Shown here in pieces: positions 1 through 64,000 of a stretch of 64,000 nt of DNA. The stretch is taken from positions 1-64,000 of the forward strand of contig CANQFV010000011.1 of assembly GCA_947599875.1 (NCBI GenBank), read 5' to 3'. The notes under the pieces were generated by a model. That model saw only the letters and a list, made by a program, of their open reading frames with translations, searched no databases and was not told the origin of the DNA. The DNA is from an uncultured Oscillospiraceae bacterium (lineage in GTDB: Bacteria; Bacillota; Clostridia; Oscillospirales; Oscillospiraceae). The translations under genes and the position numbers were made by a program. The first letter of the stretch is position 1; the number at the start of each line of letters is the position of its first letter.

Positions 1-257
1 GCTATCAAATGCCCCGTTTCCGCTTCAAAAACCCAGTGTTTTCAAGGCTTTGCGGGTTTTGTCAGTTATTCCCACTCAATGAAGCAAAAAAGCTGCTGTC
101 CGAAGGGATAGCACCTGTGGAGGCGGCAATCAGGACGGGATTTTCAGACCAGAGCCATTTTACGAATTATTTCAACCAGTTCATAGGGCTTCTGCCGGGG
201 ACTTACCGTGAAATATTCTCGGAGAAGGACGGGGATGGTGGACAGCATGGGAAGTAG
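1..257 (+). pseudogene. AraC-family regulator, C-terminal remnant
   Basis: From about base 78 the frame encodes the end of an AraC/XylS DNA-binding domain: LNEAKKLLSEG, then the second helix-turn-helix around AAIRTGFSDQSHFTNYF and GTYREIF. The residues before this (bases 1-77) do not resemble AraC and coincide with the guaA-like att sequence, so the gene seems truncated at its 5' side by an inserted element. The stop at 255-257 overlaps the EamA gene. AraC regulators next to EamA exporters and DUF2000 proteins are common, so it probably once controlled this cluster. Confidence 0.7.
66..80. other. guaA-type attachment (att) sequence
   Basis: TTATTCCCACTCAAT is the reverse complement of the conserved last codons of guaA (Ile-Glu-Trp-Glu-stop). 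That gene end is the target of several conjugative elements such as Tn5801. No guaA coding sequence lies on either side here: AraC-type coding sequence begins directly to the right. The site therefore looks like an attachment remnant of an element lying to the left, inserted at a secondary site. The match is seen directly; its role as att is inference. Confidence 0.5.
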
Positions 258-1146
258 GAGATCAGCCGGGCATCTGGCGGCGCTGTTCACGATCATCATT
301 TGGGGGACGACGTTCATATCCACCAAAGTCCTGCTTACGGATTTCAAGCCGGTGGAAATCCTGTTCTTCCGTTTTGTCATGGGCTTTGCGGCATTGTTTC
401 TGGTCTGCCCGCACCGGCTGAAAGGTGTGGATCGCAGGCAGGAAATGACTTTTGTGCTGGCTGGGCTGTGCGGGATATGCCTTTATTACCTGCTGGAGAA
501 TATCGCCCTTACATACACGATGGCGTCCAATGTAGGAGTCATCATATCGGTTGCACCGTTCTTTACGGCGATACTGTCACATCTGTTCATGAAGTCGGAA
601 GGGAAGCTGCGGGCAAATTTTTTCATCGGCTTTGTGGTGGCGATGGCCGGTGTTGCGCTGATCAGCTTTAATGGTTCTAAACTGGAGCTGAACCCGATGG
701 GCGATATACTGGCAGTCCTGGCGGCTTTTGTATGGGCGTGCTATTCCTTACTGACGAGGAAGATCAGCAGCTTTGGCTATCCGGTCATCCTTACCACTCG
801 CAGGACATTTTTTTACGGCATCCTTTTCATGGTTCCGGCATTATTCCTTTTTGATTTTGAGGTTGGGCTGGAGCGGTTTGCGGATATGACATATCTGCTC
901 AATATCCTGTATTTGGGGCTGGGGGCCTCGGCGCTCTGCTTCGTCACATGGAACCTTGCGGTAAAGGCGCTTGGGGCAGTGAAGACTAGCGTTTATATCT
1001 ACATGGTTCCCGTCATAACGGTTGTGACATCCGTCCTGGTACTGAAGGAGCCGGTGACGTGGGTTTCGGCAGTGGGGACAGTTCTGGCAGTCGCGGGGCT
1101 TTTTCTTTCTGAATATAGCGGGAAGGGGAGTGGAGAGGATGAATGA
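235..1146 (+). CDS. EamA/DMT-family transporter
   Basis: Integral membrane protein of about 303 residues with ten hydrophobic segments in two homologous EamA halves, the first opening with FTIIIWGTTFISTKVLL. The family exports or exchanges small metabolites across the cytoplasmic membrane; the substrate cannot be told from sequence. I start at ATG 235 because GGAGAAGG (221-228) sits at good spacing; GTG 208 has no clear ribosome site and ATG 247 is also possible. The 3' end (ATGAATGA) overlaps the start of the acetyltransferase gene, so translation is probably coupled. Confidence 0.88.
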   Translation: MVDSMGSRRSAGHLAALFTIIIWGTTFISTKVLLTDFKPVEILFFRFVMGFAALFLVCPHRLKGVDRRQEMTFVLAGLCGICLYYLLENIALTYTMASNVGVIISVAPFFTAILSHLFMKSEGKLRANFFIGFVVAMAGVALISFNGSKLELNPMGDILAVLAAFVWACYSLLTRKISSFGYPVILTTRRTFFYGILFMVPALFLFDFEVGLERFADMTYLLNILYLGLGASALCFVTWNLAVKALGAVKTSVYIYMVPVITVVTSVLVLKEPVTWVSAVGTVLAVAGLFLSEYSGKGSGEDE

Positions 1147-2105
1147 ACCGGCCATAAGGCTGGAGGAACAGATCATCAGCCTGTTCCCCGGCATGGAAAC
1201 TTTAGTTTGCCATGGATGGATACTGAAAAAGATGGAAGGGCAGTTTTTGGTCTATCCGCTGTATTATAAATTTTCTGAGGGGAATATCCCGGACAACATA
1301 CAAAGATGTGAAGAAATCAGCCGCCAGGGCGGGAGGAATTGCGTGTTCCGAATCGTGGAGCATACCAATTACCACCTAAGCGGGGTACTTACGGATACCG
1401 GATATACACTATGGAAATGCGGAGTAGTCTGCGAACTGTGTCTGACTGTTAAACGGCATTTTATAGTAGCTTCAAACTGCAAATTAAAATATCCGCTTTT
1501 GTACTTAATAAGGGCATATTCTTATCGCTTATGGAATTGTCCCAGAATCACTTTAGAGCCGCAAGGGTAAATAAACTGCTTCGCAGCCCTTGCCCCTCTA
1601 AAGCGATTCTGGGTGGCAATAATCAAGCGATTAAGAAAGGAGTTGCTTCGCCTACAGGAATATGCTGTTTGTAGTTCTTTTTAATTTGCAGTTAGATATT
1701 TTAATTTTCGGCGATTGCGCTTTTTCGTGGAAAAAGAATTTGCAGTTTAACAGTCTGACGGGTTCAGAAAGCTGTTTGAGTGAGGAGAAAAAAGAGCAGG
1801 CTGGCAGGCTGTTCCTGAGAAAAGGGACAGATGAAGAAACTATGGAATATGTCATGTCAGGGGCTGATACGGTTATTGGCTTAAAAAGGCAGGAACTTTT
1901 GTTTTTGCCGGACGGAAACCTGCCGGATGATGTGGCCATAGAAGATATTCTGCATTTTTCAATGATAAATGGGATTACAAAGGTATTGGCAGACATTCCG
2001 GCAAAAGAGGAGCTGCCGGAACAATATAAGTGGGCTGGCTTCAACAGGGCCTATCTTTACCGCTGCTATCAAAAGGAGGATATAGGAAATGGACTTACAG
2101 AATGA
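1139..2105 (+). pseudogene. GNAT acetyltransferase split by a MITE-like insertion
   Basis: The N-terminal part (1139-1446) has a GNAT-like start and the C-terminal part (1753-2105) ends in the typical YKWAGFNRAYLYRCYQKE region. The two pieces lie in different frames and are separated by an insertion at 1447-1752. Removing the insertion plus one copy of the 7-bp duplication GTCTGAC restores one open frame across the junction (CELCLTGSESCLSEE). The ancestral product is likely a GCN5-related N-acetyltransferase of about 217 residues, substrate unknown. The gene is now probably inactive. The last bases overlap the DUF2000 start at 2089. Confidence 0.75.
1447..1752. mobile_element. 306-bp MITE-like insertion
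   Basis: Bounded by the terminal inverted repeats TGTTAAAC (1447-1454) and GTTTAACA (1745-1752), the similarity running a few bases further in. It is flanked by 7-bp direct repeats GTCTGAC at 1440-1446 and 1753-1759. It has no coding capacity. Its centre folds into a near-perfect hairpin of about 27-bp arms (CCCAGAATCACTTTAGAG near 1540, its complement ending near 1612). AACTGCAAATTAAAA also occurs inverted near both ends. These are hallmarks of a non-autonomous transposon moved in trans; the parent family is not recognised. Confidence 0.75.
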
Positions 2106-2511
2106 AAAATGTGTCATGGTGATTGACGAAAACCTGCCGCTTGGAATCATAGCAAACACGGCGGCTATCATGGGAATAACGCTTGGAAAGCAGATGCCGG
2201 AGGTGGTAGGTGCGGATGTGTATGACAAGACGGGCAATGGGCATTTAGGGATTATAGAGTTCCCGGTGCCGATCCTAAAAGGAAATGAGGAAGTGATCAA
2301 GTCTATCCGTGAAAGGCTGTATGAGCCGGAGTTTTCAGATCTGACGGTGGTTGATTTCTCTGATCTGGCACAGGGGTGCAAAACCTATGATGACTTTATT
2401 GAGAAGATGAAAGACGTTTCAGAAACGGAACTGAATTATTTCGGAATAGCCATCTGCGGGGCTAAAAAGAAAGTCAACAAATTAACCGGGAGCATGGCAT
2501 TGTTGAGATAA
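2089..2511 (+). CDS. DUF2000 family protein
   Basis: Soluble protein of 140 residues matching the DUF2000 pattern: the opening VMVIDENLPLGIIANTAAIM, a central VGADVYDKTGNGHLGI, and a C-terminal YFGIAICGAKKKVNKLTGS. The family has a peptidyl-tRNA-hydrolase-like fold but no firmly established function. It often sits in small operons with AraC regulators, EamA exporters and acetyltransferases, exactly as here. Its start overlaps the preceding reading frame, so it was probably co-translated with the GNAT before that gene was broken. Confidence 0.8.
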   Translation: MDLQNEKCVMVIDENLPLGIIANTAAIMGITLGKQMPEVVGADVYDKTGNGHLGIIEFPVPILKGNEEVIKSIRERLYEPEFSDLTVVDFSDLAQGCKTYDDFIEKMKDVSETELNYFGIAICGAKKKVNKLTGSMALLR

Positions 2512-2939
2512 AGGGCTATATGCAGATATCGAAATTGAGGAAACATTTTGCATGGAGATGTCTGCAAAAATCATACAAAAGATAACCGCCGCTATGGGAA
2601 AATCTCCCCACAGCGGCGGTCTGCCATTTTCCCTAAAACGTCATCTTCCAAAAGAGCAGCTCCCGGCAGCCGTGCTTCTTCTGGCAAGTGCAGCCAGGAT
2701 ACACACCGGATTTATTTGCGGTCCGCCCAATGAAATCTTTTAGTGGAAGAACGGGGAGAGTAGAGGTAAGATACGATGAGCTGTCGGACGGATTCAAAAA
2801 CTCAACCCCTGTTATTATGAAAAGAACGGTAAAGGGGTTTTTATGTCCAGTTGTGCTATCAAATCGTGTTTTCGTGCAATCGGCATTAGGTATATTTTTA
2901 TATTTTCCGATATTTTAAGTGAGAGCCAAAGGAGGGCAT
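2512..2939 (+). other. Intergenic region with hairpins, no supported gene
   Basis: This 428-bp stretch holds two notable structures. A GC-rich hairpin with arms ACCGCCGCT and AGCGGCGGT lies near 2585-2620 and has no T-run. A terminator-like hairpin AACCCCT...AGGGGTT followed by TTT lies at about 2804-2842. A 63-codon open frame (2552-2743) exists but has no ribosome site and no recognisable family. The AT-rich tract just before 2940 probably carries the promoter of the two-component operon. Confidence 0.5.
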
Positions 2940-3650
2940 ATGATAAAGATTGCAATATGTGATGATGAAAAGAACATAAGAAGTTATCTTATGTCGCTTA
3001 TCAGAGAACAGAATACAGAATGTGAAATTACAGAGTACGCTTCTGCTGATGAATACCTGTCAAGCGGCGTGGAACATGATTTATTGTTTTTGGATATAGA
3101 GTTAAAGGGTTCAGCGTCCGGCATGGACGGTATGGGAATGGCAAAGTGTATCAGAAACACGGAACACATCAAGCAGCCCGTTATCATTTTCGTTACGGGC
3201 TATGAAAAGTATGTTTATGACGCTTTTGACGTGGACGCATGTGGGTATCTGGTAAAGCCCGTGAATGAACAGAAATTTGCAGAGGTTTTCAGCCGGGCGC
3301 AGGATAAGGTCTTATCCGAAGCGGAACAGAAAAAGAAAACCCTGCTTATCCAGTGCGCCGGGGCAAACAAAGCCTTACCGTTAGACAATATTTACTACAT
3401 GGAAAGCCAGAAACATAAAATAGTGCTTTATACAAAAGACGGGGAACTGGAATATTATGCAAAAATCGGGGAGTTGGAAGAAAAATTGCAGGGGCATTTC
3501 TGCCGCATACACAAAGGCTATCTTGTCAACCTTTCCTATGTAGAAGAATACAGCAGGACAGAAATAATACTTACAAACGGGGATAAGCTGCCCCTTTCAA
3601 AATATAAGTATGAGGACTTTGTAAAGGCATATCTGCGCTTTATGCAGTAG
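2940..3650 (+). CDS. LytTR-family response regulator (AgrA-like)
   Basis: 236 residues. An N-terminal CheY-like receiver (1-125) has acidic residues CDDE at 8-10, the phosphoacceptor Asp52 in LLFLDIEL and the conserved Lys in GYLVKPV. A C-terminal LytTR DNA-binding domain (about 145-235) contains FCRIHKGYLVNLSYVEE and LPLSKYKYEDF. I start at ATG 2940 because GGAGG at 2931-2935 fits. It is followed 12 bp later by its sensor kinase. Family members bind direct repeats upstream of virulence or peptide genes. The paralog array downstream is the obvious candidate target (inference). Confidence 0.92.
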   Translation: MIKIAICDDEKNIRSYLMSLIREQNTECEITEYASADEYLSSGVEHDLLFLDIELKGSASGMDGMGMAKCIRNTEHIKQPVIIFVTGYEKYVYDAFDVDACGYLVKPVNEQKFAEVFSRAQDKVLSEAEQKKKTLLIQCAGANKALPLDNIYYMESQKHKIVLYTKDGELEYYAKIGELEEKLQGHFCRIHKGYLVNLSYVEEYSRTEIILTNGDKLPLSKYKYEDFVKAYLRFMQ

Positions 3651-3662
3651 GAGGGACAGACA

Positions 3663-5069
3663 TTGGGCGAAGCGGGTTTTAGTCTGGTTTTGGATATAGT
3701 GGTAAGAATTGAAATACTTTTGTATGCAGTCTGCATGGCAGCTTTTTTCTATCCATTTATGACAGGGAAAAAAGAACAGAGGAAAAACAGGATTAAGAAA
3801 GTGCTTATGGTATTTCTGATTTATACAATAATGTATTTTGTGAATATGGCAACTTCTGTTTATGGTTGGTTGTGCATGATAATTGTACTTATCCTCTTAG
3901 TGGCATCTTCAAAGTTTTTGGATATGGACAGGGAATTTACATTTTTTTGGGGAGTGATCTTTTTCTGTATCAGAAATTTAAGTGTGCTGATGATGAGAAG
4001 TGTAAGCTACTTTTTAGACAAATATCTTGTGCGAAAGGCGGAAACCGTAAAAGACATTGAAAATGTTTTTCGTAATGCAACACTGAATTATATTTTTGTT
4101 GCGGTACTGCAAATTATCCTGTTTATCGTTATGTTGTATGTCGTCATACGCCTGTTGAAGAAAAAGACAATGAAGCTGCACATAAAAGAATTATGCTATC
4201 TGCTTTTAATACCGATAACTGGAATTTTATTTGTAAATATTATTTTTAATATTTTACTAATCGTGAATGAAAATTTGGTGTTTCAACTTTATGAACAGTT
4301 CCCGGTATTTCTTGGGATTGTGCCTATGGTTGCTGCACTGTTTTATGCGGGAATTTTAATTACAATAGTTTCCTACCAGAAAATGATAGGTTTGCAGGAG
4401 GAAAAAGAAAAATATTTTGTGGAACAGCAGCAGGTTCACGCAATACAGGAACGAATGGAGGAAGTGGAACACTTCTATAACGGCATACGTCAGATGAAAC
4501 ATGAAATGAAAAACCATTTGACGAATATCAAAGGGCTTGTAAGAAATGGCAGCTATGAGGAGATAGAGCAGTATATAGACCAAATGGACGAAAGCATGAA
4601 TGTTTTTGAGCTTACCATTAAGACGGGAAATACCGTTACAGACGTGATTGTGAATGACAAGCAGAAAGCCGCAGAGAAACAGGAAATACAGTTTAAGTCA
4701 GAGTTTTCTTATCCCAAATCAGAGGGCTATAATGCGTATGACATTGGGGTTATTATCAACAATCTTCTGCAAAATGCCCTTGAAGCCTGCGGAAAAATGG
4801 CAGAGGGGAAAAAATACATTTATCTTTCCGGCAGGCAGAAAAAAAAATTTTATCTGATAAATGTAAAAAATTCATTTGAGGGGGAGGTGTTATTTGACAC
4901 AAAAACCAATCTTCCACTTTCCACTAAGGGAAAGGATATATCCCTACATGGCATTGGCTTATCCAATGTAAAGCGTGAGGTAGATAAATACATGGGAGAT
5001 GTGGACTTTAAGGTAAAGAAAAACGAATTTAGCGTAACCGTGTTGTTACAGGAAAGGAGAAAGAAATGA
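3663..5069 (+). CDS. GHKL sensor histidine kinase (AgrC-like)
   Basis: 468 residues. Six or so membrane segments occupy residues 1-240, then a coiled linker, then a dimerisation region with the likely phospho-His280 in QMKHEMKNHL. A GHKL ATPase domain carries the N box IINNLLQNALEA and a G box LHGIGLSNVKREV. It lacks the D box of orthodox kinases, as usual for AgrC-type kinases. The start is TTG 3663 after AGGAGGGACAG. Its stop overlaps the next ATG by 4 bp (ATGA), linking the kinase to the paralog array in one transcript. No agrD/agrB-like peptide genes are visible nearby. Confidence 0.9.
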   Translation: MGEAGFSLVLDIVVRIEILLYAVCMAAFFYPFMTGKKEQRKNRIKKVLMVFLIYTIMYFVNMATSVYGWLCMIIVLILLVASSKFLDMDREFTFFWGVIFFCIRNLSVLMMRSVSYFLDKYLVRKAETVKDIENVFRNATLNYIFVAVLQIILFIVMLYVVIRLLKKKTMKLHIKELCYLLLIPITGILFVNIIFNILLIVNENLVFQLYEQFPVFLGIVPMVAALFYAGILITIVSYQKMIGLQEEKEKYFVEQQQVHAIQERMEEVEHFYNGIRQMKHEMKNHLTNIKGLVRNGSYEEIEQYIDQMDESMNVFELTIKTGNTVTDVIVNDKQKAAEKQEIQFKSEFSYPKSEGYNAYDIGVIINNLLQNALEACGKMAEGKKYIYLSGRQKKKFYLINVKNSFEGEVLFDTKTNLPLSTKGKDISLHGIGLSNVKREVDKYMGDVDFKVKKNEFSVTVLLQERRKK

Positions 5070-5800
5070 GTATTTTAGGAGTAAATGATGTTTTAGCGGG
5101 TGCATATCAATATGCAAACAGGACACAAAAAAAAGCCATAAATGGAGCAGGTTTTACGGAACAGTTACAGAAAACAGGGGAAGCAGCGAATACATCAAAG
5201 GTAGATACCTACACGAAATATCTGAAACAGAGATATGGGGCAGGGGTATCTATCCAGAATGTAGGAAAGGATCAAAGTTGCATAGACCGTATTGGTGCAG
5301 GGACAGCGGGGACTGGAAATGTAGTAATTGCACAAAATATTTTGGAACAAATGGCAAATGACCCGGAAAAAGCCGCCTATTATGAGAAAAAAATACAGGA
5401 ACACTTTGATTCCCTGCCGCAGACAGAGGCTTTTATGGCAGCAATAGGACACAAGATTACTTCCTGCGGAGTAGTAATACATGAGGACGGAACTGTGACC
5501 TATTATCTTAGCGGTGAGGAATCGCCAGAAAAGAAAGCAAAGGTGGAAGCTGAACAAAAGGCAAAACAGGAAAAGAAAGCGGCGCAACGTCAAGAGAATT
5601 TGAAACGCAGTCAAGAAGCAGCGGAGAAACGCATACAGGAAATGGAGATAGCATACAGGAAACAAACTATGGAGGAAGCACTTGCAAGCCGTGTAGCAGA
5701 CACAAGCAGGTTTACATATACGGCTATGTCAGAGGTTATGGGGTCTGTGGTTGCAGCTTATGAGAAGAACATCATGGGAGCAACGGGCATTTTGGAATAA
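5066..5800 (+). CDS. DUF6033-like paralog 1
   Basis: 244 residues, starting MSILGVNDVLAGAYQY. It contains the core pattern of this local family: a helix around IAQNILEQMANDPEKA (near 95-110), then SCGVVIHEDGTVTYYLSG (near 140-155). A Lys/Glu/Gln-rich coiled coil follows (155-205). No signal peptide or membrane span is present. I believe this corresponds to what databases call DUF6033, but could not check. The gene is translationally coupled to the sensor kinase, suggesting it belongs to the same signalling unit. Function unknown. Confidence 0.75.
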   Translation: MSILGVNDVLAGAYQYANRTQKKAINGAGFTEQLQKTGEAANTSKVDTYTKYLKQRYGAGVSIQNVGKDQSCIDRIGAGTAGTGNVVIAQNILEQMANDPEKAAYYEKKIQEHFDSLPQTEAFMAAIGHKITSCGVVIHEDGTVTYYLSGEESPEKKAKVEAEQKAKQEKKAAQRQENLKRSQEAAEKRIQEMEIAYRKQTMEEALASRVADTSRFTYTAMSEVMGSVVAAYEKNIMGATGILE

Positions 5801-5807
5801 GACGAAA

Positions 5808-5865
5808 TATGCCCGGACTTATCATAAGGGGGCATAGGCGGTTCTGAATGACAGATGAGCCGCCA
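5808..5865 (+). promoter_or_regulatory. Two-hairpin leader, copy 1
   Basis: First hairpin ATGCCC...GGGCAT with inner CTTA/TAAG. Second hairpin GGCGG...CCGCC with an inner TCTG-AATGA-CAGA stem-loop. The block lies between paralogs 1 and 2, ending 24 bp before the ribosome site of the gene at 5900. It recurs four more times before paralogs. Confidence 0.7.
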
Positions 5866-5899
5866 GTAAAAATATTGATAACAATGGAGGATTTGGAAA

Positions 5900-6742
5900 A
5901 TGAGTGTTAGCGGTGTATATGGCATGGGAGTAAATACATATGCCTACACAAACGATAGCAGGAAAATAGCAGAAACAGGTAATTTTGCGGACGAAGTGCA
6001 AAAGGCAGAGGAAAGCCAGAGTATACAAACTAAGTCAAATTCGTCAGCATGGGTGGGGGACATGGTTGTTCCACAGCCGCCAAATTACAGCGGCTTTACT
6101 TATGACAGTTCTATTTCCAATAAGTCCAAAGAAGAAATGACAATGGACGAATACAAGCAGTGGTTTATGAATCAGATGACTGGTATGCTAGTAAGTTCAT
6201 GGGTTAGGTCATCTTTTTCGTCTGGGGCTTTAGTGATTAAGGAAGAAGCATTTGAGAGAATGAAAAATGACCCGGAGTATGAAGAATATGTTTTAAACAG
6301 GGTTCGCTCATATTATTCAGCAAGTAGCGGCTGGTCTATCGGCTCAAATAATGTTAGTTATGAAGTCATTGGAGCATCGCCGGAAGAATGTTATGGTTAT
6401 GCAGGACCAGTAGGGGGAAGTGGTTCAAACATTTCTGGAAATGAAAAATCATGGTGGGAAAAACGTCATGAGAGAATGGAAGAACTATTAGAGGAACAGG
6501 AAAAGGCAGCATTGAAAAAAGCACAGGCACGAAAAGCATTAGCGCAGGAAAACTACTTGAAAAGCCAATTTGAAAGTCAGCAGAGGTTACATAGTTTTTT
6601 TATGGAGAGTGCCAAAAACGGGCAGAACACTTCGGATATGTCAGCGTTTCAGTCAGTTAGTGCAGGTGCATTAGCGGCGACAGCATATGAGGACATCATA
6701 AGCACATTCAGTAAAAGTGTAATGGGAAGCCAGAAGATATAA
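5900..6742 (+). CDS. DUF6033-like paralog 2
   Basis: 280 residues, starting MSVSGVYGMGVNTYAYTNDS. It shares the core LVIKEEAFERMKNDPEYEEY (about 110-130) with paralogs 1, 3, 5 and 8. The region after it is Ser/Gly-rich. A long Glu/Lys/Ala coiled coil spans about 195-230, and the C-terminus MGSQKI resembles the MGATGILE end of paralog 1. No membrane segment or Sec signal. Preceded by the conserved leader and ATGGAGG. Function unknown; the conserved N-terminus suggests a shared targeting or partner-binding role. Confidence 0.75.
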   Translation: MSVSGVYGMGVNTYAYTNDSRKIAETGNFADEVQKAEESQSIQTKSNSSAWVGDMVVPQPPNYSGFTYDSSISNKSKEEMTMDEYKQWFMNQMTGMLVSSWVRSSFSSGALVIKEEAFERMKNDPEYEEYVLNRVRSYYSASSGWSIGSNNVSYEVIGASPEECYGYAGPVGGSGSNISGNEKSWWEKRHERMEELLEEQEKAALKKAQARKALAQENYLKSQFESQQRLHSFFMESAKNGQNTSDMSAFQSVSAGALAATAYEDIISTFSKSVMGSQKI

Positions 6743-6755
6743 AATATGTGGGCGG

Positions 6756-6812
6756 ATTGCCCGGACTTATCATAAGGGGGCATAGGCGGTTCTGAATGAC
6801 AGATGAGCCGCC
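6756..6812 (+). promoter_or_regulatory. Two-hairpin leader, copy 2
   Basis: Nearly identical to copy 1 from TTGCCCGGACTTATCA onward, with both hairpins preserved. It ends 22 bp before the GGAGG of the gene at 6842. Confidence 0.7.
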
Positions 6813-6841
6813 ATTAGAAGATAATTAGAAATGGAGGAATA

Positions 6842-7588
6842 GTGGTGGATTTCACATCAATAAATGAAATAAGCAAGAGCTATTTAGGAGGTTTTTATTG
6901 CCAGAATATTATAGCAGGGAAAACTAACTCCGTCAGTTTTCAAGCTGTTTTAGATGAAAATATGGGGGAACAGGGGTTGGAGGATAGGTTAAAAGCACAA
7001 TATCCGGGATTGAAATATCATGTGTTAGATACTTCTAAAATCAATTCTTCATTATGGCAGCGCAATGACTATCCGTTTGAAATGTTTTTTGAAGATGAAT
7101 TGGACGAATCGGACTTAGATTGGAAACCTACATCAAGAGAACCGTCCATGTTAGACGCAGGTGTGCAGGCAAGGTTAAATGCAGCAAGGGGAAAATTTGC
7201 AATAGTCGTTCCTCCTGTGTTGGAGGAAAAACTGGAAAATAATCCAGAACTATCCCAAAGTATTATTGAAAAAATATCCACATTGATAAAAGAACAGGAT
7301 ACGGTGCCAAGCTGCATGGATTCCTTTACTATTACACTGGATAACGACGGTAATATTTCAAATTACAGGCTTTCGGGCGGTGGCGGGGAAATCACGATAA
7401 CAAAGAGAAGTGGGCAAAAAAGTAAAGATGAAGAAACAGAGGAAATAAAAGAACAGGAACGAAATCAAAGATTGGCAGCGAAACATGCATTACAGAGAAA
7501 AGAGCAGTTGGAAAAAGCAGAGTTAGATAAAAGGTATCAACAAAGTATAAGAGAAGCCATATATCTGTATGGACAGAATTTGTTATAG
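6842..7588 (+). CDS. DUF6033-like paralog 3
   Basis: 248 residues from a GTG start after ATGGAGG; a second GTG at 6845 is equally possible. The N-terminus lacks the MSVSG motif. The middle shares WQRNDYPFEMFFEDEL, WKPT and VVPPVLEEKLENNPEL with paralog 8 (10207), and ITLDNDGNISNYRLSGGG matches the family core. The C-terminal 55 residues are a charged coiled coil. No export signal. Function unknown. A partial leader (GGCGGCTCTGATTGACAGG, 7590-7608) follows the stop. Confidence 0.72.
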   Translation: MVDFTSINEISKSYLGGFYCQNIIAGKTNSVSFQAVLDENMGEQGLEDRLKAQYPGLKYHVLDTSKINSSLWQRNDYPFEMFFEDELDESDLDWKPTSREPSMLDAGVQARLNAARGKFAIVVPPVLEEKLENNPELSQSIIEKISTLIKEQDTVPSCMDSFTITLDNDGNISNYRLSGGGGEITITKRSGQKSKDEETEEIKEQERNQRLAAKHALQRKEQLEKAELDKRYQQSIREAIYLYGQNLL

Positions 7589-7631
7589 GCGGCTCTGATT
7601 GACAGGAAGATTGTGTTAGGAGAGTTGGGAA

Positions 7632-8393
7632 ATGAAAAAGATTTTTGCAGTATTATCATCAGTTTTGGCAGTAGGGATATTTTTATTTATTTGTCAAACG
7701 GGGACAGCAAAAGCAAATACTGATACAGTATTTGACGAAAATGTGTATGCCATTGAAGAATCCTGTTTAAGTAGTGGTATAAAGTTGGAGGAACAGGAAG
7801 AAAGCCTTGCAATACATACGTTGGAAGAATCTGATAATATTCGTAAAGCAGGACTTACGATTAACGAATGGGGCTATACATACAGCGTAGGCACGGATAA
7901 TAGCAGCATTATAGAAAAGGAAGTTGGCAACAATATTCTGAACAATGGATTGGGAAACAAAGGGGAAGATGAAGAAATATCTGAAATGATTTTATCGTGG
8001 AATGAAGCGCAAGATTATTTTGGATATGATACATTGTGTTGGTTAAACAATGAATATTTAAGCTCCTGTGCGGAAGATATTTCCTTTATCGTATCAGATG
8101 ATAACATAGCCATAGCGGAGTATTCAATACAGACCTCCAAAGTAAAGATATATGTTTTTACGGTGCATAAACAGGGGGACAAATGTTTTGAATTTGGCAG
8201 GAACTATTCATCAAAATTATATGATATTCGTCAGATTGAAACAAATAGTATATGGCAATGTTTTTCATATAAGGGTTATGACGGTACGGAATACACAAGT
8301 GCAGTTCTGCCAGACAATAATATGGTGTGTGAAATAGTATTTGAAAAATGTGATGAACAGCTTATCTATAACGCACTTGCCAGTTACAAGTAA
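7632..8393 (+). CDS. Secreted protein of unknown function
   Basis: 253 residues with a clear Sec signal: MKKIF, a hydrophobic stretch (6-25) and a plausible signal peptidase site after GTAKA. The mature part is acidic with four cysteines and no family I recognise. It is the only member of the block with a Sec signal, and lies between coiled-coil paralogs. It could be the extracellular partner or the ligand sensed by the GHKL kinase (inference only). Confidence 0.65.
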   Translation: MKKIFAVLSSVLAVGIFLFICQTGTAKANTDTVFDENVYAIEESCLSSGIKLEEQEESLAIHTLEESDNIRKAGLTINEWGYTYSVGTDNSSIIEKEVGNNILNNGLGNKGEDEEISEMILSWNEAQDYFGYDTLCWLNNEYLSSCAEDISFIVSDDNIAIAEYSIQTSKVKIYVFTVHKQGDKCFEFGRNYSSKLYDIRQIETNSIWQCFSYKGYDGTEYTSAVLPDNNMVCEIVFEKCDEQLIYNALASYK

Positions 8394-8438
8394 AGAGAAA
8401 TATATTCAGTGAAAAAGGAGGTTTTGAAGATATGGAAA
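8391..8438 (+). repeat. Second leader type, copy 1
   Basis: TAAAGAGAAATATATTCAGT followed by an A-rich run, AAGGAGG and GAAGATATGGA. The same block, with a few substitutions, precedes the gene at 10207. The two genes also begin alike (MEIQSLGIL, MDIQLLGLL), so block and gene were duplicated together. Confidence 0.65.
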
Positions 8439-9007
8439 TACAATCACTTGGAATATTGAACAACACTACGATTCAAGGGAAAGTCACAACAGTAAAAAAT
8501 ACAGAAAGTGACTTTAAGGAATTATTTGAAAAAATCACAGGTGGAGAATTAGCAAGAGAAATTCGTGACAACTATAATGTAACTTTGAATGTAGGTAATG
8601 TAGTAGATTGTGATCAGTTTCTGGAAACAAATGATTTGAGAGGTACAAACCATGTCATAATTTCTCCGGCAGCTTTATCAAAAATGGAAAATAATTCTGT
8701 TTTGAAAGAGAAAGTATTGAATGACATAGAGGAATTTTGCAGCCCGGAAAATCAAGCAGAAATAAAAGCATTACAACCGCCCGTAAAAAGTGCAGGTATG
8801 ATTGTATATCCAGACGGCAGAACACTTTATTGGATTGAAGGATATCCGAACGAAATAGGAAGTAAAAAAATAATAAATGAAAAGGCTATCAATGAGTTGT
8901 TGCAAACGTATAGTAATGCGGATAATCAGATAACAGAAAGGGATTTATCAACTTTCATGCAGATTATGGCAACTGGATATAAAAGACAAAATACGGATTT
9001 ATATTGA
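8432..9007 (+). CDS. DUF6033-like paralog 5
   Basis: 191 residues, starting MEIQSLGILNNTTIQGK, closest to paralog 8 at 10207 over its first residues. It retains the family core as VIISPAALSKMENNSVLKEK (about 70-90) and SAGMIVYPDGRTLYWIEG (about 118-135). No signal peptide, membrane span or cysteine motif. A strong ribosome site AAGGAGG precedes it. Function unknown. Confidence 0.72.
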   Translation: MEIQSLGILNNTTIQGKVTTVKNTESDFKELFEKITGGELAREIRDNYNVTLNVGNVVDCDQFLETNDLRGTNHVIISPAALSKMENNSVLKEKVLNDIEEFCSPENQAEIKALQPPVKSAGMIVYPDGRTLYWIEGYPNEIGSKKIINEKAINELLQTYSNADNQITERDLSTFMQIMATGYKRQNTDLY

Positions 9008-9018
9008 TTATTTCAAAA

Positions 9019-9075
9019 TATGCCAGGACTTATTGTAAGGGGGCATAGGCAGTTCTGAATGACAGGAGAATCGCC
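9019..9075 (+). promoter_or_regulatory. Two-hairpin leader, copy 3
   Basis: Diverged copy: ATGCCAGGACTTATTGTAAG, then GGGGGCAT and the TTCTGAATGACAGGA stem-loop. CTTA/TAAG and TTCTG/CAGGA pairing is kept, the outer stem less well. It precedes the gene at 9111. Confidence 0.65.
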
Positions 9076-9110
9076 AATTAAAAATATTGATAACAATGGA
9101 GACTTGAAAC

Positions 9111-9707
9111 ATGAGTGTTAGCGGAATTGAAACAACAGGCTACCAGATAGCAGGGTATGACACAAGAAAGACAGAAAGAAATGTTGCAGGAGGAAACTTT
9201 GCAAAACAAGCGGAGGAAGCGGCACAAGCAACAGCGCAGACATCAACAGCCATTTTGCATGGCTCTGATGAAGAAACGGGGGATATTGCTATTTTTTCTA
9301 ATGTTGATGTAGTAAACAATTCATCTATCACTGTATATAAAACGCAAGATTTTGATCCGAACAATCCAGTTTATAAAGTGAAAACATGGGATAATGACGG
9401 TAATGTAACAGAACGAATGATAGATATTTCTAAGGTAGACCCGAAAAACTGTGATACGGCTGAAATGTATGTGTACACCGCTAATCTGAAAGAAAGCGGA
9501 AAAGGCAGTTTTGAGGACACTGTGCTGAAAGCCGCAGTTGCAAAAGCCGTAAAAAATGCAGAGCAGAGAAATTTCGGCACTTGGAGTTTTGGGGCAAAGA
9601 TGAATTGGGTGGATATTGTCAAAGATATTATGCAGTCAGAGTATAGTTATGGGGATTTAAAAGGCTATATGGAATGGCAGAAGTTTTTAGAGCTTCTGGA
9701 TAAGTAA
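9111..9707 (+). CDS. MSVSG-motif paralog 6
   Basis: 198 residues, starting MSVSGIETTGYQIAGYDTRK. After the shared N-terminus it differs from the DUF6033-like core and instead resembles the protein at 11218: DFDPNNPVYKVKTWDNDGN, ISKVDPKNCDTAEM, and a C-terminal helix ending in GYMEWQKFLELLDK. That C-terminal segment also matches the remnant at 10984-11109. Soluble, no export signal. Function unknown. Confidence 0.72.
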   Translation: MSVSGIETTGYQIAGYDTRKTERNVAGGNFAKQAEEAAQATAQTSTAILHGSDEETGDIAIFSNVDVVNNSSITVYKTQDFDPNNPVYKVKTWDNDGNVTERMIDISKVDPKNCDTAEMYVYTANLKESGKGSFEDTVLKAAVAKAVKNAEQRNFGTWSFGAKMNWVDIVKDIMQSEYSYGDLKGYMEWQKFLELLDK

Positions 9708-9763
9708 AATGCCTGGATTTATTGTAAGGGGCATAGGCGTTTCTGGATGACAGAAGAACCGCC
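9708..9763 (+). promoter_or_regulatory. Two-hairpin leader, copy 4
   Basis: ATGCCTGGATTTATTGTAAG, GGGGCAT and GGCGTTTCTGGATGACAGAA. The inner stem is extended to TTCTG/CAGAA. It precedes the short protein at 9798. Confidence 0.65.
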
Positions 9764-9797
9764 AAAAAAGATTGATAACAATGGAGGAATTGAAAAT

Positions 9798-10142
9798 ATG
9801 GATATTAACGGAATAGGGGCGGTCGGGTATCCTGCCATGTACGGAATGAGAAGAACAGAAGCGGGTGTGGCGGAAAAGAGCTTTACAGATGAGATATGCA
9901 AAGCTGCAGCAAGACTGGAAACAGAAGAAATGGATTCCGAAAAATCCATAACAAAGATGCGTCATGCGGAAAACGATGTTAGTGATACATCAGAGTTGGA
10001 AGATAAATACTGTTCGCTTTGTGGCTCTATGATCAAAGAAGATGGAAGCTGCCCGTTATGCGGTATTCCTACATTTATATCCGGCAATGGACGGTCTGGC
10101 AATCAAAAAATTGCACAAGTTGCCAGTTCTCAAGTATTTTGA
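9798..10142 (+). CDS. MSVSG-like paralog 7 with zinc ribbon
   Basis: 114 residues from ATG 9798, chosen because ATGGAGG lies 13 bp upstream and the N-terminus MDINGIGAVGYPAMYGMRR then aligns with the other paralogs. The C-terminal half has CSLCGSMIKEDGSCPLCGIP, a four-cysteine zinc-ribbon-like knuckle that no other member carries. The body of the family is missing, so it is either a short specialised member or a fusion of the shared N-terminus to a ribbon. Function unknown. Confidence 0.65.
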   Translation: MDINGIGAVGYPAMYGMRRTEAGVAEKSFTDEICKAAARLETEEMDSEKSITKMRHAENDVSDTSELEDKYCSLCGSMIKEDGSCPLCGIPTFISGNGRSGNQKIAQVASSQVF

Positions 10143-10165
10143 ATTACACACTTTCTAGTTATGAG

Positions 10166-10216
10166 TAAAGAGAAATATATTCAGTAAAAAAGGAGGATTT
10201 GAAGATATGGATATAC
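10166..10216 (+). repeat. Second leader type, copy 2
   Basis: TAAAGAGAAATATATTCAGT, A-run, AAGGAGG, GAAGATATGGA: the counterpart of 8391-8438. Confidence 0.65.
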
Positions 10217-10983
10217 AGTTACTTGGACTATTGAGCAATATTGCAACGCAAGACAATATCAATATAGTGGATAAAAGAAATAACCTGTCATTTCCCCAAA
10301 TTTTTTCGGAAATAAGGGGAGCAACTCAAATATCTGCAAAGGATATGTTTTCTACAGCATTTCCTACAAATGATGTAAGTGTAAAAGTCGGAAATTGTGA
10401 CATAGCCAGCGAGATTTGGGAGAGAAAAGATTTTCCAGTATGGCGGTATTTTCAAGATGATGTAAGCGCAGGTAGTCTTAGTAATTGGAAACCGACAGGA
10501 GCAGAGCCAACAGGTGCAGAATCCTATATACAACAGGAACTTAAAAAAATAGGTTTTGGGGAAATGGTGGTAATGTTTCCAGAGAGTTTACAAAAGAAAA
10601 TGGAAGCTGATCCAGAGTATGCACAGAAGATTGTAGAAAAGTTGCAAAAATGGAAAACCGATTATGACCGAATAGATAATGCTGTTGCGGCTTCTTATGG
10701 CGATGATCCTATATTGTACCAAATGACAAAAAGCTACTGCATTCAATTAGACGAAAACGGAAATGTTAAAAACTATACTGTTGTCAGTGGCGGTATTGAT
10801 ACAAAAAAATCAGATGATACAAATAAAACATATAATAAAGTGCCACAGAGAACAGTTGTAAAGAAAATAAAACAAAAGTCAATTCAAGGAGAAACAGCGA
10901 ATACTATAACAAGATTTGAAGAAATAGATTATACAAATATTGCCCCTTACTTAGTTGATTTTTATAAAAAAAGAGAAATTTAA
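10207..10983 (+). CDS. DUF6033-like paralog 8
   Basis: 258 residues, starting MDIQLLGLLSNIATQDNINI. The middle repeats the pattern of the gene at 6842: WERKDFPVWRYFQDDV, WKPTGAEPT, VVMFPESLQKKMEADPEYAQ, then IQLDENGNVKNYTVVSGG. The C-terminus is basic then acidic rather than a long coiled coil. No export signal or membrane span. Function unknown. It is followed without a gap by a remnant of another family member. Confidence 0.72.
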   Translation: MDIQLLGLLSNIATQDNINIVDKRNNLSFPQIFSEIRGATQISAKDMFSTAFPTNDVSVKVGNCDIASEIWERKDFPVWRYFQDDVSAGSLSNWKPTGAEPTGAESYIQQELKKIGFGEMVVMFPESLQKKMEADPEYAQKIVEKLQKWKTDYDRIDNAVAASYGDDPILYQMTKSYCIQLDENGNVKNYTVVSGGIDTKKSDDTNKTYNKVPQRTVVKKIKQKSIQGETANTITRFEEIDYTNIAPYLVDFYKKREI

Positions 10984-11109
10984 GTTGGGTTGGAACTTGC
11001 AGAGAGTATTATGCAAATGCAGTATGACGCAGGAAATTTACAGGGGTATCTTGATTACAAGAAATTCGTAGATTTTTTGCATAAAAAGGTATTGTGCAGA
11101 GGTACATAA
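10984..11109 (+). pseudogene. C-terminal remnant of an MSVSG paralog
   Basis: 41 codons in frame with the preceding stop, reading LAESIMQMQYDAGNLQGY then LDYKKFVDFLHKK. This aligns with the end of the protein at 9111 (IMQSEYSYGDLKGYMEWQKF). No start codon with a ribosome site is present. It appears to be a leftover 3' end after deletion or recombination between paralogs. Confidence 0.6.
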
Positions 11110-11125
11110 ATAGGTTTTTCTGCGG

Positions 11126-11182
11126 ATTGCCCGGACTTATCATAAGGGGCAGGGGCGGTTCTGACCGACAGAGGAATTGCCA
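11126..11182 (+). promoter_or_regulatory. Two-hairpin leader, copy 5
   Basis: TTGCCCGGACTTATCATAAG, GGGGC, then GGCGGTTCTGACCGACAGAG. The loop changed from AATGA to ACCGA while the TCTG/CAGA stem is intact. It precedes the gene at 11218. Confidence 0.65.
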
Positions 11183-11217
11183 TTAAAAATATTTGACGAT
11201 AATGGAGGATTTGAAAA

Positions 11218-11763
11218 ATGAGTGTTAGTGGAATTGGAACAGCGAGCTATCCGGCATGGCAGGGAGCAAGGAAGGTAGAAAGCAGTACAAAGGGAGATTT
11301 CGGGGCGAATGTAAAAGGAGTGTCAGGTGCAAAAAATGTAGTGCATCTTGCCCCAGATGCATTATTTTCCATCTATGATGCGCAGACAGGGGAAAGTGCA
11401 AACGTATACAGGGCAGATGATTACTCAGAGGAAAATCCGCTTTATCTCATAAAAGGCATGGACAAAAACGGAAATGAATATGAGCAGACAGTAGATGTAA
11501 GCAAGGTGAACCCTAATAGCTGTTCTTACAAGGAGATGCTTGCGTTAAATGCACATACCGGGAATAAATCAGACAGCAATTTCCTTAGCATGGCTATCAT
11601 GAAAGATAAAGCAGGCACTTCTTCCTACCATGAGAAAGCCGATTGGCTCTCGGCGGCATATGCGCTTATGGATGATATGAAAACACTTGGAAATTGGGAT
11701 GGGTATCTGCGGTACGGTAAATGGATCAATGATATTATGACTTTCTGTAAAAGCAAATCATAA
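11218..11763 (+). CDS. MSVSG-motif paralog 9
   Basis: 181 residues, starting MSVSGIGTASYPAWQGARK. It shares ENPLYLIKGMDKNGNEYEQ, VDVSKVNPNSCSYKEM and a C-terminal helical segment with the protein at 9111. No membrane or signal sequence. Base composition begins to rise here relative to 5-11 kb, so the array may be built from modules of different origin. Function unknown. Confidence 0.72.
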   Translation: MSVSGIGTASYPAWQGARKVESSTKGDFGANVKGVSGAKNVVHLAPDALFSIYDAQTGESANVYRADDYSEENPLYLIKGMDKNGNEYEQTVDVSKVNPNSCSYKEMLALNAHTGNKSDSNFLSMAIMKDKAGTSSYHEKADWLSAAYALMDDMKTLGNWDGYLRYGKWINDIMTFCKSKS

Positions 11764-11796
11764 TTTAGCAAGAAAAATAATTGGAGGAATGGAAAA

Positions 11797-12300
11797 ATGA
11801 GTATTAGTGGAATAGGAACAGCGGGCTATCCGGTGACGGGGTACACAGCGAGAAAGGCAGAAAGGAATGCTGAATCGGGAACTGCTGGATTTATGGAGAC
11901 TGTGGCGGAAAAGGCGTCACAGGATAAAAAAGCCGATTATGATGAAAAAGCCTTTGCATCCGTAGGGGCGAATGCGCCGGAGGAAGTGAAGCAGGCGTGG
12001 ATGGAGGCGGCAAAGGAAACAGGTGTGAACGGGCTTGGGATGTCCGGGAATGGTATGCTGACACACTTGTCGAAGATGATGGTGCAGCGTGCCGAGAACT
12101 GGATGAACGGCATCGGAGAGACGAATGATATCCTCGGAAGCACGGTGCAGTCGGCAATCAGGGCAACCGAGCAGGCGCTTTATGATTTAGACCACCCGCT
12201 TTCCCCGGACAGCGTAAAGAGTATCGAGGTACAGAGACAGCAGGCGAAGGAAAGGGCGTTCTACCAGATGTTTTTGGATAAGCTGGGTGCGCTGGTGTAG
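11797..12300 (+). CDS. MSVSG-motif paralog 10
   Basis: 167 residues, starting MSISGIGTAGYPVTGYTARK, the clearest form of the N-terminal motif. The rest is mostly helical (residues 50-165) and differs from the other paralogs. It has neither the NDPE core nor the ENPxY segment. Preceded by TTGGAGG. No leader hairpins before it, so it probably shares the transcript of the gene at 11218, which ends 33 bp upstream. Function unknown. Confidence 0.72.
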   Translation: MSISGIGTAGYPVTGYTARKAERNAESGTAGFMETVAEKASQDKKADYDEKAFASVGANAPEEVKQAWMEAAKETGVNGLGMSGNGMLTHLSKMMVQRAENWMNGIGETNDILGSTVQSAIRATEQALYDLDHPLSPDSVKSIEVQRQQAKERAFYQMFLDKLGALV

Positions 12301-12315
12301 CGAGGATTCACTCAA

Positions 12316-13071
12316 ATGCATATCGCCAATAGGCCACAGAGCATGGGCAGGCTTCCCCGGTTTCCGGCAGATTGGGGAATCGGGGAGCAGGGGCTTAATT
12401 TTGGAATGGGAGAGACAGATATGGGGAAGGGCGCAGGAAACGTATCCATTATAGGCGGAGCAGACGGGCCTACAAGTATTTTTATTGCCGGAAAAGGCGG
12501 TAAGGTAAAACTTACAACACGCATACAGAATTATTTCCGCAAAATAAAGAGGAGCAGGATAAAAAGGCGGATTACCGTCAATCCCCATACGCTGGAAGAA
12601 GTTGTGGACTTGCTGAAACGGGAATATGGCGCTGTGGAGGTTTCGCAGAAATCTCATAATTATCAGGAACAGAGGAAGAACTTAAAAGCATCCCTTATCA
12701 TGCGCCACTGCCCGGATTTGTTAGGGGAGCTGATGGACTTGGAACTGCCGGAGGGAGAGGATATGGAATCCTTAAAGGCGTTCTGGGAGCAGACTCAGGA
12801 GAGGGAAAGAAGGGCGACGGAGATTGCAGATGATATCTTTCCCATAGATTTCCACATATATGAAATCAGATGGCCGGAGAATGGCTGGATGCAGGTAGGA
12901 GTGGAAACGGTCTGGCAGATGCTCGATGGCTCATGCAGCGGGGATAAGAAAACCATGAAGCAGTTGAAGAAGCTGTTTAAAAAGATATATCTATATTACG
13001 GTGTCACTGCCGAAGATATAAAAAATGAGACGGAAAGATACAAATCACTTTTAGGAGTATTGTGTTCATAG
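12316..13071 (+). CDS. Hypothetical protein with GGADGPTSIF motif
   Basis: Up to 251 residues. An internal ATG at 12421 with GGGAG upstream (MGKGAGNVSIIGGADGPTSI) is the more likely start, giving about 216 residues. The segment IIGGADGPTSIFIAGK resembles the conserved membrane motif of the beta subunit of sodium-pumping decarboxylases, but this protein is otherwise soluble, with a basic KIKRSRIKRR stretch and a charged helical body. It is not a decarboxylase subunit. It closes the paralog array with the gene at 13107. Function unknown. Confidence 0.6.
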   Translation: MHIANRPQSMGRLPRFPADWGIGEQGLNFGMGETDMGKGAGNVSIIGGADGPTSIFIAGKGGKVKLTTRIQNYFRKIKRSRIKRRITVNPHTLEEVVDLLKREYGAVEVSQKSHNYQEQRKNLKASLIMRHCPDLLGELMDLELPEGEDMESLKAFWEQTQERERRATEIADDIFPIDFHIYEIRWPENGWMQVGVETVWQMLDGSCSGDKKTMKQLKKLFKKIYLYYGVTAEDIKNETERYKSLLGVLCS

Positions 13072-13106
13072 ATGACTGTTTCCCGGCAGGACAGGAGGAG
13101 ACTTAA

Positions 13107-13628
13107 ATGGGAATTGCAGAAATAACAATGAGCAGCCGTGTAGGAAGCACAGCGGCAGGAAAGACATCATCCAAGAAAGGCTGGAAGCTGTCGGATTCCC
13201 GCCGGGAGAAGGTCACTGCGCTTGCGAAAGAGGATGCGGCGCAGAATGTATATATGGGGAATAAGTTCCTCGCCCTGCGGAAAAGCGAGGTCTCCAAAGT
13301 AGCGCCGGACAGGGCGGCGCTGATGGGGAAAGTAGACATGAAGAAGATAAGGGAAGCTGACGAGAGGTGGCTGTGCCTCCTGTTTGGCGAGCCGTATGAG
13401 GCCGAGTTCCAGTCCGAAGGTACGGGTTCTGCCGTCCACGTGTATGACGGGAACGGCGATGAGATACTGACGTATACTGCGGGCGTGGGCTGGCATGAGA
13501 AGGAGTCGAAGGCGGAGACGGAAGTACACGGGGCTTTGAAGGCTGCCTACTATGATGCGTTCTGTGCGGCAAGGAAGGAGATAAATTCCGGGATGGAAGT
13601 TCAGGGTGGGTTTGACGCGAGGGCATAG
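13107..13628 (+). CDS. Hypothetical protein at end of paralog array
   Basis: 173 residues, starting MGIAEITMSSRVGSTAAGK after AGGAGGAG. The N-terminal third is basic and helical, the centre has HVYDGNGDEILTYTAGVGWH, and the end is helical and cysteine-poor. The short Ser/Gly-rich N-terminus loosely recalls the MSVSG proteins, and the DGNGDEILTYT stretch recalls the DGxxxYxLxG strand of the family, so it may be a distant member. No recognised family. Confidence 0.6.
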   Translation: MGIAEITMSSRVGSTAAGKTSSKKGWKLSDSRREKVTALAKEDAAQNVYMGNKFLALRKSEVSKVAPDRAALMGKVDMKKIREADERWLCLLFGEPYEAEFQSEGTGSAVHVYDGNGDEILTYTAGVGWHEKESKAETEVHGALKAAYYDAFCAARKEINSGMEVQGGFDARA

Positions 13629-13727
13629 GAAGTATATACATAAAAGCGCCACGGGAGAATGGTGTGGTTCTGGATTTGGATTTTGCTGTGGGTACCATGA
13701 AGAGGACTGGAGTTTTATAGGAGGTAG

Positions 13728-14069
13728 ATGAAAATAGACGAATGGAATATGAACACAAAAAATAGCGATAGCTGTCTTGAATTTGACAATATCCGTATTT
13801 TTCCTATAAGAAGAACAGTTTATGCGGATTGTGTGGAAGTTGTTCTGACCAGGATGGAATTTGATGTCCTGCTCTTTTTGGCTACCAACCCGGACATTGC
13901 GTTTACAAAAGAGCAGATTTATGAGGCAGCCAGCAAAGATGCATATTCAGAAGCTTCCTATGTGATCAAAGATGTGGTGTATCGTCTCAGAAATAAATTA
14001 GGGGTGCATTGCATCCAGACTTTGTATGGTTATGGATATAAGTTCAATACAGGTAAATGCGCTGTCTGA
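13728..14069 (+). CDS. Stand-alone OmpR-type winged helix protein
   Basis: 113 residues that form only a Trans_reg_C DNA-binding domain: LTRMEFDVLLFLATNPDIAF (near 45-65), EQIYEAASKDAY, the recognition helix YVIKDVVYRLRNKLG and the wing ending TLYGYGYKF. There is no receiver domain, so it is not regulated by phosphorylation in the normal way. AGGAGG precedes ATG 13728. A terminator follows at 14150. Its likely role is local transcription control; the target is unknown. Confidence 0.8.
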   Translation: MKIDEWNMNTKNSDSCLEFDNIRIFPIRRTVYADCVEVVLTRMEFDVLLFLATNPDIAFTKEQIYEAASKDAYSEASYVIKDVVYRLRNKLGVHCIQTLYGYGYKFNTGKCAV

Positions 14070-14149
14070 AAATGGCAGAATTTGTCGAGCGAAAAGACAA
14101 TTCATCTACTTTTATAAGACTTTCTATAGAAAATTGTAGTTTAGAATAA

Positions 14150-14180
14150 AACCCGGCTGAGAACATTGGCCGGGTTCCTT
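14150..14180. terminator. Bidirectional terminator
   Basis: AACCCGGC / GCCGGGTT hairpin followed by CCTTT, between the convergent winged-helix and XRE genes. Confidence 0.75.
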
Positions 14181-14204
14181 TATGTATGTGGGAATAAGCT
14201 GTTG

Positions 14205-14555
14205 CTACAATAACGGGCTGCCTTTTTCTTTGATCAGGGCGGCAGCAGTGGCAGAAAGGATTTTCAGGCTGGACTCGTCACATTTGGAGAGCATAAGTAA
14301 CAGCTCGTTATATGTGGAAGATGTTTTGTGTGCATCTTCAGGAAAGATACAGCTGTCTGCGGACATATCCAATGTCCTGCAGATATGGTAGAAATTCTCA
14401 ATGCTTGGGGAACAGCGGCAGCGTTCCAGATCCTTCTGGAAGGACAGGGAATGGTCAAGCAGTTCTGCACATTCTGCTTGTGTCAGATGTTTTTTTGCCC
14501 TTGCTTTTTTCAGGGCAGTGCTGAAAATACGGGCATCACTGATGGATAAAGACAA
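14205..14555 (-). CDS. XRE-family regulator
   Basis: About 117 residues from TTG 14555, chosen because AGGAGG (14557-14562 on the complement) sits 8 bp upstream; an ATG at 14588 is less likely. The N-terminal HTH_3 domain covers KKARAKKHLTQAECAELLDH and the recognition region SLSFQKDLERCRCSPSIENF. The C-terminal 50 residues are helical, with no known domain. It is divergent from the sigma-like operon at 15011 and may repress its own promoter in the 420-bp gap. Confidence 0.8.
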   Translation of the reverse strand: MSLSISDARIFSTALKKARAKKHLTQAECAELLDHSLSFQKDLERCRCSPSIENFYHICRTLDMSADSCIFPEDAHKTSSTYNELLLMLSKCDESSLKILSATAAALIKEKGSPLL

Positions 14556-14588
14556 GTTAATCACCTCCTGATAGTAGTGTATTGCCAT

Positions 14589-15010
14589 ACCTCATAAATG
14601 TAAAAATGGAATAAACACACCAAAAAGTAGCGCAATAAACTACTAAGACATCCGGATTTCTGGTGAATAAAAAAAACATGGTTCATCAGGGATTTATTTG
14701 GGTGTCTTTTTTGTGCCATGGGGAAGGGCGCAAAAAAGAGATTGGAAATTAGGTGTAATCCGGACAGCGGCAGGGAAATTTTGTTAAAAAAATTATAGAA
14801 TTTTTTGAGGTAAAACAGACCTCGAAAGGTAGTGTAGCATACTACCTTTTGGTGGAAGATAAAAGAGTTGGAAATAAGGACGGTTATCCGGCATTTAGGG
14901 CGGGTAATGGTCCTTTTTCTTTCGCAGTAAGGTTGGTTGGAATACTTACAGTCAGAGGTCCTCCGGTCTTGCGGTTTTAACGTAACGCAAAAAGACTGGA
15001 GGACGAAAGG
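14589..15010 (+). promoter_or_regulatory. Divergent intergenic region with palindromes
   Basis: No gene is supported in these 422 bp. AAAGGTAGT / ACTACCTTT (14827-14852) is a near-perfect palindrome suited to a dimeric regulator. CCTCCGGTCTT (14960-14970) can pair with AAGACTGGAGG (14992-15002), which includes the upstream ribosome-site GGAGG of the gene at 15011, so the leader could gate its translation. The rest appears unstructured. Confidence 0.5.
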
Positions 15011-15448
15011 ATGAAAGATAAGAATACGGATTCCGTGCAGAACCGCTTTACGGCGTATCTGATGGCAGCGGTAGGGAATAAACGGATCAGCTATATAGAA
15101 CGCAAAATGCGTCAGTATGAAAGGGAGCAGGTCCAGGTGGATCTTCTGGAGAAGAACCATACGGATTTTGATGCCCAGTTCCATGCGTACATAATGGAGA
15201 AAACAGCATCCGGTAACTGGGAGATACTGAAAGAACTTCGTGCGCTGGCGGAGAGTGAACGGCTCATAAAGGCATTGGGCAGGCTGAAAGAGCGTGACAG
15301 GAGCATTTTGTTTGCCAGGGTGTTTGAGGAGCTTACATTTTCTGAGCTGGCCGAGAAATTCCGGATGGAACCGAAACAGGCAGAGATGGCTTATTATTAC
15401 ATACTGAGGAAGCTTAGAAAGGAACTGGAGGGAAAGAATGGATTTTGA
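15011..15448 (+). CDS. Sigma-70 region 4-like regulatory protein
   Basis: 145 residues. The C-terminal half reads LKERDRSILFARVFEELTFS then LAEKFRMEPKQAEMAYYYIL, a sigma region 4 helix-turn-helix. The N-terminal half is charged and helical and lacks a full region 2. This form is common in Tn916-like and other Gram-positive conjugative elements, where it controls element genes. Start ATG 15011 after GGAGGACGAAAGG. It overlaps the next gene by 11 bp, so the two are coupled. Confidence 0.82.
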   Translation: MKDKNTDSVQNRFTAYLMAAVGNKRISYIERKMRQYEREQVQVDLLEKNHTDFDAQFHAYIMEKTASGNWEILKELRALAESERLIKALGRLKERDRSILFARVFEELTFSELAEKFRMEPKQAEMAYYYILRKLRKELEGKNGF

Positions 15449-15620
15449 GACGCTGTTAAGGGAAGCGCAGGGCGGCAGCAGGAAGGCGCAGGAAGAAATC
15501 TTCCGGATGTACCGTCCCCTGCTTATTAAGAATTCGATGGATAGGAATGTGTTTGACGAGGATCTGTACCAGGAGCTTTCAGCCACGCTGCTTAACTGCA
15601 TACGGAAATTTGTGGTTTAG
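15438..15620 (+). CDS. HTH_16-type sigma region 2-like protein
   Basis: 60 residues, MDFETLLREAQGGSRKAQEE then IFRMYRPLLIKNS and a DLYQELSATLLNCIRKF end. This is the short helix-turn-helix domain (PF12645 type) that accompanies the sigma-4-like protein on conjugative transposons. Together the two small proteins resemble a split sigma factor. The 60-residue length is normal for the family. Confidence 0.75.
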   Translation: MDFETLLREAQGGSRKAQEEIFRMYRPLLIKNSMDRNVFDEDLYQELSATLLNCIRKFVV

Positions 15621-15710
15621 CTGATTTTGGGCATGGAAATCTGATTGAAACAGCAGAGGCATTTACGCAGGGGATTGTTGTGTTTTGGGTATCCTCTGCG
15701 TATAGAATGA

Positions 15711-15836
15711 TGTGTCGCAAAAGGTATACCTTTGGAGATGTTTATTTTGATAGGTATATTTACTGTTTTTCTGTCGAAAAAGGTCTGTTTTGGATATTGC
15801 GATGTCGCAGGAATAAAAAACACCTTTTGCGACACA
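15711..15836. promoter_or_regulatory. Recombinase site cluster (res-like)
   Basis: TGTGTCGCAAAAGGT occurs at 15711-15725 and, perfectly inverted, at 15822-15836. A third copy with one mismatch (TGTCGAAAAAGGT, 15772-15784) is direct to the first, and a partial TGTCGCA lies at 15804. This arrangement immediately upstream of a serine recombinase gene is what a res site with several dimer sites looks like. The repeats are seen; binding is inference. Confidence 0.6.
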
Positions 15837-15860
15837 GAACTCTATGGAAGGAGACGCATT

Positions 15861-16484
15861 ATGGCAGTAAAAAAATTTGGCTATGCCCGCGTGAGCAGCC
15901 GGGAGCAGAATCTGGACCGGCAGATACATATCCTGCGTGATGAGGAGGGTATCGACGAGCGTGACATATATGTGGAGAAGGAGTCGGGGAGACAGTTTGA
16001 GCGTCCGGTATACCGATCTCTGGTTGACAACATCCTGCGGGAAGGCGACCTGCTGGTAGTGACGGAGCTGAAGCGGTTCGGGAGGAACTACGGCGAGATT
16101 TACAAGGAGTGGTTCCATATTACAAAAGAGATCGGCGCTGATATTAAGGTGACTTCCATGCCGATTCTGGATACCACGCAGTCGAAGGAGCTGGTGGGGC
16201 AGCTGATCACGGATGTGGTGCTGGCAGTGTTCGCTTATGTGGCGGATGAGGACTGGACGGAGCGGCATGAACTGCAGCGGCAGGGCATCGAAGTGGCGAA
16301 GGCGGAAGGAAAGTATCTGGGCAGACCGAGAATTGGCTATCCGGAGAACTGGGAGACTTTTTATGGAATGTGGAAATCAGGTGAGATTACGGCGAAAAAG
16401 GCAATGGAGTTAATGGGATTGAAAAAGGACAGTTTTTACCGGCTTGTAAAAAAATTTGAAATAGCAGAGAAAAATTCAAGTTAA
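15861..16484 (+). CDS. Serine recombinase (resolvase/invertase)
   Basis: 207 residues from ATG 15861 after GGAAGGAG. The N-terminal catalytic domain has the nucleophile Ser in FGYARVSSREQNLDRQ (about residue 12) and the Arg motif TELKRFGRNYGEI. It is followed by the long E helix and a C-terminal Hin-type helix-turn-helix (GEITAKKAMELMGLKKDSFY). Its size fits small resolvases and invertases, not large transposon integrases. It probably resolves dimers or inverts DNA at the repeats directly upstream. Confidence 0.92.
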   Translation: MAVKKFGYARVSSREQNLDRQIHILRDEEGIDERDIYVEKESGRQFERPVYRSLVDNILREGDLLVVTELKRFGRNYGEIYKEWFHITKEIGADIKVTSMPILDTTQSKELVGQLITDVVLAVFAYVADEDWTERHELQRQGIEVAKAEGKYLGRPRIGYPENWETFYGMWKSGEITAKKAMELMGLKKDSFYRLVKKFEIAEKNSS

Positions 16485-16551
16485 GCGCGGCTGCAGTGTC
16501 CTTATTTATTGAAAGTACACATAAAACAGAAGAAAAGGAGATTGTGTTTTT

Positions 16552-16785
16552 ATGAAACAGGGCAGATTATTTTATGACAAAGAGTGCGGCAGGTATAATT
16601 TTCATTATGAAGACGAGGACGGGGACAGGCGAGATTATGGCGGTATCCATTGTGGAGAGGTTTTTGAATTCAAACTCAATGATGTCTGGGTTCCTGCCCG
16701 TGTGGAAATGGGCATGAATCAGGAATGGTATCTGGTGGGCCTGCCGGGACTGAAGCTGGACGAGCTGGAGGTGCGTTTAGAATAA
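16552..16785 (+). CDS. DUF5348 domain protein
   Basis: 77 residues. The pattern YGGIHCGEVFEFKLNDVWVP then a WYLVGLPGLKLDELEVRL end matches the small DUF5348 family found on conjugative elements of Clostridia. It is soluble and probably a beta-rich domain. AAGGAG lies upstream of ATG 16552. No biochemical function is known. Confidence 0.75.
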   Translation: MKQGRLFYDKECGRYNFHYEDEDGDRRDYGGIHCGEVFEFKLNDVWVPARVEMGMNQEWYLVGLPGLKLDELEVRLE

Positions 16786-16896
16786 AAATATTCTAAAGAT
16801 TATATTACCGGTATAATGACAAACCGAAAGATTGGTGTTATAGTGGTTACAGGTTGAAAACAAAGCAGACCGGATGAGTCCAGAAAGGAAAAAATC

Positions 16897-17055
16897 ATGG
16901 CAACAGTTAATTTCGCTGCGAATGGCTTCGCAACAACTTCAGTTGTTTATTATCTGCATAGCGAACACTATGAGGCACTGTTCAGTAAAGAGAAAGAACA
17001 GAGTCTGGTTAAGATGCGCTCATGCAAGATAAGAAAAAGGCGAAAAACTGTGTGA
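16897..17055 (+). CDS. Possible 52-residue basic protein
   Basis: Reads MATVNFAANGFATTSVVYYL and ends in a basic KIRKRRKTV tail, with AAAGGAAAAAAT before the ATG. The coding DNA holds three small hairpins in a row (TGCGAATGGCTTCGCA, AACAACTTCAGTTGTT, CATAGCGAACACTATG). A TATAAT box lies near 16812. The hairpins raise doubt whether this is mainly a gene or a set of palindromic repeats. Weak support. Confidence 0.35.
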   Translation: MATVNFAANGFATTSVVYYLHSEHYEALFSKEKEQSLVKMRSCKIRKRRKTV

Positions 17056-17160
17056 TGTCTGGAGGCAGGTCTTTTAGGAGGCTGCCGGAATAGAACATGG
17101 ATTTCATGTACCGCTTATCTTAAGATGAGGAAATCTCTTCGAGATTGGCGGTATTTTTAT

Positions 17161-17303
17161 GTTCCATTAGCTCAGTTGGGAGGAGCACAAGGGATAAAAA
17201 ACATCCCTGACTTTTAATCGAGGAGTCATGGGTTCAAGGTCTCCGCTCCGCTTCGGTCGGTGCTGGGCGTGGTCCACCGGACCACAGCACCCCATATGGA
17301 GCA
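17161..17303 (+). tRNA. tRNA-Lys(TTT), interrupted
   Basis: Acceptor GTTCCAT (17161-17167) pairs with ATGGAGC (17296-17302), discriminator A. The D arm is GCTC/GAGC, the anticodon loop CTTTTAA gives TTT, and T stem ATGGG pairs with CCCAT. The T loop starts TTCAA and then contains a 53-bp hairpin element (17238-17290). A second short hairpin (AGGGAT/ATCCCT) lies between D arm and anticodon arm, and the anticodon stem has a C-A mismatch. It is either a pseudogene or needs processing. Confidence 0.6.
17238..17290 (-). repeat. tRNA-inserted hairpin element, copy A
   Basis: Lies inside the T loop of tRNA-Lys. On the complement it reads a hairpin GTGCT...GTCCGGTGGAC...AGCAC followed by CGACCGAAGCGGAGCGGAG. 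Inverted relative to copies B and C. Confidence 0.65.
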
Positions 17304-17343
17304 TTGCCGCCTGATATTAAGGTTTGATATGGAGGTGAGGATC

Positions 17344-17598
17344 ATGGTGAATGTGCCGGTTATAGATATGATAAAGACAGGACAGAACATAAGCAGGCTG
17401 CGGAAGCAGGCAGGTTTGTCGGTAAGGGATTTACAGGATATTTTTGGGTTTGTTACGCCGCAGGCTATATACAAGTGGCAGCAAGGCGTTGCCCTGCCGA
17501 CCATAGATAATCTGGTGGTGCTTGCAGCGGTTCTGCAGGTGCGCATGGATGATATTCTGGTCACTGATATGGCAGCGCAGATACAGATCAGCGCATGA
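17344..17598 (+). CDS. XRE-family regulator inside the tRNA cluster
   Basis: 84 residues from ATG 17344 after GAGGTGAGG. The HTH_3 domain runs from NISRLRKQAGLSVRDLQDIF through YKWQQGVALPTIDNLVVLAA. The protein is only a DNA-binding domain with a short tail. It lies between tRNA-Lys and the first tRNA-Glu on the same strand, an unusual position. It may regulate the element or be cargo with the tRNAs. Confidence 0.82.
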   Translation: MVNVPVIDMIKTGQNISRLRKQAGLSVRDLQDIFGFVTPQAIYKWQQGVALPTIDNLVVLAAVLQVRMDDILVTDMAAQIQISA

Positions 17599-17655
17599 AT
17601 GAGAGATAGAAAAGAAAATAGTAATAAAACAGCAGGCTGAAAATGCCTGCAGCAA

Positions 17656-17728
17656 GGTTCCCTGGTCTAAAGGTTAGGACACCGGCCTTTCAAGCCGGAG
17701 GTATTGGGTTCAAGTCCCATGGGAATCA
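17656..17728 (+). tRNA. tRNA-Glu(TTC)
   Basis: Acceptor GGTTCCC pairs with GGGAATC (one G-T). D arm GTC/GAC, anticodon stem CCGGC/GCCGG with loop CTTTCAA, T loop TTCAAGT, discriminator A. One T-T mismatch in the T stem. Uninterrupted. Confidence 0.9.
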
Positions 17729-17732
17729 TTAT

Positions 17733-17805
17733 GGCTCCTTAGTCTAAAGGTTAGGACGCCGGCCTCTCAAGCCGGAGATGTCGGGTTCAAGCCCCGCAGG
17801 AGCTA
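17733..17805 (+). tRNA. tRNA-Glu(CTC)
   Basis: Acceptor GGCTCCT pairs with AGGAGCT. Anticodon stem CCGGC/GCCGG with loop CTCTCAA gives CTC, T loop TTCAAGC, discriminator A. It lies 4 bp after tRNA-Glu(TTC) and has a similar body, suggesting duplication. Uninterrupted. Confidence 0.9.
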
Positions 17806-17807
17806 CT

Positions 17808-17950
17808 GTGACCATAGGATAGTGGCAGTAAAGCGAACGCAGTTCGCTATGCAGATATGTGGCTCTGCTTACGGGGCGCAAGATGTCCGGGGGACATCTG
17901 TTCTGCGCCGACCGAAGCGGAGCGGAGACCGATTCCCCCTGGTCACCCCA
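17808..17950 (+). tRNA. tRNA-His-like(GTG), interrupted
   Basis: GTGACCA (17808-17814) pairs with TGGTCAC (17940-17946), followed by C and an encoded CCA, a His-type end. The anticodon arm GCAGA/TCTGC holds TATGTGGC with GTG, one base longer than the usual seven. The D region contains a small hairpin AGCGAAC/GTTCGCT. T stem GGGG/CCCC is split by hairpin element copy B just before CGATT. It probably does not work unless the inserts are removed or tolerated. Confidence 0.55.
17875..17930 (+). repeat. tRNA-inserted hairpin element, copy B
   Basis: Stem GGCGCA/TGCGCC around GATGTCC-GGG-GGACATC and TGTTC, followed by CGACCGAAGCGGAGCGGAG and ACC. It is inserted in the T loop of the His-type tRNA. 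Confidence 0.65.
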
Positions 17951-17951
17951 T

Positions 17952-18085
17952 GGATGGGTATGCCTAGCGGCGAGGTTGCTATGGTCCGGTGGACCATGTT
18001 CAGCAACGACCGGAACGGAGTGCAGACCAGCGGACTGTAAATCCGTCACACAGAAACACCGCAGGTTCGAGTCCTGCCCCATCCA
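17952..18085 (+). tRNA. tRNA-Tyr(GTA), interrupted
   Basis: Acceptor GGATGGG (17952-17958) pairs with CCCATCC (18078-18084), discriminator A. Anticodon loop CTGTAAA gives GTA, with stem GCGGA/TCCGT. T arm GCAGG-TTCGAGT-CCTGC is intact. The D-loop region is replaced by hairpin element copy C (17975-18028). It starts 1 bp after the encoded CCA of the His-type gene. Confidence 0.6.
17975..18028 (+). repeat. tRNA-inserted hairpin element, copy C
   Basis: Stem GTTGCT/AGCAAC around ATGGTCC-GGT-GGACCAT and GTTC, followed by a diverged tail CGACCGGAACGGAGTGCAG. Lies in the D loop of tRNA-Tyr. Confidence 0.65.
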
Positions 18086-18091
18086 CTTTCC

Positions 18092-18176
18092 GTTTGCGTG
18101 TCCGAGTGGTTTATGGTTCCACCCCGCTAAGGTGGTGTGCGGCAACGCACCGAAGGTTCAAATCCTTCCGCAAACG
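18092..18176 (+). tRNA. tRNA-Ser(GCT)
   Basis: Acceptor GTTTGCG pairs with CGCAAAC, discriminator G as usual for serine. Anticodon stem CCACC/GGTGG with loop CCGCTAA gives GCT, long variable arm GTGTGCGGCAACGCAC, T arm GAAGG-TTCAAAT-CCTTC. Uninterrupted class II tRNA; last gene of the cluster. Confidence 0.92.
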
Positions 18177-18206
18177 CTCTTAGAATAGAATGCACAACAT
18201 AAAAAA

Positions 18207-18245
18207 GGACCGGTGGATACCGGTCCAATGTCATTTTATTCTTTT
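18207..18245 (+). terminator. Terminator after tRNA cluster
   Basis: GGACCGG / CCGGTCC hairpin at 18207-18226, then AATGTCATTTTATTC and a T-run. Confidence 0.7.
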
Positions 18246-18308
18246 TGCTTCATTCTTATCTGCTCCAGATTATTCTCTTTTGATGAATTCGTGTATCCCT
18301 TTCATACC

Positions 18309-18476
18309 CTAATCATTTTCATAATCGGATATAACAGAGTTGACGTATTCCAAATCAAGCTGTAAAGAATCAGCAATATCTTCATTGCTGACACCCTTAT
18401 GGTACAGCTTGAGAATTTTTGTAGCAAGCGTAGCGCCTAATTCAAGATTTTCTCTATCTCTTTGTAATAAAGTCAT
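18309..18476 (-). CDS. Small orphan tail of an Rpn-type protein
   Basis: 55 residues, MTLLQRDRENLELGATLATK then ILKLYHKGVSNEDIADSLQL and DLEYVNSVI. This resembles the C-terminal helical tail of Rpn/PD-(D/E)XK nuclease proteins of Lachnospiraceae, without the nuclease part. AGAGG lies before the ATG. It sits directly downstream of a complete family member (18545), separated by a hairpin GGGGAAGT...ACTTCCCC. Likely a short regulator or decayed paralog. Confidence 0.5.
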   Translation of the reverse strand: MTLLQRDRENLELGATLATKILKLYHKGVSNEDIADSLQLDLEYVNSVISDYEND

Positions 18477-18544
18477 ATACTCGACCTCTGATTTTGTATA
18501 AAATTAGGGGAAGTGCATACTTCCCCTTGGGTATTTACTGAAAC

Positions 18545-19393
18545 TTATACTGTTACACTTTCATCCTGAAGGCGAAGAAGTTCCTCCTCAGTTAAACCAG
18601 TAATTTTCATTATTTTTACAATATCGATGTTTTCCTCTAACATGGATTTTGCCATATCCCTTACTTTCTGGTTACCATATTCAATCTTTTCTTTTTCATA
18701 AAGCTGTCCTAACTGCGTCATATTGATTCTCCTCCTTATCTGATCCAGATATTCTCTTTTGATAAATTTGTCACTTGCAACGATTACGCCGGAAAGGGTA
18801 AAAATCCGTTGTTCCTCATCCGTTATCTGCTCTGCCAGATCCACAACTTTTTCCAGCATTTCCTGTTTCCCTCTGGAACCGGGAACTGTCAGGGGCAGGA
18901 TGACCAGCTTCATCAGGTCATCATCCTCAAGCATTTCACCGGAGTGGATTTTCTGACGGATCGTGTTATATGCTGCCTCCCCGTCTATGTGGGACAGAAA
19001 AGCCTGCTCTGTGCGGAGTGTAAGGCATTTGGTTTCAAAGGTTGGTTCAGCGCTTTTAACATCACCGGTATAGATGACAATCAGGCGCAGGTCAAAATTT
19101 TCATCCTCTTTATAGTATTTTTCCATAACCCGTGTAATATAATTCAGGTATTTTATCTTATTCAGTTTTTTAAATTCAGCTTCATAATCAACAATGGCAT
19201 AGGTTCCGTCTTCCAGCAGGAACAGGTTGTCAATGTCTTTTGTGTTTGCTGAGATTTTCGGCAGGTTTGTCGGAAGCAGTTCCCGGATGGGTGGGAGGTC
19301 GATTCCGTATGCCGCAAAGCTTTTTTCTTTATAGGTCTGGCCAAGGATTTTAAACAGAATATCCTTGTTCTGGTATGCTATTCCCTCTGACAT
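18545..19393 (-). CDS. Rpn-family PD-(D/E)XK nuclease/transposase-like protein
   Basis: About 282 residues from ATG 19393, chosen for GGAGG 6 bp upstream. The N-terminal core contains DNLFLLEDGTYAIVDYEAEF followed by KKLNKIKYLNYI, consistent with the D...ExK pattern of the Rpn recombination-promoting nuclease family. The helical C-terminus ends MKITGLTEEELLRLQ. E. coli Rpn proteins cut DNA and raise RecA-independent recombination. Lachnospiraceae carry many copies. No inverted repeats mark it as a mobile unit here. Confidence 0.75.
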   Translation of the reverse strand: MSEGIAYQNKDILFKILGQTYKEKSFAAYGIDLPPIRELLPTNLPKISANTKDIDNLFLLEDGTYAIVDYEAEFKKLNKIKYLNYITRVMEKYYKEDENFDLRLIVIYTGDVKSAEPTFETKCLTLRTEQAFLSHIDGEAAYNTIRQKIHSGEMLEDDDLMKLVILPLTVPGSRGKQEMLEKVVDLAEQITDEEQRIFTLSGVIVASDKFIKREYLDQIRRRINMTQLGQLYEKEKIEYGNQKVRDMAKSMLEENIDIVKIMKITGLTEEELLRLQDESVTV

Positions 19394-19580
19394 GATATCC
19401 TCCATGTAAATTTATTTGTAGGGTTTTCCGTATCTGTCTGCCATATTTACATCAGTGCCATCCCCTTTCTCATATTATAGCATGCCGCCGCAGTTTTGTC
19501 AGTTGCGGTTTAAAAATATTTCATAGGTTCTGGATGGAAACCCTATATAAATAAGTACCCTGCAGCGTTCCGGATACTTG

Positions 19581-19612
19581 AAAAAAGCTGCCCTTTTTAC
19601 AGACAGCTTTTC
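19581..19612 (-). terminator. ligA terminator
   Basis: On the complement AAAAGCTGTC...GGGCAGCTTTTTT, 35 bp after the ligA stop. Confidence 0.8.
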
Positions 19613-19646
19613 CCATATTTTCATCGTAGTACAGTTATAGCAAATC

Positions 19647-21671
19647 TTATGCGGACAGCATCTCCAAAAACTCCTGTTCGGTCAATACCCTGACACCGAG
19701 CTGCTGTGCTTTTGCCAGCTTGCTGCCGGCTCTCTCTCCGCAGATCAGGTAGTCCGTCTTTTTGGTGACAGAGCTGCCAGGCGTGGCGCCAAGGCTGATG
19801 ATCTTGGCGTTGATGCCGTCACGGGTAAAGTTCTCAAGCTTTCCTGTAGCTACGATAGTGCATCCTGCAAATTTGTTATTTGTTCCGTTCATAGTGTTCT
19901 CCTCTCCGGATGCGTCTGCATCCAAACCGTTTTCAAAGTGTAATTCTTTCTGTAAGCCGCGCCATAACAGGAGGTGGTCCGAATTGCGGAACCACTCATG
20001 GATGTTGCCGCTCATGGTATCGCCAATCCCTTCAAGACAGGTAAAATCAAAGCGGTCAAGTGCAGCCAGCTCCAGTTCCCGTAAGTTTCCGTGGAAGTGT
20101 CTGTCCAATACCCGGCTGGCAGTCCTGCCGATCAGGGGAATGTCCATTGCTACCACAAAGCGCACAAATGTTGTGCTGCGGCTCTCGTTAATGGAAGCAA
20201 TCATGTTTTCATAGGATTTCTCCCCGAAGCCCTCCAGTGCAGTAATCTCCTCACGGTAGCGGTCAAGGTGGTATAAATCCTGATAACCTTTTAAGGCGCC
20301 AAGCTGTATGAGCTGGTCCAGCGTTGCCTCGGAAATGCCTTTGATGTTCATGGCTTTCTTTTCTGTAAAGTGGACGAAACGCTGGAGGATACGGCTGCCG
20401 CACTCAGGGTTGTCACAGTGGAGTGTTTCCACGATACGTCCCTTGTCACCGGCTCTGGAATAGATGCGTGCAGGCTGTCCGCAGCAGGGGCAGGTATCCG
20501 GCACCATATCCGCAGATGCGCCACGGTCCAGGTTTTCCTCCACATGAGGGATGATCATGTTGCGTTTGGATACCAGGATGCGGCATCCGGGGTGCAGTTC
20601 AAGGTTTTTGATAAAGGTCAGGTTATGCAGGCTTGCCCTGGATACCTCACAGCCGTCAATCTCCACCGTGTCAAATACAGCAACGGGTGAGATTTCACCG
20701 CTGCGTCCCGTCTGCCATTCGATGGAGCGGAAGACCGTTTCATAAGTGTCATCCTCAAATTTGAAGGCGATGCCGTCATTGTAATGGTGCCCTGTCCTTC
20801 CGAGACCTGCAGAATAGGAAAGGCTGTCATACCGCAGCACCATCCCGTCGATGGGGATGTCTGAGATCTCCGCAAGGTCTTTTAATGTCTGGATCTGTTT
20901 TTCGATTTCTTCTGCAGAGGCGCCTGCCGGAACCGGCACAAAGGGACAGATTCCGAAACCATAATCAACCATTGAAAGCAGCAGTGCGCTGCGGCTGTCC
21001 TTTATATCCTCAAATTCGTTCATGCCCTCAAGGATATTAAAGGCAAAAAAGCTGATCTCCCGTTCTTTGCAGATGTTCGCATCCAGACACCGGATAGAGC
21101 CGGAGGCAAGGTTCCTTGCGTTACGGTAGGGCTTCCCGTCACTTCCGGTCAGTGTATCCTTCAGGCGTTCAAAGTCGCTCTTATGGATAAAGCCTTCGCC
21201 CGATAATTCAAGATGCTGCTTATAAGGGATGGACAACGGCACATTCCGGAAGGCGGCTATGTTATGGGTAATGAGTTCCCCTTCATCGCCGTCCCCCCTG
21301 GTGGAGCCTTCCACAAGTTTTCCGTCCTCATAAACAAGCTTTACGGTCAGGCCGTCCAGCTTCAACATGAGCAGTGCGTCATGGTCTTTGACGAAAGAAG
21401 CCAGCTCGCTCACAATCTTGGTTTTATCCAGGGAGAGCAGCGGGATGCGGTGCCGTACTTTTTCAAGGCTGCTGACCGCTTTGTAGCCCACCGTCTGCGT
21501 AGGGGAGTTGCTTAAGATAATGCCGGTTTCTTTTTCCAGACGCTCCAACTCGTCATACAGATGGTCATAGACTGCATCGGATACGCTGGGTGCATCTTCA
21601 TTGTAGTATTCGTGGCGGTAGCGGTTGAGTTTGTCTACCAGCTCATGAATACGTTCTGTTGTTTGTGACAT
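19647..21671 (-). CDS. ligA: NAD-dependent DNA ligase LigA
   Basis: 674 residues, normal length. Adenylation domain with the catalytic Lys104 in LMLKLDGLTV and the downstream STRGDGDEGE; an OB domain; a four-cysteine zinc finger CPCCGQ...CDNPECG; helix-hairpin-helix repeats; and a C-terminal BRCT domain starting NNKFAGCTIVATGKLENF. It seals nicks using NAD. Neighbours suggest the ligase belongs to the element's repair set rather than being the chromosomal copy, though this cannot be decided here. It has a sigma-A promoter at 21933-21961 and a leader terminator at 21750-21800. Confidence 0.97.
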   Translation of the reverse strand: MSQTTERIHELVDKLNRYRHEYYNEDAPSVSDAVYDHLYDELERLEKETGIILSNSPTQTVGYKAVSSLEKVRHRIPLLSLDKTKIVSELASFVKDHDALLMLKLDGLTVKLVYEDGKLVEGSTRGDGDEGELITHNIAAFRNVPLSIPYKQHLELSGEGFIHKSDFERLKDTLTGSDGKPYRNARNLASGSIRCLDANICKEREISFFAFNILEGMNEFEDIKDSRSALLLSMVDYGFGICPFVPVPAGASAEEIEKQIQTLKDLAEISDIPIDGMVLRYDSLSYSAGLGRTGHHYNDGIAFKFEDDTYETVFRSIEWQTGRSGEISPVAVFDTVEIDGCEVSRASLHNLTFIKNLELHPGCRILVSKRNMIIPHVEENLDRGASADMVPDTCPCCGQPARIYSRAGDKGRIVETLHCDNPECGSRILQRFVHFTEKKAMNIKGISEATLDQLIQLGALKGYQDLYHLDRYREEITALEGFGEKSYENMIASINESRSTTFVRFVVAMDIPLIGRTASRVLDRHFHGNLRELELAALDRFDFTCLEGIGDTMSGNIHEWFRNSDHLLLWRGLQKELHFENGLDADASGEENTMNGTNNKFAGCTIVATGKLENFTRDGINAKIISLGATPGSSVTKKTDYLICGERAGSKLAKAQQLGVRVLTEQEFLEMLSA

Positions 21672-21749
21672 TCGTTTTACCTCTTTTCTTTTAGATTAGT
21701 TATTGGACTCTGTGAGGGAATTTTTTCTCCTGCCTCCTTTCCGTTGCAT

Positions 21750-21800
21750 AAAAAAAGCAGGAGCCATATAGGATACAGGGTATCCAATACAATTCCTGCT
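21750..21800 (-). terminator. Attenuator-type terminator in ligA leader
   Basis: On the complement GCAGGA...GGATAC-CCT-GTATCC...TCCTGC followed by TTTTTTT, lying between the promoter and ligA. A second hairpin AAAGTGCAGGACACTTT is at about 21841-21858. Transcription must read through to reach ligA. Confidence 0.7.
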
Positions 21801-21932
21801 AACGTACAGCATCTGCTGCAAATAAAAAAGCCGGAAGGCATAAAGTGTCCTGCACTTTATACATTCTGACTTCGTACAAACTTAAACAACGTGTGATTCC
21901 CCATGGAAATTCAAAAAATCAATAACATAATC

Positions 21933-21961
21933 AGAATACCACAATATATGGGAATGGTCAA
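21933..21961 (-). promoter_or_regulatory. ligA promoter, paired with ssb promoter
   Basis: On the complement TTGACC (21961-21956), 17-bp spacer, TATTCT (21938-21933). The spacer contains ATATATTGTGG. The same layout and surrounding sequence recur before ssb (36302-36330). The AT-rich CATATAG...CTATATG repeat next to it may be an operator. Confidence 0.7.
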
Positions 21962-22107
21962 GTTATATATACAACATATAGTGCAATAGATGCTATATGT
22001 ATTAAAACAGGAGAAAAAATACATAATATGGGTGATTGAAGGCAGGATGACTTCGGTTTATACTGAATACGGATATATTCCGGGAAGAATCACATTGGGA
22101 GGCAGGT

Positions 22108-22746
22108 ATGTGCGGACGTTATTATGTGGATGATGACACAGCCAGGGAAATTGAAAAGGTAATCCGGCAGGTGGATGAAAAGCTCCAAAGAGAAAGCAGG
22201 GCGGGCGTTTCCACAAATGCGCCAGGGCTTTCGGCAGGGGATATCCACCCGACAGAGCTTGCTCCGGTTCTGGTTACAGAACACGGATCGGTGGGCTGCA
22301 GAATGCTGCGCTGGGGGCTGCCTGGGTATGTGCCAAAAGGGAGCGGCAGGAAGGGGCAGGTCATTTTCAATGCGAGATGTGAAACGGCAATGGATAAGCC
22401 GGCCTTCCGGGACGGGATACAAAGCAGGCGGATCGTGATTCCTGCGGCGTGGTTTTATGAGTGGAACCGCAGGAAGGAGAAAAATATTTTCCGGCGGCAG
22501 GACTCCCCTGTACTTTTCATGGCAGGCTGCTATAACCATTATGAAGACGGAGACCGTTTCGTCATCCTGACAACGGCGGCAAATGCCTCCATGGAGCCGG
22601 TACATGACAGGATGCCGTTGATTCTGGAGAGGGATGAGATTGCAGGATGGCTTTTTGACGGGAGCCGGACGAAGGAACTGCTGGAAAAGAAGCCCTGTCT
22701 GCTGGAGCGGAGGGCAGACTATGAGCAGATGTCGCTTTTTTCATAG
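22108..22746 (+). CDS. SRAP (HMCES/YedK-type) protein
   Basis: 212 residues, MCGRYYVDDDTAREIEKVIR. Cys2, exposed as the N-terminal residue after Met removal, is the catalytic residue that crosslinks to abasic sites in single-stranded DNA. The conserved Asn in FNARCET, Glu in VIPAAWFYEWN and His in PVHDRMP are all visible. The protein protects abasic sites in ssDNA from error-prone cleavage, useful during conjugal strand entry. GGGAGGC precedes ATG 22108. It lies divergent from ligA and upstream of a Y-family polymerase. Confidence 0.95.
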   Translation: MCGRYYVDDDTAREIEKVIRQVDEKLQRESRAGVSTNAPGLSAGDIHPTELAPVLVTEHGSVGCRMLRWGLPGYVPKGSGRKGQVIFNARCETAMDKPAFRDGIQSRRIVIPAAWFYEWNRRKEKNIFRRQDSPVLFMAGCYNHYEDGDRFVILTTAANASMEPVHDRMPLILERDEIAGWLFDGSRTKELLEKKPCLLERRADYEQMSLFS

Positions 22747-22785
22747 ATACCAGGATAAGATGGAAAAAACTTCTTGTTGCAAATA

Positions 22786-22797
22786 GAACATGTGTTT
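22786..22797 (+). promoter_or_regulatory. LexA-box-like sequence
   Basis: GAACATGTGTTT, close to the Gram-positive LexA (DinR) consensus GAACATATGTTC, 34 bp before the polymerase start codon. Confidence 0.45.
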
Positions 22798-22830
22798 GCT
22801 ATTATATGTTTACAGGAGGTGAACGCACGT

Positions 22831-24093
22831 TTGAAAATGATCATATTTCATATAGATGTGAATTCAGCCTTCCTTAGTTGGGAGGCTGTTTATCGTCTGT
22901 TCCATAAAGGTGGAACAGTAGACCTTCGTGAGATACCTTCGGCGGTGGCCGGGGATGCGGCCATGCGGCATGGCATCATCCTTGCCAAGTCCATTCCGGC
23001 CAAAAAGTATGGAATACAGACTGGGGAAAGCATACCGGAAGCAAAAAAGAAATGCCCGCAGCTTGTGCTTGTGCCGCCAAATTACAGCCTGTATGAGCGG
23101 TGCAGTGCAGCGTTTATGGCAATCCTCCGGGAATATTCGGATGCGGTGGAGCAGTACAGCATTGATGAGGCGTTTATGGACATGACAGGAACCTGCCATT
23201 TATTCGGAGAGCCGGAGCAGACAGCGTGCATCATTAAGGACAGGATTTCTTCGGAGCTTGGGTTTACGGTAAACGTGGGTGTGTCTGAGAATAAGCTGCT
23301 TGCAAAGATGGCATCTGATTTTAAGAAACCGGACAGGGTGCATACGCTGTGGCGGGAGGAAATACAAAAGAAGATGTGGCCGCTTCCTGTTTCAGATCTG
23401 TTTTTTGTGGGAAGGGCGACAGCAAAGAAGCTCTTTTCTGTGGGTATCCGGACCATAGGGGAGCTTGCGCAGTCAGATCCATCCTACTTAAAAAACATAT
23501 TAAAAAAGCAGGGGGAGATCATATGGGGATTTGCCAACGGGATAGACCTTTTACCCGTGTTATCCCAGGCACCGGCAAATAAAGGCTATGGGAACAGCAC
23601 CACGATTTCCTTTGATGTTACTGATGCACCCACTGCTAAGAAAGTGCTGCTGTCGCTGGCGGAAACGGTAGCGGCAAGGCTCCGGGCAGATGATGTGAAG
23701 ATCGGCGTGGTGGCTGTAGGAATCAAGGGAAGTGACCTGTCCTATTGTTCGCACCAGAGGGTGCTGTCTGTGCCCACGAATATCACGGCAGAGATCTATG
23801 TGGCCGCCTGCGGGCTGTTTGATGAATTGTGGGACAAAAGACCGATCAGGCATCTGGGAATCCACACATCACGGGTATTTGCCGGAGACTATGCAAGGCA
23901 GCTTTGCCTGTTTGACGGGGCAGATTATGAAAAGCTGGAAAGGCTGGATGAGACGGTGGATGAAATAAGGGATAGGTTCGGCATGGATGCCCTGATGCGG
24001 GCATCCTTTATCGGACAGCCCATTGACCACATGGGCGGCGGTATATCAAGGGAAAAGAGAGAAGTGGATTACAGCAGGCAGAGGATTGAATAG
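22831..24093 (+). CDS. Y-family DNA polymerase (Pol IV/V type)
   Basis: About 420 residues from TTG 22831 after AGGAGGT; ATG 22837 is the alternative. The palm carries FHIDVNSAFLSWEA (first catalytic Asp) and YSIDEAFMDMTG (the Asp-Glu pair). Thumb helix-hairpin-helix VGRATAKKLFSVGIRTIGEL and the little-finger domain follow. It resembles the UvrX/UmuC-like polymerases of Gram-positive mobile elements. It performs translesion synthesis, and a LexA-like box suggests SOS induction. It forms an operon with two small unknown genes. Confidence 0.93.
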   Translation: MKMIIFHIDVNSAFLSWEAVYRLFHKGGTVDLREIPSAVAGDAAMRHGIILAKSIPAKKYGIQTGESIPEAKKKCPQLVLVPPNYSLYERCSAAFMAILREYSDAVEQYSIDEAFMDMTGTCHLFGEPEQTACIIKDRISSELGFTVNVGVSENKLLAKMASDFKKPDRVHTLWREEIQKKMWPLPVSDLFFVGRATAKKLFSVGIRTIGELAQSDPSYLKNILKKQGEIIWGFANGIDLLPVLSQAPANKGYGNSTTISFDVTDAPTAKKVLLSLAETVAARLRADDVKIGVVAVGIKGSDLSYCSHQRVLSVPTNITAEIYVAACGLFDELWDKRPIRHLGIHTSRVFAGDYARQLCLFDGADYEKLERLDETVDEIRDRFGMDALMRASFIGQPIDHMGGGISREKREVDYSRQRIE

Positions 24094-24110
24094 AAGAGGA
24101 GGTGCATGGC

Positions 24111-24422
24111 ATGGCATTCGGGACAGGGACGAACCGCCGGGTTCAAGGTGCGGGAGCTGTGCGTGGGAAACAGCAGGAGATTGCGTGTGAATGCTGGTTT
24201 ACAAGTACCGGAAAGATTACACCGCTTATGCTGAAGATAAAGGATGAGGAGGGAGTCTGCCAGACGATCAGACCGATCACAGTCCGCTCCTCTGAGAAAA
24301 AGATGTATGCGGGGACGCCCTCCGTGGAATTTGACTGTGAGATTGAACTGGCAGGGAAGCTGACAAGGGTTTGGCTGATCTATTTCCAAAACGAAAACAG
24401 ATGGATTTTGAATATCCGCTGA
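24111..24422 (+). CDS. Hypothetical protein downstream of Y-family polymerase
   Basis: 103 residues from ATG 24111, with AGAGGAGG 8 bp upstream (GTG 24102 is possible). It reads AFGTGTNRRVQGAGAVRGKQ then beta-rich sequence ending RVWLIYFQNENRWILNI. No cysteine motif, membrane span or known domain. It starts 18 bp after the polymerase stop, so it is co-transcribed and may modulate that enzyme. Function unknown. Confidence 0.65.
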   Translation: MAFGTGTNRRVQGAGAVRGKQQEIACECWFTSTGKITPLMLKIKDEEGVCQTIRPITVRSSEKKMYAGTPSVEFDCEIELAGKLTRVWLIYFQNENRWILNIR

Positions 24423-24516
24423 CAACAGCGCAAGAGTGCAGGAACGCTGGTAATGATATGGGAAATATGCTAGACTGGAAACGGATATTTTTATGAAAAT
24501 GCCGGGAGGTTTTGCC

Positions 24517-24732
24517 ATGTTTCAAAAGAAGATGAAGAAAGAAACTTATGATAAAGAAAATGAAAGACCGCTTATCCGGGCAAGCATCTGCAATGGGGAG
24601 CAGGTAGCGGGATTTAAAAATATCCATACAGGGAAATTTACGGAGGTCATGGTTATCCGCAACAGCAGGGATATGGATGAATTTCTGGAGAAGTACGACA
24701 TTGCCATTGCAGAAATGAAAAAGGAGTATTAA
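24517..24732 (+). CDS. Small conserved ICE protein, unknown
   Basis: 71 residues from ATG 24517, with GGGAGG upstream. It reads MFQKKMKKETYDKENERPLI, then RASICNGEQVAGFKNIHTGK and a charged C-terminus. Similar short proteins occur beside polymerase or ligase genes on Lachnospiraceae elements, sometimes under misleading enzyme names. No catalytic motif can be seen. It is the last gene of the plus-strand repair operon. Confidence 0.65.
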   Translation: MFQKKMKKETYDKENERPLIRASICNGEQVAGFKNIHTGKFTEVMVIRNSRDMDEFLEKYDIAIAEMKKEY

Positions 24733-24768
24733 GAAAAAAGAAGCTGCCCATAAAGGACAGCTTCCGGT
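24733..24768. terminator. Terminator between convergent operons
   Basis: GAAGCTG / CAGCTTC hairpin. On the minus strand it is followed by TTTTTTCTT, so it ends the long minus-strand operon; it can also serve the plus-strand repair operon. Confidence 0.8.
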
Positions 24769-24806
24769 ATTTCTGCATCAATTTCCTTTCTTTTTGATAA
24801 TAGATG

Positions 24807-25361
24807 CTATACATAAGCTGCGTGGGGCAGCACTGTTTCACCATTCTTGTTGACAGATGACTGGTGGTAATCCAGTTCGCTGATCACGGCTTCCATGGTG
24901 TCAAACGCAGCCGACAGCTCCAGATACCGGGTAATGAATCCGATGACTTCCGTATAGAGGAGCATCTGCTGAGGCTTGGTCAGCCTGCCCAGGGCTGTAA
25001 TCCGTTTCTGTTTTTCAGCCCATTCATCCGCACAATAGATGTTCTCATGTTCCAGAAGCTCCGTCATGTCGGTGTCGTATAACATTGCTGCCGCAGTGTT
25101 GAACCATGCAGTTGCCGTCTGGCTGCAGTCATCCTCATCACAGAAAGCAATCTTTTTAGCGGGCATCTGAAACAAAAGCTTGTTTTTTACGTCCTGCAGT
25201 TCCACATACAGGTCAGATGCCATATTGCATAGTTCATTGATCTGGTCATAGTAATAATCCCAATAGGGGCTGTCTTTCTCATTCCCGTTGTAGCAGTAGT
25301 CCATCATTTTGTCTAATCCTTCGGATATGGACCACAGATCAAGCTTTTTATAAAGTGCCAT
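24807..25361 (-). CDS. Hypothetical ICE protein
   Basis: 184 residues, MALYKKLDLWSISEGLDKMM. Mostly helical and acidic, with aromatic-rich segments (YWDYYYDQINELC) and no membrane span. AAAGGAGG precedes the ATG. It is the last gene of the minus-strand cargo run and is followed by a strong terminator. I recognise no family. Genes of this type accompany the YubB-like and methyltransferase genes upstream. Confidence 0.6.
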   Translation of the reverse strand: MALYKKLDLWSISEGLDKMMDYCYNGNEKDSPYWDYYYDQINELCNMASDLYVELQDVKNKLLFQMPAKKIAFCDEDDCSQTATAWFNTAAAMLYDTDMTELLEHENIYCADEWAEKQKRITALGRLTKPQQMLLYTEVIGFITRYLELSAAFDTMEAVISELDYHQSSVNKNGETVLPHAAYV

Positions 25362-25376
25362 TTGAGGTTCCTCCTT

Positions 25377-25967
25377 TTAATATGGGTTTACAAATTCATG
25401 GATGAAGACACAGCCTTTATCCAGATGTTCCTTTAATTCTTCCAGTGTGGCGGCGGTAATGGCACCGCACTCCTCAAACCACTGCAGTAGGTTTTTGTCT
25501 GAATCAAAGTAAAAATCTGTATCATTGCCTGCAGCATCAAAGAGTGCATCCAGAGAGCCATCCTCCGGCCTTTCCGACAGATATACTTTATATTGTGTTG
25601 GAAGGTATGTTCCGTTGATGTCGGTATTGATATATATGCCGCATCCGGATTCCTCTGCCTGTAGTTCAAAACTCACATTGAAGTGTTCTGCAAGGCGTGA
25701 GTACGCCTCATACATGGGACTCCATGCGGAGTCGCAGAATAGGGTAATGTGACCATCTTCAAGGGAAGCATCCACTACATTGCTCCGGAGGCTTATGCCG
25801 TCTGTTGGAATGTTATTTTGTTCAAATATTCGGCAGAGCATGGAGTCATCCACGGAAGTCCAGACGGGATAGCAGTCAGCGATGGCCTGCCTCAGTGCGG
25901 CAAGGCCCTTTTCCTGTCCATCGCCTGCGGCATAAAATACAACGGTATCCATACAGATATTTGCCAT
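25377..25967 (-). CDS. Hypothetical protein with YubB/DUF1281-like segment
   Basis: 196 residues from ATG 25967, next to the stop of the upstream gene and preceded by GAGGTTG. The segment CDSAWSPMYEAYSRLAEHFN followed by a beta hairpin and GIYINTDINGTY resembles the ferredoxin-like api92/YubB (DUF1281) fold found on plasmids and elements. The resemblance is by pattern only. Acidic, soluble. Function unknown. Confidence 0.6.
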   Translation of the reverse strand: MANICMDTVVFYAAGDGQEKGLAALRQAIADCYPVWTSVDDSMLCRIFEQNNIPTDGISLRSNVVDASLEDGHITLFCDSAWSPMYEAYSRLAEHFNVSFELQAEESGCGIYINTDINGTYLPTQYKVYLSERPEDGSLDALFDAAGNDTDFYFDSDKNLLQWFEECGAITAATLEELKEHLDKGCVFIHEFVNPY

Positions 25968-25968
25968 A

Positions 25969-26571
25969 TTACGCAACCTCCTTTCTGTCTTCCAAGTGGA
26001 AAAATTCACTGATGTCCCATGCGCCTTTTAAGTATTTTGCCGCAGGGCATTCTCCATCGTCATCAGCGTTACCGCAGGTGCAGCTTCTGCTGTTGTGCAT
26101 GGAGATTAGGGAAGCGAGTGTTTCCCACTGCCTGCTTCGGTCATTCGCCTCAGCGATGTTACTGCAGCGGTGGTATCTGCCGCAGCCCTGTTCACAGTCC
26201 GACATATCCTTTTCCATCCCCATGCAGACAACTGGTGCAGTCCGTGACAGGGATAAGAAAAACGGAGGCTCTTTCGATGCGTTATGCAGGTGGTTCAGTG
26301 CCAGCTCCAGCAGGTCATTGTGCCCCATGTTGGCATCATAGATGTCATCGAAGTACGCGCAGAGCCACTCTGACAATTCGGGAAATTCCTCAAGGTGTCC
26401 TGAATGGAACCGGGTGTCCGGGTCCTGTGCGGCATCTGCGAGGGCATTGGCAAAATCCTCATCCAGATAACGCCGCTCCATGATGCGGTAGGCTTTTTCC
26501 AGCTCATCTTCCGTGAGCGTGATGGTGGTCTTTTTGTTTTCTATGGTTCTTTCAATTTGCAGTTCTCTCAT
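25969..26571 (-). CDS. Hypothetical cysteine-containing ICE protein
   Basis: 200 residues, MRELQIERTIENKKTTITLT, with an N-terminal segment reminiscent of small host-modulation proteins (TITLTEDELEKAYRIMERRY). The C-terminal half has several Cys and His residues (CEQGCGRYHRC, SCTCGN, CPAAKY), possibly a metal site. AAAGGAGAC precedes the start. Its stop lies 1 bp from the next ATG, so the pair is coupled. Function unknown. Confidence 0.6.
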   Translation of the reverse strand: MRELQIERTIENKKTTITLTEDELEKAYRIMERRYLDEDFANALADAAQDPDTRFHSGHLEEFPELSEWLCAYFDDIYDANMGHNDLLELALNHLHNASKEPPFFLSLSRTAPVVCMGMEKDMSDCEQGCGRYHRCSNIAEANDRSRQWETLASLISMHNSRSCTCGNADDDGECPAAKYLKGAWDISEFFHLEDRKEVA

Positions 26572-26605
26572 TTCAGTCTCCTTTTCTTATACTGTATTGT
26601 GGCGG

Positions 26606-27151
26606 TCAGGCGCTCTTTTCTTTTTCCTGTGGGCGCACAGAACCGGCCTTGTAAAGTTCCAGTGGAAGCCATTTCCCATCCTGCCAGAAGCAGTGGCTGG
26701 CCACGCAGTAAATCAGCGGCGGTATATCCGGATTTTCCAGGCATTCCTGCGTGATATACAGCGCAAGGTGCCTTGCATAAAAAGGCTCCAGGTCAGCAAG
26801 GATTTTTTCCCGCAGCGTCCCGGCAAGGGAATCAAATTCTGCGATGTCCTGATGGCTGAAGGCAGCCCTGGAAAGCTGTTTTAAGATGCCGGACTGTTCA
26901 ATCGTTCCATTGACAATGGCAACAGCTTCATCGAGGTAATCCCGGTGGATGCGGAGGCCGCTTAGGGCAATCTTTCCCGCATAGTCCGATGCCCTGCGCT
27001 TTATGTCTGCACAGAGTCCGGAGTAGCCTTTTTTATACTTTGTCTTCAGCACGTTTAAGGGAACCTTCTCCCGGTTATGCTTCAGGGTTTCCAAAAGCTG
27101 TGCCAGTTCCTCCCTGAGCAGGGCGGCTTCCCTGTCCTGTGTTCCATTCAT
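26606..27151 (-). CDS. Hypothetical helical protein
   Basis: 181 residues from ATG 27151, with GGAGGAG upstream. It starts MNGTQDREAALLREELAQLL and is largely helical to about 130. The end, CVASHCFWQDGKWLPLELYK, looks like a short beta element. No known domain, no membrane span. Part of the minus-strand cargo operon with short spacing on both sides. Confidence 0.6.
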   Translation of the reverse strand: MNGTQDREAALLREELAQLLETLKHNREKVPLNVLKTKYKKGYSGLCADIKRRASDYAGKIALSGLRIHRDYLDEAVAIVNGTIEQSGILKQLSRAAFSHQDIAEFDSLAGTLREKILADLEPFYARHLALYITQECLENPDIPPLIYCVASHCFWQDGKWLPLELYKAGSVRPQEKEKSA

Positions 27152-27227
27152 GGTGTCTCCTCCTTCCAAAAGGGGCCGCCGCATATTGCAGGCAGCCCCG
27201 GATTATTATACTCAGGTTATGCAGGAA

Positions 27228-27485
27228 TCAGGCTGTCACGCCAAAGCCCTCCCCCGGCTGGTTATTGTAGGAAATGGTGTAGATGCTGTTTTGGGTTTCA
27301 AACTGCACATGGCTGGCTGAAGCCTCTAAAATAGCCTGGACGGTGGAAGTGCGGATCAGGTTCCCCTGGTAGAGATACATGGCGGGAAGACCCGGCCTTA
27401 ATACCTCCATCAGTGCGCCGGTTACGGAAACATGGGGCTTCTCCTGATCCTGTTTGTTATTTTTATTCTTTAATAAGGTAAACAT
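27228..27485 (-). CDS. Small hypothetical protein
   Basis: 85 residues, MFTLLKNKNNKQDQEKPHVS, then an apparent beta-rich domain GLPAMYLYQGNLIRTSTVQA. AAGGAGGATAA lies before the ATG. It starts 14 bp after the methyltransferase stop on the same strand. No family recognised. Confidence 0.6.
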   Translation of the reverse strand: MFTLLKNKNNKQDQEKPHVSVTGALMEVLRPGLPAMYLYQGNLIRTSTVQAILEASASHVQFETQNSIYTISYNNQPGEGFGVTA

Positions 27486-27499
27486 ATCGTTATCCTCCT

Positions 27500-28555
27500 T
27501 TATGCAACCTGATAGGTCAGACGGTAAACGCCGTTCCCACAGGCTATGTATTGGTCTTTGTGTTCATAGATGGTTGCACGGATGCGTTCCCGGTAGTGGG
27601 TATTTTTCTGTGCCTTCGGGTGGCGTGAGAGCCTTTCATACAGCTCTGTAAGCGTCATCTGCCCGCCGCCGCTTTCCAGTGTCATGCGGATCAGGTGGTG
27701 CCATGTCAGGGCACTCAGGTCTGTGTCTGCAATCGAAAAGCAGCTTTCCTTAGCAAAGTGAAAAGGGATCATAAATACCTCTTTTTTATGCAAAAGCAGC
27801 AGATACTCCGTGACAATCGGGATAAAGGGCTTTTTATAGCGTCTGGCATCGGAAACACAGTTGAACTGCCCCTTGACCAGAAAAGATTCAAAGCTGCCCA
27901 TACGCATCATGTCATGCTGGATGGAATAAAAGTTCCCCTGGGAACGGATGTCGCCTACAAGGACAGCCAGACGGCCATCCTTTCTGAGCGCCATGTAAAA
28001 TTTCCGGACACACAGGTTCAGCTTTTCCAAAAAGTCATTGTAGTTTTCACACCGCGACAGGTCATCCGGATGCGGTTTACCCCACATATTGCCGGAATAC
28101 TGGATAATATTGTGGTAGGGCGGATGGAAAAAAATCAGATCCGCCGAATCTTCCACATCATTTTTCAGGGCATTCCAGCCGCCAAGCCCGGCTGCGGGTG
28201 CTGGGTTTAAGTCATAAAGAACGGACTTTACGCCAAGCCTGTCTGCAGCAGCCTTGCTGGTGCCTGAGCCGGACATGGGATCGAGCAGGGTAAACTGGGA
28301 AATATCTTTTCCATAGTAGCGTTTGGTGTCCAGAACATACCGGAGAACGGAAGCGACGACCTCCGGGGAGCAGTTGCCCCGCCATTGGCTGTTTCCACCG
28401 TTTCCGCGTTCCGGGAACGCCATGAAGGAAGTCAGCTCCTTTCCCACACGCTTCCTTAAGTTTTCTGTCCCCAGCTCCTGTGCGATGCTCTGCCAGTCCG
28501 GACCGAATTCCCGTTCCAGAATGGAGGCGGCACGTTTTACGATTTCTTCATTCAT
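27500..28555 (-). CDS. DNA methyltransferase (N4/N6, HPPY type)
   Basis: 351 residues. The AdoMet site motif I is LLDPMSGSGTSKAAADRLG, and the catalytic motif IV appears as DLIFFHPPYHNII, with HPPY in place of the common DPPY or SPPY. A C-terminal winged segment (LTELYERLSRHPKAQK) resembles a DNA-binding helix. No restriction gene lies beside it, so it is likely an orphan methylase, for example protecting the element in new hosts. The order of motifs (I before IV) suggests the gamma or beta class. Confidence 0.8.
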   Translation of the reverse strand: MNEEIVKRAASILEREFGPDWQSIAQELGTENLRKRVGKELTSFMAFPERGNGGNSQWRGNCSPEVVASVLRYVLDTKRYYGKDISQFTLLDPMSGSGTSKAAADRLGVKSVLYDLNPAPAAGLGGWNALKNDVEDSADLIFFHPPYHNIIQYSGNMWGKPHPDDLSRCENYNDFLEKLNLCVRKFYMALRKDGRLAVLVGDIRSQGNFYSIQHDMMRMGSFESFLVKGQFNCVSDARRYKKPFIPIVTEYLLLLHKKEVFMIPFHFAKESCFSIADTDLSALTWHHLIRMTLESGGGQMTLTELYERLSRHPKAQKNTHYRERIRATIYEHKDQYIACGNGVYRLTYQVA

Positions 28556-28574
28556 TCTGCCTACGCTCCTTTGC

Positions 28575-29111
28575 TTAAAAATTCATTTCCATAAGGCGTA
28601 CCCTCATGCGGTGAAACCGCCCGTTGATGCCGCTTACGGTGGTGGAAAGTCTTTCTGCAATCTCCCGGCAAGTCAGTCCGTCTGCCTTTAAGCGTACCAT
28701 CTGCCGTTCCGTATCCGTCAGGCAGGAGAGTACCTCCATCGCAAACAGCCTGTCGGCGGCCTGCTCCTGTAAGCCTTTCCTGCGGTCAGGCAGGATCTCA
28801 TCCAGCGTCCTTCCGGCATGGGTATAGGAGTGGATGCTTACGGTAGGCGCCTTGCGCTTGGGTCTGTTTTCATAGGTGTAGTGCCTGTACAGGCAGTCCT
28901 CCATTCTTGTCCATGCGATTGTGGTAAACCGGAAGCGTGACAGGGCAGGGGTTTCGTCATATTCCTGCACCGCCTGAAGATACCCGAAGATAACGATGTC
29001 GTAGTAATCCTCAATGGAAAGCCCTTTCCGGTTTAAGAAGCGGAAAACGATATTCTGGTGTTCCTCCGCAAATTGTTTCTGTAAATGTGTCAGTTCATGT
29101 AATGTACTCAT
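28575..29111 (-). CDS. RNA polymerase sigma-70 family factor
   Basis: 178 residues from ATG 29111, overlapping the stop of the upstream regulator by 1 bp and preceded by AGGAGGAG. Region 2 is YYDIVIFGYLQAVQEYDETP with RFRFTTIAWTRMEDCLYRHY. Region 4 is LTDTERQMVRLKADGLTCRE with IAERLSTTVSGINGRFHRMR. It looks like an ECF or SigF-like alternative sigma factor. Coupling to a SpoVT-like protein suggests a regulatory unit for the element. Confidence 0.85.
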   Translation of the reverse strand: MSTLHELTHLQKQFAEEHQNIVFRFLNRKGLSIEDYYDIVIFGYLQAVQEYDETPALSRFRFTTIAWTRMEDCLYRHYTYENRPKRKAPTVSIHSYTHAGRTLDEILPDRRKGLQEQAADRLFAMEVLSCLTDTERQMVRLKADGLTCREIAERLSTTVSGINGRFHRMRVRLMEMNF

Positions 29112-29650
29112 CAGTTTTTCTCCTCCTGTATGATGGTTTCTGTTAAGATGTCTGCAAGCAGCCTGGCGCATATCCGCTCTGTATCCATGACGCTGCGGTA
29201 ATGCAGCAGCGCCACGGCTCCCATGGGCTGCTTTTCGGTGCCTACCGGGTAGAGGGTATCTACCGTGTAGCTTCCGTCCTCCAGCAGCGGCATCTGTTCT
29301 TTGGGGCTGTAAATATAAGGCTCCAGTCTTTGTATATGGTCCCGTGCGGAATGGGAAAGCGTGGGCACCGCCGGAATGGTTGTGACTTTGGAAGCAAGCA
29401 CATGCTCCGTGTCACATATGGCGCAGGCAAGATGGTGTGTTCTGCAGAAAGCCGTAAGGTACGGCTCATACAGCGTTTCCCGGAAGCGCAGCGGCTGGTA
29501 TTTGTTCAGGCTGATGCTGTTTCCTGCCACGCTTATTTCCAGTGCATCCCCCTCATGGAGATTTAGGAGCTTCCGGATTTCACGCGGCACTACGATCCTG
29601 CCCAGGTCATCCATCCTGCGGATGATGCCTGACATTTTGGCTTCTTTCAT
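29111..29650 (-). CDS. SpoVT/AbrB-type transition regulator
   Basis: 179 residues from ATG 29650, after AAAGGAGACCAC. The N-terminal SpoVT-AbrB swapped-hairpin domain is SGIIRRMDDLGRIVVPREIR followed by KLLNLHEGDALEI. The C-terminal 110 residues form a GAF-like domain with CAICDTEHVLASK, as in SpoVT. In sporulating Firmicutes SpoVT tunes late sporulation genes. Here it sits on a conjugative element with a sigma factor, so it may tie transfer to host growth state (inference). Confidence 0.88.
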   Translation of the reverse strand: MKEAKMSGIIRRMDDLGRIVVPREIRKLLNLHEGDALEISVAGNSISLNKYQPLRFRETLYEPYLTAFCRTHHLACAICDTEHVLASKVTTIPAVPTLSHSARDHIQRLEPYIYSPKEQMPLLEDGSYTVDTLYPVGTEKQPMGAVALLHYRSVMDTERICARLLADILTETIIQEEKN

Positions 29651-29663
29651 GTGGTCTCCTTTC

Positions 29664-29697
29664 AAAAAAAGGGAACGCCGCAGCGGGCATTCCCTTC
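29664..29697 (-). terminator. Terminator after hypothetical gene 29721-30371
   Basis: On the complement GGGAATGCCCGCTGCGGCGT then TCCC and TTTTTTT. The T-run ends just before the ribosome site of the SpoVT-like gene, so it also acts on that gene's leader. Confidence 0.85.
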
Positions 29698-29720
29698 TTA
29701 AACATTGTTTATGGTTGTCT

Positions 29721-30371
29721 TTATGCGGCGTTCTTAGCCGACTGCCTTGCTGCCACTGTATTCTTGGCTTTTGTGATAAGAGCCGGTGCAATGGCATGTT
29801 CCCAGCAGTCGATGTAAGAGGATACGCTGCTTAAAAGAGCAAACAGGTCAAGATCGCTCAGATTGGCAAATACTTTCCCTGCACTGACAAAGGAATTGGA
29901 CTTCATGTATGTCCCGCCGTTGGTATTCTGCTGCGGGATTCCCTTGCCGTTCTCCACTTCGATGTACCAGGGCAGTTTCCGTACATTGCCCTTGCTGTCC
30001 TTTGTGGCGCGGATGATCCGTACCTTTGATACCTTTGCATAGCCCTGTTCGTCTTTGTTACCGAAGATCTTATCCTGCTGGAAGGTGTATTCCGGAAAAC
30101 CGGCAGCCAGGCGGCTTAAGATAAATTTCGCCTCCTGCGGGGAGATGTTGGCACATACAGTGATGGCTTTATCCCCGGTGCCCTTGGAGTAGTCTTTCAT
30201 CAGGATGCCGATCAGGGAGTGCATCCGTCTTCCGTCTGCGCCTGTCTCGCCGCCGGCGTGGATATGGGCATAGGATGCAATGGGTGCGACCTTCAGCTTG
30301 TCCTGGAATTCCAGCAGTGTTTTGCTGTTCTTATAAACTGCGATCTGGTTGGAAATGTAATCTTCATTCAT
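29721..30371 (-). CDS. Conserved ICE protein, unknown
   Basis: 216 residues from ATG 30371, MNEDYISNQIAVYKNSKTLL. The middle is rich in beta strands and basic residues (YAKVSKVRIIRATKDSKGNV) and the C-terminus is an Ala-rich helix. No membrane span. AGAAGGGACAAAT precedes the ATG. It is downstream of the VWA gene and may be a partner of the VWA/AAA+ pair. No family recognised. Confidence 0.6.
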   Translation of the reverse strand: MNEDYISNQIAVYKNSKTLLEFQDKLKVAPIASYAHIHAGGETGADGRRMHSLIGILMKDYSKGTGDKAITVCANISPQEAKFILSRLAAGFPEYTFQQDKIFGNKDEQGYAKVSKVRIIRATKDSKGNVRKLPWYIEVENGKGIPQQNTNGGTYMKSNSFVSAGKVFANLSDLDLFALLSSVSSYIDCWEHAIAPALITKAKNTVAARQSAKNAA

Positions 30372-30396
30372 TATTTGTCCCTTCTTTCTTATCTTT

Positions 30397-32472
30397 TTAA
30401 GCTGCATACTGGTTCTTTATCTTCTGGATGATCAGTTTGCCCAGATTGACAGGGAGCTTTTCCAGATTTGTGATGTCAAGGAAGCCGTCCCTGTAGATCC
30501 GCTGGATGTTTGGCTTGTCGCTTCCGATAGCGGCGGCAAAAAGCTGTATCCCTTTGGAGGAATATTCCTTTTTGATGCCCCGCAGGTCTGCCTCTGCCTC
30601 CGTACCGTAATAATTCTCACCAGCGGGCTGCCCGTCCGAGATGATGATCAGAAGCTTTATGGCTTCCGGTCTTGTCATCAGACGTTCCGCTACATAGCGC
30701 AGGGCTGCGCCGTCACGGTTCCCGCATCTGGCACTCATATCCATCAGCCGGTATTGGTCCTTGTTGTCAATGGAATCAAATTCCGCATAGGCATAAAGCT
30801 CCACGTCATCAAATTCCGTGTGTCCGTAGATTGCAACGGGAATATCCAGCCCCTTGCAGAAATCATGCAGGATGATGGATGCGGATCTGGCATAGGTGAT
30901 GCGGTCCGAACTGCTCATGGAGCCGCTTTCGTCATTCAGGATGGCAACGGCGATATCCGTCCGGTCATTGGGAAGCTTTAATTTGTAAAAAAGCCTTCCG
31001 TCATTGCGGACAGCATTTCGCACGTTGATCCGTTTTCCCATGGGAAGGTTGTCTAATTTCCCGCCTTCCTTGTAGTCTTTCAATATCTGTGAGATCTGTT
31101 TCTGGAGCCGCTTGGAGATTAACAGGAGAGGAGGTGCGACCTTCCGGTATGCTTCCATGTAGGAAGGGTCCACATAAGCCATGCGGTTGACATTGACATG
31201 CACGCCCCGGTGGGCGTTGCCGTACCGGATCTTATCCGATTCCGCCTGCAGCTCCTCTGAAAGTTCCTGTTCATAAGAAGCATAAGCGGCATCTTCCGCA
31301 AGCTGCGTCAGGATGCGTTCCATATCATCTGCCGCCTGTGACACATAACCTGCACCGGCATAGTCGCTGGTGCGGCTGGTTCCGCCGTCGCCGTCTTCCC
31401 CGATCTCATCCGTTTTTTCCAGTTCCATCCGCCCGTCCTCATAATCGAGAGCCTGCTGGAGCTGGTTACGGTCATCCTCATCGCTTCCGGGGTCATGCTT
31501 TCCCTTTTTGCCGGACACCGGTTTCCCCAGTCCGCCCGGCAGGGGTGCGCCGCCTGCAAGCTGTTCGCCCATCTCTGTTTCCGCTTTGTTCGTGTGGTTC
31601 TTGATGTCCTCCCGCACCTGCCTGATGTAGCTTTCCATGTAGGGCCACAGGAGGAGCAGCATTTTGTTGGCGGCATCGAAGCGGACCCTTGCATCGTCGT
31701 CATAAGCTGCATCATCCACATAAGGTATGCACTCATAAACCGTGTCAAGGTAAGGTCCCTTATAGCCGCCCAGGTTGTTGATGTCGCCGGTCTTGGCGTA
31801 CTGTATCAGCAGGTTTGCCACAATAAAGACTTCGTGGTGCTGATGGTCTATTTCTTCCGTGACGGAATCCATCTCTTCGGCAAAGCGCAGGTTGTTCAGA
31901 AGAATGCCTGTCTTTAAGCTGCCGGGGAAGGCATCGCACATGCGGCCTTCAATATAGACGTCTTCCATCATGTTTACAAGGGAATGCGCAATGCTTGAGA
32001 GGGCGTTTATTACCGCCTCATCCTTTTCCTCAAGGAATTCCCCGATCTCTCTGAGGCTCTTGGCCTGCTTTGCGGATAAGTCTTCCGGTTCCTGCGGGTA
32101 GAACCTGCCACCGGAGAGTGCCTGGTGGTAGGTTGCCAGCATGGTAAAGTCCGAGAACAGGATGTGCCCGCATTCATGCCCTACGATACCGAGCAGGCTG
32201 TCTGCCTTGAGACTCCTTGTGGGGAAGCTTCTTGTCAGGTAATTGCCTGCATTGACGGTAATGACGCGGTTGTCCGTATGGGCAATGTCCGCATGGGGCA
32301 GTGCGTCCCAATAGGTGCGCACGCTGCTCTTACGCCGGTAGCGGCCCGTGGTCCCTTCGGCTATGTCCGTCAGGTATGCCGCAAACTGCGGGGATGCAAA
32401 AAGCTGTTCATCCGTCAGCCTGCTTTTTTCTTCTGCAATCCTTTTGCGGATTGCTGTGTGTGATGTTCTCAT
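30397..32472 (-). CDS. VWA-domain metalloprotein (CobT-like)
   Basis: 691 residues from ATG 32472. The N-terminal third has IVGHECGHILF (about 88-98), a zinc-protease-like HExxH in the form HECGH. A central acidic, glycine-rich linker (about 295-375) follows, then a C-terminal von Willebrand factor A domain with the metal-ion site NDESGSMSS and downstream GHTEFDDVELYAYAEF. This resembles CobT-type subunits that work with a MoxR/CobS AAA+ ATPase, and exactly such an ATPase gene lies upstream (32882). Probably a chaperone-like remodelling pair; substrate unknown. Confidence 0.82.
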   Translation of the reverse strand: MRTSHTAIRKRIAEEKSRLTDEQLFASPQFAAYLTDIAEGTTGRYRRKSSVRTYWDALPHADIAHTDNRVITVNAGNYLTRSFPTRSLKADSLLGIVGHECGHILFSDFTMLATYHQALSGGRFYPQEPEDLSAKQAKSLREIGEFLEEKDEAVINALSSIAHSLVNMMEDVYIEGRMCDAFPGSLKTGILLNNLRFAEEMDSVTEEIDHQHHEVFIVANLLIQYAKTGDINNLGGYKGPYLDTVYECIPYVDDAAYDDDARVRFDAANKMLLLLWPYMESYIRQVREDIKNHTNKAETEMGEQLAGGAPLPGGLGKPVSGKKGKHDPGSDEDDRNQLQQALDYEDGRMELEKTDEIGEDGDGGTSRTSDYAGAGYVSQAADDMERILTQLAEDAAYASYEQELSEELQAESDKIRYGNAHRGVHVNVNRMAYVDPSYMEAYRKVAPPLLLISKRLQKQISQILKDYKEGGKLDNLPMGKRINVRNAVRNDGRLFYKLKLPNDRTDIAVAILNDESGSMSSSDRITYARSASIILHDFCKGLDIPVAIYGHTEFDDVELYAYAEFDSIDNKDQYRLMDMSARCGNRDGAALRYVAERLMTRPEAIKLLIIISDGQPAGENYYGTEAEADLRGIKKEYSSKGIQLFAAAIGSDKPNIQRIYRDGFLDITNLEKLPVNLGKLIIQKIKNQYAA

Positions 32473-32510
32473 TCGATCCTCTTTTCTGCGCATTATTTTG
32501 CGCCTATAAT

Positions 32511-32598
32511 GAGAAGAATGTCCGCTAGGGCATTCTTCTGTGCGAAACTTAGAAATTCTTAGTCAGCGTTTTTGGCTGGCTTAGAATTTCTTTTCGCA
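32511..32598. repeat. Double-hairpin intergenic element, copy 1
   Basis: Hairpin I is GAAGAATG...GCATTCTTC. Hairpin II is GTGCGAAA...AGAAATTCT...AGAATTTCT...TTCGCAC. The second overlaps the last codons of the XRE gene. A similar pair in opposite orientation lies at 40142-40234. Confidence 0.65.
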
Positions 32599-32864
32599 CT
32601 TGTACCTTCTTTCTGAATCTTATTTTGGGGAAGCTGTTCCATGAAAAGCGCATCCGTTGCCAGCCCGAATTCCTCTGCCAGTGCAACAAGCACATGGACG
32701 GGCGGCAGGCATCTGGCATTTTCATACCGGGAGATACTTTTCTGGGTGACTCCCAATTTTTTTGCGAGCATCTTCTGGGAAAGGCAGGGGCTGCGCGACA
32801 TGCGCAGACGCCGCAGGTTCCTTGCCAGACAGCGCTTTAACTGCTGTTCTTTCTTAAAATCCAT
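32559..32864 (-). CDS. XRE-family regulator
   Basis: 101 residues. The HTH_3 domain is SQKMLAKKLGVTQKSISRYE with NARCLPPVHVLVALAEEFGL. The basic tail KEGTSAKRNSKPAKNAD is encoded within a long hairpin. It sits between the AAA+ and VWA genes and could control the 36-25 kb transcript. Start ATG 32864 after GGAGGGACAC. Confidence 0.85.
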   Translation of the reverse strand: MDFKKEQQLKRCLARNLRRLRMSRSPCLSQKMLAKKLGVTQKSISRYENARCLPPVHVLVALAEEFGLATDALFMEQLPQNKIQKEGTSAKRNSKPAKNAD

Positions 32865-32881
32865 AGGCTTTGTGTCCCTCC

Positions 32882-34669
32882 TTATGCAGCAAATTTCTGC
32901 TCCAGGCAGGAGGAGAGTATGTCAGCGCGGTTTTCCGGATCACCTGATACGGAGGAAAGCACCGTATACTTTGCGGCCTCCAGTACGTTTCCGCAGACCA
33001 TGTAGGACTGCACCCAGCTGATCAGTTCACGCACGCCGCAGCTGCCGTCATTGATCATGGTTTCCCGGCAGCGTTCGCTGATTTCCTGCACAGAGGCTGC
33101 CATATCCGAAACTGCTGACTTATCCGTACAGCCGGTCACCTTCATGACACGTTCCGTCAGGGTATCCACATCAGGCTCATCTATATCCATGATCAGGTTC
33201 ATTCTGGAGATAACCGACTGGTTCATGTCACGGCAGCCCGCATAATTATTGTTTGTGGTTACGACCACCACCGTATCCGGATGCCTGTGGATTACTTCGC
33301 CCGTAGTCAGGGTAACGCTTGCACAGCGGTCAAGGAGGGCGTTTAAGCCAACCAGCACGCCGGGGTTTGCGATGACCGTGGGTTCCTGTATCTCAATCAG
33401 GTAGCCGTTTCTGATTGCCGTAATCAGAGGCGTTTCCACATAACGGAAGCGCTGTCCGAAGGCATTGTCTGCCATGAGCGCCTTTGCGTCCTGTGCCATT
33501 ACCTCTAACAGCTTGTCGTAAACCTCTGCATCCGTAACCGTCTCATCATAGATTCCGGTCAGCTTCTTATATGCCGAGGGCGGGTCCATCTGGATGTCCG
33601 TCAGTGTGGGGTATTCCTTGCCGCAGTGGGCATTTTCAGCCGTTTCAGGAAGCATCTGTCCTAAAAAGTCGTAGATCTCCGTATTGGCAGAGCAGGTGTA
33701 ATACAGGTAGGGAAGCCCTAATCCTGCGGCGATTGCTTTTGCGCCCTCAGTTTTTCCTGTCCCGGCCGGTCCGCGCATCATGAAGTTCCGCATGGGCTGG
33801 CTGCCGGATGTTGTCATCTGCGCATGTTTGCAGATGGTGACGACTTCCGGCGGAATAACGTACCAGTCTTCAATTCGGGGTACCATCAATTCTTCTTTGG
33901 GGGTAAGTGTTCTTTCTGAGAGGGGGAAATGGTTGATGAAATCATCCCTGTTTATGGAAACGGAAGCGGCAGAGGCGGCAGTGCCCGTAAGGATACGGAA
34001 GGTGCCGTACAGCACGCTGCTTGGTGAATAGGCATTTCTGGATATGTTTACGGCGGTGAGCTGGGGGAGGTTCCCTGTGCTTGGGATACTAAGCCTGATT
34101 CCGGCTGTGGAAAGTGTGTCCGCCCCCTCAATCCTCCGGTAGAGGTTGTCGCACAGGATAAATGCTGCCTTTTCTGCTTCCTCCATGTCTGCATAGCCGT
34201 CGTTCTTGCATTTTCCAAGCAGGTCGTAGTTCTCCTTAAACTCATCATCCGTCATGGCTTCCGGCATCAGCGCGAAAAACAGCGCTGTTCCGATATTTCC
34301 GCCATCCTTTAGGGAATAAACCTTTGGGGAGGCGGTAACGTCTTCATACCGGCCTACATTGAACTTGCCGTTCTTTCTGTTGAATACCGCAACATGGATT
34401 TCTCCTGTGCGGCTCTGGTATTCCGCCACTGTCTTTTCGCCCTGGCTGCCTATGGCGCTCTCAGAGGAGCTGCCCGGCGTCAGGCTGGTATCCATCTCCA
34501 TGTAGGCAAGGATTGCGGCAAGGAGTGGGGAGTGCAGCGTCGCTTTTTTGGTTGCCACCTTACAATAGGTGGAGTAGTGGGTTGTGCTTACGTTAGATGC
34601 AATTTTGTCAAAAGGCTCAGGCATACTGAGCTTCCATGTCCAGTTAGCAAATAAAGGTGTTTTTGCCAT
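32882..34669 (-). CDS. MoxR/CobS-like AAA+ ATPase
   Basis: 595 residues. The N-terminal 270 residues are family-specific and unrecognised. The AAA+ core has Walker A RGPAGTGKTEGAKAIAAGL and Walker B/sensor region TVVVVTTNNNYAGCRDMNQS, then RMNLIMDIDEP. It lies just upstream of a VWA protein with a CobT-like layout, a pairing known from MoxR-VWA and CobS-CobT systems. It is likely cytoplasmic and works in assembling or remodelling a complex. AGGAAGAATGA precedes the start. Confidence 0.85.
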   Translation of the reverse strand: MAKTPLFANWTWKLSMPEPFDKIASNVSTTHYSTYCKVATKKATLHSPLLAAILAYMEMDTSLTPGSSSESAIGSQGEKTVAEYQSRTGEIHVAVFNRKNGKFNVGRYEDVTASPKVYSLKDGGNIGTALFFALMPEAMTDDEFKENYDLLGKCKNDGYADMEEAEKAAFILCDNLYRRIEGADTLSTAGIRLSIPSTGNLPQLTAVNISRNAYSPSSVLYGTFRILTGTAASAASVSINRDDFINHFPLSERTLTPKEELMVPRIEDWYVIPPEVVTICKHAQMTTSGSQPMRNFMMRGPAGTGKTEGAKAIAAGLGLPYLYYTCSANTEIYDFLGQMLPETAENAHCGKEYPTLTDIQMDPPSAYKKLTGIYDETVTDAEVYDKLLEVMAQDAKALMADNAFGQRFRYVETPLITAIRNGYLIEIQEPTVIANPGVLVGLNALLDRCASVTLTTGEVIHRHPDTVVVVTTNNNYAGCRDMNQSVISRMNLIMDIDEPDVDTLTERVMKVTGCTDKSAVSDMAASVQEISERCRETMINDGSCGVRELISWVQSYMVCGNVLEAAKYTVLSSVSGDPENRADILSSCLEQKFAA

Positions 34670-34700
34670 GGTTCATTCTTCCTTTCTGTGTTGTTTTTCT

Positions 34701-35600
34701 TTAAATCCATGAAATCTGCAGGCTGTTGCCCGTGATTTTTCCTTTGAGTTCATTTTCTTCCAGTATGGATACCAGCTCCTTCCAGTAATTCTTTTCCGGG
34801 AAGGAATCAAGGGTTGCCTTCAGCACCTCTTTTTTCTGGCGGTTGATTACAATGTCGCCGTTTTCCTTAATGGTGAGCATGGAGTGCCCGTTGGCGTTTA
34901 AGTCGGTGATCTGTTCCTCAAGCACTTTCTGACCAATCAGCTCATACCATACCCTTACATCCACTACGGAAGGCTCTGCGGTTGTTTCATCTGCCGCAGC
35001 CGCACTGACGGTATTTGATCCGGTTCCGGAGGGCTTTGCAAAGCTGCCGATTACCATTGGCTCTACATGGATGCGCCCGAAACGGTCAAAGGAAATGTCC
35101 GCATGGGTATAGGTATCCATGTTCTCAACTAAGATGCGTATGGTTTCGCCGTTCAGGATGCCCTGCAGGGAGGGTGTGTCCTTCCACTGCCAGACAGACT
35201 GGGGATAGGCGGATTTCAGCTTTTCTGTGATCCGCAGCGAGATATGCAGAAGCATGGCTTCCTGTTCCCTATTGTCAGAAGCAGGAAACACAGACCCTTT
35301 TGGGGAGACCGGCTGGTCCGGTTCTGCTGCAGCTTCCTGCACCATCGCTGTCTGTACCGGTCTTTCTGAAACGGCTGCCGTCTGTCCGCTCGTCTGTTTC
35401 AGGGCGGATAAAGCAGCACGGCACTTTTTGGCCAGTTTCCCTGACTGCCGGAACAGAAAAATTCCGGCGATCACGGTAATCCAGAGGATGAGTGCAAGCA
35501 CCATCAGCTTCTGGGAGCGTTCCCTCTTAAAAAAGACAGCCAGAAGGAGCAGGGAGACAATCAGGATTTTCATGCTGTGTGTGAATACGGTTTTTCTCAT
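34701..35600 (-). CDS. Membrane protein of unknown function
   Basis: 299 residues. Two hydrophobic segments at the N-terminus (about 10-24 and 31-50, ILIVSLLLLAVFF and LMVLALILWITVIAGIFLF), a low-complexity linker, then a soluble domain (about 115-299) with FDRFGRIHVEPMVIGSFAKP and KENGDIVINRQKKEVL. The soluble part faces either side of the membrane. It lies between SSB and the AAA+ gene. No known family. Confidence 0.6.
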   Translation of the reverse strand: MRKTVFTHSMKILIVSLLLLAVFFKRERSQKLMVLALILWITVIAGIFLFRQSGKLAKKCRAALSALKQTSGQTAAVSERPVQTAMVQEAAAEPDQPVSPKGSVFPASDNREQEAMLLHISLRITEKLKSAYPQSVWQWKDTPSLQGILNGETIRILVENMDTYTHADISFDRFGRIHVEPMVIGSFAKPSGTGSNTVSAAAADETTAEPSVVDVRVWYELIGQKVLEEQITDLNANGHSMLTIKENGDIVINRQKKEVLKATLDSFPEKNYWKELVSILEENELKGKITGNSLQISWI

Positions 35601-35624
35601 TTGGTTTTTTCAGTCCTTTCCTTA

Positions 35625-35685
35625 CAAAATAAAAAAAGAGGAATCACAGCCGGGGATTTATTCCACCGGTGCAATTCCTCTTATG
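35625..35685 (-). terminator. ssb terminator
   Basis: On the complement AAGAGGAATTGCACCGG...CCGGCTGTGATTCCTCTT followed by a T-run. Confidence 0.8.
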
Positions 35686-35705
35686 CCGTTTCCATGCCAA
35701 AGGCA

Positions 35706-36131
35706 TTAGTTAAACGGCAGTCCATTCTCTCCGCAGTCTTCCACGTTCATGAAACCGTCATCTGTGCCGGCGGGTGCGCTGCTGTCTGCATTGGCATTGC
35801 CGCCTTCCGTGCGTTTCCCTGTCGGGATATAGTTCCATTCGTACACGGTGATCTTGGGGATCATGCCTTTTGAGCCGTCCGCCTTGCGGGTGAATTCCAC
35901 AAGGTCAAGGTCGCCCGTGATAAAGAGCAGGCTGCCCTTTTTGACCCCGGCTTTGCTGATCCTCTCAGCTGCCTTCCCGAACAGGACGCACTGGTAAAAG
36001 TTGGGGTGTTCCTGCTCACCGAAGCCTTTGTTGACTGCCACATTGAACTGGACATATTCCGTGTTATTCTGGCTTGTCTGGAGTTCAAGGTCGGCTGTGA
36101 CCCTTCCTGTGAGTGTGATTGGTGTAAACAT
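35706..36131 (-). CDS. ssb: Single-stranded DNA-binding protein
   Basis: 141 residues. An OB fold, TPITLTGRVTADLELQTSQN through YQCVLFGKAAERISKAGVKK, then a Gly/Asn linker and the acidic tip DGFMNVEDCGENGLPF typical of SSB, which recruits repair proteins. On a conjugative element it coats the incoming strand. It is transcribed from its own sigma-A promoter (36302-36330) through a leader with an attenuator-type terminator, both resembling those of ligA. Confidence 0.93.
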   Translation of the reverse strand: MFTPITLTGRVTADLELQTSQNNTEYVQFNVAVNKGFGEQEHPNFYQCVLFGKAAERISKAGVKKGSLLFITGDLDLVEFTRKADGSKGMIPKITVYEWNYIPTGKRTEGGNANADSSAPAGTDDGFMNVEDCGENGLPFN

Positions 36132-36172
36132 GGTACATTCTCCTTTCCTGATGAAAATTTATTTGGTTGCAT

Positions 36173-36223
36173 TAAAAAAAGTGCCAAAAGACTGCCATTT
36201 ATCGGCATGATTCTTCTGACACT
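36173..36223 (-). terminator. Attenuator-type terminator in ssb leader
   Basis: On the complement GTGTCAGAAGA...TCTTTTGGCAC and TTTTTTT, ending 40 bp before ATG 36131. Counterpart of 21750-21800. Confidence 0.7.
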
Positions 36224-36301
36224 TATTTCAATCTTAAACAGCGTGTGCATCTATGCGGTCTGCATATCCCATGGGGAAGCACAAAAATCAATTACAGAAA
36301 C

Positions 36302-36352
36302 ATCTTAGCACAATATATAGATAATGTCAAATCATAAAATACAATATATTGT
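36302..36352 (-). promoter_or_regulatory. ssb promoter and palindromic operator
   Basis: On the complement TTGACA (36330-36325), 17-bp spacer, TAAGAT (36307-36302). The perfect palindrome ACAATATATTGT lies at 36341-36352, just upstream of the -35, and CACAATATAT recurs within the spacer. It resembles the ligA promoter over about 60 bp. Confidence 0.75.
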
Positions 36353-36390
36353 GCATATAGGCCGCCAGTGTTGGGCGGATGATTTTCAGA

Positions 36391-36657
36391 TTATCTGTCA
36401 TTGTAGTGCCCTTTACACTGGATCACAACAATGCTTTCATTATTGACAATATAAACAAGCCTGTCTTTTTCGTTAATCCTTCTGCTCCATTCCCCGTTAG
36501 GACTGTCCTTTAGCGGTTCCGGTTTCCCCTCGCCGGTAAATGGCTCCCGTTGGATGGATTTTAGGAGGCTGTTTATTTTTCTCAATGTCTTTTTATCCTG
36601 CGACTGCCAATAGAGGTATTCATCCCACGCATCTTCGGCAAAAGTGATCTTACTCAC
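36391..36657 (-). CDS. yoeB: YoeB/Txe-family mRNA interferase toxin
   Basis: 88 residues, ITFAEDAWDEYLYWQSQDKK, then KPEPLKDSPNGEWSRRINEK and the C-terminal YHYR-like end IQCKGHYNDR. YoeB toxins bind the ribosome and cut mRNA in the A site. Its start overlaps the antitoxin end by 8 bp, the classic coupled arrangement. It is probably neutralised by the RelB/DinJ-type protein and serves element maintenance. Confidence 0.9.
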   Translation of the reverse strand: MSKITFAEDAWDEYLYWQSQDKKTLRKINSLLKSIQREPFTGEGKPEPLKDSPNGEWSRRINEKDRLVYIVNNESIVVIQCKGHYNDR

Positions 36658-36922
36658 GTTCCATAGCCTCCAGTTCTTCCATTGTTTTTACAATTACCTG
36701 CCCGTCCCTGACCTGCTGGCCTGCTTTCCTCAGTTGTTCTATGTTGGAATCGGAGTAAAAGGGATCTAAAGGGGCAGCAACTTCAAAAGGAATACGGCGG
36801 TCCCGTAAGGCTTTTTTTGCATAGATCATAAAGAAGGTGGTAAGGTTCATTCCCATTTCATCGCACATTTCATCCAGTTGTCTTTTCATCTCATCATCAA
36901 ATCGAAGGCTTACAGTAGTCAT
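36650..36922 (-). CDS. relB: RelB/DinJ-family antitoxin
   Basis: 90 residues, MTTVSLRFDDEMKRQLDEMC with a ribbon-helix-helix N-terminus and a C-terminal toxin-binding helix (VKTMEELEAMERE). AGGAAGTGATAAA precedes the start. It forms a complex with the YoeB-type toxin and normally represses the shared promoter through the palindromic AT-rich sequence around 36940-37010. Confidence 0.88.
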   Translation of the reverse strand: MTTVSLRFDDEMKRQLDEMCDEMGMNLTTFFMIYAKKALRDRRIPFEVAAPLDPFYSDSNIEQLRKAGQQVRDGQVIVKTMEELEAMERE

Positions 36923-37024
36923 TTTATCACTTCCTTTCTAACTTCATCATACTGCAAAATGAAGCATATTGCAAGAATTATCATTCAACTTCTTTCAAAT
37001 ATATTATATGGAGAATGAAGAAAA

Positions 37025-37498
37025 TTATGTTGCTTTTTTATATGAAATAGACTCCGTAGGAGGTATTTCCTCTATGCCAAGCAGGTTATCCGTCATTGCT
37101 GCTTTGGTCAGGAGTGGATTCTGTCCTGTCAGGATGCTGTTTGGATTTTTGAAATAAAAACGGTAGGAAAGACCGGGACGTATTTTGTGGTCTTTTCCGA
37201 CAAGGAGAAGATGTTCGTTTCCATCCTTATCGGTAAGCAGGATGTCACAGTGGTTCCTGAAAAGCTTCGGACGGACATCTGTGCAGGTGCCCTCCAGTAC
37301 CGAATAAGTCTTCTTTCTAATTTGAAGGAAGAGCTGTATGCCTTTTGCTGCGGAACCGGCAAAGAGCAGGGTACTGAGAATAAAAAAGGAAATATCATTT
37401 TCATAGAGAAAAAAGACAAGTCCGGTAAAAAAACAGCCGGTCCCGACCAGGAAAGTCAGGACCAGCCGCCGGAGTAACGGTTTTGGCATAGGTTCCAT
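37025..37498 (-). CDS. Small membrane protein, unknown
   Basis: 157 residues from ATG 37498, with AAGGAGG upstream. Two membrane segments (about 12-30 LTFLVGTGCFFTGLVFFLY and 35-52) precede a soluble domain with SVLEGTCTDVRPKLFRNHCD and GLSYRFYFKNPN. It lies 10 bp after the stop of the gene at 37509. Function unknown. Confidence 0.6.
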   Translation of the reverse strand: MEPMPKPLLRRLVLTFLVGTGCFFTGLVFFLYENDISFFILSTLLFAGSAAKGIQLFLQIRKKTYSVLEGTCTDVRPKLFRNHCDILLTDKDGNEHLLLVGKDHKIRPGLSYRFYFKNPNSILTGQNPLLTKAAMTDNLLGIEEIPPTESISYKKAT

Positions 37499-37508
37499 AA
37501 AAGCCTCC

Positions 37509-38180
37509 TTATAAAATCTGGAATGTGATCCGCTGCTTGAAGTACAGGTTGGCAATGGCGGTCAGTACAGGAAAACGGGTTTCGGAAACGCGGCAGTCTG
37601 TGACTATGCTCTCGCAGTCGCAGTCCCCTTCGCGGTACAGGCAGTCCATCAGGTCATTGCTGTCCTTTAATCGGGTTTTCCCTTTTTCCGTACACTGGAT
37701 CAGCTCCGCAGTGGACAGCATTTCGTGGCGCAGCAGGGCCATGACCTGCTTTTCCATCGGCTCCAGCTTTTCTGTGTGGAACACTGACACCGCTTTTTGA
37801 AGCGGGAGTTTCCGTCCGAGAAAAAGCTTGAGGAAGGAAACCGCTTTTACCGGTATGCTGTCCGGGACAGGCTGGATATACAGGTGTCCCAGCAGGTCAT
37901 ATAAGGCATCTACGCCGGTGCAGTCCTTGCCGGAAGCCACCAGCCTGCGCATAATGAGGCGGTTTAAGTAGTGGTCAAAATCAAGTTCCCCAAGGATATG
38001 CAGTTCCTTTTCATAGAATTCCGCCCTAAGCTCCTGGTAGGTAAGTATCCGGAAGGCAAGGCTGGACCACAACAGCAGCTCATGTGCATCCATTGCGCAG
38101 TCCTGCCCGCCCGTGGTAACGAGGGGAAGTCCGTTTTGTGCCAGGCGGTAAGTTCCTATGGCAGTATAAAGTGTCATCAT
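37509..38180 (-). CDS. Hypothetical ICE protein
   Basis: 223 residues from ATG 38180, with AAGGAGGAC upstream. It starts MMTLYTAIGTYRLAQNGLPL. Helical and soluble, with a probable winged-helix-like stretch (KQVMALLRHEMLSTAELIQC). It lies between a sigma factor and a membrane protein gene and shares their transcript. No family recognised. Confidence 0.6.
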   Translation of the reverse strand: MMTLYTAIGTYRLAQNGLPLVTTGGQDCAMDAHELLLWSSLAFRILTYQELRAEFYEKELHILGELDFDHYLNRLIMRRLVASGKDCTGVDALYDLLGHLYIQPVPDSIPVKAVSFLKLFLGRKLPLQKAVSVFHTEKLEPMEKQVMALLRHEMLSTAELIQCTEKGKTRLKDSNDLMDCLYREGDCDCESIVTDCRVSETRFPVLTAIANLYFKQRITFQIL

Positions 38181-38196
38181 GGTATCGTCCTCCTTT

Positions 38197-38757
38197 TCAG
38201 CTGGCAGTCTGTAAGTCTTTGCGAAGCTTTTGTGATGCCCTTGAAATCCATGCTGCCACATGGTTTGGGGAAACCCCGTACAGGGCGGCTATCTCCACAC
38301 CGGTATGTCCCCTGCATTTGAGTACCAGTGCATCAATTCCTTTTCCTGCAACGCCGGAATACCGTTTTCCAGCTTCAGACAGGAAGAAAAAAGTATCCGT
38401 ATCGGACAGTGCATGATAATTCTTATCCGGAAGGGTATCCGCAAAGGTAAGGTCAGAGCCGGATGTCTGGGGCGCGTCCATGTATTCCAAAGGAGCCTGT
38501 GTCTTTGAAACCTTCCTGCAGTGCGAAATAAGTCGGTTTTTGATCACCATGCCCGCAAAGGTGGGGAAGGAAGCCCCTGCGTCTTCCCGGTATTTCAGGG
38601 CGGCATGGCAGAGCGCTTCGCAGCCGGTCTGGTATAGGTCATCGTAACCAAGCCCCTGTATGGCCTCATTGATAGAAATAGTCCCCAGTACGGTATTCCG
38701 GACAAGGTAAAGGTGTTTTTCCACCAGTTCCCGTTCTTTACTGTTCATTGCTGCCAT
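38197..38757 (-). CDS. Sigma-70 family factor (SigF/FliA-like)
   Basis: 186 residues from ATG 38757. Region 2 is GYDDLYQTGCEALCHAALKY with SFPTFAGMVIKNRLISHCRK, and region 4 is GKGIDALVLKCRGHTGVEIA with LYGVSPNHVAAWISRASQKL. There is no region 1, as in alternative sigma factors. It is the second full sigma-like protein of the element and probably activates the downstream cargo or the Tad/conjugation genes. Target promoters are not evident. Confidence 0.83.
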   Translation of the reverse strand: MAAMNSKERELVEKHLYLVRNTVLGTISINEAIQGLGYDDLYQTGCEALCHAALKYREDAGASFPTFAGMVIKNRLISHCRKVSKTQAPLEYMDAPQTSGSDLTFADTLPDKNYHALSDTDTFFFLSEAGKRYSGVAGKGIDALVLKCRGHTGVEIAALYGVSPNHVAAWISRASQKLRKDLQTAS

Positions 38758-38804
38758 GGTAATCACCCCGCTTTCTTCTTTGTGCCGCAATGCTTCCTGC
38801 CGGT

Positions 38805-39227
38805 TCAGCAGGCAATTTTTATATGGTTGTTCTGAAGCACCTTCCGGCATTCAGCCTTCAGGCAGTCGCAGCGGTAGTCAGAAAACTGACCGATATGCGC
38901 CTGTGAGCTGGGAAGGCAGAAAATATCCTGCATCCATCGGTATGCTTCTTTCCGGGACAGGATACCGGATTTCCAGATGGCGTCAAACAGCCGGTGTGTT
39001 TCGATCCGCTTGTGCCGCAGGTCGCCGTTTGCCAGCGTCCCCTTGGGGCGCATGGTCCCGGCATGAACGCCCACATAGGCATCACACTTCGGGTATCCGG
39101 TGCAGACGTAAAGGTATTCATCCAGAGCCTTTTCCTGATAGACATAGGATGCTTTCCGGAGTACGGCGCTGCGTCCGCAGTAGGGGCATTTGATTCTTGC
39201 CGGTGTATGTTTTGGTTTCTGTTTCAT
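38805..39227 (-). CDS. Zinc-finger protein (DUF3268-like)
   Basis: 140 residues. An N-terminal C4 finger, IKCPYCGRSAVLRKASYVYQ with YVCTGYPKCDAYVGVH, matches the DUF3268/topoisomerase-type zinc ribbon. Then a helical domain KRIETHRLFDAIWKSGILSR. The C-terminal CDCLKAEC may bind a second metal. AAGGAGGCCCGCAA precedes the start. Such proteins bind DNA or assist enzymes on conjugative elements. Confidence 0.75.
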   Translation of the reverse strand: MKQKPKHTPARIKCPYCGRSAVLRKASYVYQEKALDEYLYVCTGYPKCDAYVGVHAGTMRPKGTLANGDLRHKRIETHRLFDAIWKSGILSRKEAYRWMQDIFCLPSSQAHIGQFSDYRCDCLKAECRKVLQNNHIKIAC

Positions 39228-39289
39228 TTGCGGGCCTCCTTTCCTGTGTTTTGCGTATGGTATAAGTAATCTGTAAGTATATTTTAGGG

Positions 39290-39325
39290 GAAAAGAAAGG
39301 CGTTTCCCATAAGGGAGGCGCCTTT
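39290..39325 (-). terminator. Terminator after hypothetical gene 39392
   Basis: AAAGGCG / CGCCTTTT hairpin with an inner TTTCCC/GGGAGG pairing, 70 bp after the stop at 39392. Confidence 0.7.
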
Positions 39326-39391
39326 TCCGAAGTCATTTGCGAGTATTTTTCCAGTAAATTCCAATTTTATCCATGATGGGCAGGCAGCGTG

Positions 39392-39760
39392 TCAGGGAAG
39401 TGTGCCCTTACAGCCAGCCGGCCTGTTCATCAGATGGAGAATCTGCTGGATGGGGCAGTCCTTAGAGGAGGTGGTGGAAAGATCCAGCCATTTGCTGTAA
39501 AGCCGGATGAAGCACCGGCTGTCCATGATGCAGGCACAGTCCGTCCGGTCCACCCTTGTCCCCATGAAATTCTCCGCATCGGTAAGCGGGAGCAGGATAG
39601 GGCGGCAGTCATGTCCCGGAATAAACAGGAAGTCTCCGCAGCCGGATTCCCTCCGGTAGCTGCAGGAGCAGGAAACATACACGGCATTGCGGTAGTTGCC
39701 TTCCGCCGCCTCAAAGAAACCGGCAATGGTAGCATAACTGACGCTTAGTACAGGATCCAT
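39392..39760 (-). CDS. Cysteine-rich hypothetical protein
   Basis: 122 residues from ATG 39760, with AGGAGGTGA upstream. About ten cysteines (VSCSCSYRRESGCGDF, CACIMDSRC, KDCP, AGCKG) suggest metal binding or disulfides. No signal peptide. It lies just before the pilin-like gene of the Tad locus. Not recognised. Confidence 0.6.
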   Translation of the reverse strand: MDPVLSVSYATIAGFFEAAEGNYRNAVYVSCSCSYRRESGCGDFLFIPGHDCRPILLPLTDAENFMGTRVDRTDCACIMDSRCFIRLYSKWLDLSTTSSKDCPIQQILHLMNRPAGCKGTLP

Positions 39761-39790
39761 CAAAAATCACCTCCTTTAAGGTCCTGCCGG

Positions 39791-40012
39791 TTAACTGAAT
39801 AAGGCTTCGATCTCCCTTGTGATACGGGGAATCACGGTATCGTTGAAGATCGCTGTCAGGGCGGCCAGCAGGAGTGCGCCTAACACGACGGCGATAATGA
39901 TCTTGACGCCATCGGAAATGTAAAAATCGCCTGCCTCGTTTTTCAGGATCATTTTTGCACGGACTGCGGATGCAGCTGCCCTGGTTTTCAGTGTCTGGAT
40001 TGCTTTACGCAT
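39791..40012 (-). CDS. Pilin-like small membrane protein (DUF6133-like)
   Basis: 73 residues with a basic N-terminus (MRKAIQTLKTRAAASAVRAK), a LKNEAGDFYISDGVKI stretch and one membrane segment IIIAVVLGALLLAALTAIF. The size, one hydrophobic helix preceded by Glu/Gly (NEAGDF), and the position next to TadC suggest a Flp-type pilin or its substitute. I recall the name DUF6133 for such proteins but could not check. Confidence 0.6.
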   Translation of the reverse strand: MRKAIQTLKTRAAASAVRAKMILKNEAGDFYISDGVKIIIAVVLGALLLAALTAIFNDTVIPRITREIEALFS

Positions 40013-40106
40013 AGTTTTCTTTTCTCCTTTTCAATCTGATGATGATAAATACTGTTGCTGCCGCTGCATAGATGAGCAGGGCGGGGAGTGATACAAATTT
40101 TTTCAT
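40005..40106 (-). CDS. 33-residue membrane peptide
   Basis: Reads MKKFVSLPALLIYAAAATVF with a basic end RLKRRKENYA. One membrane helix. GGAGGACCTT precedes the ATG, and its stop overlaps the start of the pilin-like gene by 8 bp, a strong sign of coupled translation. Probably an accessory subunit of the Tad locus. Confidence 0.55.
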   Translation of the reverse strand: MKKFVSLPALLIYAAAATVFIIIRLKRRKENYA

Positions 40107-40141
40107 AAGGTCCTCCATTGTGTGTCTGGTTTACGGGTACA

Positions 40142-40234
40142 GTGTGAGAAGAATTTCTAGCTGCTCACAGCATAGGCTGTTTCGCGGAGAAATTCTAATC
40201 TCACACGGAAGAATGCCAAATGCGGGCATTCTTC
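40142..40234. repeat. Double-hairpin intergenic element, copy 2
   Basis: GTGTGAG...AGAATTTCT...AGAAATTCT...CTCACAC followed by GAAGAATGCC...GGCATTCTTC. It is the inverted counterpart of 32511-32598, between TadC and the small membrane peptide. Confidence 0.65.
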
Positions 40235-40310
40235 TTAGAAATTCGTTACATTGGTATAGGCACCACCTCCTTTACTGGTCAATCCGGAATTCCGGGTTTG
40301 GCAGGAAGCC

Positions 40311-41189
40311 TTAAAAGAAAGCGCCCAGGGAGCCGATTACCTCCACGGAGAGGACAACCACATAGATTAAGAGGATGCAGAAAAGCATCATCATGGAATA
40401 TTTCTGCATCTGTTTCGGACGCTTCCCTGCTTCTTTCTTCAGGTTGTTCTGCTCGATCTGGCGCATGTCGAATACCAGCATTTTAAAATACATCTGCTGG
40501 TCATCCCCGCGCAGCGTTCCGATCAGCCCGCGCACGATGTCAGAGAGCATGGTGCTGCCCACCCGGTTCTGGAAATGGAGCAGGGCATTTTCATAGTTGC
40601 CTGTCTTCATATCCGCTATTGTGGTATCCAGCTCCTGCCCCAGATGCGGACCGGCAATCCGGCGGTAGGAGGTTAAGAGTTTTAAGACATCCCTGTCTGT
40701 GGCAAGCCCCTGCTGGATGCTGACGGCAAAACGCGGCAGTTCTGCTTCGATGAGCTTCCTTCGTTTTTTTACAAGGTCAAAGGCTTTGTAATAGGTGGAA
40801 AACCACAGCATCACTGCAAGCCCTATTATTAGGAAACCCATCAGCGGCATGAACAGGAAGAAAGGGACTCCCAGAAGCCCAGCAGAAAGCGCTGTCAGGA
40901 ATGCTTTCATGGTGTAGCACTCCGGGGTCAGCGGGATACCGGCAATGGCAAGCGTCAGGGCAAGACGGTTCTTTTTGATGGGGTCCAGCCGCAGAAGCGG
41001 GGAAAGCTTTCCGGCAATCCTTGTCAGGTATACATCGAAAAGCTTTTCATTGCCGGTTCCGGTCTGCTTTTTTGCTAACATCATCATCCGGGAGGTTTTT
41101 GCCGTAGGCACGTCCACAAAGGCACAGGACAGGTTGTAGCAGCCGATTCCCGTGAAAACGGAAGCTATAAGGATCAGTAATCCGGTCAT
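40311..41189 (-). CDS. TadC-like type II secretion F protein
   Basis: 292 residues with a hydrophobic N-terminus, a central pair of membrane helices (near 105-130) and a C-terminal helix ILLIYVVVLSVEVIGSL. The T2SSF domain segment RFAVSIQQGLATDRDVLKLL with SMMSD-like VGSTMLSDIVRGLIGTLRGD is visible. TadC and TadB form the inner-membrane platform of Tad pili. It follows TadB by 74 bp. Confidence 0.83.
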   Translation of the reverse strand: MTGLLILIASVFTGIGCYNLSCAFVDVPTAKTSRMMMLAKKQTGTGNEKLFDVYLTRIAGKLSPLLRLDPIKKNRLALTLAIAGIPLTPECYTMKAFLTALSAGLLGVPFFLFMPLMGFLIIGLAVMLWFSTYYKAFDLVKKRRKLIEAELPRFAVSIQQGLATDRDVLKLLTSYRRIAGPHLGQELDTTIADMKTGNYENALLHFQNRVGSTMLSDIVRGLIGTLRGDDQQMYFKMLVFDMRQIEQNNLKKEAGKRPKQMQKYSMMMLFCILLIYVVVLSVEVIGSLGAFF

Positions 41190-41263
41190 ATCGTTACCTC
41201 ATTTCTGCACTACGGATTGTTTTATGGAGCCGCCGGTGTGTAGTGCGCCACCGGTTTCCATGG

Positions 41264-42184
41264 CTATGCCTTGTATTCAATGGGTCTGGAAAGCTGCATG
41301 ATCCGGGTATAGGAAAACAGCACGATCCCACAGCAGATGGCAAGGGTGATTTTTCCGGGCGTGGAGAACATCAGCGTTTCAAACCATGAATGGTTTAGTA
41401 CATATAAAAGCGGGATATTCCCTAAGACAAGGAACATCATGGTGATCGCTTCCTTTTTCGGTTCATTGATGATGGCCTCCAGCTCCGACTGGATGATGCG
41501 CTGGTCGGAGAATTTCTGTACGGTAAAGGTTAGGGTATTCTTCATGCTGCGGTCACTCTGGCATTGGATCAGGGTGTTGCACCATTCATGGAAGACGCGG
41601 TTTGGTATCTTCATCTTCAGGGTATTGATGGTGGACACCATGTTGGCATTTAACATCTCCGACTCTGTGATAAATGCCTCAAAATGTGCTTTGACCGGCG
41701 GGTTCAGGTAAGGGATGTTCTCCTTTATCGCTTTTGGCAGGTCGCCGCTCCTTAAGTACGAGGTAGTAATGACGGAGATGGCGGTCTCCAGCTCTTCATT
41801 CAGGTGCTTTTTGTATGAGGCGGCAGTGGAGCGCAGATACCAGACCGGTGCAAAAGCAAGTCCGGCACCCAGAACCGGGATCAGGAAAGGGTTGTCTAAG
41901 AGCAGCGCTGCCACAGCCCCCAGTGCAAACATCAGCAGGGAGATGCGCTTAACAAGGGTAAAGCGTCCTTCCCTTCCCGTAGCAGAAAGGAGCTGTTCAA
42001 TCTCCAATGTTTCACGGTTGAAAAAGCCCTTTGCCGGTTTCCCCAGCATCACGTCCACATCATCCTGCAGGGAGCTTTTTCTTGTCCTTGCAAGCACATG
42101 CAGGAAATCGTTGAAACGGACGGAGAACAGGGTAAACAAGCCGTTAATGATTAACAGGAAGATGATGATCTGTATCCATTGCAT
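41264..42184 (-). CDS. TadB-like pilus platform protein
   Basis: 306 residues with membrane segments at 5-25, near 80-120 and two at the C-terminus, and a T2SSF-like domain HLNEELETAISVITTSYLRS with QSDRSMKNTLTFTVQKFSDQ. The start overlaps the end of the ATPase gene by 41 bp. Together with TadC it likely forms the membrane platform energised by CpaF. Confidence 0.8.
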   Translation of the reverse strand: MQWIQIIIFLLIINGLFTLFSVRFNDFLHVLARTRKSSLQDDVDVMLGKPAKGFFNRETLEIEQLLSATGREGRFTLVKRISLLMFALGAVAALLLDNPFLIPVLGAGLAFAPVWYLRSTAASYKKHLNEELETAISVITTSYLRSGDLPKAIKENIPYLNPPVKAHFEAFITESEMLNANMVSTINTLKMKIPNRVFHEWCNTLIQCQSDRSMKNTLTFTVQKFSDQRIIQSELEAIINEPKKEAITMMFLVLGNIPLLYVLNHSWFETLMFSTPGKITLAICCGIVLFSYTRIMQLSRPIEYKA

Positions 42185-43580
42185 GGGGTGTGCCTCCTTT
42201 CTGTGTGTTTTCCGGTACAGGGGCGGTTAAGAACGGTGCGAGCTTTCCGGCGGGGATGCCGTTATCCAGCATCCGCTTCTTTAAGGTGTCGGAGATGCCG
42301 CCGAGCCGCCTGTGCCTGCCCACAACGGTAATCTTTCCTGCGTCGTCAGTGCGGTTATCCGATACGTCATACTGGTACAGGGGGCGGTAAATGAGCTGTC
42401 CGTCCCGGTAATCCTCCCCCTCGATGATCTGCATGATCTTGCGGCTGCCGTCCTCTAACTGCTTGGTAAATACCACGATGGGGTAGGCTTCCACCATAAT
42501 CTGCATCAGGATGTCGTCTGCCATGTTGTATTTACGCTTGGCAAGTGTCATCATTCTGCGGTAGGTGGATTCCGAGGAATTGGAGTGGATGGTGGTTACT
42601 ACGGTGTGGCCGGTACGGGAGCTTTCTGCCACGGACAGGGCTTCCTTTGCGGAACGCATCTCACCGACGCCGATGACATCAGGGTGCTTACGCAGGACAC
42701 GCTCCAGAAGAAGGTCCTGGTCAATGTCAAGGGAGGGGTTTTCATGGGGGCGGGTGAGCAGATGCACCACGCTGTTTGTTGCATGGCCGTCCTTGTCCCT
42801 TTTAATCAGGTCAAATTCCCGGCTGCCCTCCTCAATGGTGATGAGCCTGCGGTTATCGGGAACCATGGACAGAAGCCAGCTCATGACGGTGGTTTTGCCG
42901 GAACCTGTGCTGCCTGCAATGCAGACGGAAACGCCGTAGCGGATACAGCAGGTTAAAAGGTCCAGCATTTCATCCGTTGCAGAGCCGGACTGAATCAGCT
43001 TTTCCCGCGATACGGTCTGCTGGTTGACAATACGGATGGAGGCATTGATGCCCACTTCAGGGTCTACGATGGGTGTCTTGTCCACGGAAATACGGATATT
43101 CTTGTCAAGGAAGCCGATGACGGAGGGCATGGTGTCGTCAATGACCATGCCGCAGGTATTCAAAAGGCGCCTTGTCACGTCGATGGCATGCTGGGGTGAC
43201 TGGAAACGGTCAGGAATCTTCATGGAGCGTCCGCCGCTCATGATCACCTCAATATCATCATAGGCATTGATGTTTACCTCTTCCACGCCGGGCATATAAA
43301 TCCATTTCCGCAGGAAAGAAATACCCGCCATGTCTTCATAGAGGGTGTCGCACAGTTCCTCTGTGGTAAAACCGTCCAGATGATAGGAACGGCTGATAAT
43401 GTACTGGAGAATGAATTCCCGCAGGAGTTTCCTGGCTTCATCCTGGTTCCCTTCCGTGGTCAGCTTGTCGGAATGTTTTTCCGTGCAGTATTTCTGCACG
43501 TCCTCAAGAATCTGGTCGTAGGTAAGCACTTCTTTGCCTGCGGCAGTAAAGAACATGTCATTTAAGGATTCCATGCTCAT
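42144..43580 (-). CDS. CpaF/TadA-type secretion ATPase
   Basis: 478 residues from ATG 43580, after GGAGGG. The N-terminal domain binds the neighbours; the catalytic domain has Walker A IAGSTGSGKTTVMSWLL, the Asp box RRLITIEEGSREFDL, Walker B HPDVIGVGEMRSAKEAL and the His box GHTVVTTIHSNSSESTYRRM. It powers pilus assembly at the inner face of the membrane. The last 40 residues overlap TadB. A type II/IV hexameric ATPase of the CpaF class, not VirB11. Confidence 0.93.
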   Translation of the reverse strand: MSMESLNDMFFTAAGKEVLTYDQILEDVQKYCTEKHSDKLTTEGNQDEARKLLREFILQYIISRSYHLDGFTTEELCDTLYEDMAGISFLRKWIYMPGVEEVNINAYDDIEVIMSGGRSMKIPDRFQSPQHAIDVTRRLLNTCGMVIDDTMPSVIGFLDKNIRISVDKTPIVDPEVGINASIRIVNQQTVSREKLIQSGSATDEMLDLLTCCIRYGVSVCIAGSTGSGKTTVMSWLLSMVPDNRRLITIEEGSREFDLIKRDKDGHATNSVVHLLTRPHENPSLDIDQDLLLERVLRKHPDVIGVGEMRSAKEALSVAESSRTGHTVVTTIHSNSSESTYRRMMTLAKRKYNMADDILMQIMVEAYPIVVFTKQLEDGSRKIMQIIEGEDYRDGQLIYRPLYQYDVSDNRTDDAGKITVVGRHRRLGGISDTLKKRMLDNGIPAGKLAPFLTAPVPENTQKGGTPHAMDTDHHLPVNH

Positions 43581-44568
43581 GGTGTTTTCCCTCCTTTCCG
43601 GCAGGTGCATCCTGCCTGTGTTTTCCGGTTCCGGTCATGGGATGTGCGGGAATATCCCCATTCCATGTTTCAGATGCTGCCTGATCCGGTTGGAAGGAAG
43701 CTGCATGGCCGTTTTCTTCGGCATTGCCTCCGTCTTCGGTAAAAGAACCGCCTTCCGGGGGAAAGCCCGGCTCCATATCTTCATTTTCCATAAAGGATTC
43801 CTCCTCCGGGGGCAGGACATCAGGGCTGTCTTCACCTGACTGTTCAAGACGTTCCCGGATGAGCTTTAGGGAGTTGATGTAGCGCTGGTTGCAGTAGGCA
43901 AGCGCTTTAAACATCTGCCCGCTGGTTCCGCACCGTTCAATTTCCTTCGCATAAGGAAGCAGTCCGTCAAAACCGCCGATCAGGTGGTCCATTTCATCAA
44001 TGGCGTGGAAGGGGCGTGCCAGTCCTGCAAAGGTCAGGTGGCTCCCATAATGGAACTTGTCATCCGTAAGCAGCGGTTTATGTGCCCGGAGATAGTTCAG
44101 TCCACGCAGATCAGGTGTGATAATGCGGACTACTACATCCGCAGCCTCGATTGCCGTAGGCGTAAAAAAGTTGAGCATGTTGGAACTGCAGTCCAGAATA
44201 ATGTAATCTACAAGCTTTGCCGCTTCTGCGATAAAAAGCTTTATCTTGTCGTACTTAAACTCCGGGTAGGAAAAAGGGTTCTCCCCGGCGGCATAACCCA
44301 TGACGCCGATAAAAGGGTATTCCTTCAGGATGGTGACACGTTCCGCCACCAAAGCTGTATTGATCTCCAGTCCGGTCAGCACGTTGCCGATGGAAGCGTT
44401 TGTTTCAAGGATGCGTTCCGGCATCCAGACGGGCAGCATGGGTGTACTGGAGTCTGCATTGATGATAAGGGCTTTTTCCCTGCCTGCCGTCAGCACTTTT
44501 GCAAGACAGCAGCAGAACATGGATTTCCCGCAGCCGGGGTTTCCCCAGACAGTGATAATTTTTGACAT
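43558..44568 (-). CDS. TadZ/CpaE-like ParA-family ATPase
   Basis: 336 residues. Walker A is WGNPGCGKSMFCCCLAK, then DYIILDCSSNMLNFFTPTAI as the Walker B and switch region. The C-terminal 110 residues are acidic and low in complexity. TadZ/CpaE proteins place the pilus machine at a site in the cell. The Lys of the deviant Walker motif is replaced (GNPGCGKS), as in some TadZ. The end overlaps the CpaF start by 23 bp. Confidence 0.8.
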   Translation of the reverse strand: MSKIITVWGNPGCGKSMFCCCLAKVLTAGREKALIINADSSTPMLPVWMPERILETNASIGNVLTGLEINTALVAERVTILKEYPFIGVMGYAAGENPFSYPEFKYDKIKLFIAEAAKLVDYIILDCSSNMLNFFTPTAIEAADVVVRIITPDLRGLNYLRAHKPLLTDDKFHYGSHLTFAGLARPFHAIDEMDHLIGGFDGLLPYAKEIERCGTSGQMFKALAYCNQRYINSLKLIRERLEQSGEDSPDVLPPEEESFMENEDMEPGFPPEGGSFTEDGGNAEENGHAASFQPDQAASETWNGDIPAHPMTGTGKHRQDAPAGKEGKHHEHGILK

Positions 44569-44582
44569 CTGTTTTTCCCTCC

Positions 44583-45476
44583 CTATTCGTTTCCGGATGT
44601 TTCTTCCGGTTCTGTATCCGGGGCGGCGGCTCCGGAAGTATCGGAGGCAGCGGTGGTACTCTCCTGGCTGCCCTCCCCGCCGGGGGTTTGTTGTCCGGAA
44701 GCATTCATGGAGGACTCCAGATCCTCATCGGACATTTCCAGACCTTCCCCGTAAAGAGTGGACAGGATTTCAGCCTGGCGCTCCAGCAGCTCTTTTGATA
44801 ATTTTTCATTGCCCCGGCTGATTAACGCAACATGCAGGATGCCCTCATTCTCATAGCGTGTAAGCAGCATGGCCTGCTCAGGCGTGGCAAGGACGGTGAT
44901 GGTTGCTGTCTGCTGTCTTTCCTCATCCTCCTCCGGCGGGGTGGTGTAATCCACGTCAAGCCCTTTGGAATCGGAAACGGACAGGACTTTCACAAAGCGC
45001 AGCTCCGGGATGTCGGATACCGGTTCCAGCACGTTGTTGTCATCATAGTGGTAGAGACGGATGATGTCGCCGCCCTGCAGCTTGTCAGAAAGCGATGTTG
45101 CAAGTGTCTGGGTGGTGATGGAGATGGCTACCATGCCGTCCGGGATCTCATTGAGTGAGAGGTCGGAGGACAGTGGTACGCTGCTGACCTTCTCCGGAAG
45201 GATATAGTCGCCGGGATAAAGGTCGGCAGCGGCATAGGTGCCTGCCACATCCTCCATCCTGCGGGCAACACTGTCCGGCAGGTTGAAGCCGCCCACTTCC
45301 ACAAGCTCAAGATCTTCCGCCGTGATGGGCGTTCCCCGTGTCACGGCATTTTTCATGCGGACGATTTCGCAGGTACTGCTTGTCTTGCTGGTGACGGCAG
45401 GAATGGCAATAAAGGCAATGACGGCAGCGAGTACAATACTCAGGATGCCGTAGATAAAACGGTTGTTCATTTTCAT
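44583..45476 (-). CDS. CpaB/RcpC-like pilus protein
   Basis: 297 residues. One N-terminal membrane helix (about 7-27), then a SAF domain with RMKNAVTRGTPITAEDLELV, DLYPGDYILPEKVSS and DKLQGGDIIRLYHYDDNN. The C-terminal 50 residues are Ser/Glu/Thr-rich and probably disordered. CpaB/RcpC proteins form an outer part of the Tad apparatus; in Gram-positives they are anchored outside the membrane. Confidence 0.85.
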   Translation of the reverse strand: MKMNNRFIYGILSIVLAAVIAFIAIPAVTSKTSSTCEIVRMKNAVTRGTPITAEDLELVEVGGFNLPDSVARRMEDVAGTYAAADLYPGDYILPEKVSSVPLSSDLSLNEIPDGMVAISITTQTLATSLSDKLQGGDIIRLYHYDDNNVLEPVSDIPELRFVKVLSVSDSKGLDVDYTTPPEEDEERQQTATITVLATPEQAMLLTRYENEGILHVALISRGNEKLSKELLERQAEILSTLYGEGLEMSDEDLESSMNASGQQTPGGEGSQESTTAASDTSGAAAPDTEPEETSGNE

Positions 45477-45492
45477 ATTGTTTTCGGCCTCC

Positions 45493-45606
45493 TTATCTGT
45501 GCTGGTCTAAGAACAGGTATGTTTTCAGTAACAGGAAATTTCCGGTTGCGGTTGCGGCAAGGAATAAAAGCAGTGCCCCTGCAGCGAGCAGTAAGATGAT
45601 TTTCAT
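45493..45606 (-). CDS. 37-residue membrane peptide
   Basis: Reads MKIILLLAAGALLLFLAATA and ends TYLFLDQHR. A single membrane helix. AAAGGATACTGCC precedes the ATG, and it fits tightly between CpaB and the prepilin peptidase. Perhaps a minor pilin or assembly peptide. Confidence 0.5.
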   Translation of the reverse strand: MKIILLLAAGALLLFLAATATGNFLLLKTYLFLDQHR

Positions 45607-45643
45607 GGCAGTATCCTTTCTATTACAATAATTTGCGTAGTAT

Positions 45644-46111
45644 TTATGGAACGGTCCAAAGCAGTGTGACAGCCATGCACCCGAAAAACAGGTAGGGTGC
45701 AAAGGGGATGTTTCCTGCAGGTTTCCTTTTGCATGCCTTCCGGATGCCGAGATGGATCAGGGCAGACAGGCAGGAAAGGGCAACGGCTTCCATCAGCCCG
45801 GATGCCCCGAAGGGGATGCCGAGCAGTGCTGTAAGCTTGATGTCCCCGCCGCCGATCCCGCCGTTTGTGGCAAGGGACACGGAAAACAGGAGCAGGAATC
45901 CCGATAAAAAGCCCATGGCGCAGTGCAGCAGAATGACCGGGAAGGTTATCCACGAGCAGAAGCTGCATGCGAGCGGGATATAAAGGAGGCACCAGGGAAG
46001 GAAGGCAAGCAGGGCGGCATTGCGTATCCTGTGGTGCCGGTAATCATAAAATGCAAACCCCGCAAGGGGCAGCATGGTCAGGGCGTGGTAGAAAAACAGC
46101 GGGCTATTCAC
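45644..46111 (-). CDS. Prepilin peptidase (TadV/CpaA type)
   Basis: 155 residues from GTG 46111, which overlaps the stop of the upstream gene (GTGAATAG). Hydrophobic throughout. The two catalytic Asp regions are FAFYDYRHHRIRN and the GxGD motif NGGIGGGDIKLTALLGIPFG. It cleaves the leader of Flp pilin and pseudopilins. It lacks the N-methyltransferase domain of larger type IV peptidases, as usual for TadV/CpaA. Confidence 0.85.
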   Translation of the reverse strand: MNSPLFFYHALTMLPLAGFAFYDYRHHRIRNAALLAFLPWCLLYIPLACSFCSWITFPVILLHCAMGFLSGFLLLFSVSLATNGGIGGGDIKLTALLGIPFGASGLMEAVALSCLSALIHLGIRKACKRKPAGNIPFAPYLFFGCMAVTLLWTVP

Positions 46112-47855
46112 GTTTGGAATACCAGTCGTCGAACAGGCTGCCCTGGATCTGTACGGAGTCACTTACATTGACAGAGAGCATCCCGGAGGGCGTCCATGCG
46201 TCAATGATGTAGGTGTAAACGGTATAAGCGGTGCCGTCGGGATACCATACCGGCGTGAAATGCACGTTCCGGTTATAGGTAGAGTATTCGTTAGGCTTAA
46301 AGGCAAAGGTGGCCGTGCTGCCGCCGCTGCAGGATAAAAGACGCCAGTACATGTCATAGCCAAATTCCGGGAAATAGGCTACAGCCGTCTGTGCCGGTGC
46401 ATAATGGCTGGTCGGTGCGTTGGAGGAAAAGTTTGCAGTGGCGCTTTCCTTGATGCCGTAGCCGCTTTTCATGGTGTCCCCCTGGGCTGTGGGTACAATG
46501 TCGTCCGGATGGATTTCCATGGCGCCTGTCAGGGAGGCAGAGTAGGAGGTGGAGGTAAAGTCATACCAGCCGTTGTCTACCCATTCGCCATTGTCAACCC
46601 AGCTCCCGTGCCCGCCGGAGCAGTTTTCCGGACAGTCCCCGTCACAATCTTCAGATTCCCAATCCCAGTCGCTTTCCCACTCCCAGTTGGCATGCCATTT
46701 TGCGCTCCAGACGCTCCATGATGCGGAGGTTTTCTGCGGGTTTGACGGCAGGGAGGGCAGGGAAAAATGCGGGTTGGTGTCGGTTGCCAGCGGATCGGGA
46801 GGCAGGTTCTCCTCAAGGGAGATGATTTTTGCAACAAAGCTTGTCTTTGCCGTGGCTGCGCCGTCCACGGATACCTGTATGGTAAGGGTGGTCGGCTCCA
46901 GAGGGGTGTGCCATTTTGCCCAGACTACCTGGGAACCGCCTGCGGGCATCACGATGTCATTGACCGTATAGGAGCTTCCGTTAATATGGAAAGTGACGCT
47001 TGCCGGATCATCCGGGTTTACCTCGACACTGCTGGTCAGCGTAATGCTGGTGATGACATCCGTATCCACCCGATAGGTATAGTCAGGCGCCTGCAGCTCT
47101 GCTTCCGGCACATCCTTGTAGCTTACGATGCCGATGCCCAGGGCAGAGAGGATTTCATCATCCGATACCTTCCCGCTGGTGGTGCCGCCCCATGCTGGAT
47201 AGCCTAAATCCGGTGTTTCCAGGAAAAGGGCAAGCGGGAGGTTTTGGTGCGTCAGGCTTGTCATTTTCCTCTGCAGGTTTCCACCGGACATCTGGTTGTA
47301 GAGCGCAGCTTCCGTTGCAGTCATGGCATAATTGCGTCCGCCGTGGGTGAAATAGGCAATCGGCTCTATGACAAGTTTATAGGAACCTCCCACAAGCTCC
47401 CCGAAGGCGATGCCGGTTTTGTCTGCTACCAGCTGCGCAGCATACTCAGAACAGAAATACCGCCGGATTGCCTCGATGCTTGCGCGGGAGCTGGTGCCGC
47501 TGATAATACGCGGGAGGGCAACGCCCGGCTTGGAGTAACTGTAGCTTCCGTTTGGCGAAAGGGAAGAACCTGAGCTATACTGAAGTTTGCATACCCTGCC
47601 AAAGTTCAGTACATTATTGGCGACATTTGCATTGCTCAGGTCAAAGGGAGTGGAAACCACGCTGCCGTCCGTTGTAACGACTGTGACGCGTACTCCGTCC
47701 TGCCCATGCCAGACGTCAGTGGCGGTACCGCTTCCCATTCCACCGCCACCGCCGTCGATGTTCCCTTCCCCGGATGCAAGAACCGTCATGCCTGTTGAGA
47801 GAATAAAAACAGCGGATAGAAGAAGCGGAATAATACGTTTGATTAACTGTTTCAT
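46104..47855 (-). CDS. Large secreted protein, possible pilus-associated adhesin
   Basis: 583 residues from ATG 47855. A Sec signal MKQLIKRIIPLLLSAVFILS precedes a cleavage region VLASGEG and a Gly-rich stretch. The middle contains repeated beta-rich modules (SSVEVNPDDPASVTFHINGS). A Trp/Asp/Cys-rich segment (WEWESDWDWESEDCDGDC) lies near 395-430. No sortase signal or C-terminal anchor, so it must be held by the machine or released. Its place inside the Tad operon suggests a tip or adhesion protein (inference). Confidence 0.65.
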   Translation of the reverse strand: MKQLIKRIIPLLLSAVFILSTGMTVLASGEGNIDGGGGGMGSGTATDVWHGQDGVRVTVVTTDGSVVSTPFDLSNANVANNVLNFGRVCKLQYSSGSSLSPNGSYSYSKPGVALPRIISGTSSRASIEAIRRYFCSEYAAQLVADKTGIAFGELVGGSYKLVIEPIAYFTHGGRNYAMTATEAALYNQMSGGNLQRKMTSLTHQNLPLALFLETPDLGYPAWGGTTSGKVSDDEILSALGIGIVSYKDVPEAELQAPDYTYRVDTDVITSITLTSSVEVNPDDPASVTFHINGSSYTVNDIVMPAGGSQVVWAKWHTPLEPTTLTIQVSVDGAATAKTSFVAKIISLEENLPPDPLATDTNPHFSLPSLPSNPQKTSASWSVWSAKWHANWEWESDWDWESEDCDGDCPENCSGGHGSWVDNGEWVDNGWYDFTSTSYSASLTGAMEIHPDDIVPTAQGDTMKSGYGIKESATANFSSNAPTSHYAPAQTAVAYFPEFGYDMYWRLLSCSGGSTATFAFKPNEYSTYNRNVHFTPVWYPDGTAYTVYTYIIDAWTPSGMLSVNVSDSVQIQGSLFDDWYSKRE

Positions 47856-47938
47856 ATGGATGTTTCTTCCTTCCTGAAAAATAGTAGAAAACAAAGAAGA
47901 CATGGGGTTTCCATGCCTTTTGTATCCTGTGGTGTTAT

Positions 47939-48529
47939 TTAGTTGCAGCCCATAGTGCCGATCTGCTTATTGATATCGCCATCGCTGTCGATATTGTCCT
48001 GCCGGGTGTCCCCGACATCAACCCATCCAAAGACCGGATCATAAACCTGGCCGGGATGGCTGTTGTCTGTACTGCCTCCGCCTGTGGGGGTGTTTCCTGT
48101 CGGTGTTTCGGAAGGCTGGGGCACGGACGGGTCATATTCCGGCTGCTTGTCGGGATTTGTGGTATCATCCGTGGTCTCAGGCGGGGTTTCCGGTTTCTCC
48201 TGTCCGGCCTCCTCTTGGGTGGAGCTGTCAGAAAGGCTTATGGTGGAGCCGGTCTCATCCTCGGAAACCACCGTCTGGGTGTTATCAGAAGATGTGCCCT
48301 GTGTCTGGGTACTTTCAGGTGTGGTATTGGATGGAAGGGGAGTATCCACATTGGAATTTTCTTCCCATGTATCCGTCACATCAGCGCGCTCCGTGGAAGC
48401 AGGAGTAAAATCCGTTTCCGGTTCCCTTGTCAGGAAGTAGGCGCCTGCAAGGACTGCAATGCACAATGCGGATAATCCGCAGGTAATGGCGGTTTTCTTT
48501 TTATCAAAATTGTTTTTGTCCTTTTTCAT
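47939..48529 (-). CDS. Anchored Ser/Thr/Pro-rich protein (DUF6550-like)
   Basis: 196 residues. A cytoplasmic basic start (MKKDKNNFDKKKTA), one membrane helix (15-33), then a long Thr/Ser/Glu/Pro-rich stalk and a small C-terminal end VYDPVFGWVDVGDTRQDNID. It is probably anchored outside the membrane as a spacer. The name DUF6550 is recalled, not checked. AAAGGAGTTC precedes the ATG. Confidence 0.65.
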   Translation of the reverse strand: MKKDKNNFDKKKTAITCGLSALCIAVLAGAYFLTREPETDFTPASTERADVTDTWEENSNVDTPLPSNTTPESTQTQGTSSDNTQTVVSEDETGSTISLSDSSTQEEAGQEKPETPPETTDDTTNPDKQPEYDPSVPQPSETPTGNTPTGGGSTDNSHPGQVYDPVFGWVDVGDTRQDNIDSDGDINKQIGTMGCN

Positions 48530-48599
48530 AATATTGAACTCCTTTCGTCGTGTTTCTATTTTATACGCATCAGATAGTGGAATGTCAACAACGGTTCTG

Positions 48600-49085
48600 T
48601 CAGTATTTCGTATTGTGGGAACCGGTCAGTGTAATGTGCTGTGTAATGGGCGGAAATAATTCCCCGAACATGTGGATCTGAAAAACGGCGTCACAGGTCA
48701 CTACATATTCGATCTTGTCGGAATACTGGTTGAACTGCAGGCTGATGTTTTCTACCCTGTAATCTTCATTGGAGAGCTGTATCCGTTCCTCCATCCCATT
48801 GATGAAGCCTGCACGCAGGGCATCCTGATAGGCAGCACTTAAATGCAGGTCTGCCATATAGGAGTCAAGGTTAGCTTCCCTCTGTGAGTGGAAGGTATCC
48901 GCATAGATGCGGGCGCTGACATTGTTCAGTTCCATCTTGGCAGCATTGCGGATGTTCATGCAGTTGATCTTGACAGATGCGAACAGCAGCAAAAAAGACA
49001 TCAGCATAACTATGGCCAGAATGATGAAAATGGTAAAAAAGGACAGGTCTCCGCGTTCATTCCGGATGGTTTTCTTGTACATGGC
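48600..49085 (-). CDS. TadE-like pseudopilin
   Basis: 161 residues from ATG 49085, with AAGGAGGAA upstream. A short basic leader ending NERGDLSFFTIFIILAIVML gives the Gly-Asp prepilin-type junction before the hydrophobic helix. The extracellular domain follows (INCMNIRNAAKMELNNVSAR). TadE/TadF-type pseudopilins assist Flp pilus assembly. It pairs with the gene at 49094. Confidence 0.78.
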   Translation of the reverse strand, partial: AMYKKTIRNERGDLSFFTIFIILAIVMLMSFLLLFASVKINCMNIRNAAKMELNNVSARIYADTFHSQREANLDSYMADLHLSAAYQDALRAGFINGMEERIQLSNEDYRVENISLQFNQYSDKIEYVVTCDAVFQIHMFGELFPPITQHITLTGSHNTKY

Positions 49086-49093
49086 GTTCCTCC

Positions 49094-49519
49094 TTATTTC
49101 CAATAGTGTTCGCTGACGCCGGCTCCCTGGGAGCGCACATTGATGGGGACAAGGTTAAATTTCCAAAACCCACCGAGATGGCAGCGCCCCGTAACGGTAA
49201 CATAGAAGGGAGTGCCAATCTGAATATGGCCTGTATCGCCGGGACCGGACACCTGATAGGAAAGCCCCTCAACATCGCTGATCTCACTGGAGAGAAAGGA
49301 AAAAAGGGAGTCGGTTTCCCCGCTGACGCCGCCGTTTAGCTGGATCTGCTTGACAAGCTGATCCGCAATATGGTCCATTTCCTGTTTCGTGGAAATGATG
49401 TGGAATACATTGATGATGAACGCTACCAGTATGACCACCACCAGAATGTAAACAAAGCTGCTGATATAAGAGGAATCACCTCTCTCGGACAGCAGGAGCC
49501 GCTTTAACTTCTTTTTCAA
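49094..49519 (-). CDS. TadE-like pseudopilin (DUF4320-like)
   Basis: 141 residues. MKKKLKRLLLSERGDSSYIS leads to a membrane helix SFVYILVVVILVAFIINVFH, then an extracellular domain with KQEMDHIADQLVKQIQLNG. ERGDSS is the same Gly-Asp processing pattern as in the neighbour. First gene of the Tad operon; a terminator-like hairpin (AACGCAGG/CCTGCGTT, 49544-49585) lies in its leader. Confidence 0.78.
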   Translation of the reverse strand: MKKKLKRLLLSERGDSSYISSFVYILVVVILVAFIINVFHIISTKQEMDHIADQLVKQIQLNGGVSGETDSLFSFLSSEISDVEGLSYQVSGPGDTGHIQIGTPFYVTVTGRCHLGGFWKFNLVPINVRSQGAGVSEHYWK

Positions 49520-49947
49520 TAGGTCACCTCCCGGATAATAAAGAACGCAGGCGGGAAGCCGGGGTGAGACTTCTTACCTGCGTTTTTGTGCGGCATGGGC
49601 TTCATATAAAGCATGGAGCTTTCTGCCTGTGTATGAATTTTCACGATACCCATTCTAACATATGGGATTTACCGTGTAAATCGCAAAGCCGTGCCAGTTT
49701 GGGAAAGTTTTGTGCCAATGTTGTGCCAAGAGAAATGCTGGATATGTAAAATTAACAGTTGTTAAATACATGTAATTATATTTGCCACATATTATTGAAA
49801 AAATATATAAAGAGTTATATAATTAGTTCGTTTATGAATGCAAAAAAGTTATTCCGTATTGACATTTGATTCATACCTATTTATAATTAACCATAGTTAT
49901 TCATGATGCGTCAATATGCTAGTTGGTTTAAGTAAGGAGGTATGAAG
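49520..49947 (+). promoter_or_regulatory. Intergenic region with a consensus promoter
   Basis: No gene. A perfect sigma-A promoter TTGACA (49859-49864), 17 bp, TATAAT (49882-49887) drives the plus-strand island. Upstream is very AT-rich. The left part holds an AACGCAGG/CCTGCGTT hairpin, which serves the minus-strand Tad operon leader. Confidence 0.75.
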
Positions 49948-50118
49948 ATGTCAGAAATGGTGACAAGTGAGGAATTGCAACATATGTATAAGATAAGCAG
50001 ATCCACTGTTGACAGATGGAGAAAAGACGGAATGCCTTATGAAAAAATAGGTCGAGGTGTGAGATTTGATTTGGATCAAGTAAAGAATTGGATTAAGAAA
50101 AATAAACAGGATGTATGA
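49948..50118 (+). CDS. MerR-like/excisionase-type HTH protein
   Basis: 56 residues, MSEMVTSEELQHMYKISRST then VDRWRKDGMPYEKIGRGVRF and DLDQVKNWIKKN. A complete HTH_17 domain as in excisionases and DNA-binding antitoxins. AAGGAGG lies before ATG 49948. First gene of the AT-rich plus-strand island, under a consensus promoter. It might control the island or be an excision factor without a visible integrase. Confidence 0.78.
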   Translation: MSEMVTSEELQHMYKISRSTVDRWRKDGMPYEKIGRGVRFDLDQVKNWIKKNKQDV

Positions 50119-50213
50119 GATATAATAATTATGCTATATTGAGCATTGAGTTCATATAATTATAGTGTCGATTACGCCGAGAAAGGATAAGACAAAAAAG
50201 TCAAGAGGAGAAA

Positions 50214-50384
50214 ATGATATTAAAATTAACTAAGATTACTAAGGAAGACATTAAAAAGGATACCCAAAAAGCGGTGAATGAAACATCGTTGCAAATAATG
50301 TATTTGCACAATAATGGAATAGACAATTTTCAATGGGATAAAAGAGATTTTGAAAAAGTGCTTGAAGAGGATATAGAAGAATAA
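50214..50384 (+). CDS. Small charged hypothetical protein
   Basis: 56 residues, MILKLTKITKEDIKKDTQKA ending FEKVLEEDIEE. AGAGGAG precedes the ATG. Helical, acidic at the C-terminus. No family. Short spacing to the next gene suggests an operon. Confidence 0.55.
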   Translation: MILKLTKITKEDIKKDTQKAVNETSLQIMYLHNNGIDNFQWDKRDFEKVLEEDIEE

Positions 50385-50401
50385 GATACTTGGAGGCAAT
50401 C

Positions 50402-51043
50402 GTGTACATTGTATTTAAAGGATTAGACGAATGGTATAAAAAGGACGAAGGATTAAAAGAAAAGTTTGAGAAAAAATATGAATTTCTTGAAGATTTTGCA
50501 AAAGATTTTGCAATAAAAATGCAAAAAATGGTAAAAGAGAAAACTGGTGAGGAAATTGAAATAAGTTTAAGTGGAAATCGCTTGAAACAAGCTGTTGTGG
50601 ATGCACTAGACGACTTGGTTCGCCTCAAGATGTACCATGGAACATCGGCTCCGAATCGCTTAAAAGAAATGTCGTATTATGCTTATTGGTTTTTAAAGCA
50701 TAAGCCAATGTACATTGATGAGGAAGATATAATATATAATGCAAGATTGAACAAAATAGCACGGACTAGATTACTTTTTATCAATGAGTATTTTGTATCA
50801 GATCTTATAATGGCATCTATATTTCCTGGCAGCAAGCCAAGGAAGGACTGTAAAAGTTTTATGGAGAAGGGCACAAGACAAATAAAGTATTTTAAAAGAT
50901 ATATATTATACTATTTGGCATATCGAGTGGATTCTCCTAAATCACTGGAAGCTATTATGTTAGGAACAACAGTATTTCCAGTTCAAGATATAGATGAAAC
51001 TATTTGGTGTGCTCCAGAAGAACCAAGTGAGGAAGATTATTAA
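50402..51043 (+). CDS. Unknown protein of AT-rich island
   Basis: 213 residues from GTG 50402, with TGGAGG upstream. N-terminus YIVFKGLDEWYKKDEGLKEK is highly charged and helical. The centre, KMYHGTSAPNRLKEMSYYAY, includes a YHGT motif that recalls ADP-ribosyl-transferase-like folds but is too short to claim. An Arg/Lys-rich region precedes the acidic end. No membrane span. I recognise no family. Confidence 0.6.
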   Translation: MYIVFKGLDEWYKKDEGLKEKFEKKYEFLEDFAKDFAIKMQKMVKEKTGEEIEISLSGNRLKQAVVDALDDLVRLKMYHGTSAPNRLKEMSYYAYWFLKHKPMYIDEEDIIYNARLNKIARTRLLFINEYFVSDLIMASIFPGSKPRKDCKSFMEKGTRQIKYFKRYILYYLAYRVDSPKSLEAIMLGTTVFPVQDIDETIWCAPEEPSEEDY

Positions 51044-51045
51044 GA

Positions 51046-51498
51046 ATGAAAATAGGAAAGTGGGAAATTACTGGTAAAGATGCTGCGTGGTTTATAATAT
51101 GTCTTATATTAGTAATTGTCGGGGTTAGTGGTTTATTGCTAAGCGGTCATACAGGTGCAATGGATGTTATATCAGGGGCATCTACTTTGGTATCAATAGT
51201 ACTGAGTGTAGTTGCTATTTTATACACCATGATAGAGGGGGCAAATAGTTCAAAAGTAAATGCAGAAACTATTGAAAAACTTTCTGATATAGAAAATAAA
51301 TTATCAGAATTAAACGAGAAAAGCATTGCGCAGGCAAGTGCACGGAATGAAATGAAAGAGATTTTATTCGACATGATGCAACAGGCTAAGCTTAATAAGG
51401 AGAATTCAGAGTATAATGGAACCGCCGAAAAAAATCCAGAGGTATTAGATGAGTTACAAAGGTTAAAAAAGATATTGGATGATGATATAGAAGAATAA
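51046..51498 (+). CDS. Two-helix membrane protein with coiled coil
   Basis: 150 residues. Two membrane helices (about 12-30 and 41-62, WFIICLILVIVGVSGLLLSG and VLSVVAILYTMIEG) followed by a cytoplasmic coiled coil (about 70-145). It starts 2 bp after the previous stop. Such a small membrane protein next to a soluble unknown is typical of defence or abortive-infection pairs, but no effector domain is visible. Confidence 0.6.
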   Translation: MKIGKWEITGKDAAWFIICLILVIVGVSGLLLSGHTGAMDVISGASTLVSIVLSVVAILYTMIEGANSSKVNAETIEKLSDIENKLSELNEKSIAQASARNEMKEILFDMMQQAKLNKENSEYNGTAEKNPEVLDELQRLKKILDDDIEE

Positions 51499-51555
51499 AA
51501 ATACCTGCGAAAACTAATGGGATTTCGGAAGTTAATACAAAATGTAGATTAGTAG

Positions 51556-51600
51556 AGAAAAGGAACATAGCTATTGTAATCAGGCTATGTTCCTTCATTT
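51556..51600. terminator. Terminator between island and S1 gene
   Basis: AAGGAACATAGC / GCTATGTTCCTT hairpin followed by CATTTTT, usable in both directions. Confidence 0.85.
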
Positions 51601-52980
51601 TTATATATTCTGCTTAATAATCCTTGAAATCAGCCCCACTGCCACATTCCGGTCTGCGTCGATCCGTGTAACCACGAAGCTGACCTCATCCTTCTTGCCG
51701 GGCAGCCTGTTATCATAGCAGCTATGGGCGACAGCATTGACGCCGATGTGGAGGCGAACGAAGACGGTGCCCTTATGGATGTCCGTGACCGTCCCGGCAT
51801 ATTTGCCCTGAATTTTGCACTTGCTCAAATTCTCCTTGCTGGTGTTGCCGTTGACGCTCTTGACGTCTGCTTTTACGGAAATATCTTCAAGGGAGCGGAT
51901 CTTCACGCTCAAGATGCGGACAAGGATCTGATCACCCACATGGAAGTGTTCCGTGGCATCTCCAAGCCAGTCCCAGGACAGGTCGCGGGCGAGGATGGAA
52001 CATTCCGCACCAAATATCTCCACACGGACGACCTTTTCTGCGACGGCAATGACCCTTGCCTGCACGATACGGTCTTCGCATACGCGGGAGTTTCCGTCTG
52101 CATCCGGCATATAGAAAATCTGGCGTTTCTTATACATGGCATCCTTACGGCTTGCCACCACACTGCGGCTGGCATTGTCAAGTCCTTTGATGATAAAGTC
52201 AATCTCACAGCCCAGCATGTTGCCGAGGATCTTGTTCTGGCGTTGTACCAGCTCACCATAATCATGATCTTCATCTTCCACGAGGTTAATCATCATCTCA
52301 GCGAGGGGAATCACGACACGCATTTCCTTGTAATAAATGACTGCGATGGTACCGCCTCCATCCATTTTCTCAATACCGCCTAAGCTGCCTGTCAGGATTC
52401 TGCGGGTACGGTAGGCATTCTGCAGCTCATGCCAGATGGTATCTTCCCTGCTTTCCGGTGTTTCCACTTCCGTATCGGCATTTAAGGTAAGGATGGCGGA
52501 AGGGGCAGGTTTCCTCACAGGGGGTTCCGGTTTTGCTGCCGGGGCGGAAGCCTTCGTTTTTCTCTTCCTGGGAGGGGTGGAAGCTTCAGGGGCATTGTTG
52601 GCAGCGCCGCTTTCGTTTTCATCCCCGGTCTCAGGGGAAAGATCCGGAGCGGTCTCGCTTTCTTTGACAGACTCATCGCCCTCAGTTTTCACAGAACCGG
52701 CATCTACGGAATCCTCCGTCTGCAGTTCCGTCCCGCCGCTGATGTCATCTCCAGATTCCGCGGTTTCTCCGGTGGGATATGTTTCTACAGCAGTTCCGTT
52801 CCCCTCTATAATGTCATCATCAGAGGAAATATTTTCGTCTGCAGATGATTCTTCATCCATGGGGATTTCTTCTTCCGCAGGGAGGGCGTCTCCCATGGTT
52901 ACCGTTTCTTCAGATTGCGCTTCCATGCTGGCGTTTTCTTCCGTTACAACAGTTTCTTCAGTTTTTGCTTTTCTGGGCAT
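51601..52980 (-). CDS. S1-domain RNA-binding-like protein
   Basis: 459 residues. The first 165 residues are acidic low-complexity (Glu/Thr/Ser), then a basic Pro/Ala/Lys hinge. Residues 195-459 hold a globular part that ends in two S1-like OB folds: VGDQILVRILSVKIRSLEDI and KYAGTVTDIHKGTVFVRLHI. It begins the conjugation-core operon's last segment, downstream of VirD4. On Clostridia elements such proteins are usually conserved but uncharacterised; a role in binding nucleic acid during transfer is possible. Confidence 0.7.
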   Translation of the reverse strand: MPRKAKTEETVVTEENASMEAQSEETVTMGDALPAEEEIPMDEESSADENISSDDDIIEGNGTAVETYPTGETAESGDDISGGTELQTEDSVDAGSVKTEGDESVKESETAPDLSPETGDENESGAANNAPEASTPPRKRKTKASAPAAKPEPPVRKPAPSAILTLNADTEVETPESREDTIWHELQNAYRTRRILTGSLGGIEKMDGGGTIAVIYYKEMRVVIPLAEMMINLVEDEDHDYGELVQRQNKILGNMLGCEIDFIIKGLDNASRSVVASRKDAMYKKRQIFYMPDADGNSRVCEDRIVQARVIAVAEKVVRVEIFGAECSILARDLSWDWLGDATEHFHVGDQILVRILSVKIRSLEDISVKADVKSVNGNTSKENLSKCKIQGKYAGTVTDIHKGTVFVRLHIGVNAVAHSCYDNRLPGKKDEVSFVVTRIDADRNVAVGLISRIIKQNI

Positions 52981-53044
52981 AGCTTAGTCTCCTTTTCATG
53001 TTTGTTTAGTTGCCTGCATGTGGCAGGCTGGTTGGTCATTTGGT

Positions 53045-55009
53045 TCAGGACATGATGGATTTCTTATCCGTCATGATAATCCCACAGTCTTCATCCGTGG
53101 GGAAAAATGCCGGCGGGTCTTCCGGAAAGTCCGGTTCCGGTGCTGTGGCAGCTTCAGGGGAAGGCGCCTTTCTGGGCGTTTTCGCTTTTCGGGGTTTTGG
53201 CTGCGGTTTCATCAGCTTTGAGAAGTCCGGTTCCGGTGTTTCCGGATTCCTGCGCCACTGCGGGATGTGGTCACTTGCACGGCTTTCCTTCAGCTTTTTG
53301 CTTTCCGGGTGGAGGGTGTAGTCATATTTCCCCACCTTCAGTACCTTCTGTCCCCGCAGGATAATCAGGGCTTCATCCAACGGCAGCCGCAGCACTTCAT
53401 CCGGTGTCAGGAGCTTGCGTTTTCCGATAGAATGTGTCTCCCGGTATTCCGGCGTGTAATCCGATACCCGCCAGGTGTTTAACTGCTTTGCCTGGCTGGA
53501 TACGGCCACACTGACTTCGCCGGTGCGGTTTGATATAAATTCCGCTGTCAGTTCATCGGTACAGCCTAAGAAAAGCTGTGTGTCGCAGTTGCCGATGATC
53601 TCCTGCCACTGGTTTAAGGGGTAGCGGTTCTGCATCTGGGGCAGGTTCTGGAAGATACAGCTGATGGATAACCGTCTGGAACGGATGGTGCTGATCTTCT
53701 TGGTCAGGTCTGCGATAGTGCAGCCGCCGTTTGCAAGCTCATCCGCCAGGATATGTACCGGGACCGGGAGCTTCCCGCCTTCCCCGTACTTGTCCGCATA
53801 CCGCACCAGTTTGATGAAGACAAAGGACATGAACAGGGAGGAGAGGAAGTCAAAGGTGGAATCCTGGTCCGAGGTGATGCAGAAATAGGCGCATTTTTCA
53901 TATCCGGGCTGCGTCAGGCTGATTTCGTTATAGCTTGTGATCTGCCGGATCAGCCTGTTCTGGAATACCTGGAGCCTTGTGCCCAGACCGATAATGACGC
54001 CGCTGCGCACCGTGTCGGATGCCTGCTTGAAAATATTGTAGGGCGCTTTTGCCGGATGCGTGACCGGGAGCAGGTCAAAGAGGCTGTTCAGCTCCTTTTC
54101 GGAATTCATGGTCAGTAGCTTGTATACCTGCCCGATGTTTTTTCCCTCCGGTGGGAAGCCCTGGTCCACATACAGCACAAGGGCTTTTAACAGGTTCATC
54201 TCTGAGTTGTCCCAGAAATGGTCACCCTTTGGGGAGCCTGTGTTTTTGATGATGACATCACAAAAGAGCTGTGCCATGATTTCCTGCCCTTCGATTTCCG
54301 CAAGGCAGTTCCAGCTGTCGGAATTTTCCGGGTTGATCAGGTTGAACACCCGCACGGTGTAGCCGTTTTCCTCAAGGTAGAGGCACAGATCCGCATAAAG
54401 CTCTGATTTCGGGTCCGTAATGATAAGGCTCTCCCCACGTTTCACACATTGGAAAACGACATTTCTTGCATACGCGCGGCTTTTCATGCTGCCACTGGCA
54501 CCAAAGACTGCCACATTGCGGTTCATCCGTGTTTTTTCAGGAAGGCAGACTGCCTTTCCGTTAAGTTTCCCTAAGATGACGCCGCGGCATTTTGAGATGT
54601 CGGAAACCAGTTCCAATACTTCACGCAGCTCTGTATCGGTCATAAAGCCGGAGGTGCCGTAGGTTCCCTTGTCGGAGTAGGTCAGGTTCCGTTCCTTGTC
54701 ATAGGTTCCTTTCCCATGAAAGCCCATCCGCATCACCATGAAGATCAGAAGGCTTAGGATGCCCACGCACAGTGCAATCCCATACAGGCTGTAAGGGAAT
54801 ACAGTGAGCGCTTTCAGGCAGGCGCCAAAAGAGCCGTCCGGGAATGCGGGCGAAGAGCCGTTTCCCGGTGTGCCTCCGGATGAAGTCCAGATCCGGTAGT
54901 TGATGATGAACTGGGATACATATCCGCCTGCATAGGCAAGTGCAGTGAGCAGGACGGGCAGGACAAGAAAGAGTGTCAGTTGTTTCTTTTTGTTTTCTGT
55001 CAGTTTCAG
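53045..55009 (-). CDS. VirD4/TraG-type coupling protein, probable CTG start
   Basis: About 654 residues if translation starts at CTG 55009. GGGAGG lies 8 bp upstream and CTG forms a CTGA overlap with the stop of the upstream gene. The usual start codons in this frame come only after the membrane region (GTG 54766), and a stop lies at 55025-55027. The N-terminus has the expected membrane helices (LTLFLVLPVLLTALAYAGGY). Walker A VFGASGSMKSRAYARN and ILADELANGGCTIADL are typical. A Pro/Lys tail may bind the relaxase. Brings DNA to the VirB4 channel. Confidence 0.88.
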   Translation of the reverse strand: MKLTENKKKQLTLFLVLPVLLTALAYAGGYVSQFIINYRIWTSSGGTPGNGSSPAFPDGSFGACLKALTVFPYSLYGIALCVGILSLLIFMVMRMGFHGKGTYDKERNLTYSDKGTYGTSGFMTDTELREVLELVSDISKCRGVILGKLNGKAVCLPEKTRMNRNVAVFGASGSMKSRAYARNVVFQCVKRGESLIITDPKSELYADLCLYLEENGYTVRVFNLINPENSDSWNCLAEIEGQEIMAQLFCDVIIKNTGSPKGDHFWDNSEMNLLKALVLYVDQGFPPEGKNIGQVYKLLTMNSEKELNSLFDLLPVTHPAKAPYNIFKQASDTVRSGVIIGLGTRLQVFQNRLIRQITSYNEISLTQPGYEKCAYFCITSDQDSTFDFLSSLFMSFVFIKLVRYADKYGEGGKLPVPVHILADELANGGCTIADLTKKISTIRSRRLSISCIFQNLPQMQNRYPLNQWQEIIGNCDTQLFLGCTDELTAEFISNRTGEVSVAVSSQAKQLNTWRVSDYTPEYRETHSIGKRKLLTPDEVLRLPLDEALIILRGQKVLKVGKYDYTLHPESKKLKESRASDHIPQWRRNPETPEPDFSKLMKPQPKPRKAKTPRKAPSPEAATAPEPDFPEDPPAFFPTDEDCGIIMTDKKSIMS

Positions 55010-56139
55010 TGCAGGAACCTCCCTTCAAATTTTTTCAGGTCTATTGTGTCGATTGCGGCTGCATCCCCAAAGTATTGCTGCAGCACAGGTTTCTGGAAGT
55101 CAAAGCATATCAGGTTTCCCATAAGCCCATGGAAGGACAGGGCAGTGCGGAATCTGGATAGCCGCAGCATGTCAAAGTCAAAGGCAAGGAGTACCGGCAT
55201 CCCGTCCGATACGGCGTCATGCTCCAGCCCGTAATCGGGGCAGGGCGGATGCAGGTCGGACAAAAGCAGGTTCCTCAGTGCTTTCAGCAGGGCAGGGGAG
55301 CAGAGCAGCCGGAGCATGGTTTCCCCGGCGGCGTCATCCGGGACATAGTGGAAATAGTCAAAACTGGAATCCAGATAAAAATAGCTTTTCTGAAAACCGC
55401 CTGTGCTTTCCATCAGCTTTATTGACGTGTCCATGCCGCTTCCGATGATAAGCGCCTTGATGGGAGTATCCGGATGGTAGCCGGTGCCTATACCTATGCC
55501 TATGCCGGAGAGGATTCCCCTGCTGGCATGGTAGGAGAGCAGAGCTTTAACCTTAAGTTCTGTCCGGTATTCCCATTTCATCAGTGCGCCGCCTGTGCAG
55601 AATACGGCGTAAATGCACTCCGGGGCAAGCAGGATGCCGATGGTTCTGGAATTGTTGATCTTTACGGCTTCCGCACCAAGTTCCTTTACTTCACGGGAAT
55701 GATAAAAGGCAGGAAGTGCCATCCGGCAGGGCGCTTTCTGTAGGTCCTGGGTTCCCGGATGAAAAAGCAGAGGCTTTCTGTCACGGTATATTTCCACACC
55801 GGAATTCTGAAGCATGGCGTAGGCAATGGATGCCTGCTGAAGCCTGAGCCTTCTGGGGTAGTCACTGCGGGGGCGGTTGGTATCGGTGCTGCCGTTTAAG
55901 TAAAAGGAGAAGCGGGAAGGGTTTTCGGACAGAAGAAGCTTTTTTCCCCTGCTTGTCAGCCTGTAACCCCTTAGCCCGTCTTTATAATGGGTCCTGAGAT
56001 AGTTCTCACTCTTGAGCCGGGTGATAAGCTTTTCCCCATAGCTTTTGCCGATGCCTAAATGCACCATCACGCTGGGGCTGCATTCGCCGGAAATGGCGGT
56101 CAGTTCCAGCAGACGGTATGCGCTGGTTGAAGTATCCAT
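55006..56139 (-). CDS. Winged-helix protein of conjugation core
   Basis: 377 residues from ATG 56139. The N-terminal winged helix MDTSTSAYRLLELTAISGEC with GIGKSYGEKLITRLKSENYL is followed by a large unknown domain (about 100-377). It resembles replication-relaxation-type proteins found beside relaxase and VirD4 genes. Its stop overlaps VirD4 (CTGA). It may control or assist DNA processing. Confidence 0.65.
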   Translation of the reverse strand: MDTSTSAYRLLELTAISGECSPSVMVHLGIGKSYGEKLITRLKSENYLRTHYKDGLRGYRLTSRGKKLLLSENPSRFSFYLNGSTDTNRPRSDYPRRLRLQQASIAYAMLQNSGVEIYRDRKPLLFHPGTQDLQKAPCRMALPAFYHSREVKELGAEAVKINNSRTIGILLAPECIYAVFCTGGALMKWEYRTELKVKALLSYHASRGILSGIGIGIGTGYHPDTPIKALIIGSGMDTSIKLMESTGGFQKSYFYLDSSFDYFHYVPDDAAGETMLRLLCSPALLKALRNLLLSDLHPPCPDYGLEHDAVSDGMPVLLAFDFDMLRLSRFRTALSFHGLMGNLICFDFQKPVLQQYFGDAAAIDTIDLKKFEGRFLH

Positions 56140-56281
56140 TGGCAGTCCTCTTTTCCAAATTTTTACCGTACACGCCTGCAACTCCGGTAAAAGTAGGCAG
56201 GCATGGGCTTTTGTTTTTCACTGTATTCAGGCGGTTTTGGCGGCATTTTTACCGAAGTCGGATTTTATTTTGAAAAACCGC
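56140..56281 (-). promoter_or_regulatory. Inverted-repeat-rich gap, possible oriT or operator
   Basis: TTTTACCG...CGGTAAAA with a 16-nt loop (56159-56190) lies next to AGGCGGTTTT...AAAACCGCCT (56229-56284). The arms are longer than needed for a terminator and no T-run follows. It might be an oriT, a regulator site or a terminator of the gene at 56282. Confidence 0.35.
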
Positions 56282-56941
56282 CTAAAAATCCGATATGTTT
56301 TTGTTCCTGTCCTCCCGTTCCATCAGCCATGCGGGGAAGCAGCTTTTTTCCATGACGGCAAGGATGGTGCAGTCCCGTTCCCCGAATTCCGTGGTGTGGT
56401 AGGCGTCGCAGAACAGCCCGCTGTCATCCGTCATTAAGAAACCTGCCACGGTATCCAGAAGTTGCTTGCACTCCAGGTTGTCATAGTCCCTCACCCGCCT
56501 GTCGGAGAGGCTTTGATCGAATACATGGGAAAAGCAGACCACGCACTCCTTAAAATGAGGCAGGCTGTGTTCCCGTGCGTATGTTTCAAGGCTTGCATAC
56601 AGCGGATCGGTCAGGAAAGTGGTATTGGTGCGCTTGTTCCGCTTCGGCATCAGGCCGGGCAGTGTGATCTCCACCTTGTCCTGTGTATGTTTTATGGAAA
56701 TACCGTGTACCTGGGCAGCCGTTTCCATGAGGATGGGTTTTTGCACAAGGTCTGCGGCATAGATGAGGTTGCGCAGGGAACACGCAACCCTCTCCGCACG
56801 CCTGGCAGCATCCAGGCTCAGTTCCTCATAGTTTTTCCCATAGGTGCCGGTATTGGCTACCATGGCATTTATGGTGTTAGCAAGCCGGGGAAGTTCATCC
56901 CCTATCCGCGCAAGGCGGGATGATAAAGTGTGTCGGTCCAT
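56282..56941 (-). CDS. Conserved conjugation-region protein (DUF6100-like)
   Basis: 219 residues, MDRHTLSSRLARIGDELPRL. The N-terminus is helical; a central basic segment GLMPKRNKRTNTTFLTDPLY looks nucleic-acid binding; the C-terminus includes RVRDYDNLECKQLLDTVAGF. The start overlaps the previous stop by 1 bp. Name DUF6100 recalled, unchecked. Confidence 0.6.
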   Translation of the reverse strand: MDRHTLSSRLARIGDELPRLANTINAMVANTGTYGKNYEELSLDAARRAERVACSLRNLIYAADLVQKPILMETAAQVHGISIKHTQDKVEITLPGLMPKRNKRTNTTFLTDPLYASLETYAREHSLPHFKECVVCFSHVFDQSLSDRRVRDYDNLECKQLLDTVAGFLMTDDSGLFCDAYHTTEFGERDCTILAVMEKSCFPAWLMEREDRNKNISDF

Positions 56942-57480
56942 TAAGTATCTGAAACTCCTTGTTTTCTGTAATACTGCACTTTTCCGTCCGGCGACACCGT
57001 ACAGAAAGCGGCGATGCCGGGAAAATGGAGGAGCGGTATCTGTCCGGCATGGCTCACAACAGCTATGCGGCGGGGCGAATCCTCCGTATAAGCGGAAAGG
57101 GCGTGGTTCATGAGTATTTCTTTTTCCTCCGGTATGTGGATGACATCATAGGCATCCGACTGTGTGTAAAAAGTCAGCGTTACCGGAAAGTCGCTGGCCG
57201 TATGGAAGGTAATATCCTCCCGAAAGTCCAAAAGCACCCAGAAGGCGGCGGTGGTAGACGGATTGGGAACACAGTCTTTTGTATACAGGATAAATTCCCC
57301 ATCCGGTCCAAAGACAAGCCGCCCTGCCTTTTCCAGCCTTTTGAGAAGCAGGAGCAGCTTCCGGTCTGTCAGCGCCGGAAAAAGCTTCCCAAGCTGGGGA
57401 AGGCTGAGGGCATGGTACATGGAAAGCAGACGGGTGATTTCCGATAAATGGCTTTCCTGCTGTTGATTTCTGTGCTGCAT
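56941..57480 (-). CDS. Conserved conjugation-region protein (DUF5697-like)
   Basis: 179 residues. The N-terminal winged helix LPQLGKLFPALTDRKLLLLL with RLEKAGRLVFGPDGEFILYT, then a beta-rich domain (KEILMNHALSAYTEDSPRRI). The layout resembles a small regulator or DNA-binding partner. Name DUF5697 recalled, unchecked. GGAGGCTGTCCC precedes ATG 57480, following a 230-bp region rich in TATGTA repeats. Confidence 0.6.
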   Translation of the reverse strand: MQHRNQQQESHLSEITRLLSMYHALSLPQLGKLFPALTDRKLLLLLKRLEKAGRLVFGPDGEFILYTKDCVPNPSTTAAFWVLLDFREDITFHTASDFPVTLTFYTQSDAYDVIHIPEEKEILMNHALSAYTEDSPRRIAVVSHAGQIPLLHFPGIAAFCTVSPDGKVQYYRKQGVSDT

Positions 57481-57710
57481 GGGACAGCCTCCTTTGATTC
57501 TGCGGCAGTATAATTTTGTCCGCCGATAATGGTTGTATTATAATAAGAGGAAACTGTATGTAGGGATTACATAAACCATACATACAAAACAGGTGACAGG
57601 GCAGAAAACAGATTCTTTTTGCGTAAACAATACTTAAAGCATACATATACCCGCCTGCTGTCTGCATCCATGATGTTTGCTGTGCGTAAAGTGTATGTAA
57701 AGTATACGCA
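57481..57710 (-). promoter_or_regulatory. Intergenic region with repeated TATGTA motifs
   Basis: TATGTA-GGGAT-TACATA (57568-57584) is an inverted repeat. Further copies of TATGTA/TACATA and TTTACGCA-like sequences lie at 57588-57700. These look like an operator cluster before the operon starting at 57480; a Pribnow-like TATAAT lies near 57540 on the complement. Confidence 0.5.
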
Positions 57711-60710
57711 TTAGACGGCTTCCGCCATCTGCCTGCGCTGTTTCTCCTTTTCCAGAAGCTTTTTCAGTTCCTCGCGGTCTGTGGTGATCAGCTCTTTTTC
57801 CAGTTCGGAAGCCTTAAATTCCACGGTGACGTTATTATTATTGGTGGAGATCAGGCCGTTGCCCCTTTCAAAGTGGGTGACTGCCATTGTCTCCGCTTCG
57901 GACAGGTGCAGGATGGACTGCACGCGCATCGCCTCCTCATCCTCAAGGTTCAGGACAATCTTGGTCTTGGAATTGTTGATGATTCCCTTTCCGTATTTGC
58001 CGTCCTCCAGCGCAAAGAAGTCGTTTAGGTCCTGTGTGGCACAGATAGCAGAGCCGCCGTAGCCACGGATGATCTTGAAGATCTCCAGCACGAACTCTGC
58101 GGCAAGTCGGTTGGATGCCGCCCCGATGAGCTGCCATGTTTCATCAATGAAAATCGCTTTCTCCACGGTACGGTCTTCCTTTGCTTTGTCCCAGACATAA
58201 TCCAGCGCCACAAACATACCCACGGTCAGCAGGTCACCGGTCAGCTCTGAAATATCCAGTACCGTATACTTGTTGTCAAGGTTTACGTTAGTCTGCTGGT
58301 TGAAGGTTGAGGCGGAGCCATGCACCAGACGGTTCATGATGTTGGCAAGGCGCTTTGTGTCCGGATTCTGCTTCAGTATGTTGAATACATCTTCCAGTAC
58401 CGGCATTTCCCGGTAACTTTCCGGGTGTTCCGGGTCAGGCAGGCTTTCATTGTTATGGGTGATGCCCTTCTGGTTATAGGTCTGTATCAGTGCTTCATCC
58501 AGGAGCTGCCGTTCCTCATGGGTCATATCCGGAATCAGTAAGGAAAAGAAAATATGCAGCCGCTGTATCTTTGCCGCAAGCTCCGATTTTTCCGTCTGGG
58601 GGCCGTCCAGCAGGTCATTTGCGGAGGAATCCACTTTCCGGATTTCCATGATGTTGATACAGTTTCTGGAAGCGGGTGAAATCTGGATGAATTCCCCGCC
58701 GATGTTGCTGCAGGCCCGGTGGAACTCATGGCCTTTTAAGGGGGCTATGATAAATACCTGTATGTTCCTGCGGCGCATCCGGAGCGCCATGAGCTGCATG
58801 GTAAAGGTCTTGCCGGCACCGGAGGTTCCGAGGATTGCCATGTTCGCATTCTTGTAGACACGGGAATTGAAGATATCCACAATAATCAGCGAATTGTTAT
58901 GCTTGTTTACCCCTAAGAGGATGCCGTTGTCATCGCACATCTCAAAGGAAGTAAAAGGGTAACAGCTTGCAACGCTGCCTGTCAGGATGTTGCGCTTGGA
59001 ACGCTCAAACAGCTTTTTCTCCAGCGATACCAGAGGCAGGGCGGAAAGCAGGGCCTGCTCCTCCCTGAAGTGGCAGGACACCGCTTCCATGTCCTGCGAA
59101 AGCAGCAGCTTTTTCATTTCATTGGTGCGCCACTCCAGTTCCTCAAGGCTGTCAGCCGTGACTGTGATCAGGATGTTCATGTAATAGAAATCCTCGTTGG
59201 AAGCAAGCCCTTCCTTTAAGAAATAACCGGAACGTATGGCACTGTCTAAGTCATCGAAGTCCGAGTTTGTATCGGAGGTATCCTTGATCTTGGAGCGGTT
59301 AATCCTAAGCTGCTGTCCGAGTTTCTGCTGGATGCGGTCTTTCGGCTGGCGGTCAAAAAAAATGTCTACGTCTATGCCTTCCCCTGCGTTGACAAGAAGG
59401 GAGATCCATCCGGCACACACCTGCGGGCGGTAGCCCCCGGAAGGGACTAAGAGGTAGGTATGGTAAGTGCCGTCCATGACGACGTAATTGCCGTGGGTAT
59501 AGTCGATGGATTCCGGTGCGATGAACTCCATTGCGGGGATATTCCCGATCTCATCCCGCCTGCCGGCATTGATGTACTGCCCGATGACCTCATTGACACG
59601 CACGCTTAAAGGCTTTACCACACTGGTTTTTCTGTTCAAAATGCTGTAGAACACCTCGGCGGCCATTTCATCCTCATTGTCGGGGATTAAGAGTTCATTC
59701 CCGCACTGCTGGAGATAGGTTTTTGCCGTCCGAACGGCAGTCGTGAGGGCAGAGATGGCGTCGCTCTCCTCATTTCCACGGTTTGCCGTAAACGGCTCAT
59801 ACTCAAAGATTATGAAAAAGCGCCTTGTGATGGCTTCCCTGGAACCGATGCGGCGTATCAGGCTTTCATAATCCTTCTGAAGCGCAAGGCAGCGTTCATC
59901 CGTTTCCTGCCGCATTTCTTCCCGCAGGGTTTCCAAATGGCGGTTGATGTCAGCACGTCTGGTAAGGACCTTGAACTGGAGCTTTACGGGGCTTATCTTT
60001 AGGTAGCTGATAAAGGAATAAATAATGTTCCGCTGCTCCCTTGCGCTCCTAAGCAGGAAGTTGATAGGGATGACCTCTATGATTTTGACATAGCGGCGGT
60101 CTCTGGTGTATATGATGCCGTTTTCTATCTTTCGGATGGGGAGGTAGGAAGCGGCAGGGTTTAGCAGCTCCGGTTCCGGCTCCTCCCTCATGCGCTCCCG
60201 CATCTGGGAGACGGCGTGTTTCTTTTCCCGGCGTTCACCTGCAGCCTTATCAGCCGTCTGCCTTGCCTGCCTGCGTTCCTTGAACTGCCCGAATTCCTCA
60301 GCAAAATCCTCTTTTTTGGGTTTCGTTTTCTTTTCCGCTTTATTCGTTCTCTGCTTCCGCTGCTTTCCGGGTTTCTTTTCCTTCTCCGGTAGTTCGCCTG
60401 TATCCTCCTGTATTCCCACAACCCTGCGGTTTTTCAGGTATACGAAAAAGTTAATGACGAAAGAAGACAGGCTTTCCCCGTTAATGCCGATAATGGCGAA
60501 CAGGGCTGCCGGGAGTACAGTCAGGCAGGCGATAATGATCTTTGTCGTCAGCGTGACGGGGATATGGAATACCGGAAAGCCGATGAGCAGTGAGAGGATA
60601 AGCGCCTCTGCCGCATTCCTGAGCTTGATGGTTCCGCCGAACACCGTTCCGGTATCAATGAAATTTGGCGGGATGATATATATGTCGTTTTCTTCTGGTC
60701 GCATGGACAT
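57711..60710 (-). CDS. PrgI-VirB4 fusion, conjugation ATPase
   Basis: 999 residues from ATG 60710. The first 90 residues have two membrane helices (LILSLLIGFPVFHIPVTLTT and ILTVLPAALFAIIG-like) as in PrgI/TcpE. A basic coiled region (about 100-180) follows, then the VirB4 domain with Walker A ILGTSGAGKTFTMQLMALRM and Walker B KAIFIDETWQLIG. In most Gram-positive elements PrgI is a separate gene; here both parts are one polypeptide. It energises channel assembly and transport. Confidence 0.92.
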   Translation of the reverse strand: MSMRPEENDIYIIPPNFIDTGTVFGGTIKLRNAAEALILSLLIGFPVFHIPVTLTTKIIIACLTVLPAALFAIIGINGESLSSFVINFFVYLKNRRVVGIQEDTGELPEKEKKPGKQRKQRTNKAEKKTKPKKEDFAEEFGQFKERRQARQTADKAAGERREKKHAVSQMRERMREEPEPELLNPAASYLPIRKIENGIIYTRDRRYVKIIEVIPINFLLRSAREQRNIIYSFISYLKISPVKLQFKVLTRRADINRHLETLREEMRQETDERCLALQKDYESLIRRIGSREAITRRFFIIFEYEPFTANRGNEESDAISALTTAVRTAKTYLQQCGNELLIPDNEDEMAAEVFYSILNRKTSVVKPLSVRVNEVIGQYINAGRRDEIGNIPAMEFIAPESIDYTHGNYVVMDGTYHTYLLVPSGGYRPQVCAGWISLLVNAGEGIDVDIFFDRQPKDRIQQKLGQQLRINRSKIKDTSDTNSDFDDLDSAIRSGYFLKEGLASNEDFYYMNILITVTADSLEELEWRTNEMKKLLLSQDMEAVSCHFREEQALLSALPLVSLEKKLFERSKRNILTGSVASCYPFTSFEMCDDNGILLGVNKHNNSLIIVDIFNSRVYKNANMAILGTSGAGKTFTMQLMALRMRRRNIQVFIIAPLKGHEFHRACSNIGGEFIQISPASRNCINIMEIRKVDSSANDLLDGPQTEKSELAAKIQRLHIFFSLLIPDMTHEERQLLDEALIQTYNQKGITHNNESLPDPEHPESYREMPVLEDVFNILKQNPDTKRLANIMNRLVHGSASTFNQQTNVNLDNKYTVLDISELTGDLLTVGMFVALDYVWDKAKEDRTVEKAIFIDETWQLIGAASNRLAAEFVLEIFKIIRGYGGSAICATQDLNDFFALEDGKYGKGIINNSKTKIVLNLEDEEAMRVQSILHLSEAETMAVTHFERGNGLISTNNNNVTVEFKASELEKELITTDREELKKLLEKEKQRRQMAEAV

Positions 60711-60779
60711 TCTGTGATGCACCTCCTAAAATATTTGCTGAAGGCGGGAAAGGCAGGGATGTGCCCTTCCCGCCATGGA

Positions 60780-61994
60780 TTACTCTGTGTATGGTCTGCC
60801 GCACAGGACAATGCTGCCCGTACTGTAAATGGGGCGGTAGACTACTTTTTTCTTGGAATAAGAAGCGTCTACCACATAACCGTCTCCGGCGTAGATTGCC
60901 ACATGGCTGATATTCAAGTAGCGGTTGTTTACTTCAAAGGAGTAAAAGATCAAATCGCCGGGGGCAAGGCTGTCATAGGATACGGCGAGATTGTTTTCGG
61001 TAATGTATCTTGCCTGTGCAGCCGCTGTGTTGGAGCCACCATGCTGCAGGGAAATCCCTAACTGGCTGTATACCCAGTAGGTAAAGGAACTGCAGTCAAA
61101 ATATCCTTCCTGGTTCCGCCGCTCCTGGCTGTAAGGTGTGCCCAGCTTTGTCAGCGCAAGGCGGGCCGCTTTGTTCCCGGTTTCTCCCGGTATCAGGTCC
61201 GGATTGATCTCCACCTGATACACTGTGTCAAATAAAAACAGGTGCAGGTTGGAGGCGTAGTCCTCCGCCATCTGTGCCTGTTCTGTGGTCAGGTGGAACA
61301 CGTTTCCCGCAAAAAAGCTGTCCCCGGCATATTCCACCGTATATTCATAGTGGTATATGGTATGGCTTTCCCCGGTTTCTTCATCTGTTTCCTCATATTC
61401 CGTTACCTGCGTTGAATAGGTAAAGATGCCATCCGTATTGTCACGCAGTATCCGCTCCAGCTTCGGGAGGTTAATCTCACGGTAATCATCCTGCGAAGCG
61501 CAGAACTGGGAGATGACCAGTGCGCTTTCATAGATGATGCGGTCCGAAAAATCATCCGTGATGCCGTATTCGCAGTCCGGGCCGAGGGAATCCACCTCCC
61601 GCTGTATTTCTTCCAGCAGGGCATCATGTTTTTCCCGCAGGATGGCTTCGATGGAGGTTTCCGCTTCCGCAATGTTCTCCATGATGTGTGCATTGTCCCT
61701 GAGTACATCGGAGGAAGCAGTATCAAGCCCCTGGTTCCCGAAGATCAGGGATGGCAGCATCAGGATGAACAGGATTGGCAGCATCAGAAGAAAGGCAAAA
61801 GCAGCCAGTATTTTTCCAACGGTTTGCCTGTTTTCCCATAATCCGGCAGCCAGCATCCCGTAGGGACCTGCCGCAGCGCCTTTCGCAGCTCCGGCAACTG
61901 CCTTTCCGGTCTTTATGGCGCTTTTTGCGGCACCTGCGGCTGATGCGGTCATAGACAGGGCGGACTGTTCTTTCTTTTGGTTATTTTCAGCCAT
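60780..61994 (-). CDS. Membrane-anchored NlpC/P60 peptidoglycan hydrolase
   Basis: 404 residues. A cytoplasmic Ala/Gly/Lys-rich start, one membrane helix (ILAAFAFLLMLPILFILMLP, about 62-82), a stalk, then a C-terminal NlpC/P60 domain with the catalytic Cys in YFDCSSFTYW, His in ISHVAIYAGDGY and the final polar residue near VDAS. It opens the cell wall so that the channel can cross; VirB1/TcpG-type role. It starts at the stop of the previous gene. Confidence 0.93.
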   Translation of the reverse strand: MAENNQKKEQSALSMTASAAGAAKSAIKTGKAVAGAAKGAAAGPYGMLAAGLWENRQTVGKILAAFAFLLMLPILFILMLPSLIFGNQGLDTASSDVLRDNAHIMENIAEAETSIEAILREKHDALLEEIQREVDSLGPDCEYGITDDFSDRIIYESALVISQFCASQDDYREINLPKLERILRDNTDGIFTYSTQVTEYEETDEETGESHTIYHYEYTVEYAGDSFFAGNVFHLTTEQAQMAEDYASNLHLFLFDTVYQVEINPDLIPGETGNKAARLALTKLGTPYSQERRNQEGYFDCSSFTYWVYSQLGISLQHGGSNTAAAQARYITENNLAVSYDSLAPGDLIFYSFEVNNRYLNISHVAIYAGDGYVVDASYSKKKVVYRPIYSTGSIVLCGRPYTE

Positions 61995-62891
61995 CTACAC
62001 ACGGTCCTTTCTTTTTGGCATGTCAGGGAGCTTCTGCACGATATTTTCATGGTAGGCGATTTTGCCTTCCCCGGTCATGTACGGGGTACGGTCTACCGTA
62101 TCCACGGCATACTGCTTGTACCATGTGGCATTGTCTGCAGTAGTGACGGTTTCATAATTTCCTTCCGGTGCCATGTACTGTTCTGTGCTATACATGCCGA
62201 AAGCAGTGCCGTTAGGATAGTCAACAGAAGTCTCCGTACCCGTGATCCGCCCGCCGCCGATTTCCACGCCGGAATAGGTTGGTGCATCGGGGATGCCGGT
62301 CTGCCCCAGATAAGAGGTGAGGGCCTGCGCTGCCTGCGTGCCTGTCATGGAGCCGGTATAGCTGATGTTTCCTTTTGCCACGGCCCCGGTCACGCCGTTG
62401 GCAAAATCCCCGCCCTTTTTCACGGAGGATTCAAAGGCTCTGCGGCTGATAGGGTTGCTTGCATGCCCGGTCATGGTCTGCATGGCGCTCTGGGTAAACT
62501 GCCTCCCAACGGCCCCGGCAAGCCCGCCGGAGAGGAAAGATGACTGGCTGACACTGTTTGAACTTCCACCCATGCGGAAGGAGCCGCCCCGGAAGGAACT
62601 GCCGCCTGCCACGTTCTTTGCAGTGGTAATCCCCCTTGCAGCAACCATCAGCTCTGCCAGCATGGAGCCTCCGGTGTGTCCCACATTGATGCCGAGGCTG
62701 GATAAAAAGCTGTCAATCTTCTGGCTGATTTTCAGGAATGCGATAGCACATAAAAACCAGACAAACACGTTCCCGGCGGCGGTTTCTTTTCCCACTGCCT
62801 CCACATCACCCTCCGTCACGGCAAGCACAGTCATGGATTGGGAAAGGAACAGCGTGGCAGTAAGTATGAAAATGTATAATTTGTTTTTCAT
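61995..62891 (-). CDS. Conjugal transfer protein with signal peptide
   Basis: 298 residues. An N-terminal signal MKNKLYIFILTATLFLSQSM, then one more hydrophobic segment (VFVWFLCAIAFLKI, about 42-57), then a Gly/Ser/Ala-rich low-complexity body and a folded C-terminal part. The Gly/Ser region suggests a flexible extension from the membrane. Its position between VirB6-like and NlpC/P60 genes fits a channel or hydrolase partner. Not identified further. Confidence 0.65.
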   Translation of the reverse strand: MKNKLYIFILTATLFLSQSMTVLAVTEGDVEAVGKETAAGNVFVWFLCAIAFLKISQKIDSFLSSLGINVGHTGGSMLAELMVAARGITTAKNVAGGSSFRGGSFRMGGSSNSVSQSSFLSGGLAGAVGRQFTQSAMQTMTGHASNPISRRAFESSVKKGGDFANGVTGAVAKGNISYTGSMTGTQAAQALTSYLGQTGIPDAPTYSGVEIGGGRITGTETSVDYPNGTAFGMYSTEQYMAPEGNYETVTTADNATWYKQYAVDTVDRTPYMTGEGKIAYHENIVQKLPDMPKRKDRV

Positions 62892-62900
62892 GTAAACCTC

Positions 62901-63611
62901 CTACAGTGATAACGGGTTGGAAAGGAAGCTTCCTACCATTGATGTGAACAGGCGTAAACACCACGCGTTCATCATCAGCAGGAAGATCTGCCCGCCAAAC
63001 ATCCGGCACCACGACTTAAAGATATTTGAGGTGGTCTGGGATGCGCCGGTGGCAAATGCCATAGGCGCCGTATACACGATCACGCCCAGCAGGATATAAC
63101 GCTCTGCCGCTTCAAACAGCAGCTTGATGTAATTCCATGCAAGGATCAGCAGCAGGATGAGCGCAATCAGTGCGACGGAGCCGCTGGCGCATACACCAAG
63201 GATGGTCAGCAGGACGGAGTTGAAGTCCGCAAAGTTTAAGGGCGGCAGATCGGAGGAGAGTATCCATGAATAGGGCGTTCCCCCGATGGAGAGCACTATA
63301 TCCGTGATCTGGTCGCAGTAATAGATCAGACCGATAAAAACCACAGAACGGATGCTCAGTTTAAAAGGATCTTCCGCTTCCACACCAGCAATCAGCCCGA
63401 AGTTTTTGAAAAGCTGCCATACCCAGTTTAAGAGGACAAGCCCTATTGCAGTCGCCACAAATATGCTGTACATGGTTTCCGCTGCAGGGAAATAACGCAG
63501 GAAGGTTCCCATATCACATCCAAGAGCGCCCAGTACCGAAGTGGAGATCAGGTCAAGCCCGTTCATTACCTGTTCGGCAATCCATTCCACGATGCCGTCA
63601 AGTATTCCCAT
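62901..63611 (-). CDS. VirB6/TrbL-like multi-pass membrane protein
   Basis: 236 residues with five or six membrane helices (for example LILLLILAWNYIKLLFEAAE and FVATAIGLVLLNWVWQLFKN), a polar centre and a C-terminal helix that carries FGGQIFLLMMNAWCLRLF. The topology and context match the inner-membrane channel protein (VirB6, Tn916 ORF15-like). Located between two other transfer genes. Confidence 0.75.
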   Translation of the reverse strand: MGILDGIVEWIAEQVMNGLDLISTSVLGALGCDMGTFLRYFPAAETMYSIFVATAIGLVLLNWVWQLFKNFGLIAGVEAEDPFKLSIRSVVFIGLIYYCDQITDIVLSIGGTPYSWILSSDLPPLNFADFNSVLLTILGVCASGSVALIALILLLILAWNYIKLLFEAAERYILLGVIVYTAPMAFATGASQTTSNIFKSWCRMFGGQIFLLMMNAWCLRLFTSMVGSFLSNPLSL

Positions 63612-63631
63612 GGCTCATCGCCTCCCTTCCG

Positions 63632-64000
63632 TTATCCGTTCCATTTTCCGTCTGAGAAGAACGGCGTGACATAAGCGAGGATAAAGCCAAGCCCGTTTAA
63701 GATCACCCAGGAGATTGCAATGCGCTTAAGCCATGCGCGGGATTCATCCACAGTCCTGCCGGATTTGGAGAAGTTCATAAGGAGCAGTGCGACGGATGCA
63801 GTCACAATAGCGGCAATGGTGGAAATGCCCAGTATCTTGCTGTAGACGTCCTTCATAATGTCCTCTGCTTTGCTCCACATATCCGAGGCAAGCACCTGGT
63901 TGCTCTGAAGGGTAAAAAAGTAGGCAAAGGCTACCGCACCCATGATGATGTTCTGGTAGGGGATGCGGAATTTCTTTTTGGTGGGAAGTGTCTTCCCGTT
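63632..64000 (-). CDS. Small membrane transfer protein, cut by window edge
   Basis: The frame is open to the window end; the part seen covers the last 122 codons. It has two membrane helices near 70 and 105 of the visible part (IVTASVALLLMNFSKSG, WVILNGLGFILAYV). An in-frame ATG at 63943 would give 103 residues but upstream residues (LPTKKKFRIPYQNII) look coding. The two-helix pattern recalls VirB2-like or Tn916 small transfer proteins. 5' end missing. Confidence 0.65.
   Translation of the reverse strand, partial: NGKTLPTKKKFRIPYQNIIMGAVAFAYFFTLQSNQVLASDMWSKAEDIMKDVYSKILGISTIAAIVTASVALLLMNFSKSGRTVDESRAWLKRIAISWVILNGLGFILAYVTPFFSDGKWNG

Follow-up and report, generated by a model that had tools for sequence, protein, structure and literature searches.

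Three tRNA genes in an array of an uncultured Oscillospiraceae bacterium were found to be interrupted by copies of one short palindromic element, here called E. We consider that E is probably a miniature, non-autonomous mobile element that enters loops as DNA and most likely inactivates the tRNA concerned. Near-identical arrays with and without E provide natural before-and-after pairs in common gut bacteria, with sites that look structure-defined, and these pairs make the search for a mobiliser concrete. E also shows one route by which mobile tRNA arrays lose tRNAs.

A tRNA array interrupted by three copies of one element

The window (the whole stretch of DNA analysed here, 64,000 of the 66,318 bases of its contig) contains conjugation genes (Table 1). 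After a small conserved ORF, the order of the array is Lys, an XRE-type regulator, Glu, Glu, His, Tyr and Ser. ARAGORN reported only the two Glu genes and the Ser gene in the window; the Lys, His and Tyr genes were missed because each is split by a copy of E, and the Rfam tRNA model scored the Tyr gene at 26.6 bits, below the cut-off of 29. tRNA genes with E in a loop can escape tRNA finders, as happened in the window, which is a warning for annotators.

An initial annotation, made from the letters alone, had described one insertion in each of the Lys, His-type and Tyr genes, located in the T loop of Lys and His and in the D loop of Tyr, and had called the three insertions copies of the same repeat. 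All of this was borne out. The insertions measured 54, 56 and 54 bp, respectively, their sites could be read from the sequence together with its relatives, and a scan of the window with a covariance model of E (filters off) returned three strong copies (Table 1), with the next best place at 9.8 bits. The Lys copy has the opposite orientation to the His and Tyr copies. The same annotation had stated that the acceptor, anticodon and T-arm parts all keep pairing, but not all tRNA parts proved intact: Lys has a second insert and a bulged anticodon stem, and His has an insert in its D arm. When the window genes were folded, the acceptor stems of His and Tyr closed and that of Lys stayed open.

Table 1. 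Features of the tRNA array and conjugation genes in the window.
Feature	Position	Strand	Evidence and remarks
Small ORF	16897..17055	+	Directly before array, kept among relatives (alignment)
tRNA-Lys(TTT)-like	17161..17302	+	E in T loop and second hairpin insert before anticodon stem; read from sequence
Hairpin insert in tRNA-Lys, unrelated to E	17185..17207 (limits approximate)	+	Alignment with relatives
E copy, T loop of tRNA-Lys	17238..17291	-	Antisense to tRNA; covariance model 65.5 bits
XRE-type HTH gene, 84 aa	17344..17598	+	Within tRNA array; Pfam HTH_3 on longer ORF 17260-17598
tRNA-Glu(TTC), empty	17656..17728	+	ARAGORN; T-loop E in L274 and L124
tRNA-Glu(CTC), empty	17733..17806	+	ARAGORN; T-loop E in L274 and L310
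tRNA-His(GTG)-like	17808..17947	+	E in T loop, other insert in D arm; empty orthologues in L309, L310
Second hairpin insert, His D arm, unrelated to E	17832..17848	+	Common to L136; comparison with relatives
E copy, T loop of tRNA-His	17875..17930	+	Covariance model 82.1 bits
tRNA-Tyr(GTA)	17952..18085	+	E in D loop; empty orthologue in L276
E copy, D loop of tRNA-Tyr	17975..18028	+	Covariance model 56.1 bits
tRNA-Ser(GCT), empty	18092..18177	+	ARAGORN; anticodon-arm E in L274, L275, L124, L050, L330
T4SS coupling protein	53045-54766		
TraG-type ATPase	57711-60722		
NlpC/P60 protein	60780-61994		

The inserts other than E were also compared among relatives. Orthologues of the Lys gene in L276 and L274 (L numbers denote loci) contain E without the second insert, and the orthologue in L309 is empty. 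A non-E hairpin insert similar to that at 17185-17207 occupies the same place in Lys of L338, the second array of genome G371; thus, the hairpins that enter array tRNAs are of several kinds. The His gene of L136 has a D-arm insert similar to that of the window. The end of the window's His D-arm insert (17842-17857) is a 16-nt exact inverted copy of 16951-16966, within the small ORF ~900 bp upstream, and the insert looks as if it were a template-switch copy of this small-ORF stretch.

Structure of E

In an alignment of 40 distinct 56-nt copies, E consisted of an outer stem of 6 bp and an inner stem of 8 bp closed by a 3-nt loop, together with a 4-nt bulge and a tail of 21 nt; E ends in GACC after this tail. 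Pairing was kept in 99.5% of cells and 12 of the 14 pairs changed on both sides, with 114 double-change cells compared to 28 in shuffled alignments; sliding the partner by 1–3 columns reduced pairing to 30–48%. The 40 copies had been picked for a fully paired outer stem, so the inner helix is the part that is free of this filter, and here 99.1% of cells were paired and all 8 pairs changed on both sides in some copy. There were only 2 G-U cells in the alignment, which suggests that selection for the structure acts on the DNA and that a DNA palindrome fits better than an RNA.

Of 83 copies in which the outer stem was complete, 24 belonged to a form of E that is two bases shorter. The first 126–129 copies were fetched using the tail, and conservation of the tail is thus by construction; the 21-nt tail pattern had 0 matches in 100 shuffles. 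No match of E to Rfam was obtained at an E-value of up to 1 (positions 16500-18600 of the window). Tandem runs and compound arrays of E were also observed (L092, L135, L145, L046 and L126).

Filled and empty alleles in related arrays

Arrays of the same family differed in the genes that carry E. The three longest segments around the arrays of L276 and L274 are 98.6–99.6% identical, and in both loci E is present in Lys and His and absent from Tyr, which is filled in the window. The Glu-TTC, Glu-CTC and Ser genes are all empty in L276 and all filled in L274. In L309, Lys, both Glu genes, His and Ser are empty and Tyr contains two copies, one in the D loop at the site used in the window and one in the T loop, while in the covered part of the array of L310 the only copy is in Glu-CTC. 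As shown by these differences between near-identical or orthologous arrays, E is mobile on an evolutionary time scale. The empty state was taken as ancestral since it corresponds to a canonical tRNA. Relative to empty alleles, E replaced approximately one base in Glu, Lys and Tyr and two to three in His (Ser was less clear), and no target-site duplication was found in the empty and filled alleles, in which one to a few bases were replaced overall. E does not have the features of a classical MITE of a DDE transposon, namely terminal inverted repeats (its tail has no inverted counterpart at the opposite end) and a target-site duplication.

Some copies would represent insertions of their own. L319 has a relocated Lys gene with E in its T loop, at a position other than that in the window, and L330 has one copy in the D arm of Glu plus a clearly different one in the anticodon arm of Ser; both loci speak for independent insertions. 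The filled alleles do not, however, each stand for an event of their own. L274, L275 and L124 have exactly the same Ser copy, and only a few bases separate the L274 Glu copies from their counterparts in L124 and L310, so some alleles were inherited or exchanged. Part of the polymorphism, as read here by allele comparison, can thus be explained by recombination or exchange between arrays. The His copies of the window and L276 differ at 1 of 56 positions, within a surrounding region that is ~81% identical, a near-identity that would reflect either constraint or homogenisation. In L275, a deletion has left E as the link between the 5' portion of Lys and the 3' portion of Glu-CTC; to judge from this junction, E copies can also act as recombination points.

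Insertion sites

Site preference was assessed on 188 copies of E with flanks (150 distinct), a sample that combined the tail-fetched copies with 60 regions from high-scoring listed hits in five genomes and is not a random census. A T-loop motif was found in the right flank at offset 0 (15 sites), offset 2 (15 sites) or offset 1 (1 site), compared to 0.42 per position further out. Thus, 31 of 150 distinct sites had the motif within offsets 0–4, 30 of them at two fixed offsets, with ~2 expected over the five offsets. A tRNA spanned the joined flanks of 18 of the 188 copies, cf. 3, 4, 4, 4 and 8 in controls with swapped flanks, the calls in which were partly chimaeras of tRNA halves. Among the sites first seen in orthologous arrays, 5 of 7 were T loops (~1e-4 in a rough binomial calculation limited to tRNA bases and using estimated base counts). 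Copies were also present in D loops and anticodon arms, and in tRNA genes outside this array family.

Flanking inverted repeats were scored at the 106 other sites, defined as those without a T-loop motif and without E-like sequence in the flanks. The mean score was 10.90 compared to 9.38 (sd 0.26) after permutation, and 26 of the 106 sites scored at least 14, cf. 9.3% in permutations; an earlier test on 90 copies had given 11.18 against 9.67 (sd 0.30). As these repeats are stronger than in permuted flanks, E tends to sit in hairpin loops. The same test within the 31 T-loop-motif sites gave a z of 0.7, which is uninformative because the flanks of these sites share sequence. Overall, the preference of E is strong for tRNA T loops and weaker for other hairpins, and a large share of sites shows neither.

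These results qualify the earlier idea of a tRNA-targeted repeat, which agrees with the recurrence of T loops and with arrays that differ in E but not with the location of most copies outside recognisable tRNAs. Random decayed gene fragments in related elements, together with repeats also common outside tRNAs and no RNA product, had been named in the initial annotation as what would refute it. Half of this applied: the repeat was indeed common outside tRNAs, and some of the interrupted genes had decayed.

The site data also bear on an explanation without any targeting, according to which a REP-like palindrome inserts at any place, with recombination between arrays contributing to its spread, and arrays are merely tolerant of it through their dispensable tRNAs. 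Approximately four fifths of the 150 distinct sites had no T-loop motif, arrays also hold other hairpin inserts, and several filled alleles look shared or exchanged, all of which speaks for such undirected spread. Against it stand a T-loop motif that peaks at two exact offsets, the excess of T loops among the array sites and the presence of E in tRNA genes beyond this array family, and we regard it as unlikely.

We favour insertion of E as DNA into loops. A hairpin would be extruded where DNA is single-stranded, presumably on the lagging strand or during conjugative transfer, and E would move into its loop. Entry would occur via an enzyme, usually with ~1 base replaced and without target duplication, and loss of the tRNA would be tolerated either because the extra tRNAs of the conjugative element are dispensable or because an intact copy lies beside the broken one. 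A more specific proposal, which we put forward tentatively and with considerable doubt, is that a mobility system recognises folded single strands and delivers a 56-nt hairpin into hairpin loops, T loops first, with an enzyme outside the usual transposases and conjugative single-stranded DNA as the favoured target.

Fate of the interrupted tRNA genes

In loci outside the array family, an intact tRNA gene (Gly, Lys, Arg, Leu, Met or Pro) was found close to E, and its 3' end was copied beside E. Such 3'-end copies of at least 10 nt were present at 20 of 150 sites, 17 of them within 115 bp of the intact tRNA (a count made without a control). The order of intact tRNA, downstream E and then the 3'-end copy was seen in L027, L056, L071, L075, L089, L116 and others, and in L056, L075 and L116 E and 3'-end copies formed repeated units with a terminator. 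L219 has an intact tRNA-Arg(CCT) with an E-interrupted copy on one side and a 3' fragment containing E on the other, and in L254 a second tRNA-Leu(CAA) begins beside the interrupted one and is truncated by the end of the contig. In L064, L111 and L123, the vicinity of the interrupted tRNA showed no intact copy.

Further inserts or breaks were gained by interrupted genes (Lys and His of the window, L136, L338 and L344). Empty array tRNAs decay too (L343, L345 and L338), and decay is therefore no hallmark of interruption. Also speaking against inactivation, the Lys and His bodies of L276 and L274 are intact apart from E and fold with the acceptor stem closed; the Lys gene of L124 has a compensatory change in the anticodon stem, yet its acceptor stem is broken. 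Because an intact tRNA can stand beside the broken copy and array copies frequently decay, insertion of E most likely inactivates the tRNA. Two other roles had been suggested in the initial annotation. No support was found for decoy tRNAs, and there was little for genes rescued by processing, in view of the two orientations of E, the intact tRNA beside the broken copy and the frequent decay.

Distribution of E and search for a mobilising enzyme

The covariance model reported three copies of E in the window's own genome, all in this array, which ruled out a repeat family of the host. With this genome counted, E was present in 4 of 34 genomes of the genus and, under stricter filters, in 5 of 220 sampled genomes of the family. 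The 30 genomes reached via E-bearing loci (13 labelled Lachnospiraceae and 11 without a label) had from 1 to 107 copies, and seven genomes had 26–107, six of these labelled Lachnospiraceae and the seventh (L126) without a label. In a genome scan covering at least 120 loci, 80 had a taxon label, including 54 Lachnospiraceae and 2 Oscillospiraceae. Thus, E is most abundant in Lachnospiraceae. The present host is probably not a member of that family, and the array with E was probably brought into it by transfer, on a conjugative element. A known phage or plasmid repeat was discarded as a candidate since the 56-base E query had no blastn match at 1e-5 in phage or plasmid collections, although E was present on four viral contigs.

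A search for PF01797 (Y1 transposase) in 12 E-bearing genomes and a grouping of the ORFs of 101 E loci into families yielded no mobilising enzyme. PF01797 was found in 8 of the 12 genomes and not in the other 4, including G368 with its 26 copies of E. Only 1 of 26 Y1 loci had E inside (L192), and a second pair, ~1.6 kb apart, was outside the fetched flank (G387 contig 36), giving two E–Y1 pairs at distances of 1.2–1.6 kb. A Y1 transposase is therefore not supported as the mobiliser of E, although its absence from E-bearing genomes is not decisive because an array could have gained its copies in another host. Seven ORF families occurred in at least 4 of the 101 loci, and the sole family concentrated at E was an ORF running across the tRNA array itself.

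The T loop of tRNA genes is a preferred site of tyrosine integrases, for which crossover in the T loop is known. If E were a scar or attachment site of such enzymes, the many sites at which an intact tRNA and a terminator are followed by E and a tRNA 3'-end copy would resemble a close attL-attR pair, and in these 3'-end copies E is indeed like tRNA-targeting integrative elements. An integrase-like ORF family, read as tyrosine integrase from its sequence, was also found in 4 of the 101 loci at a median of 595 bp from E, using a grouping that would not unite unrelated integrases. However, E is only 56 bp long with no integrase regularly adjoining, the clean array alleles have ~1 base replaced and no direct repeat, and insertions also occur in D loops, in anticodon arms and in further hairpins. 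We thus judge an origin from integrase sites to be improbable.

Relation to known palindromic elements

As a mobile DNA element, E is known in kind, being REP-like, and no E-like element was described in the open-access literature searched. E shares with REP and REPIN sequences a short, palindromic, dispersed and non-autonomous form, with a bulged stem and one conserved end; it reaches 107 copies per genome, arranged as singles, tandem runs and, by eye, some inverted pairs. In contrast to REP/RAYT (TnpA-REP) systems, E has no GTAG/CGTC tag of the kind given in the available part of PMC3733652 and ends in GACC after the tail, Y1 genes were not found in some E-bearing genomes (4 of 12) and are rarely near E, and tRNA and hairpin loops are preferred. 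Rickettsia palindromic elements (RPE), which the same part of that source describes within protein genes (PMC3733652), are likewise small palindromic elements inserted within genes, and E is set apart from them, by that description, through its location in tRNA loops.

XRE and RtcB genes in the vicinity of the array

The array is part of a wider module. Loci L308-L337 were selected for their similarity to the array (including its XRE gene) and comprised ~1.5 kb of flank; 28 of these 30 loci had an XRE gene of this family. A match to RtcB-type RNA ligase was found beside the XRE gene in 15 of the 30 (broken or split in L327 and L333); absence of RtcB from the remainder is weak evidence because the flanks are so short. 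E was present within these short flanks in 3 of the 15 RtcB-bearing loci (L319, L323 and L333), and in L108 an RtcB-like gene directly follows an E-interrupted tRNA-Lys. The window's array is without RtcB, and no RtcB match was obtained in its own genome.

Archaeal tRNA introns at non-canonical positions are inserts in the T and D loops of tRNA genes. The possibility that E is a comparable intron-like insert, removed from RNA by a nuclease and a ligase such as RtcB so that the genes remain functional, would suit the intact bodies and closing acceptor stems of L276 and L274 and the proximity of RtcB (L108 and half of L308-L337), but it is very unlikely given that E, unlike those introns, is dispersed and palindromic, stands in either orientation with respect to the tRNA and in three different loops, and lies mostly outside recognisable tRNAs, that an intact copy adjoins the broken one in several loci, that interrupted copies decay (as in Lys and His of the window, L136, L338 and L344), and that just 3 of 15 RtcB-bearing loci have E within their short flanks while the window's own genome has no RtcB match.

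A tRNA-Lys, an RtcB-type RNA ligase, an XRE gene and a tRNA array were observed as a recurrent module (L108:4637-6596; L317, L319, L320, L324, L326, L328 and others). This module could serve as a mobile cassette for the repair and replacement of tRNAs, directed against tRNA-cutting toxins. In Anabaena, one repressor controls a plasmid tRNA operon and rtcB, according to the available part of PMC10272220, and the parallel to the XRE/RtcB module is one of logic only.
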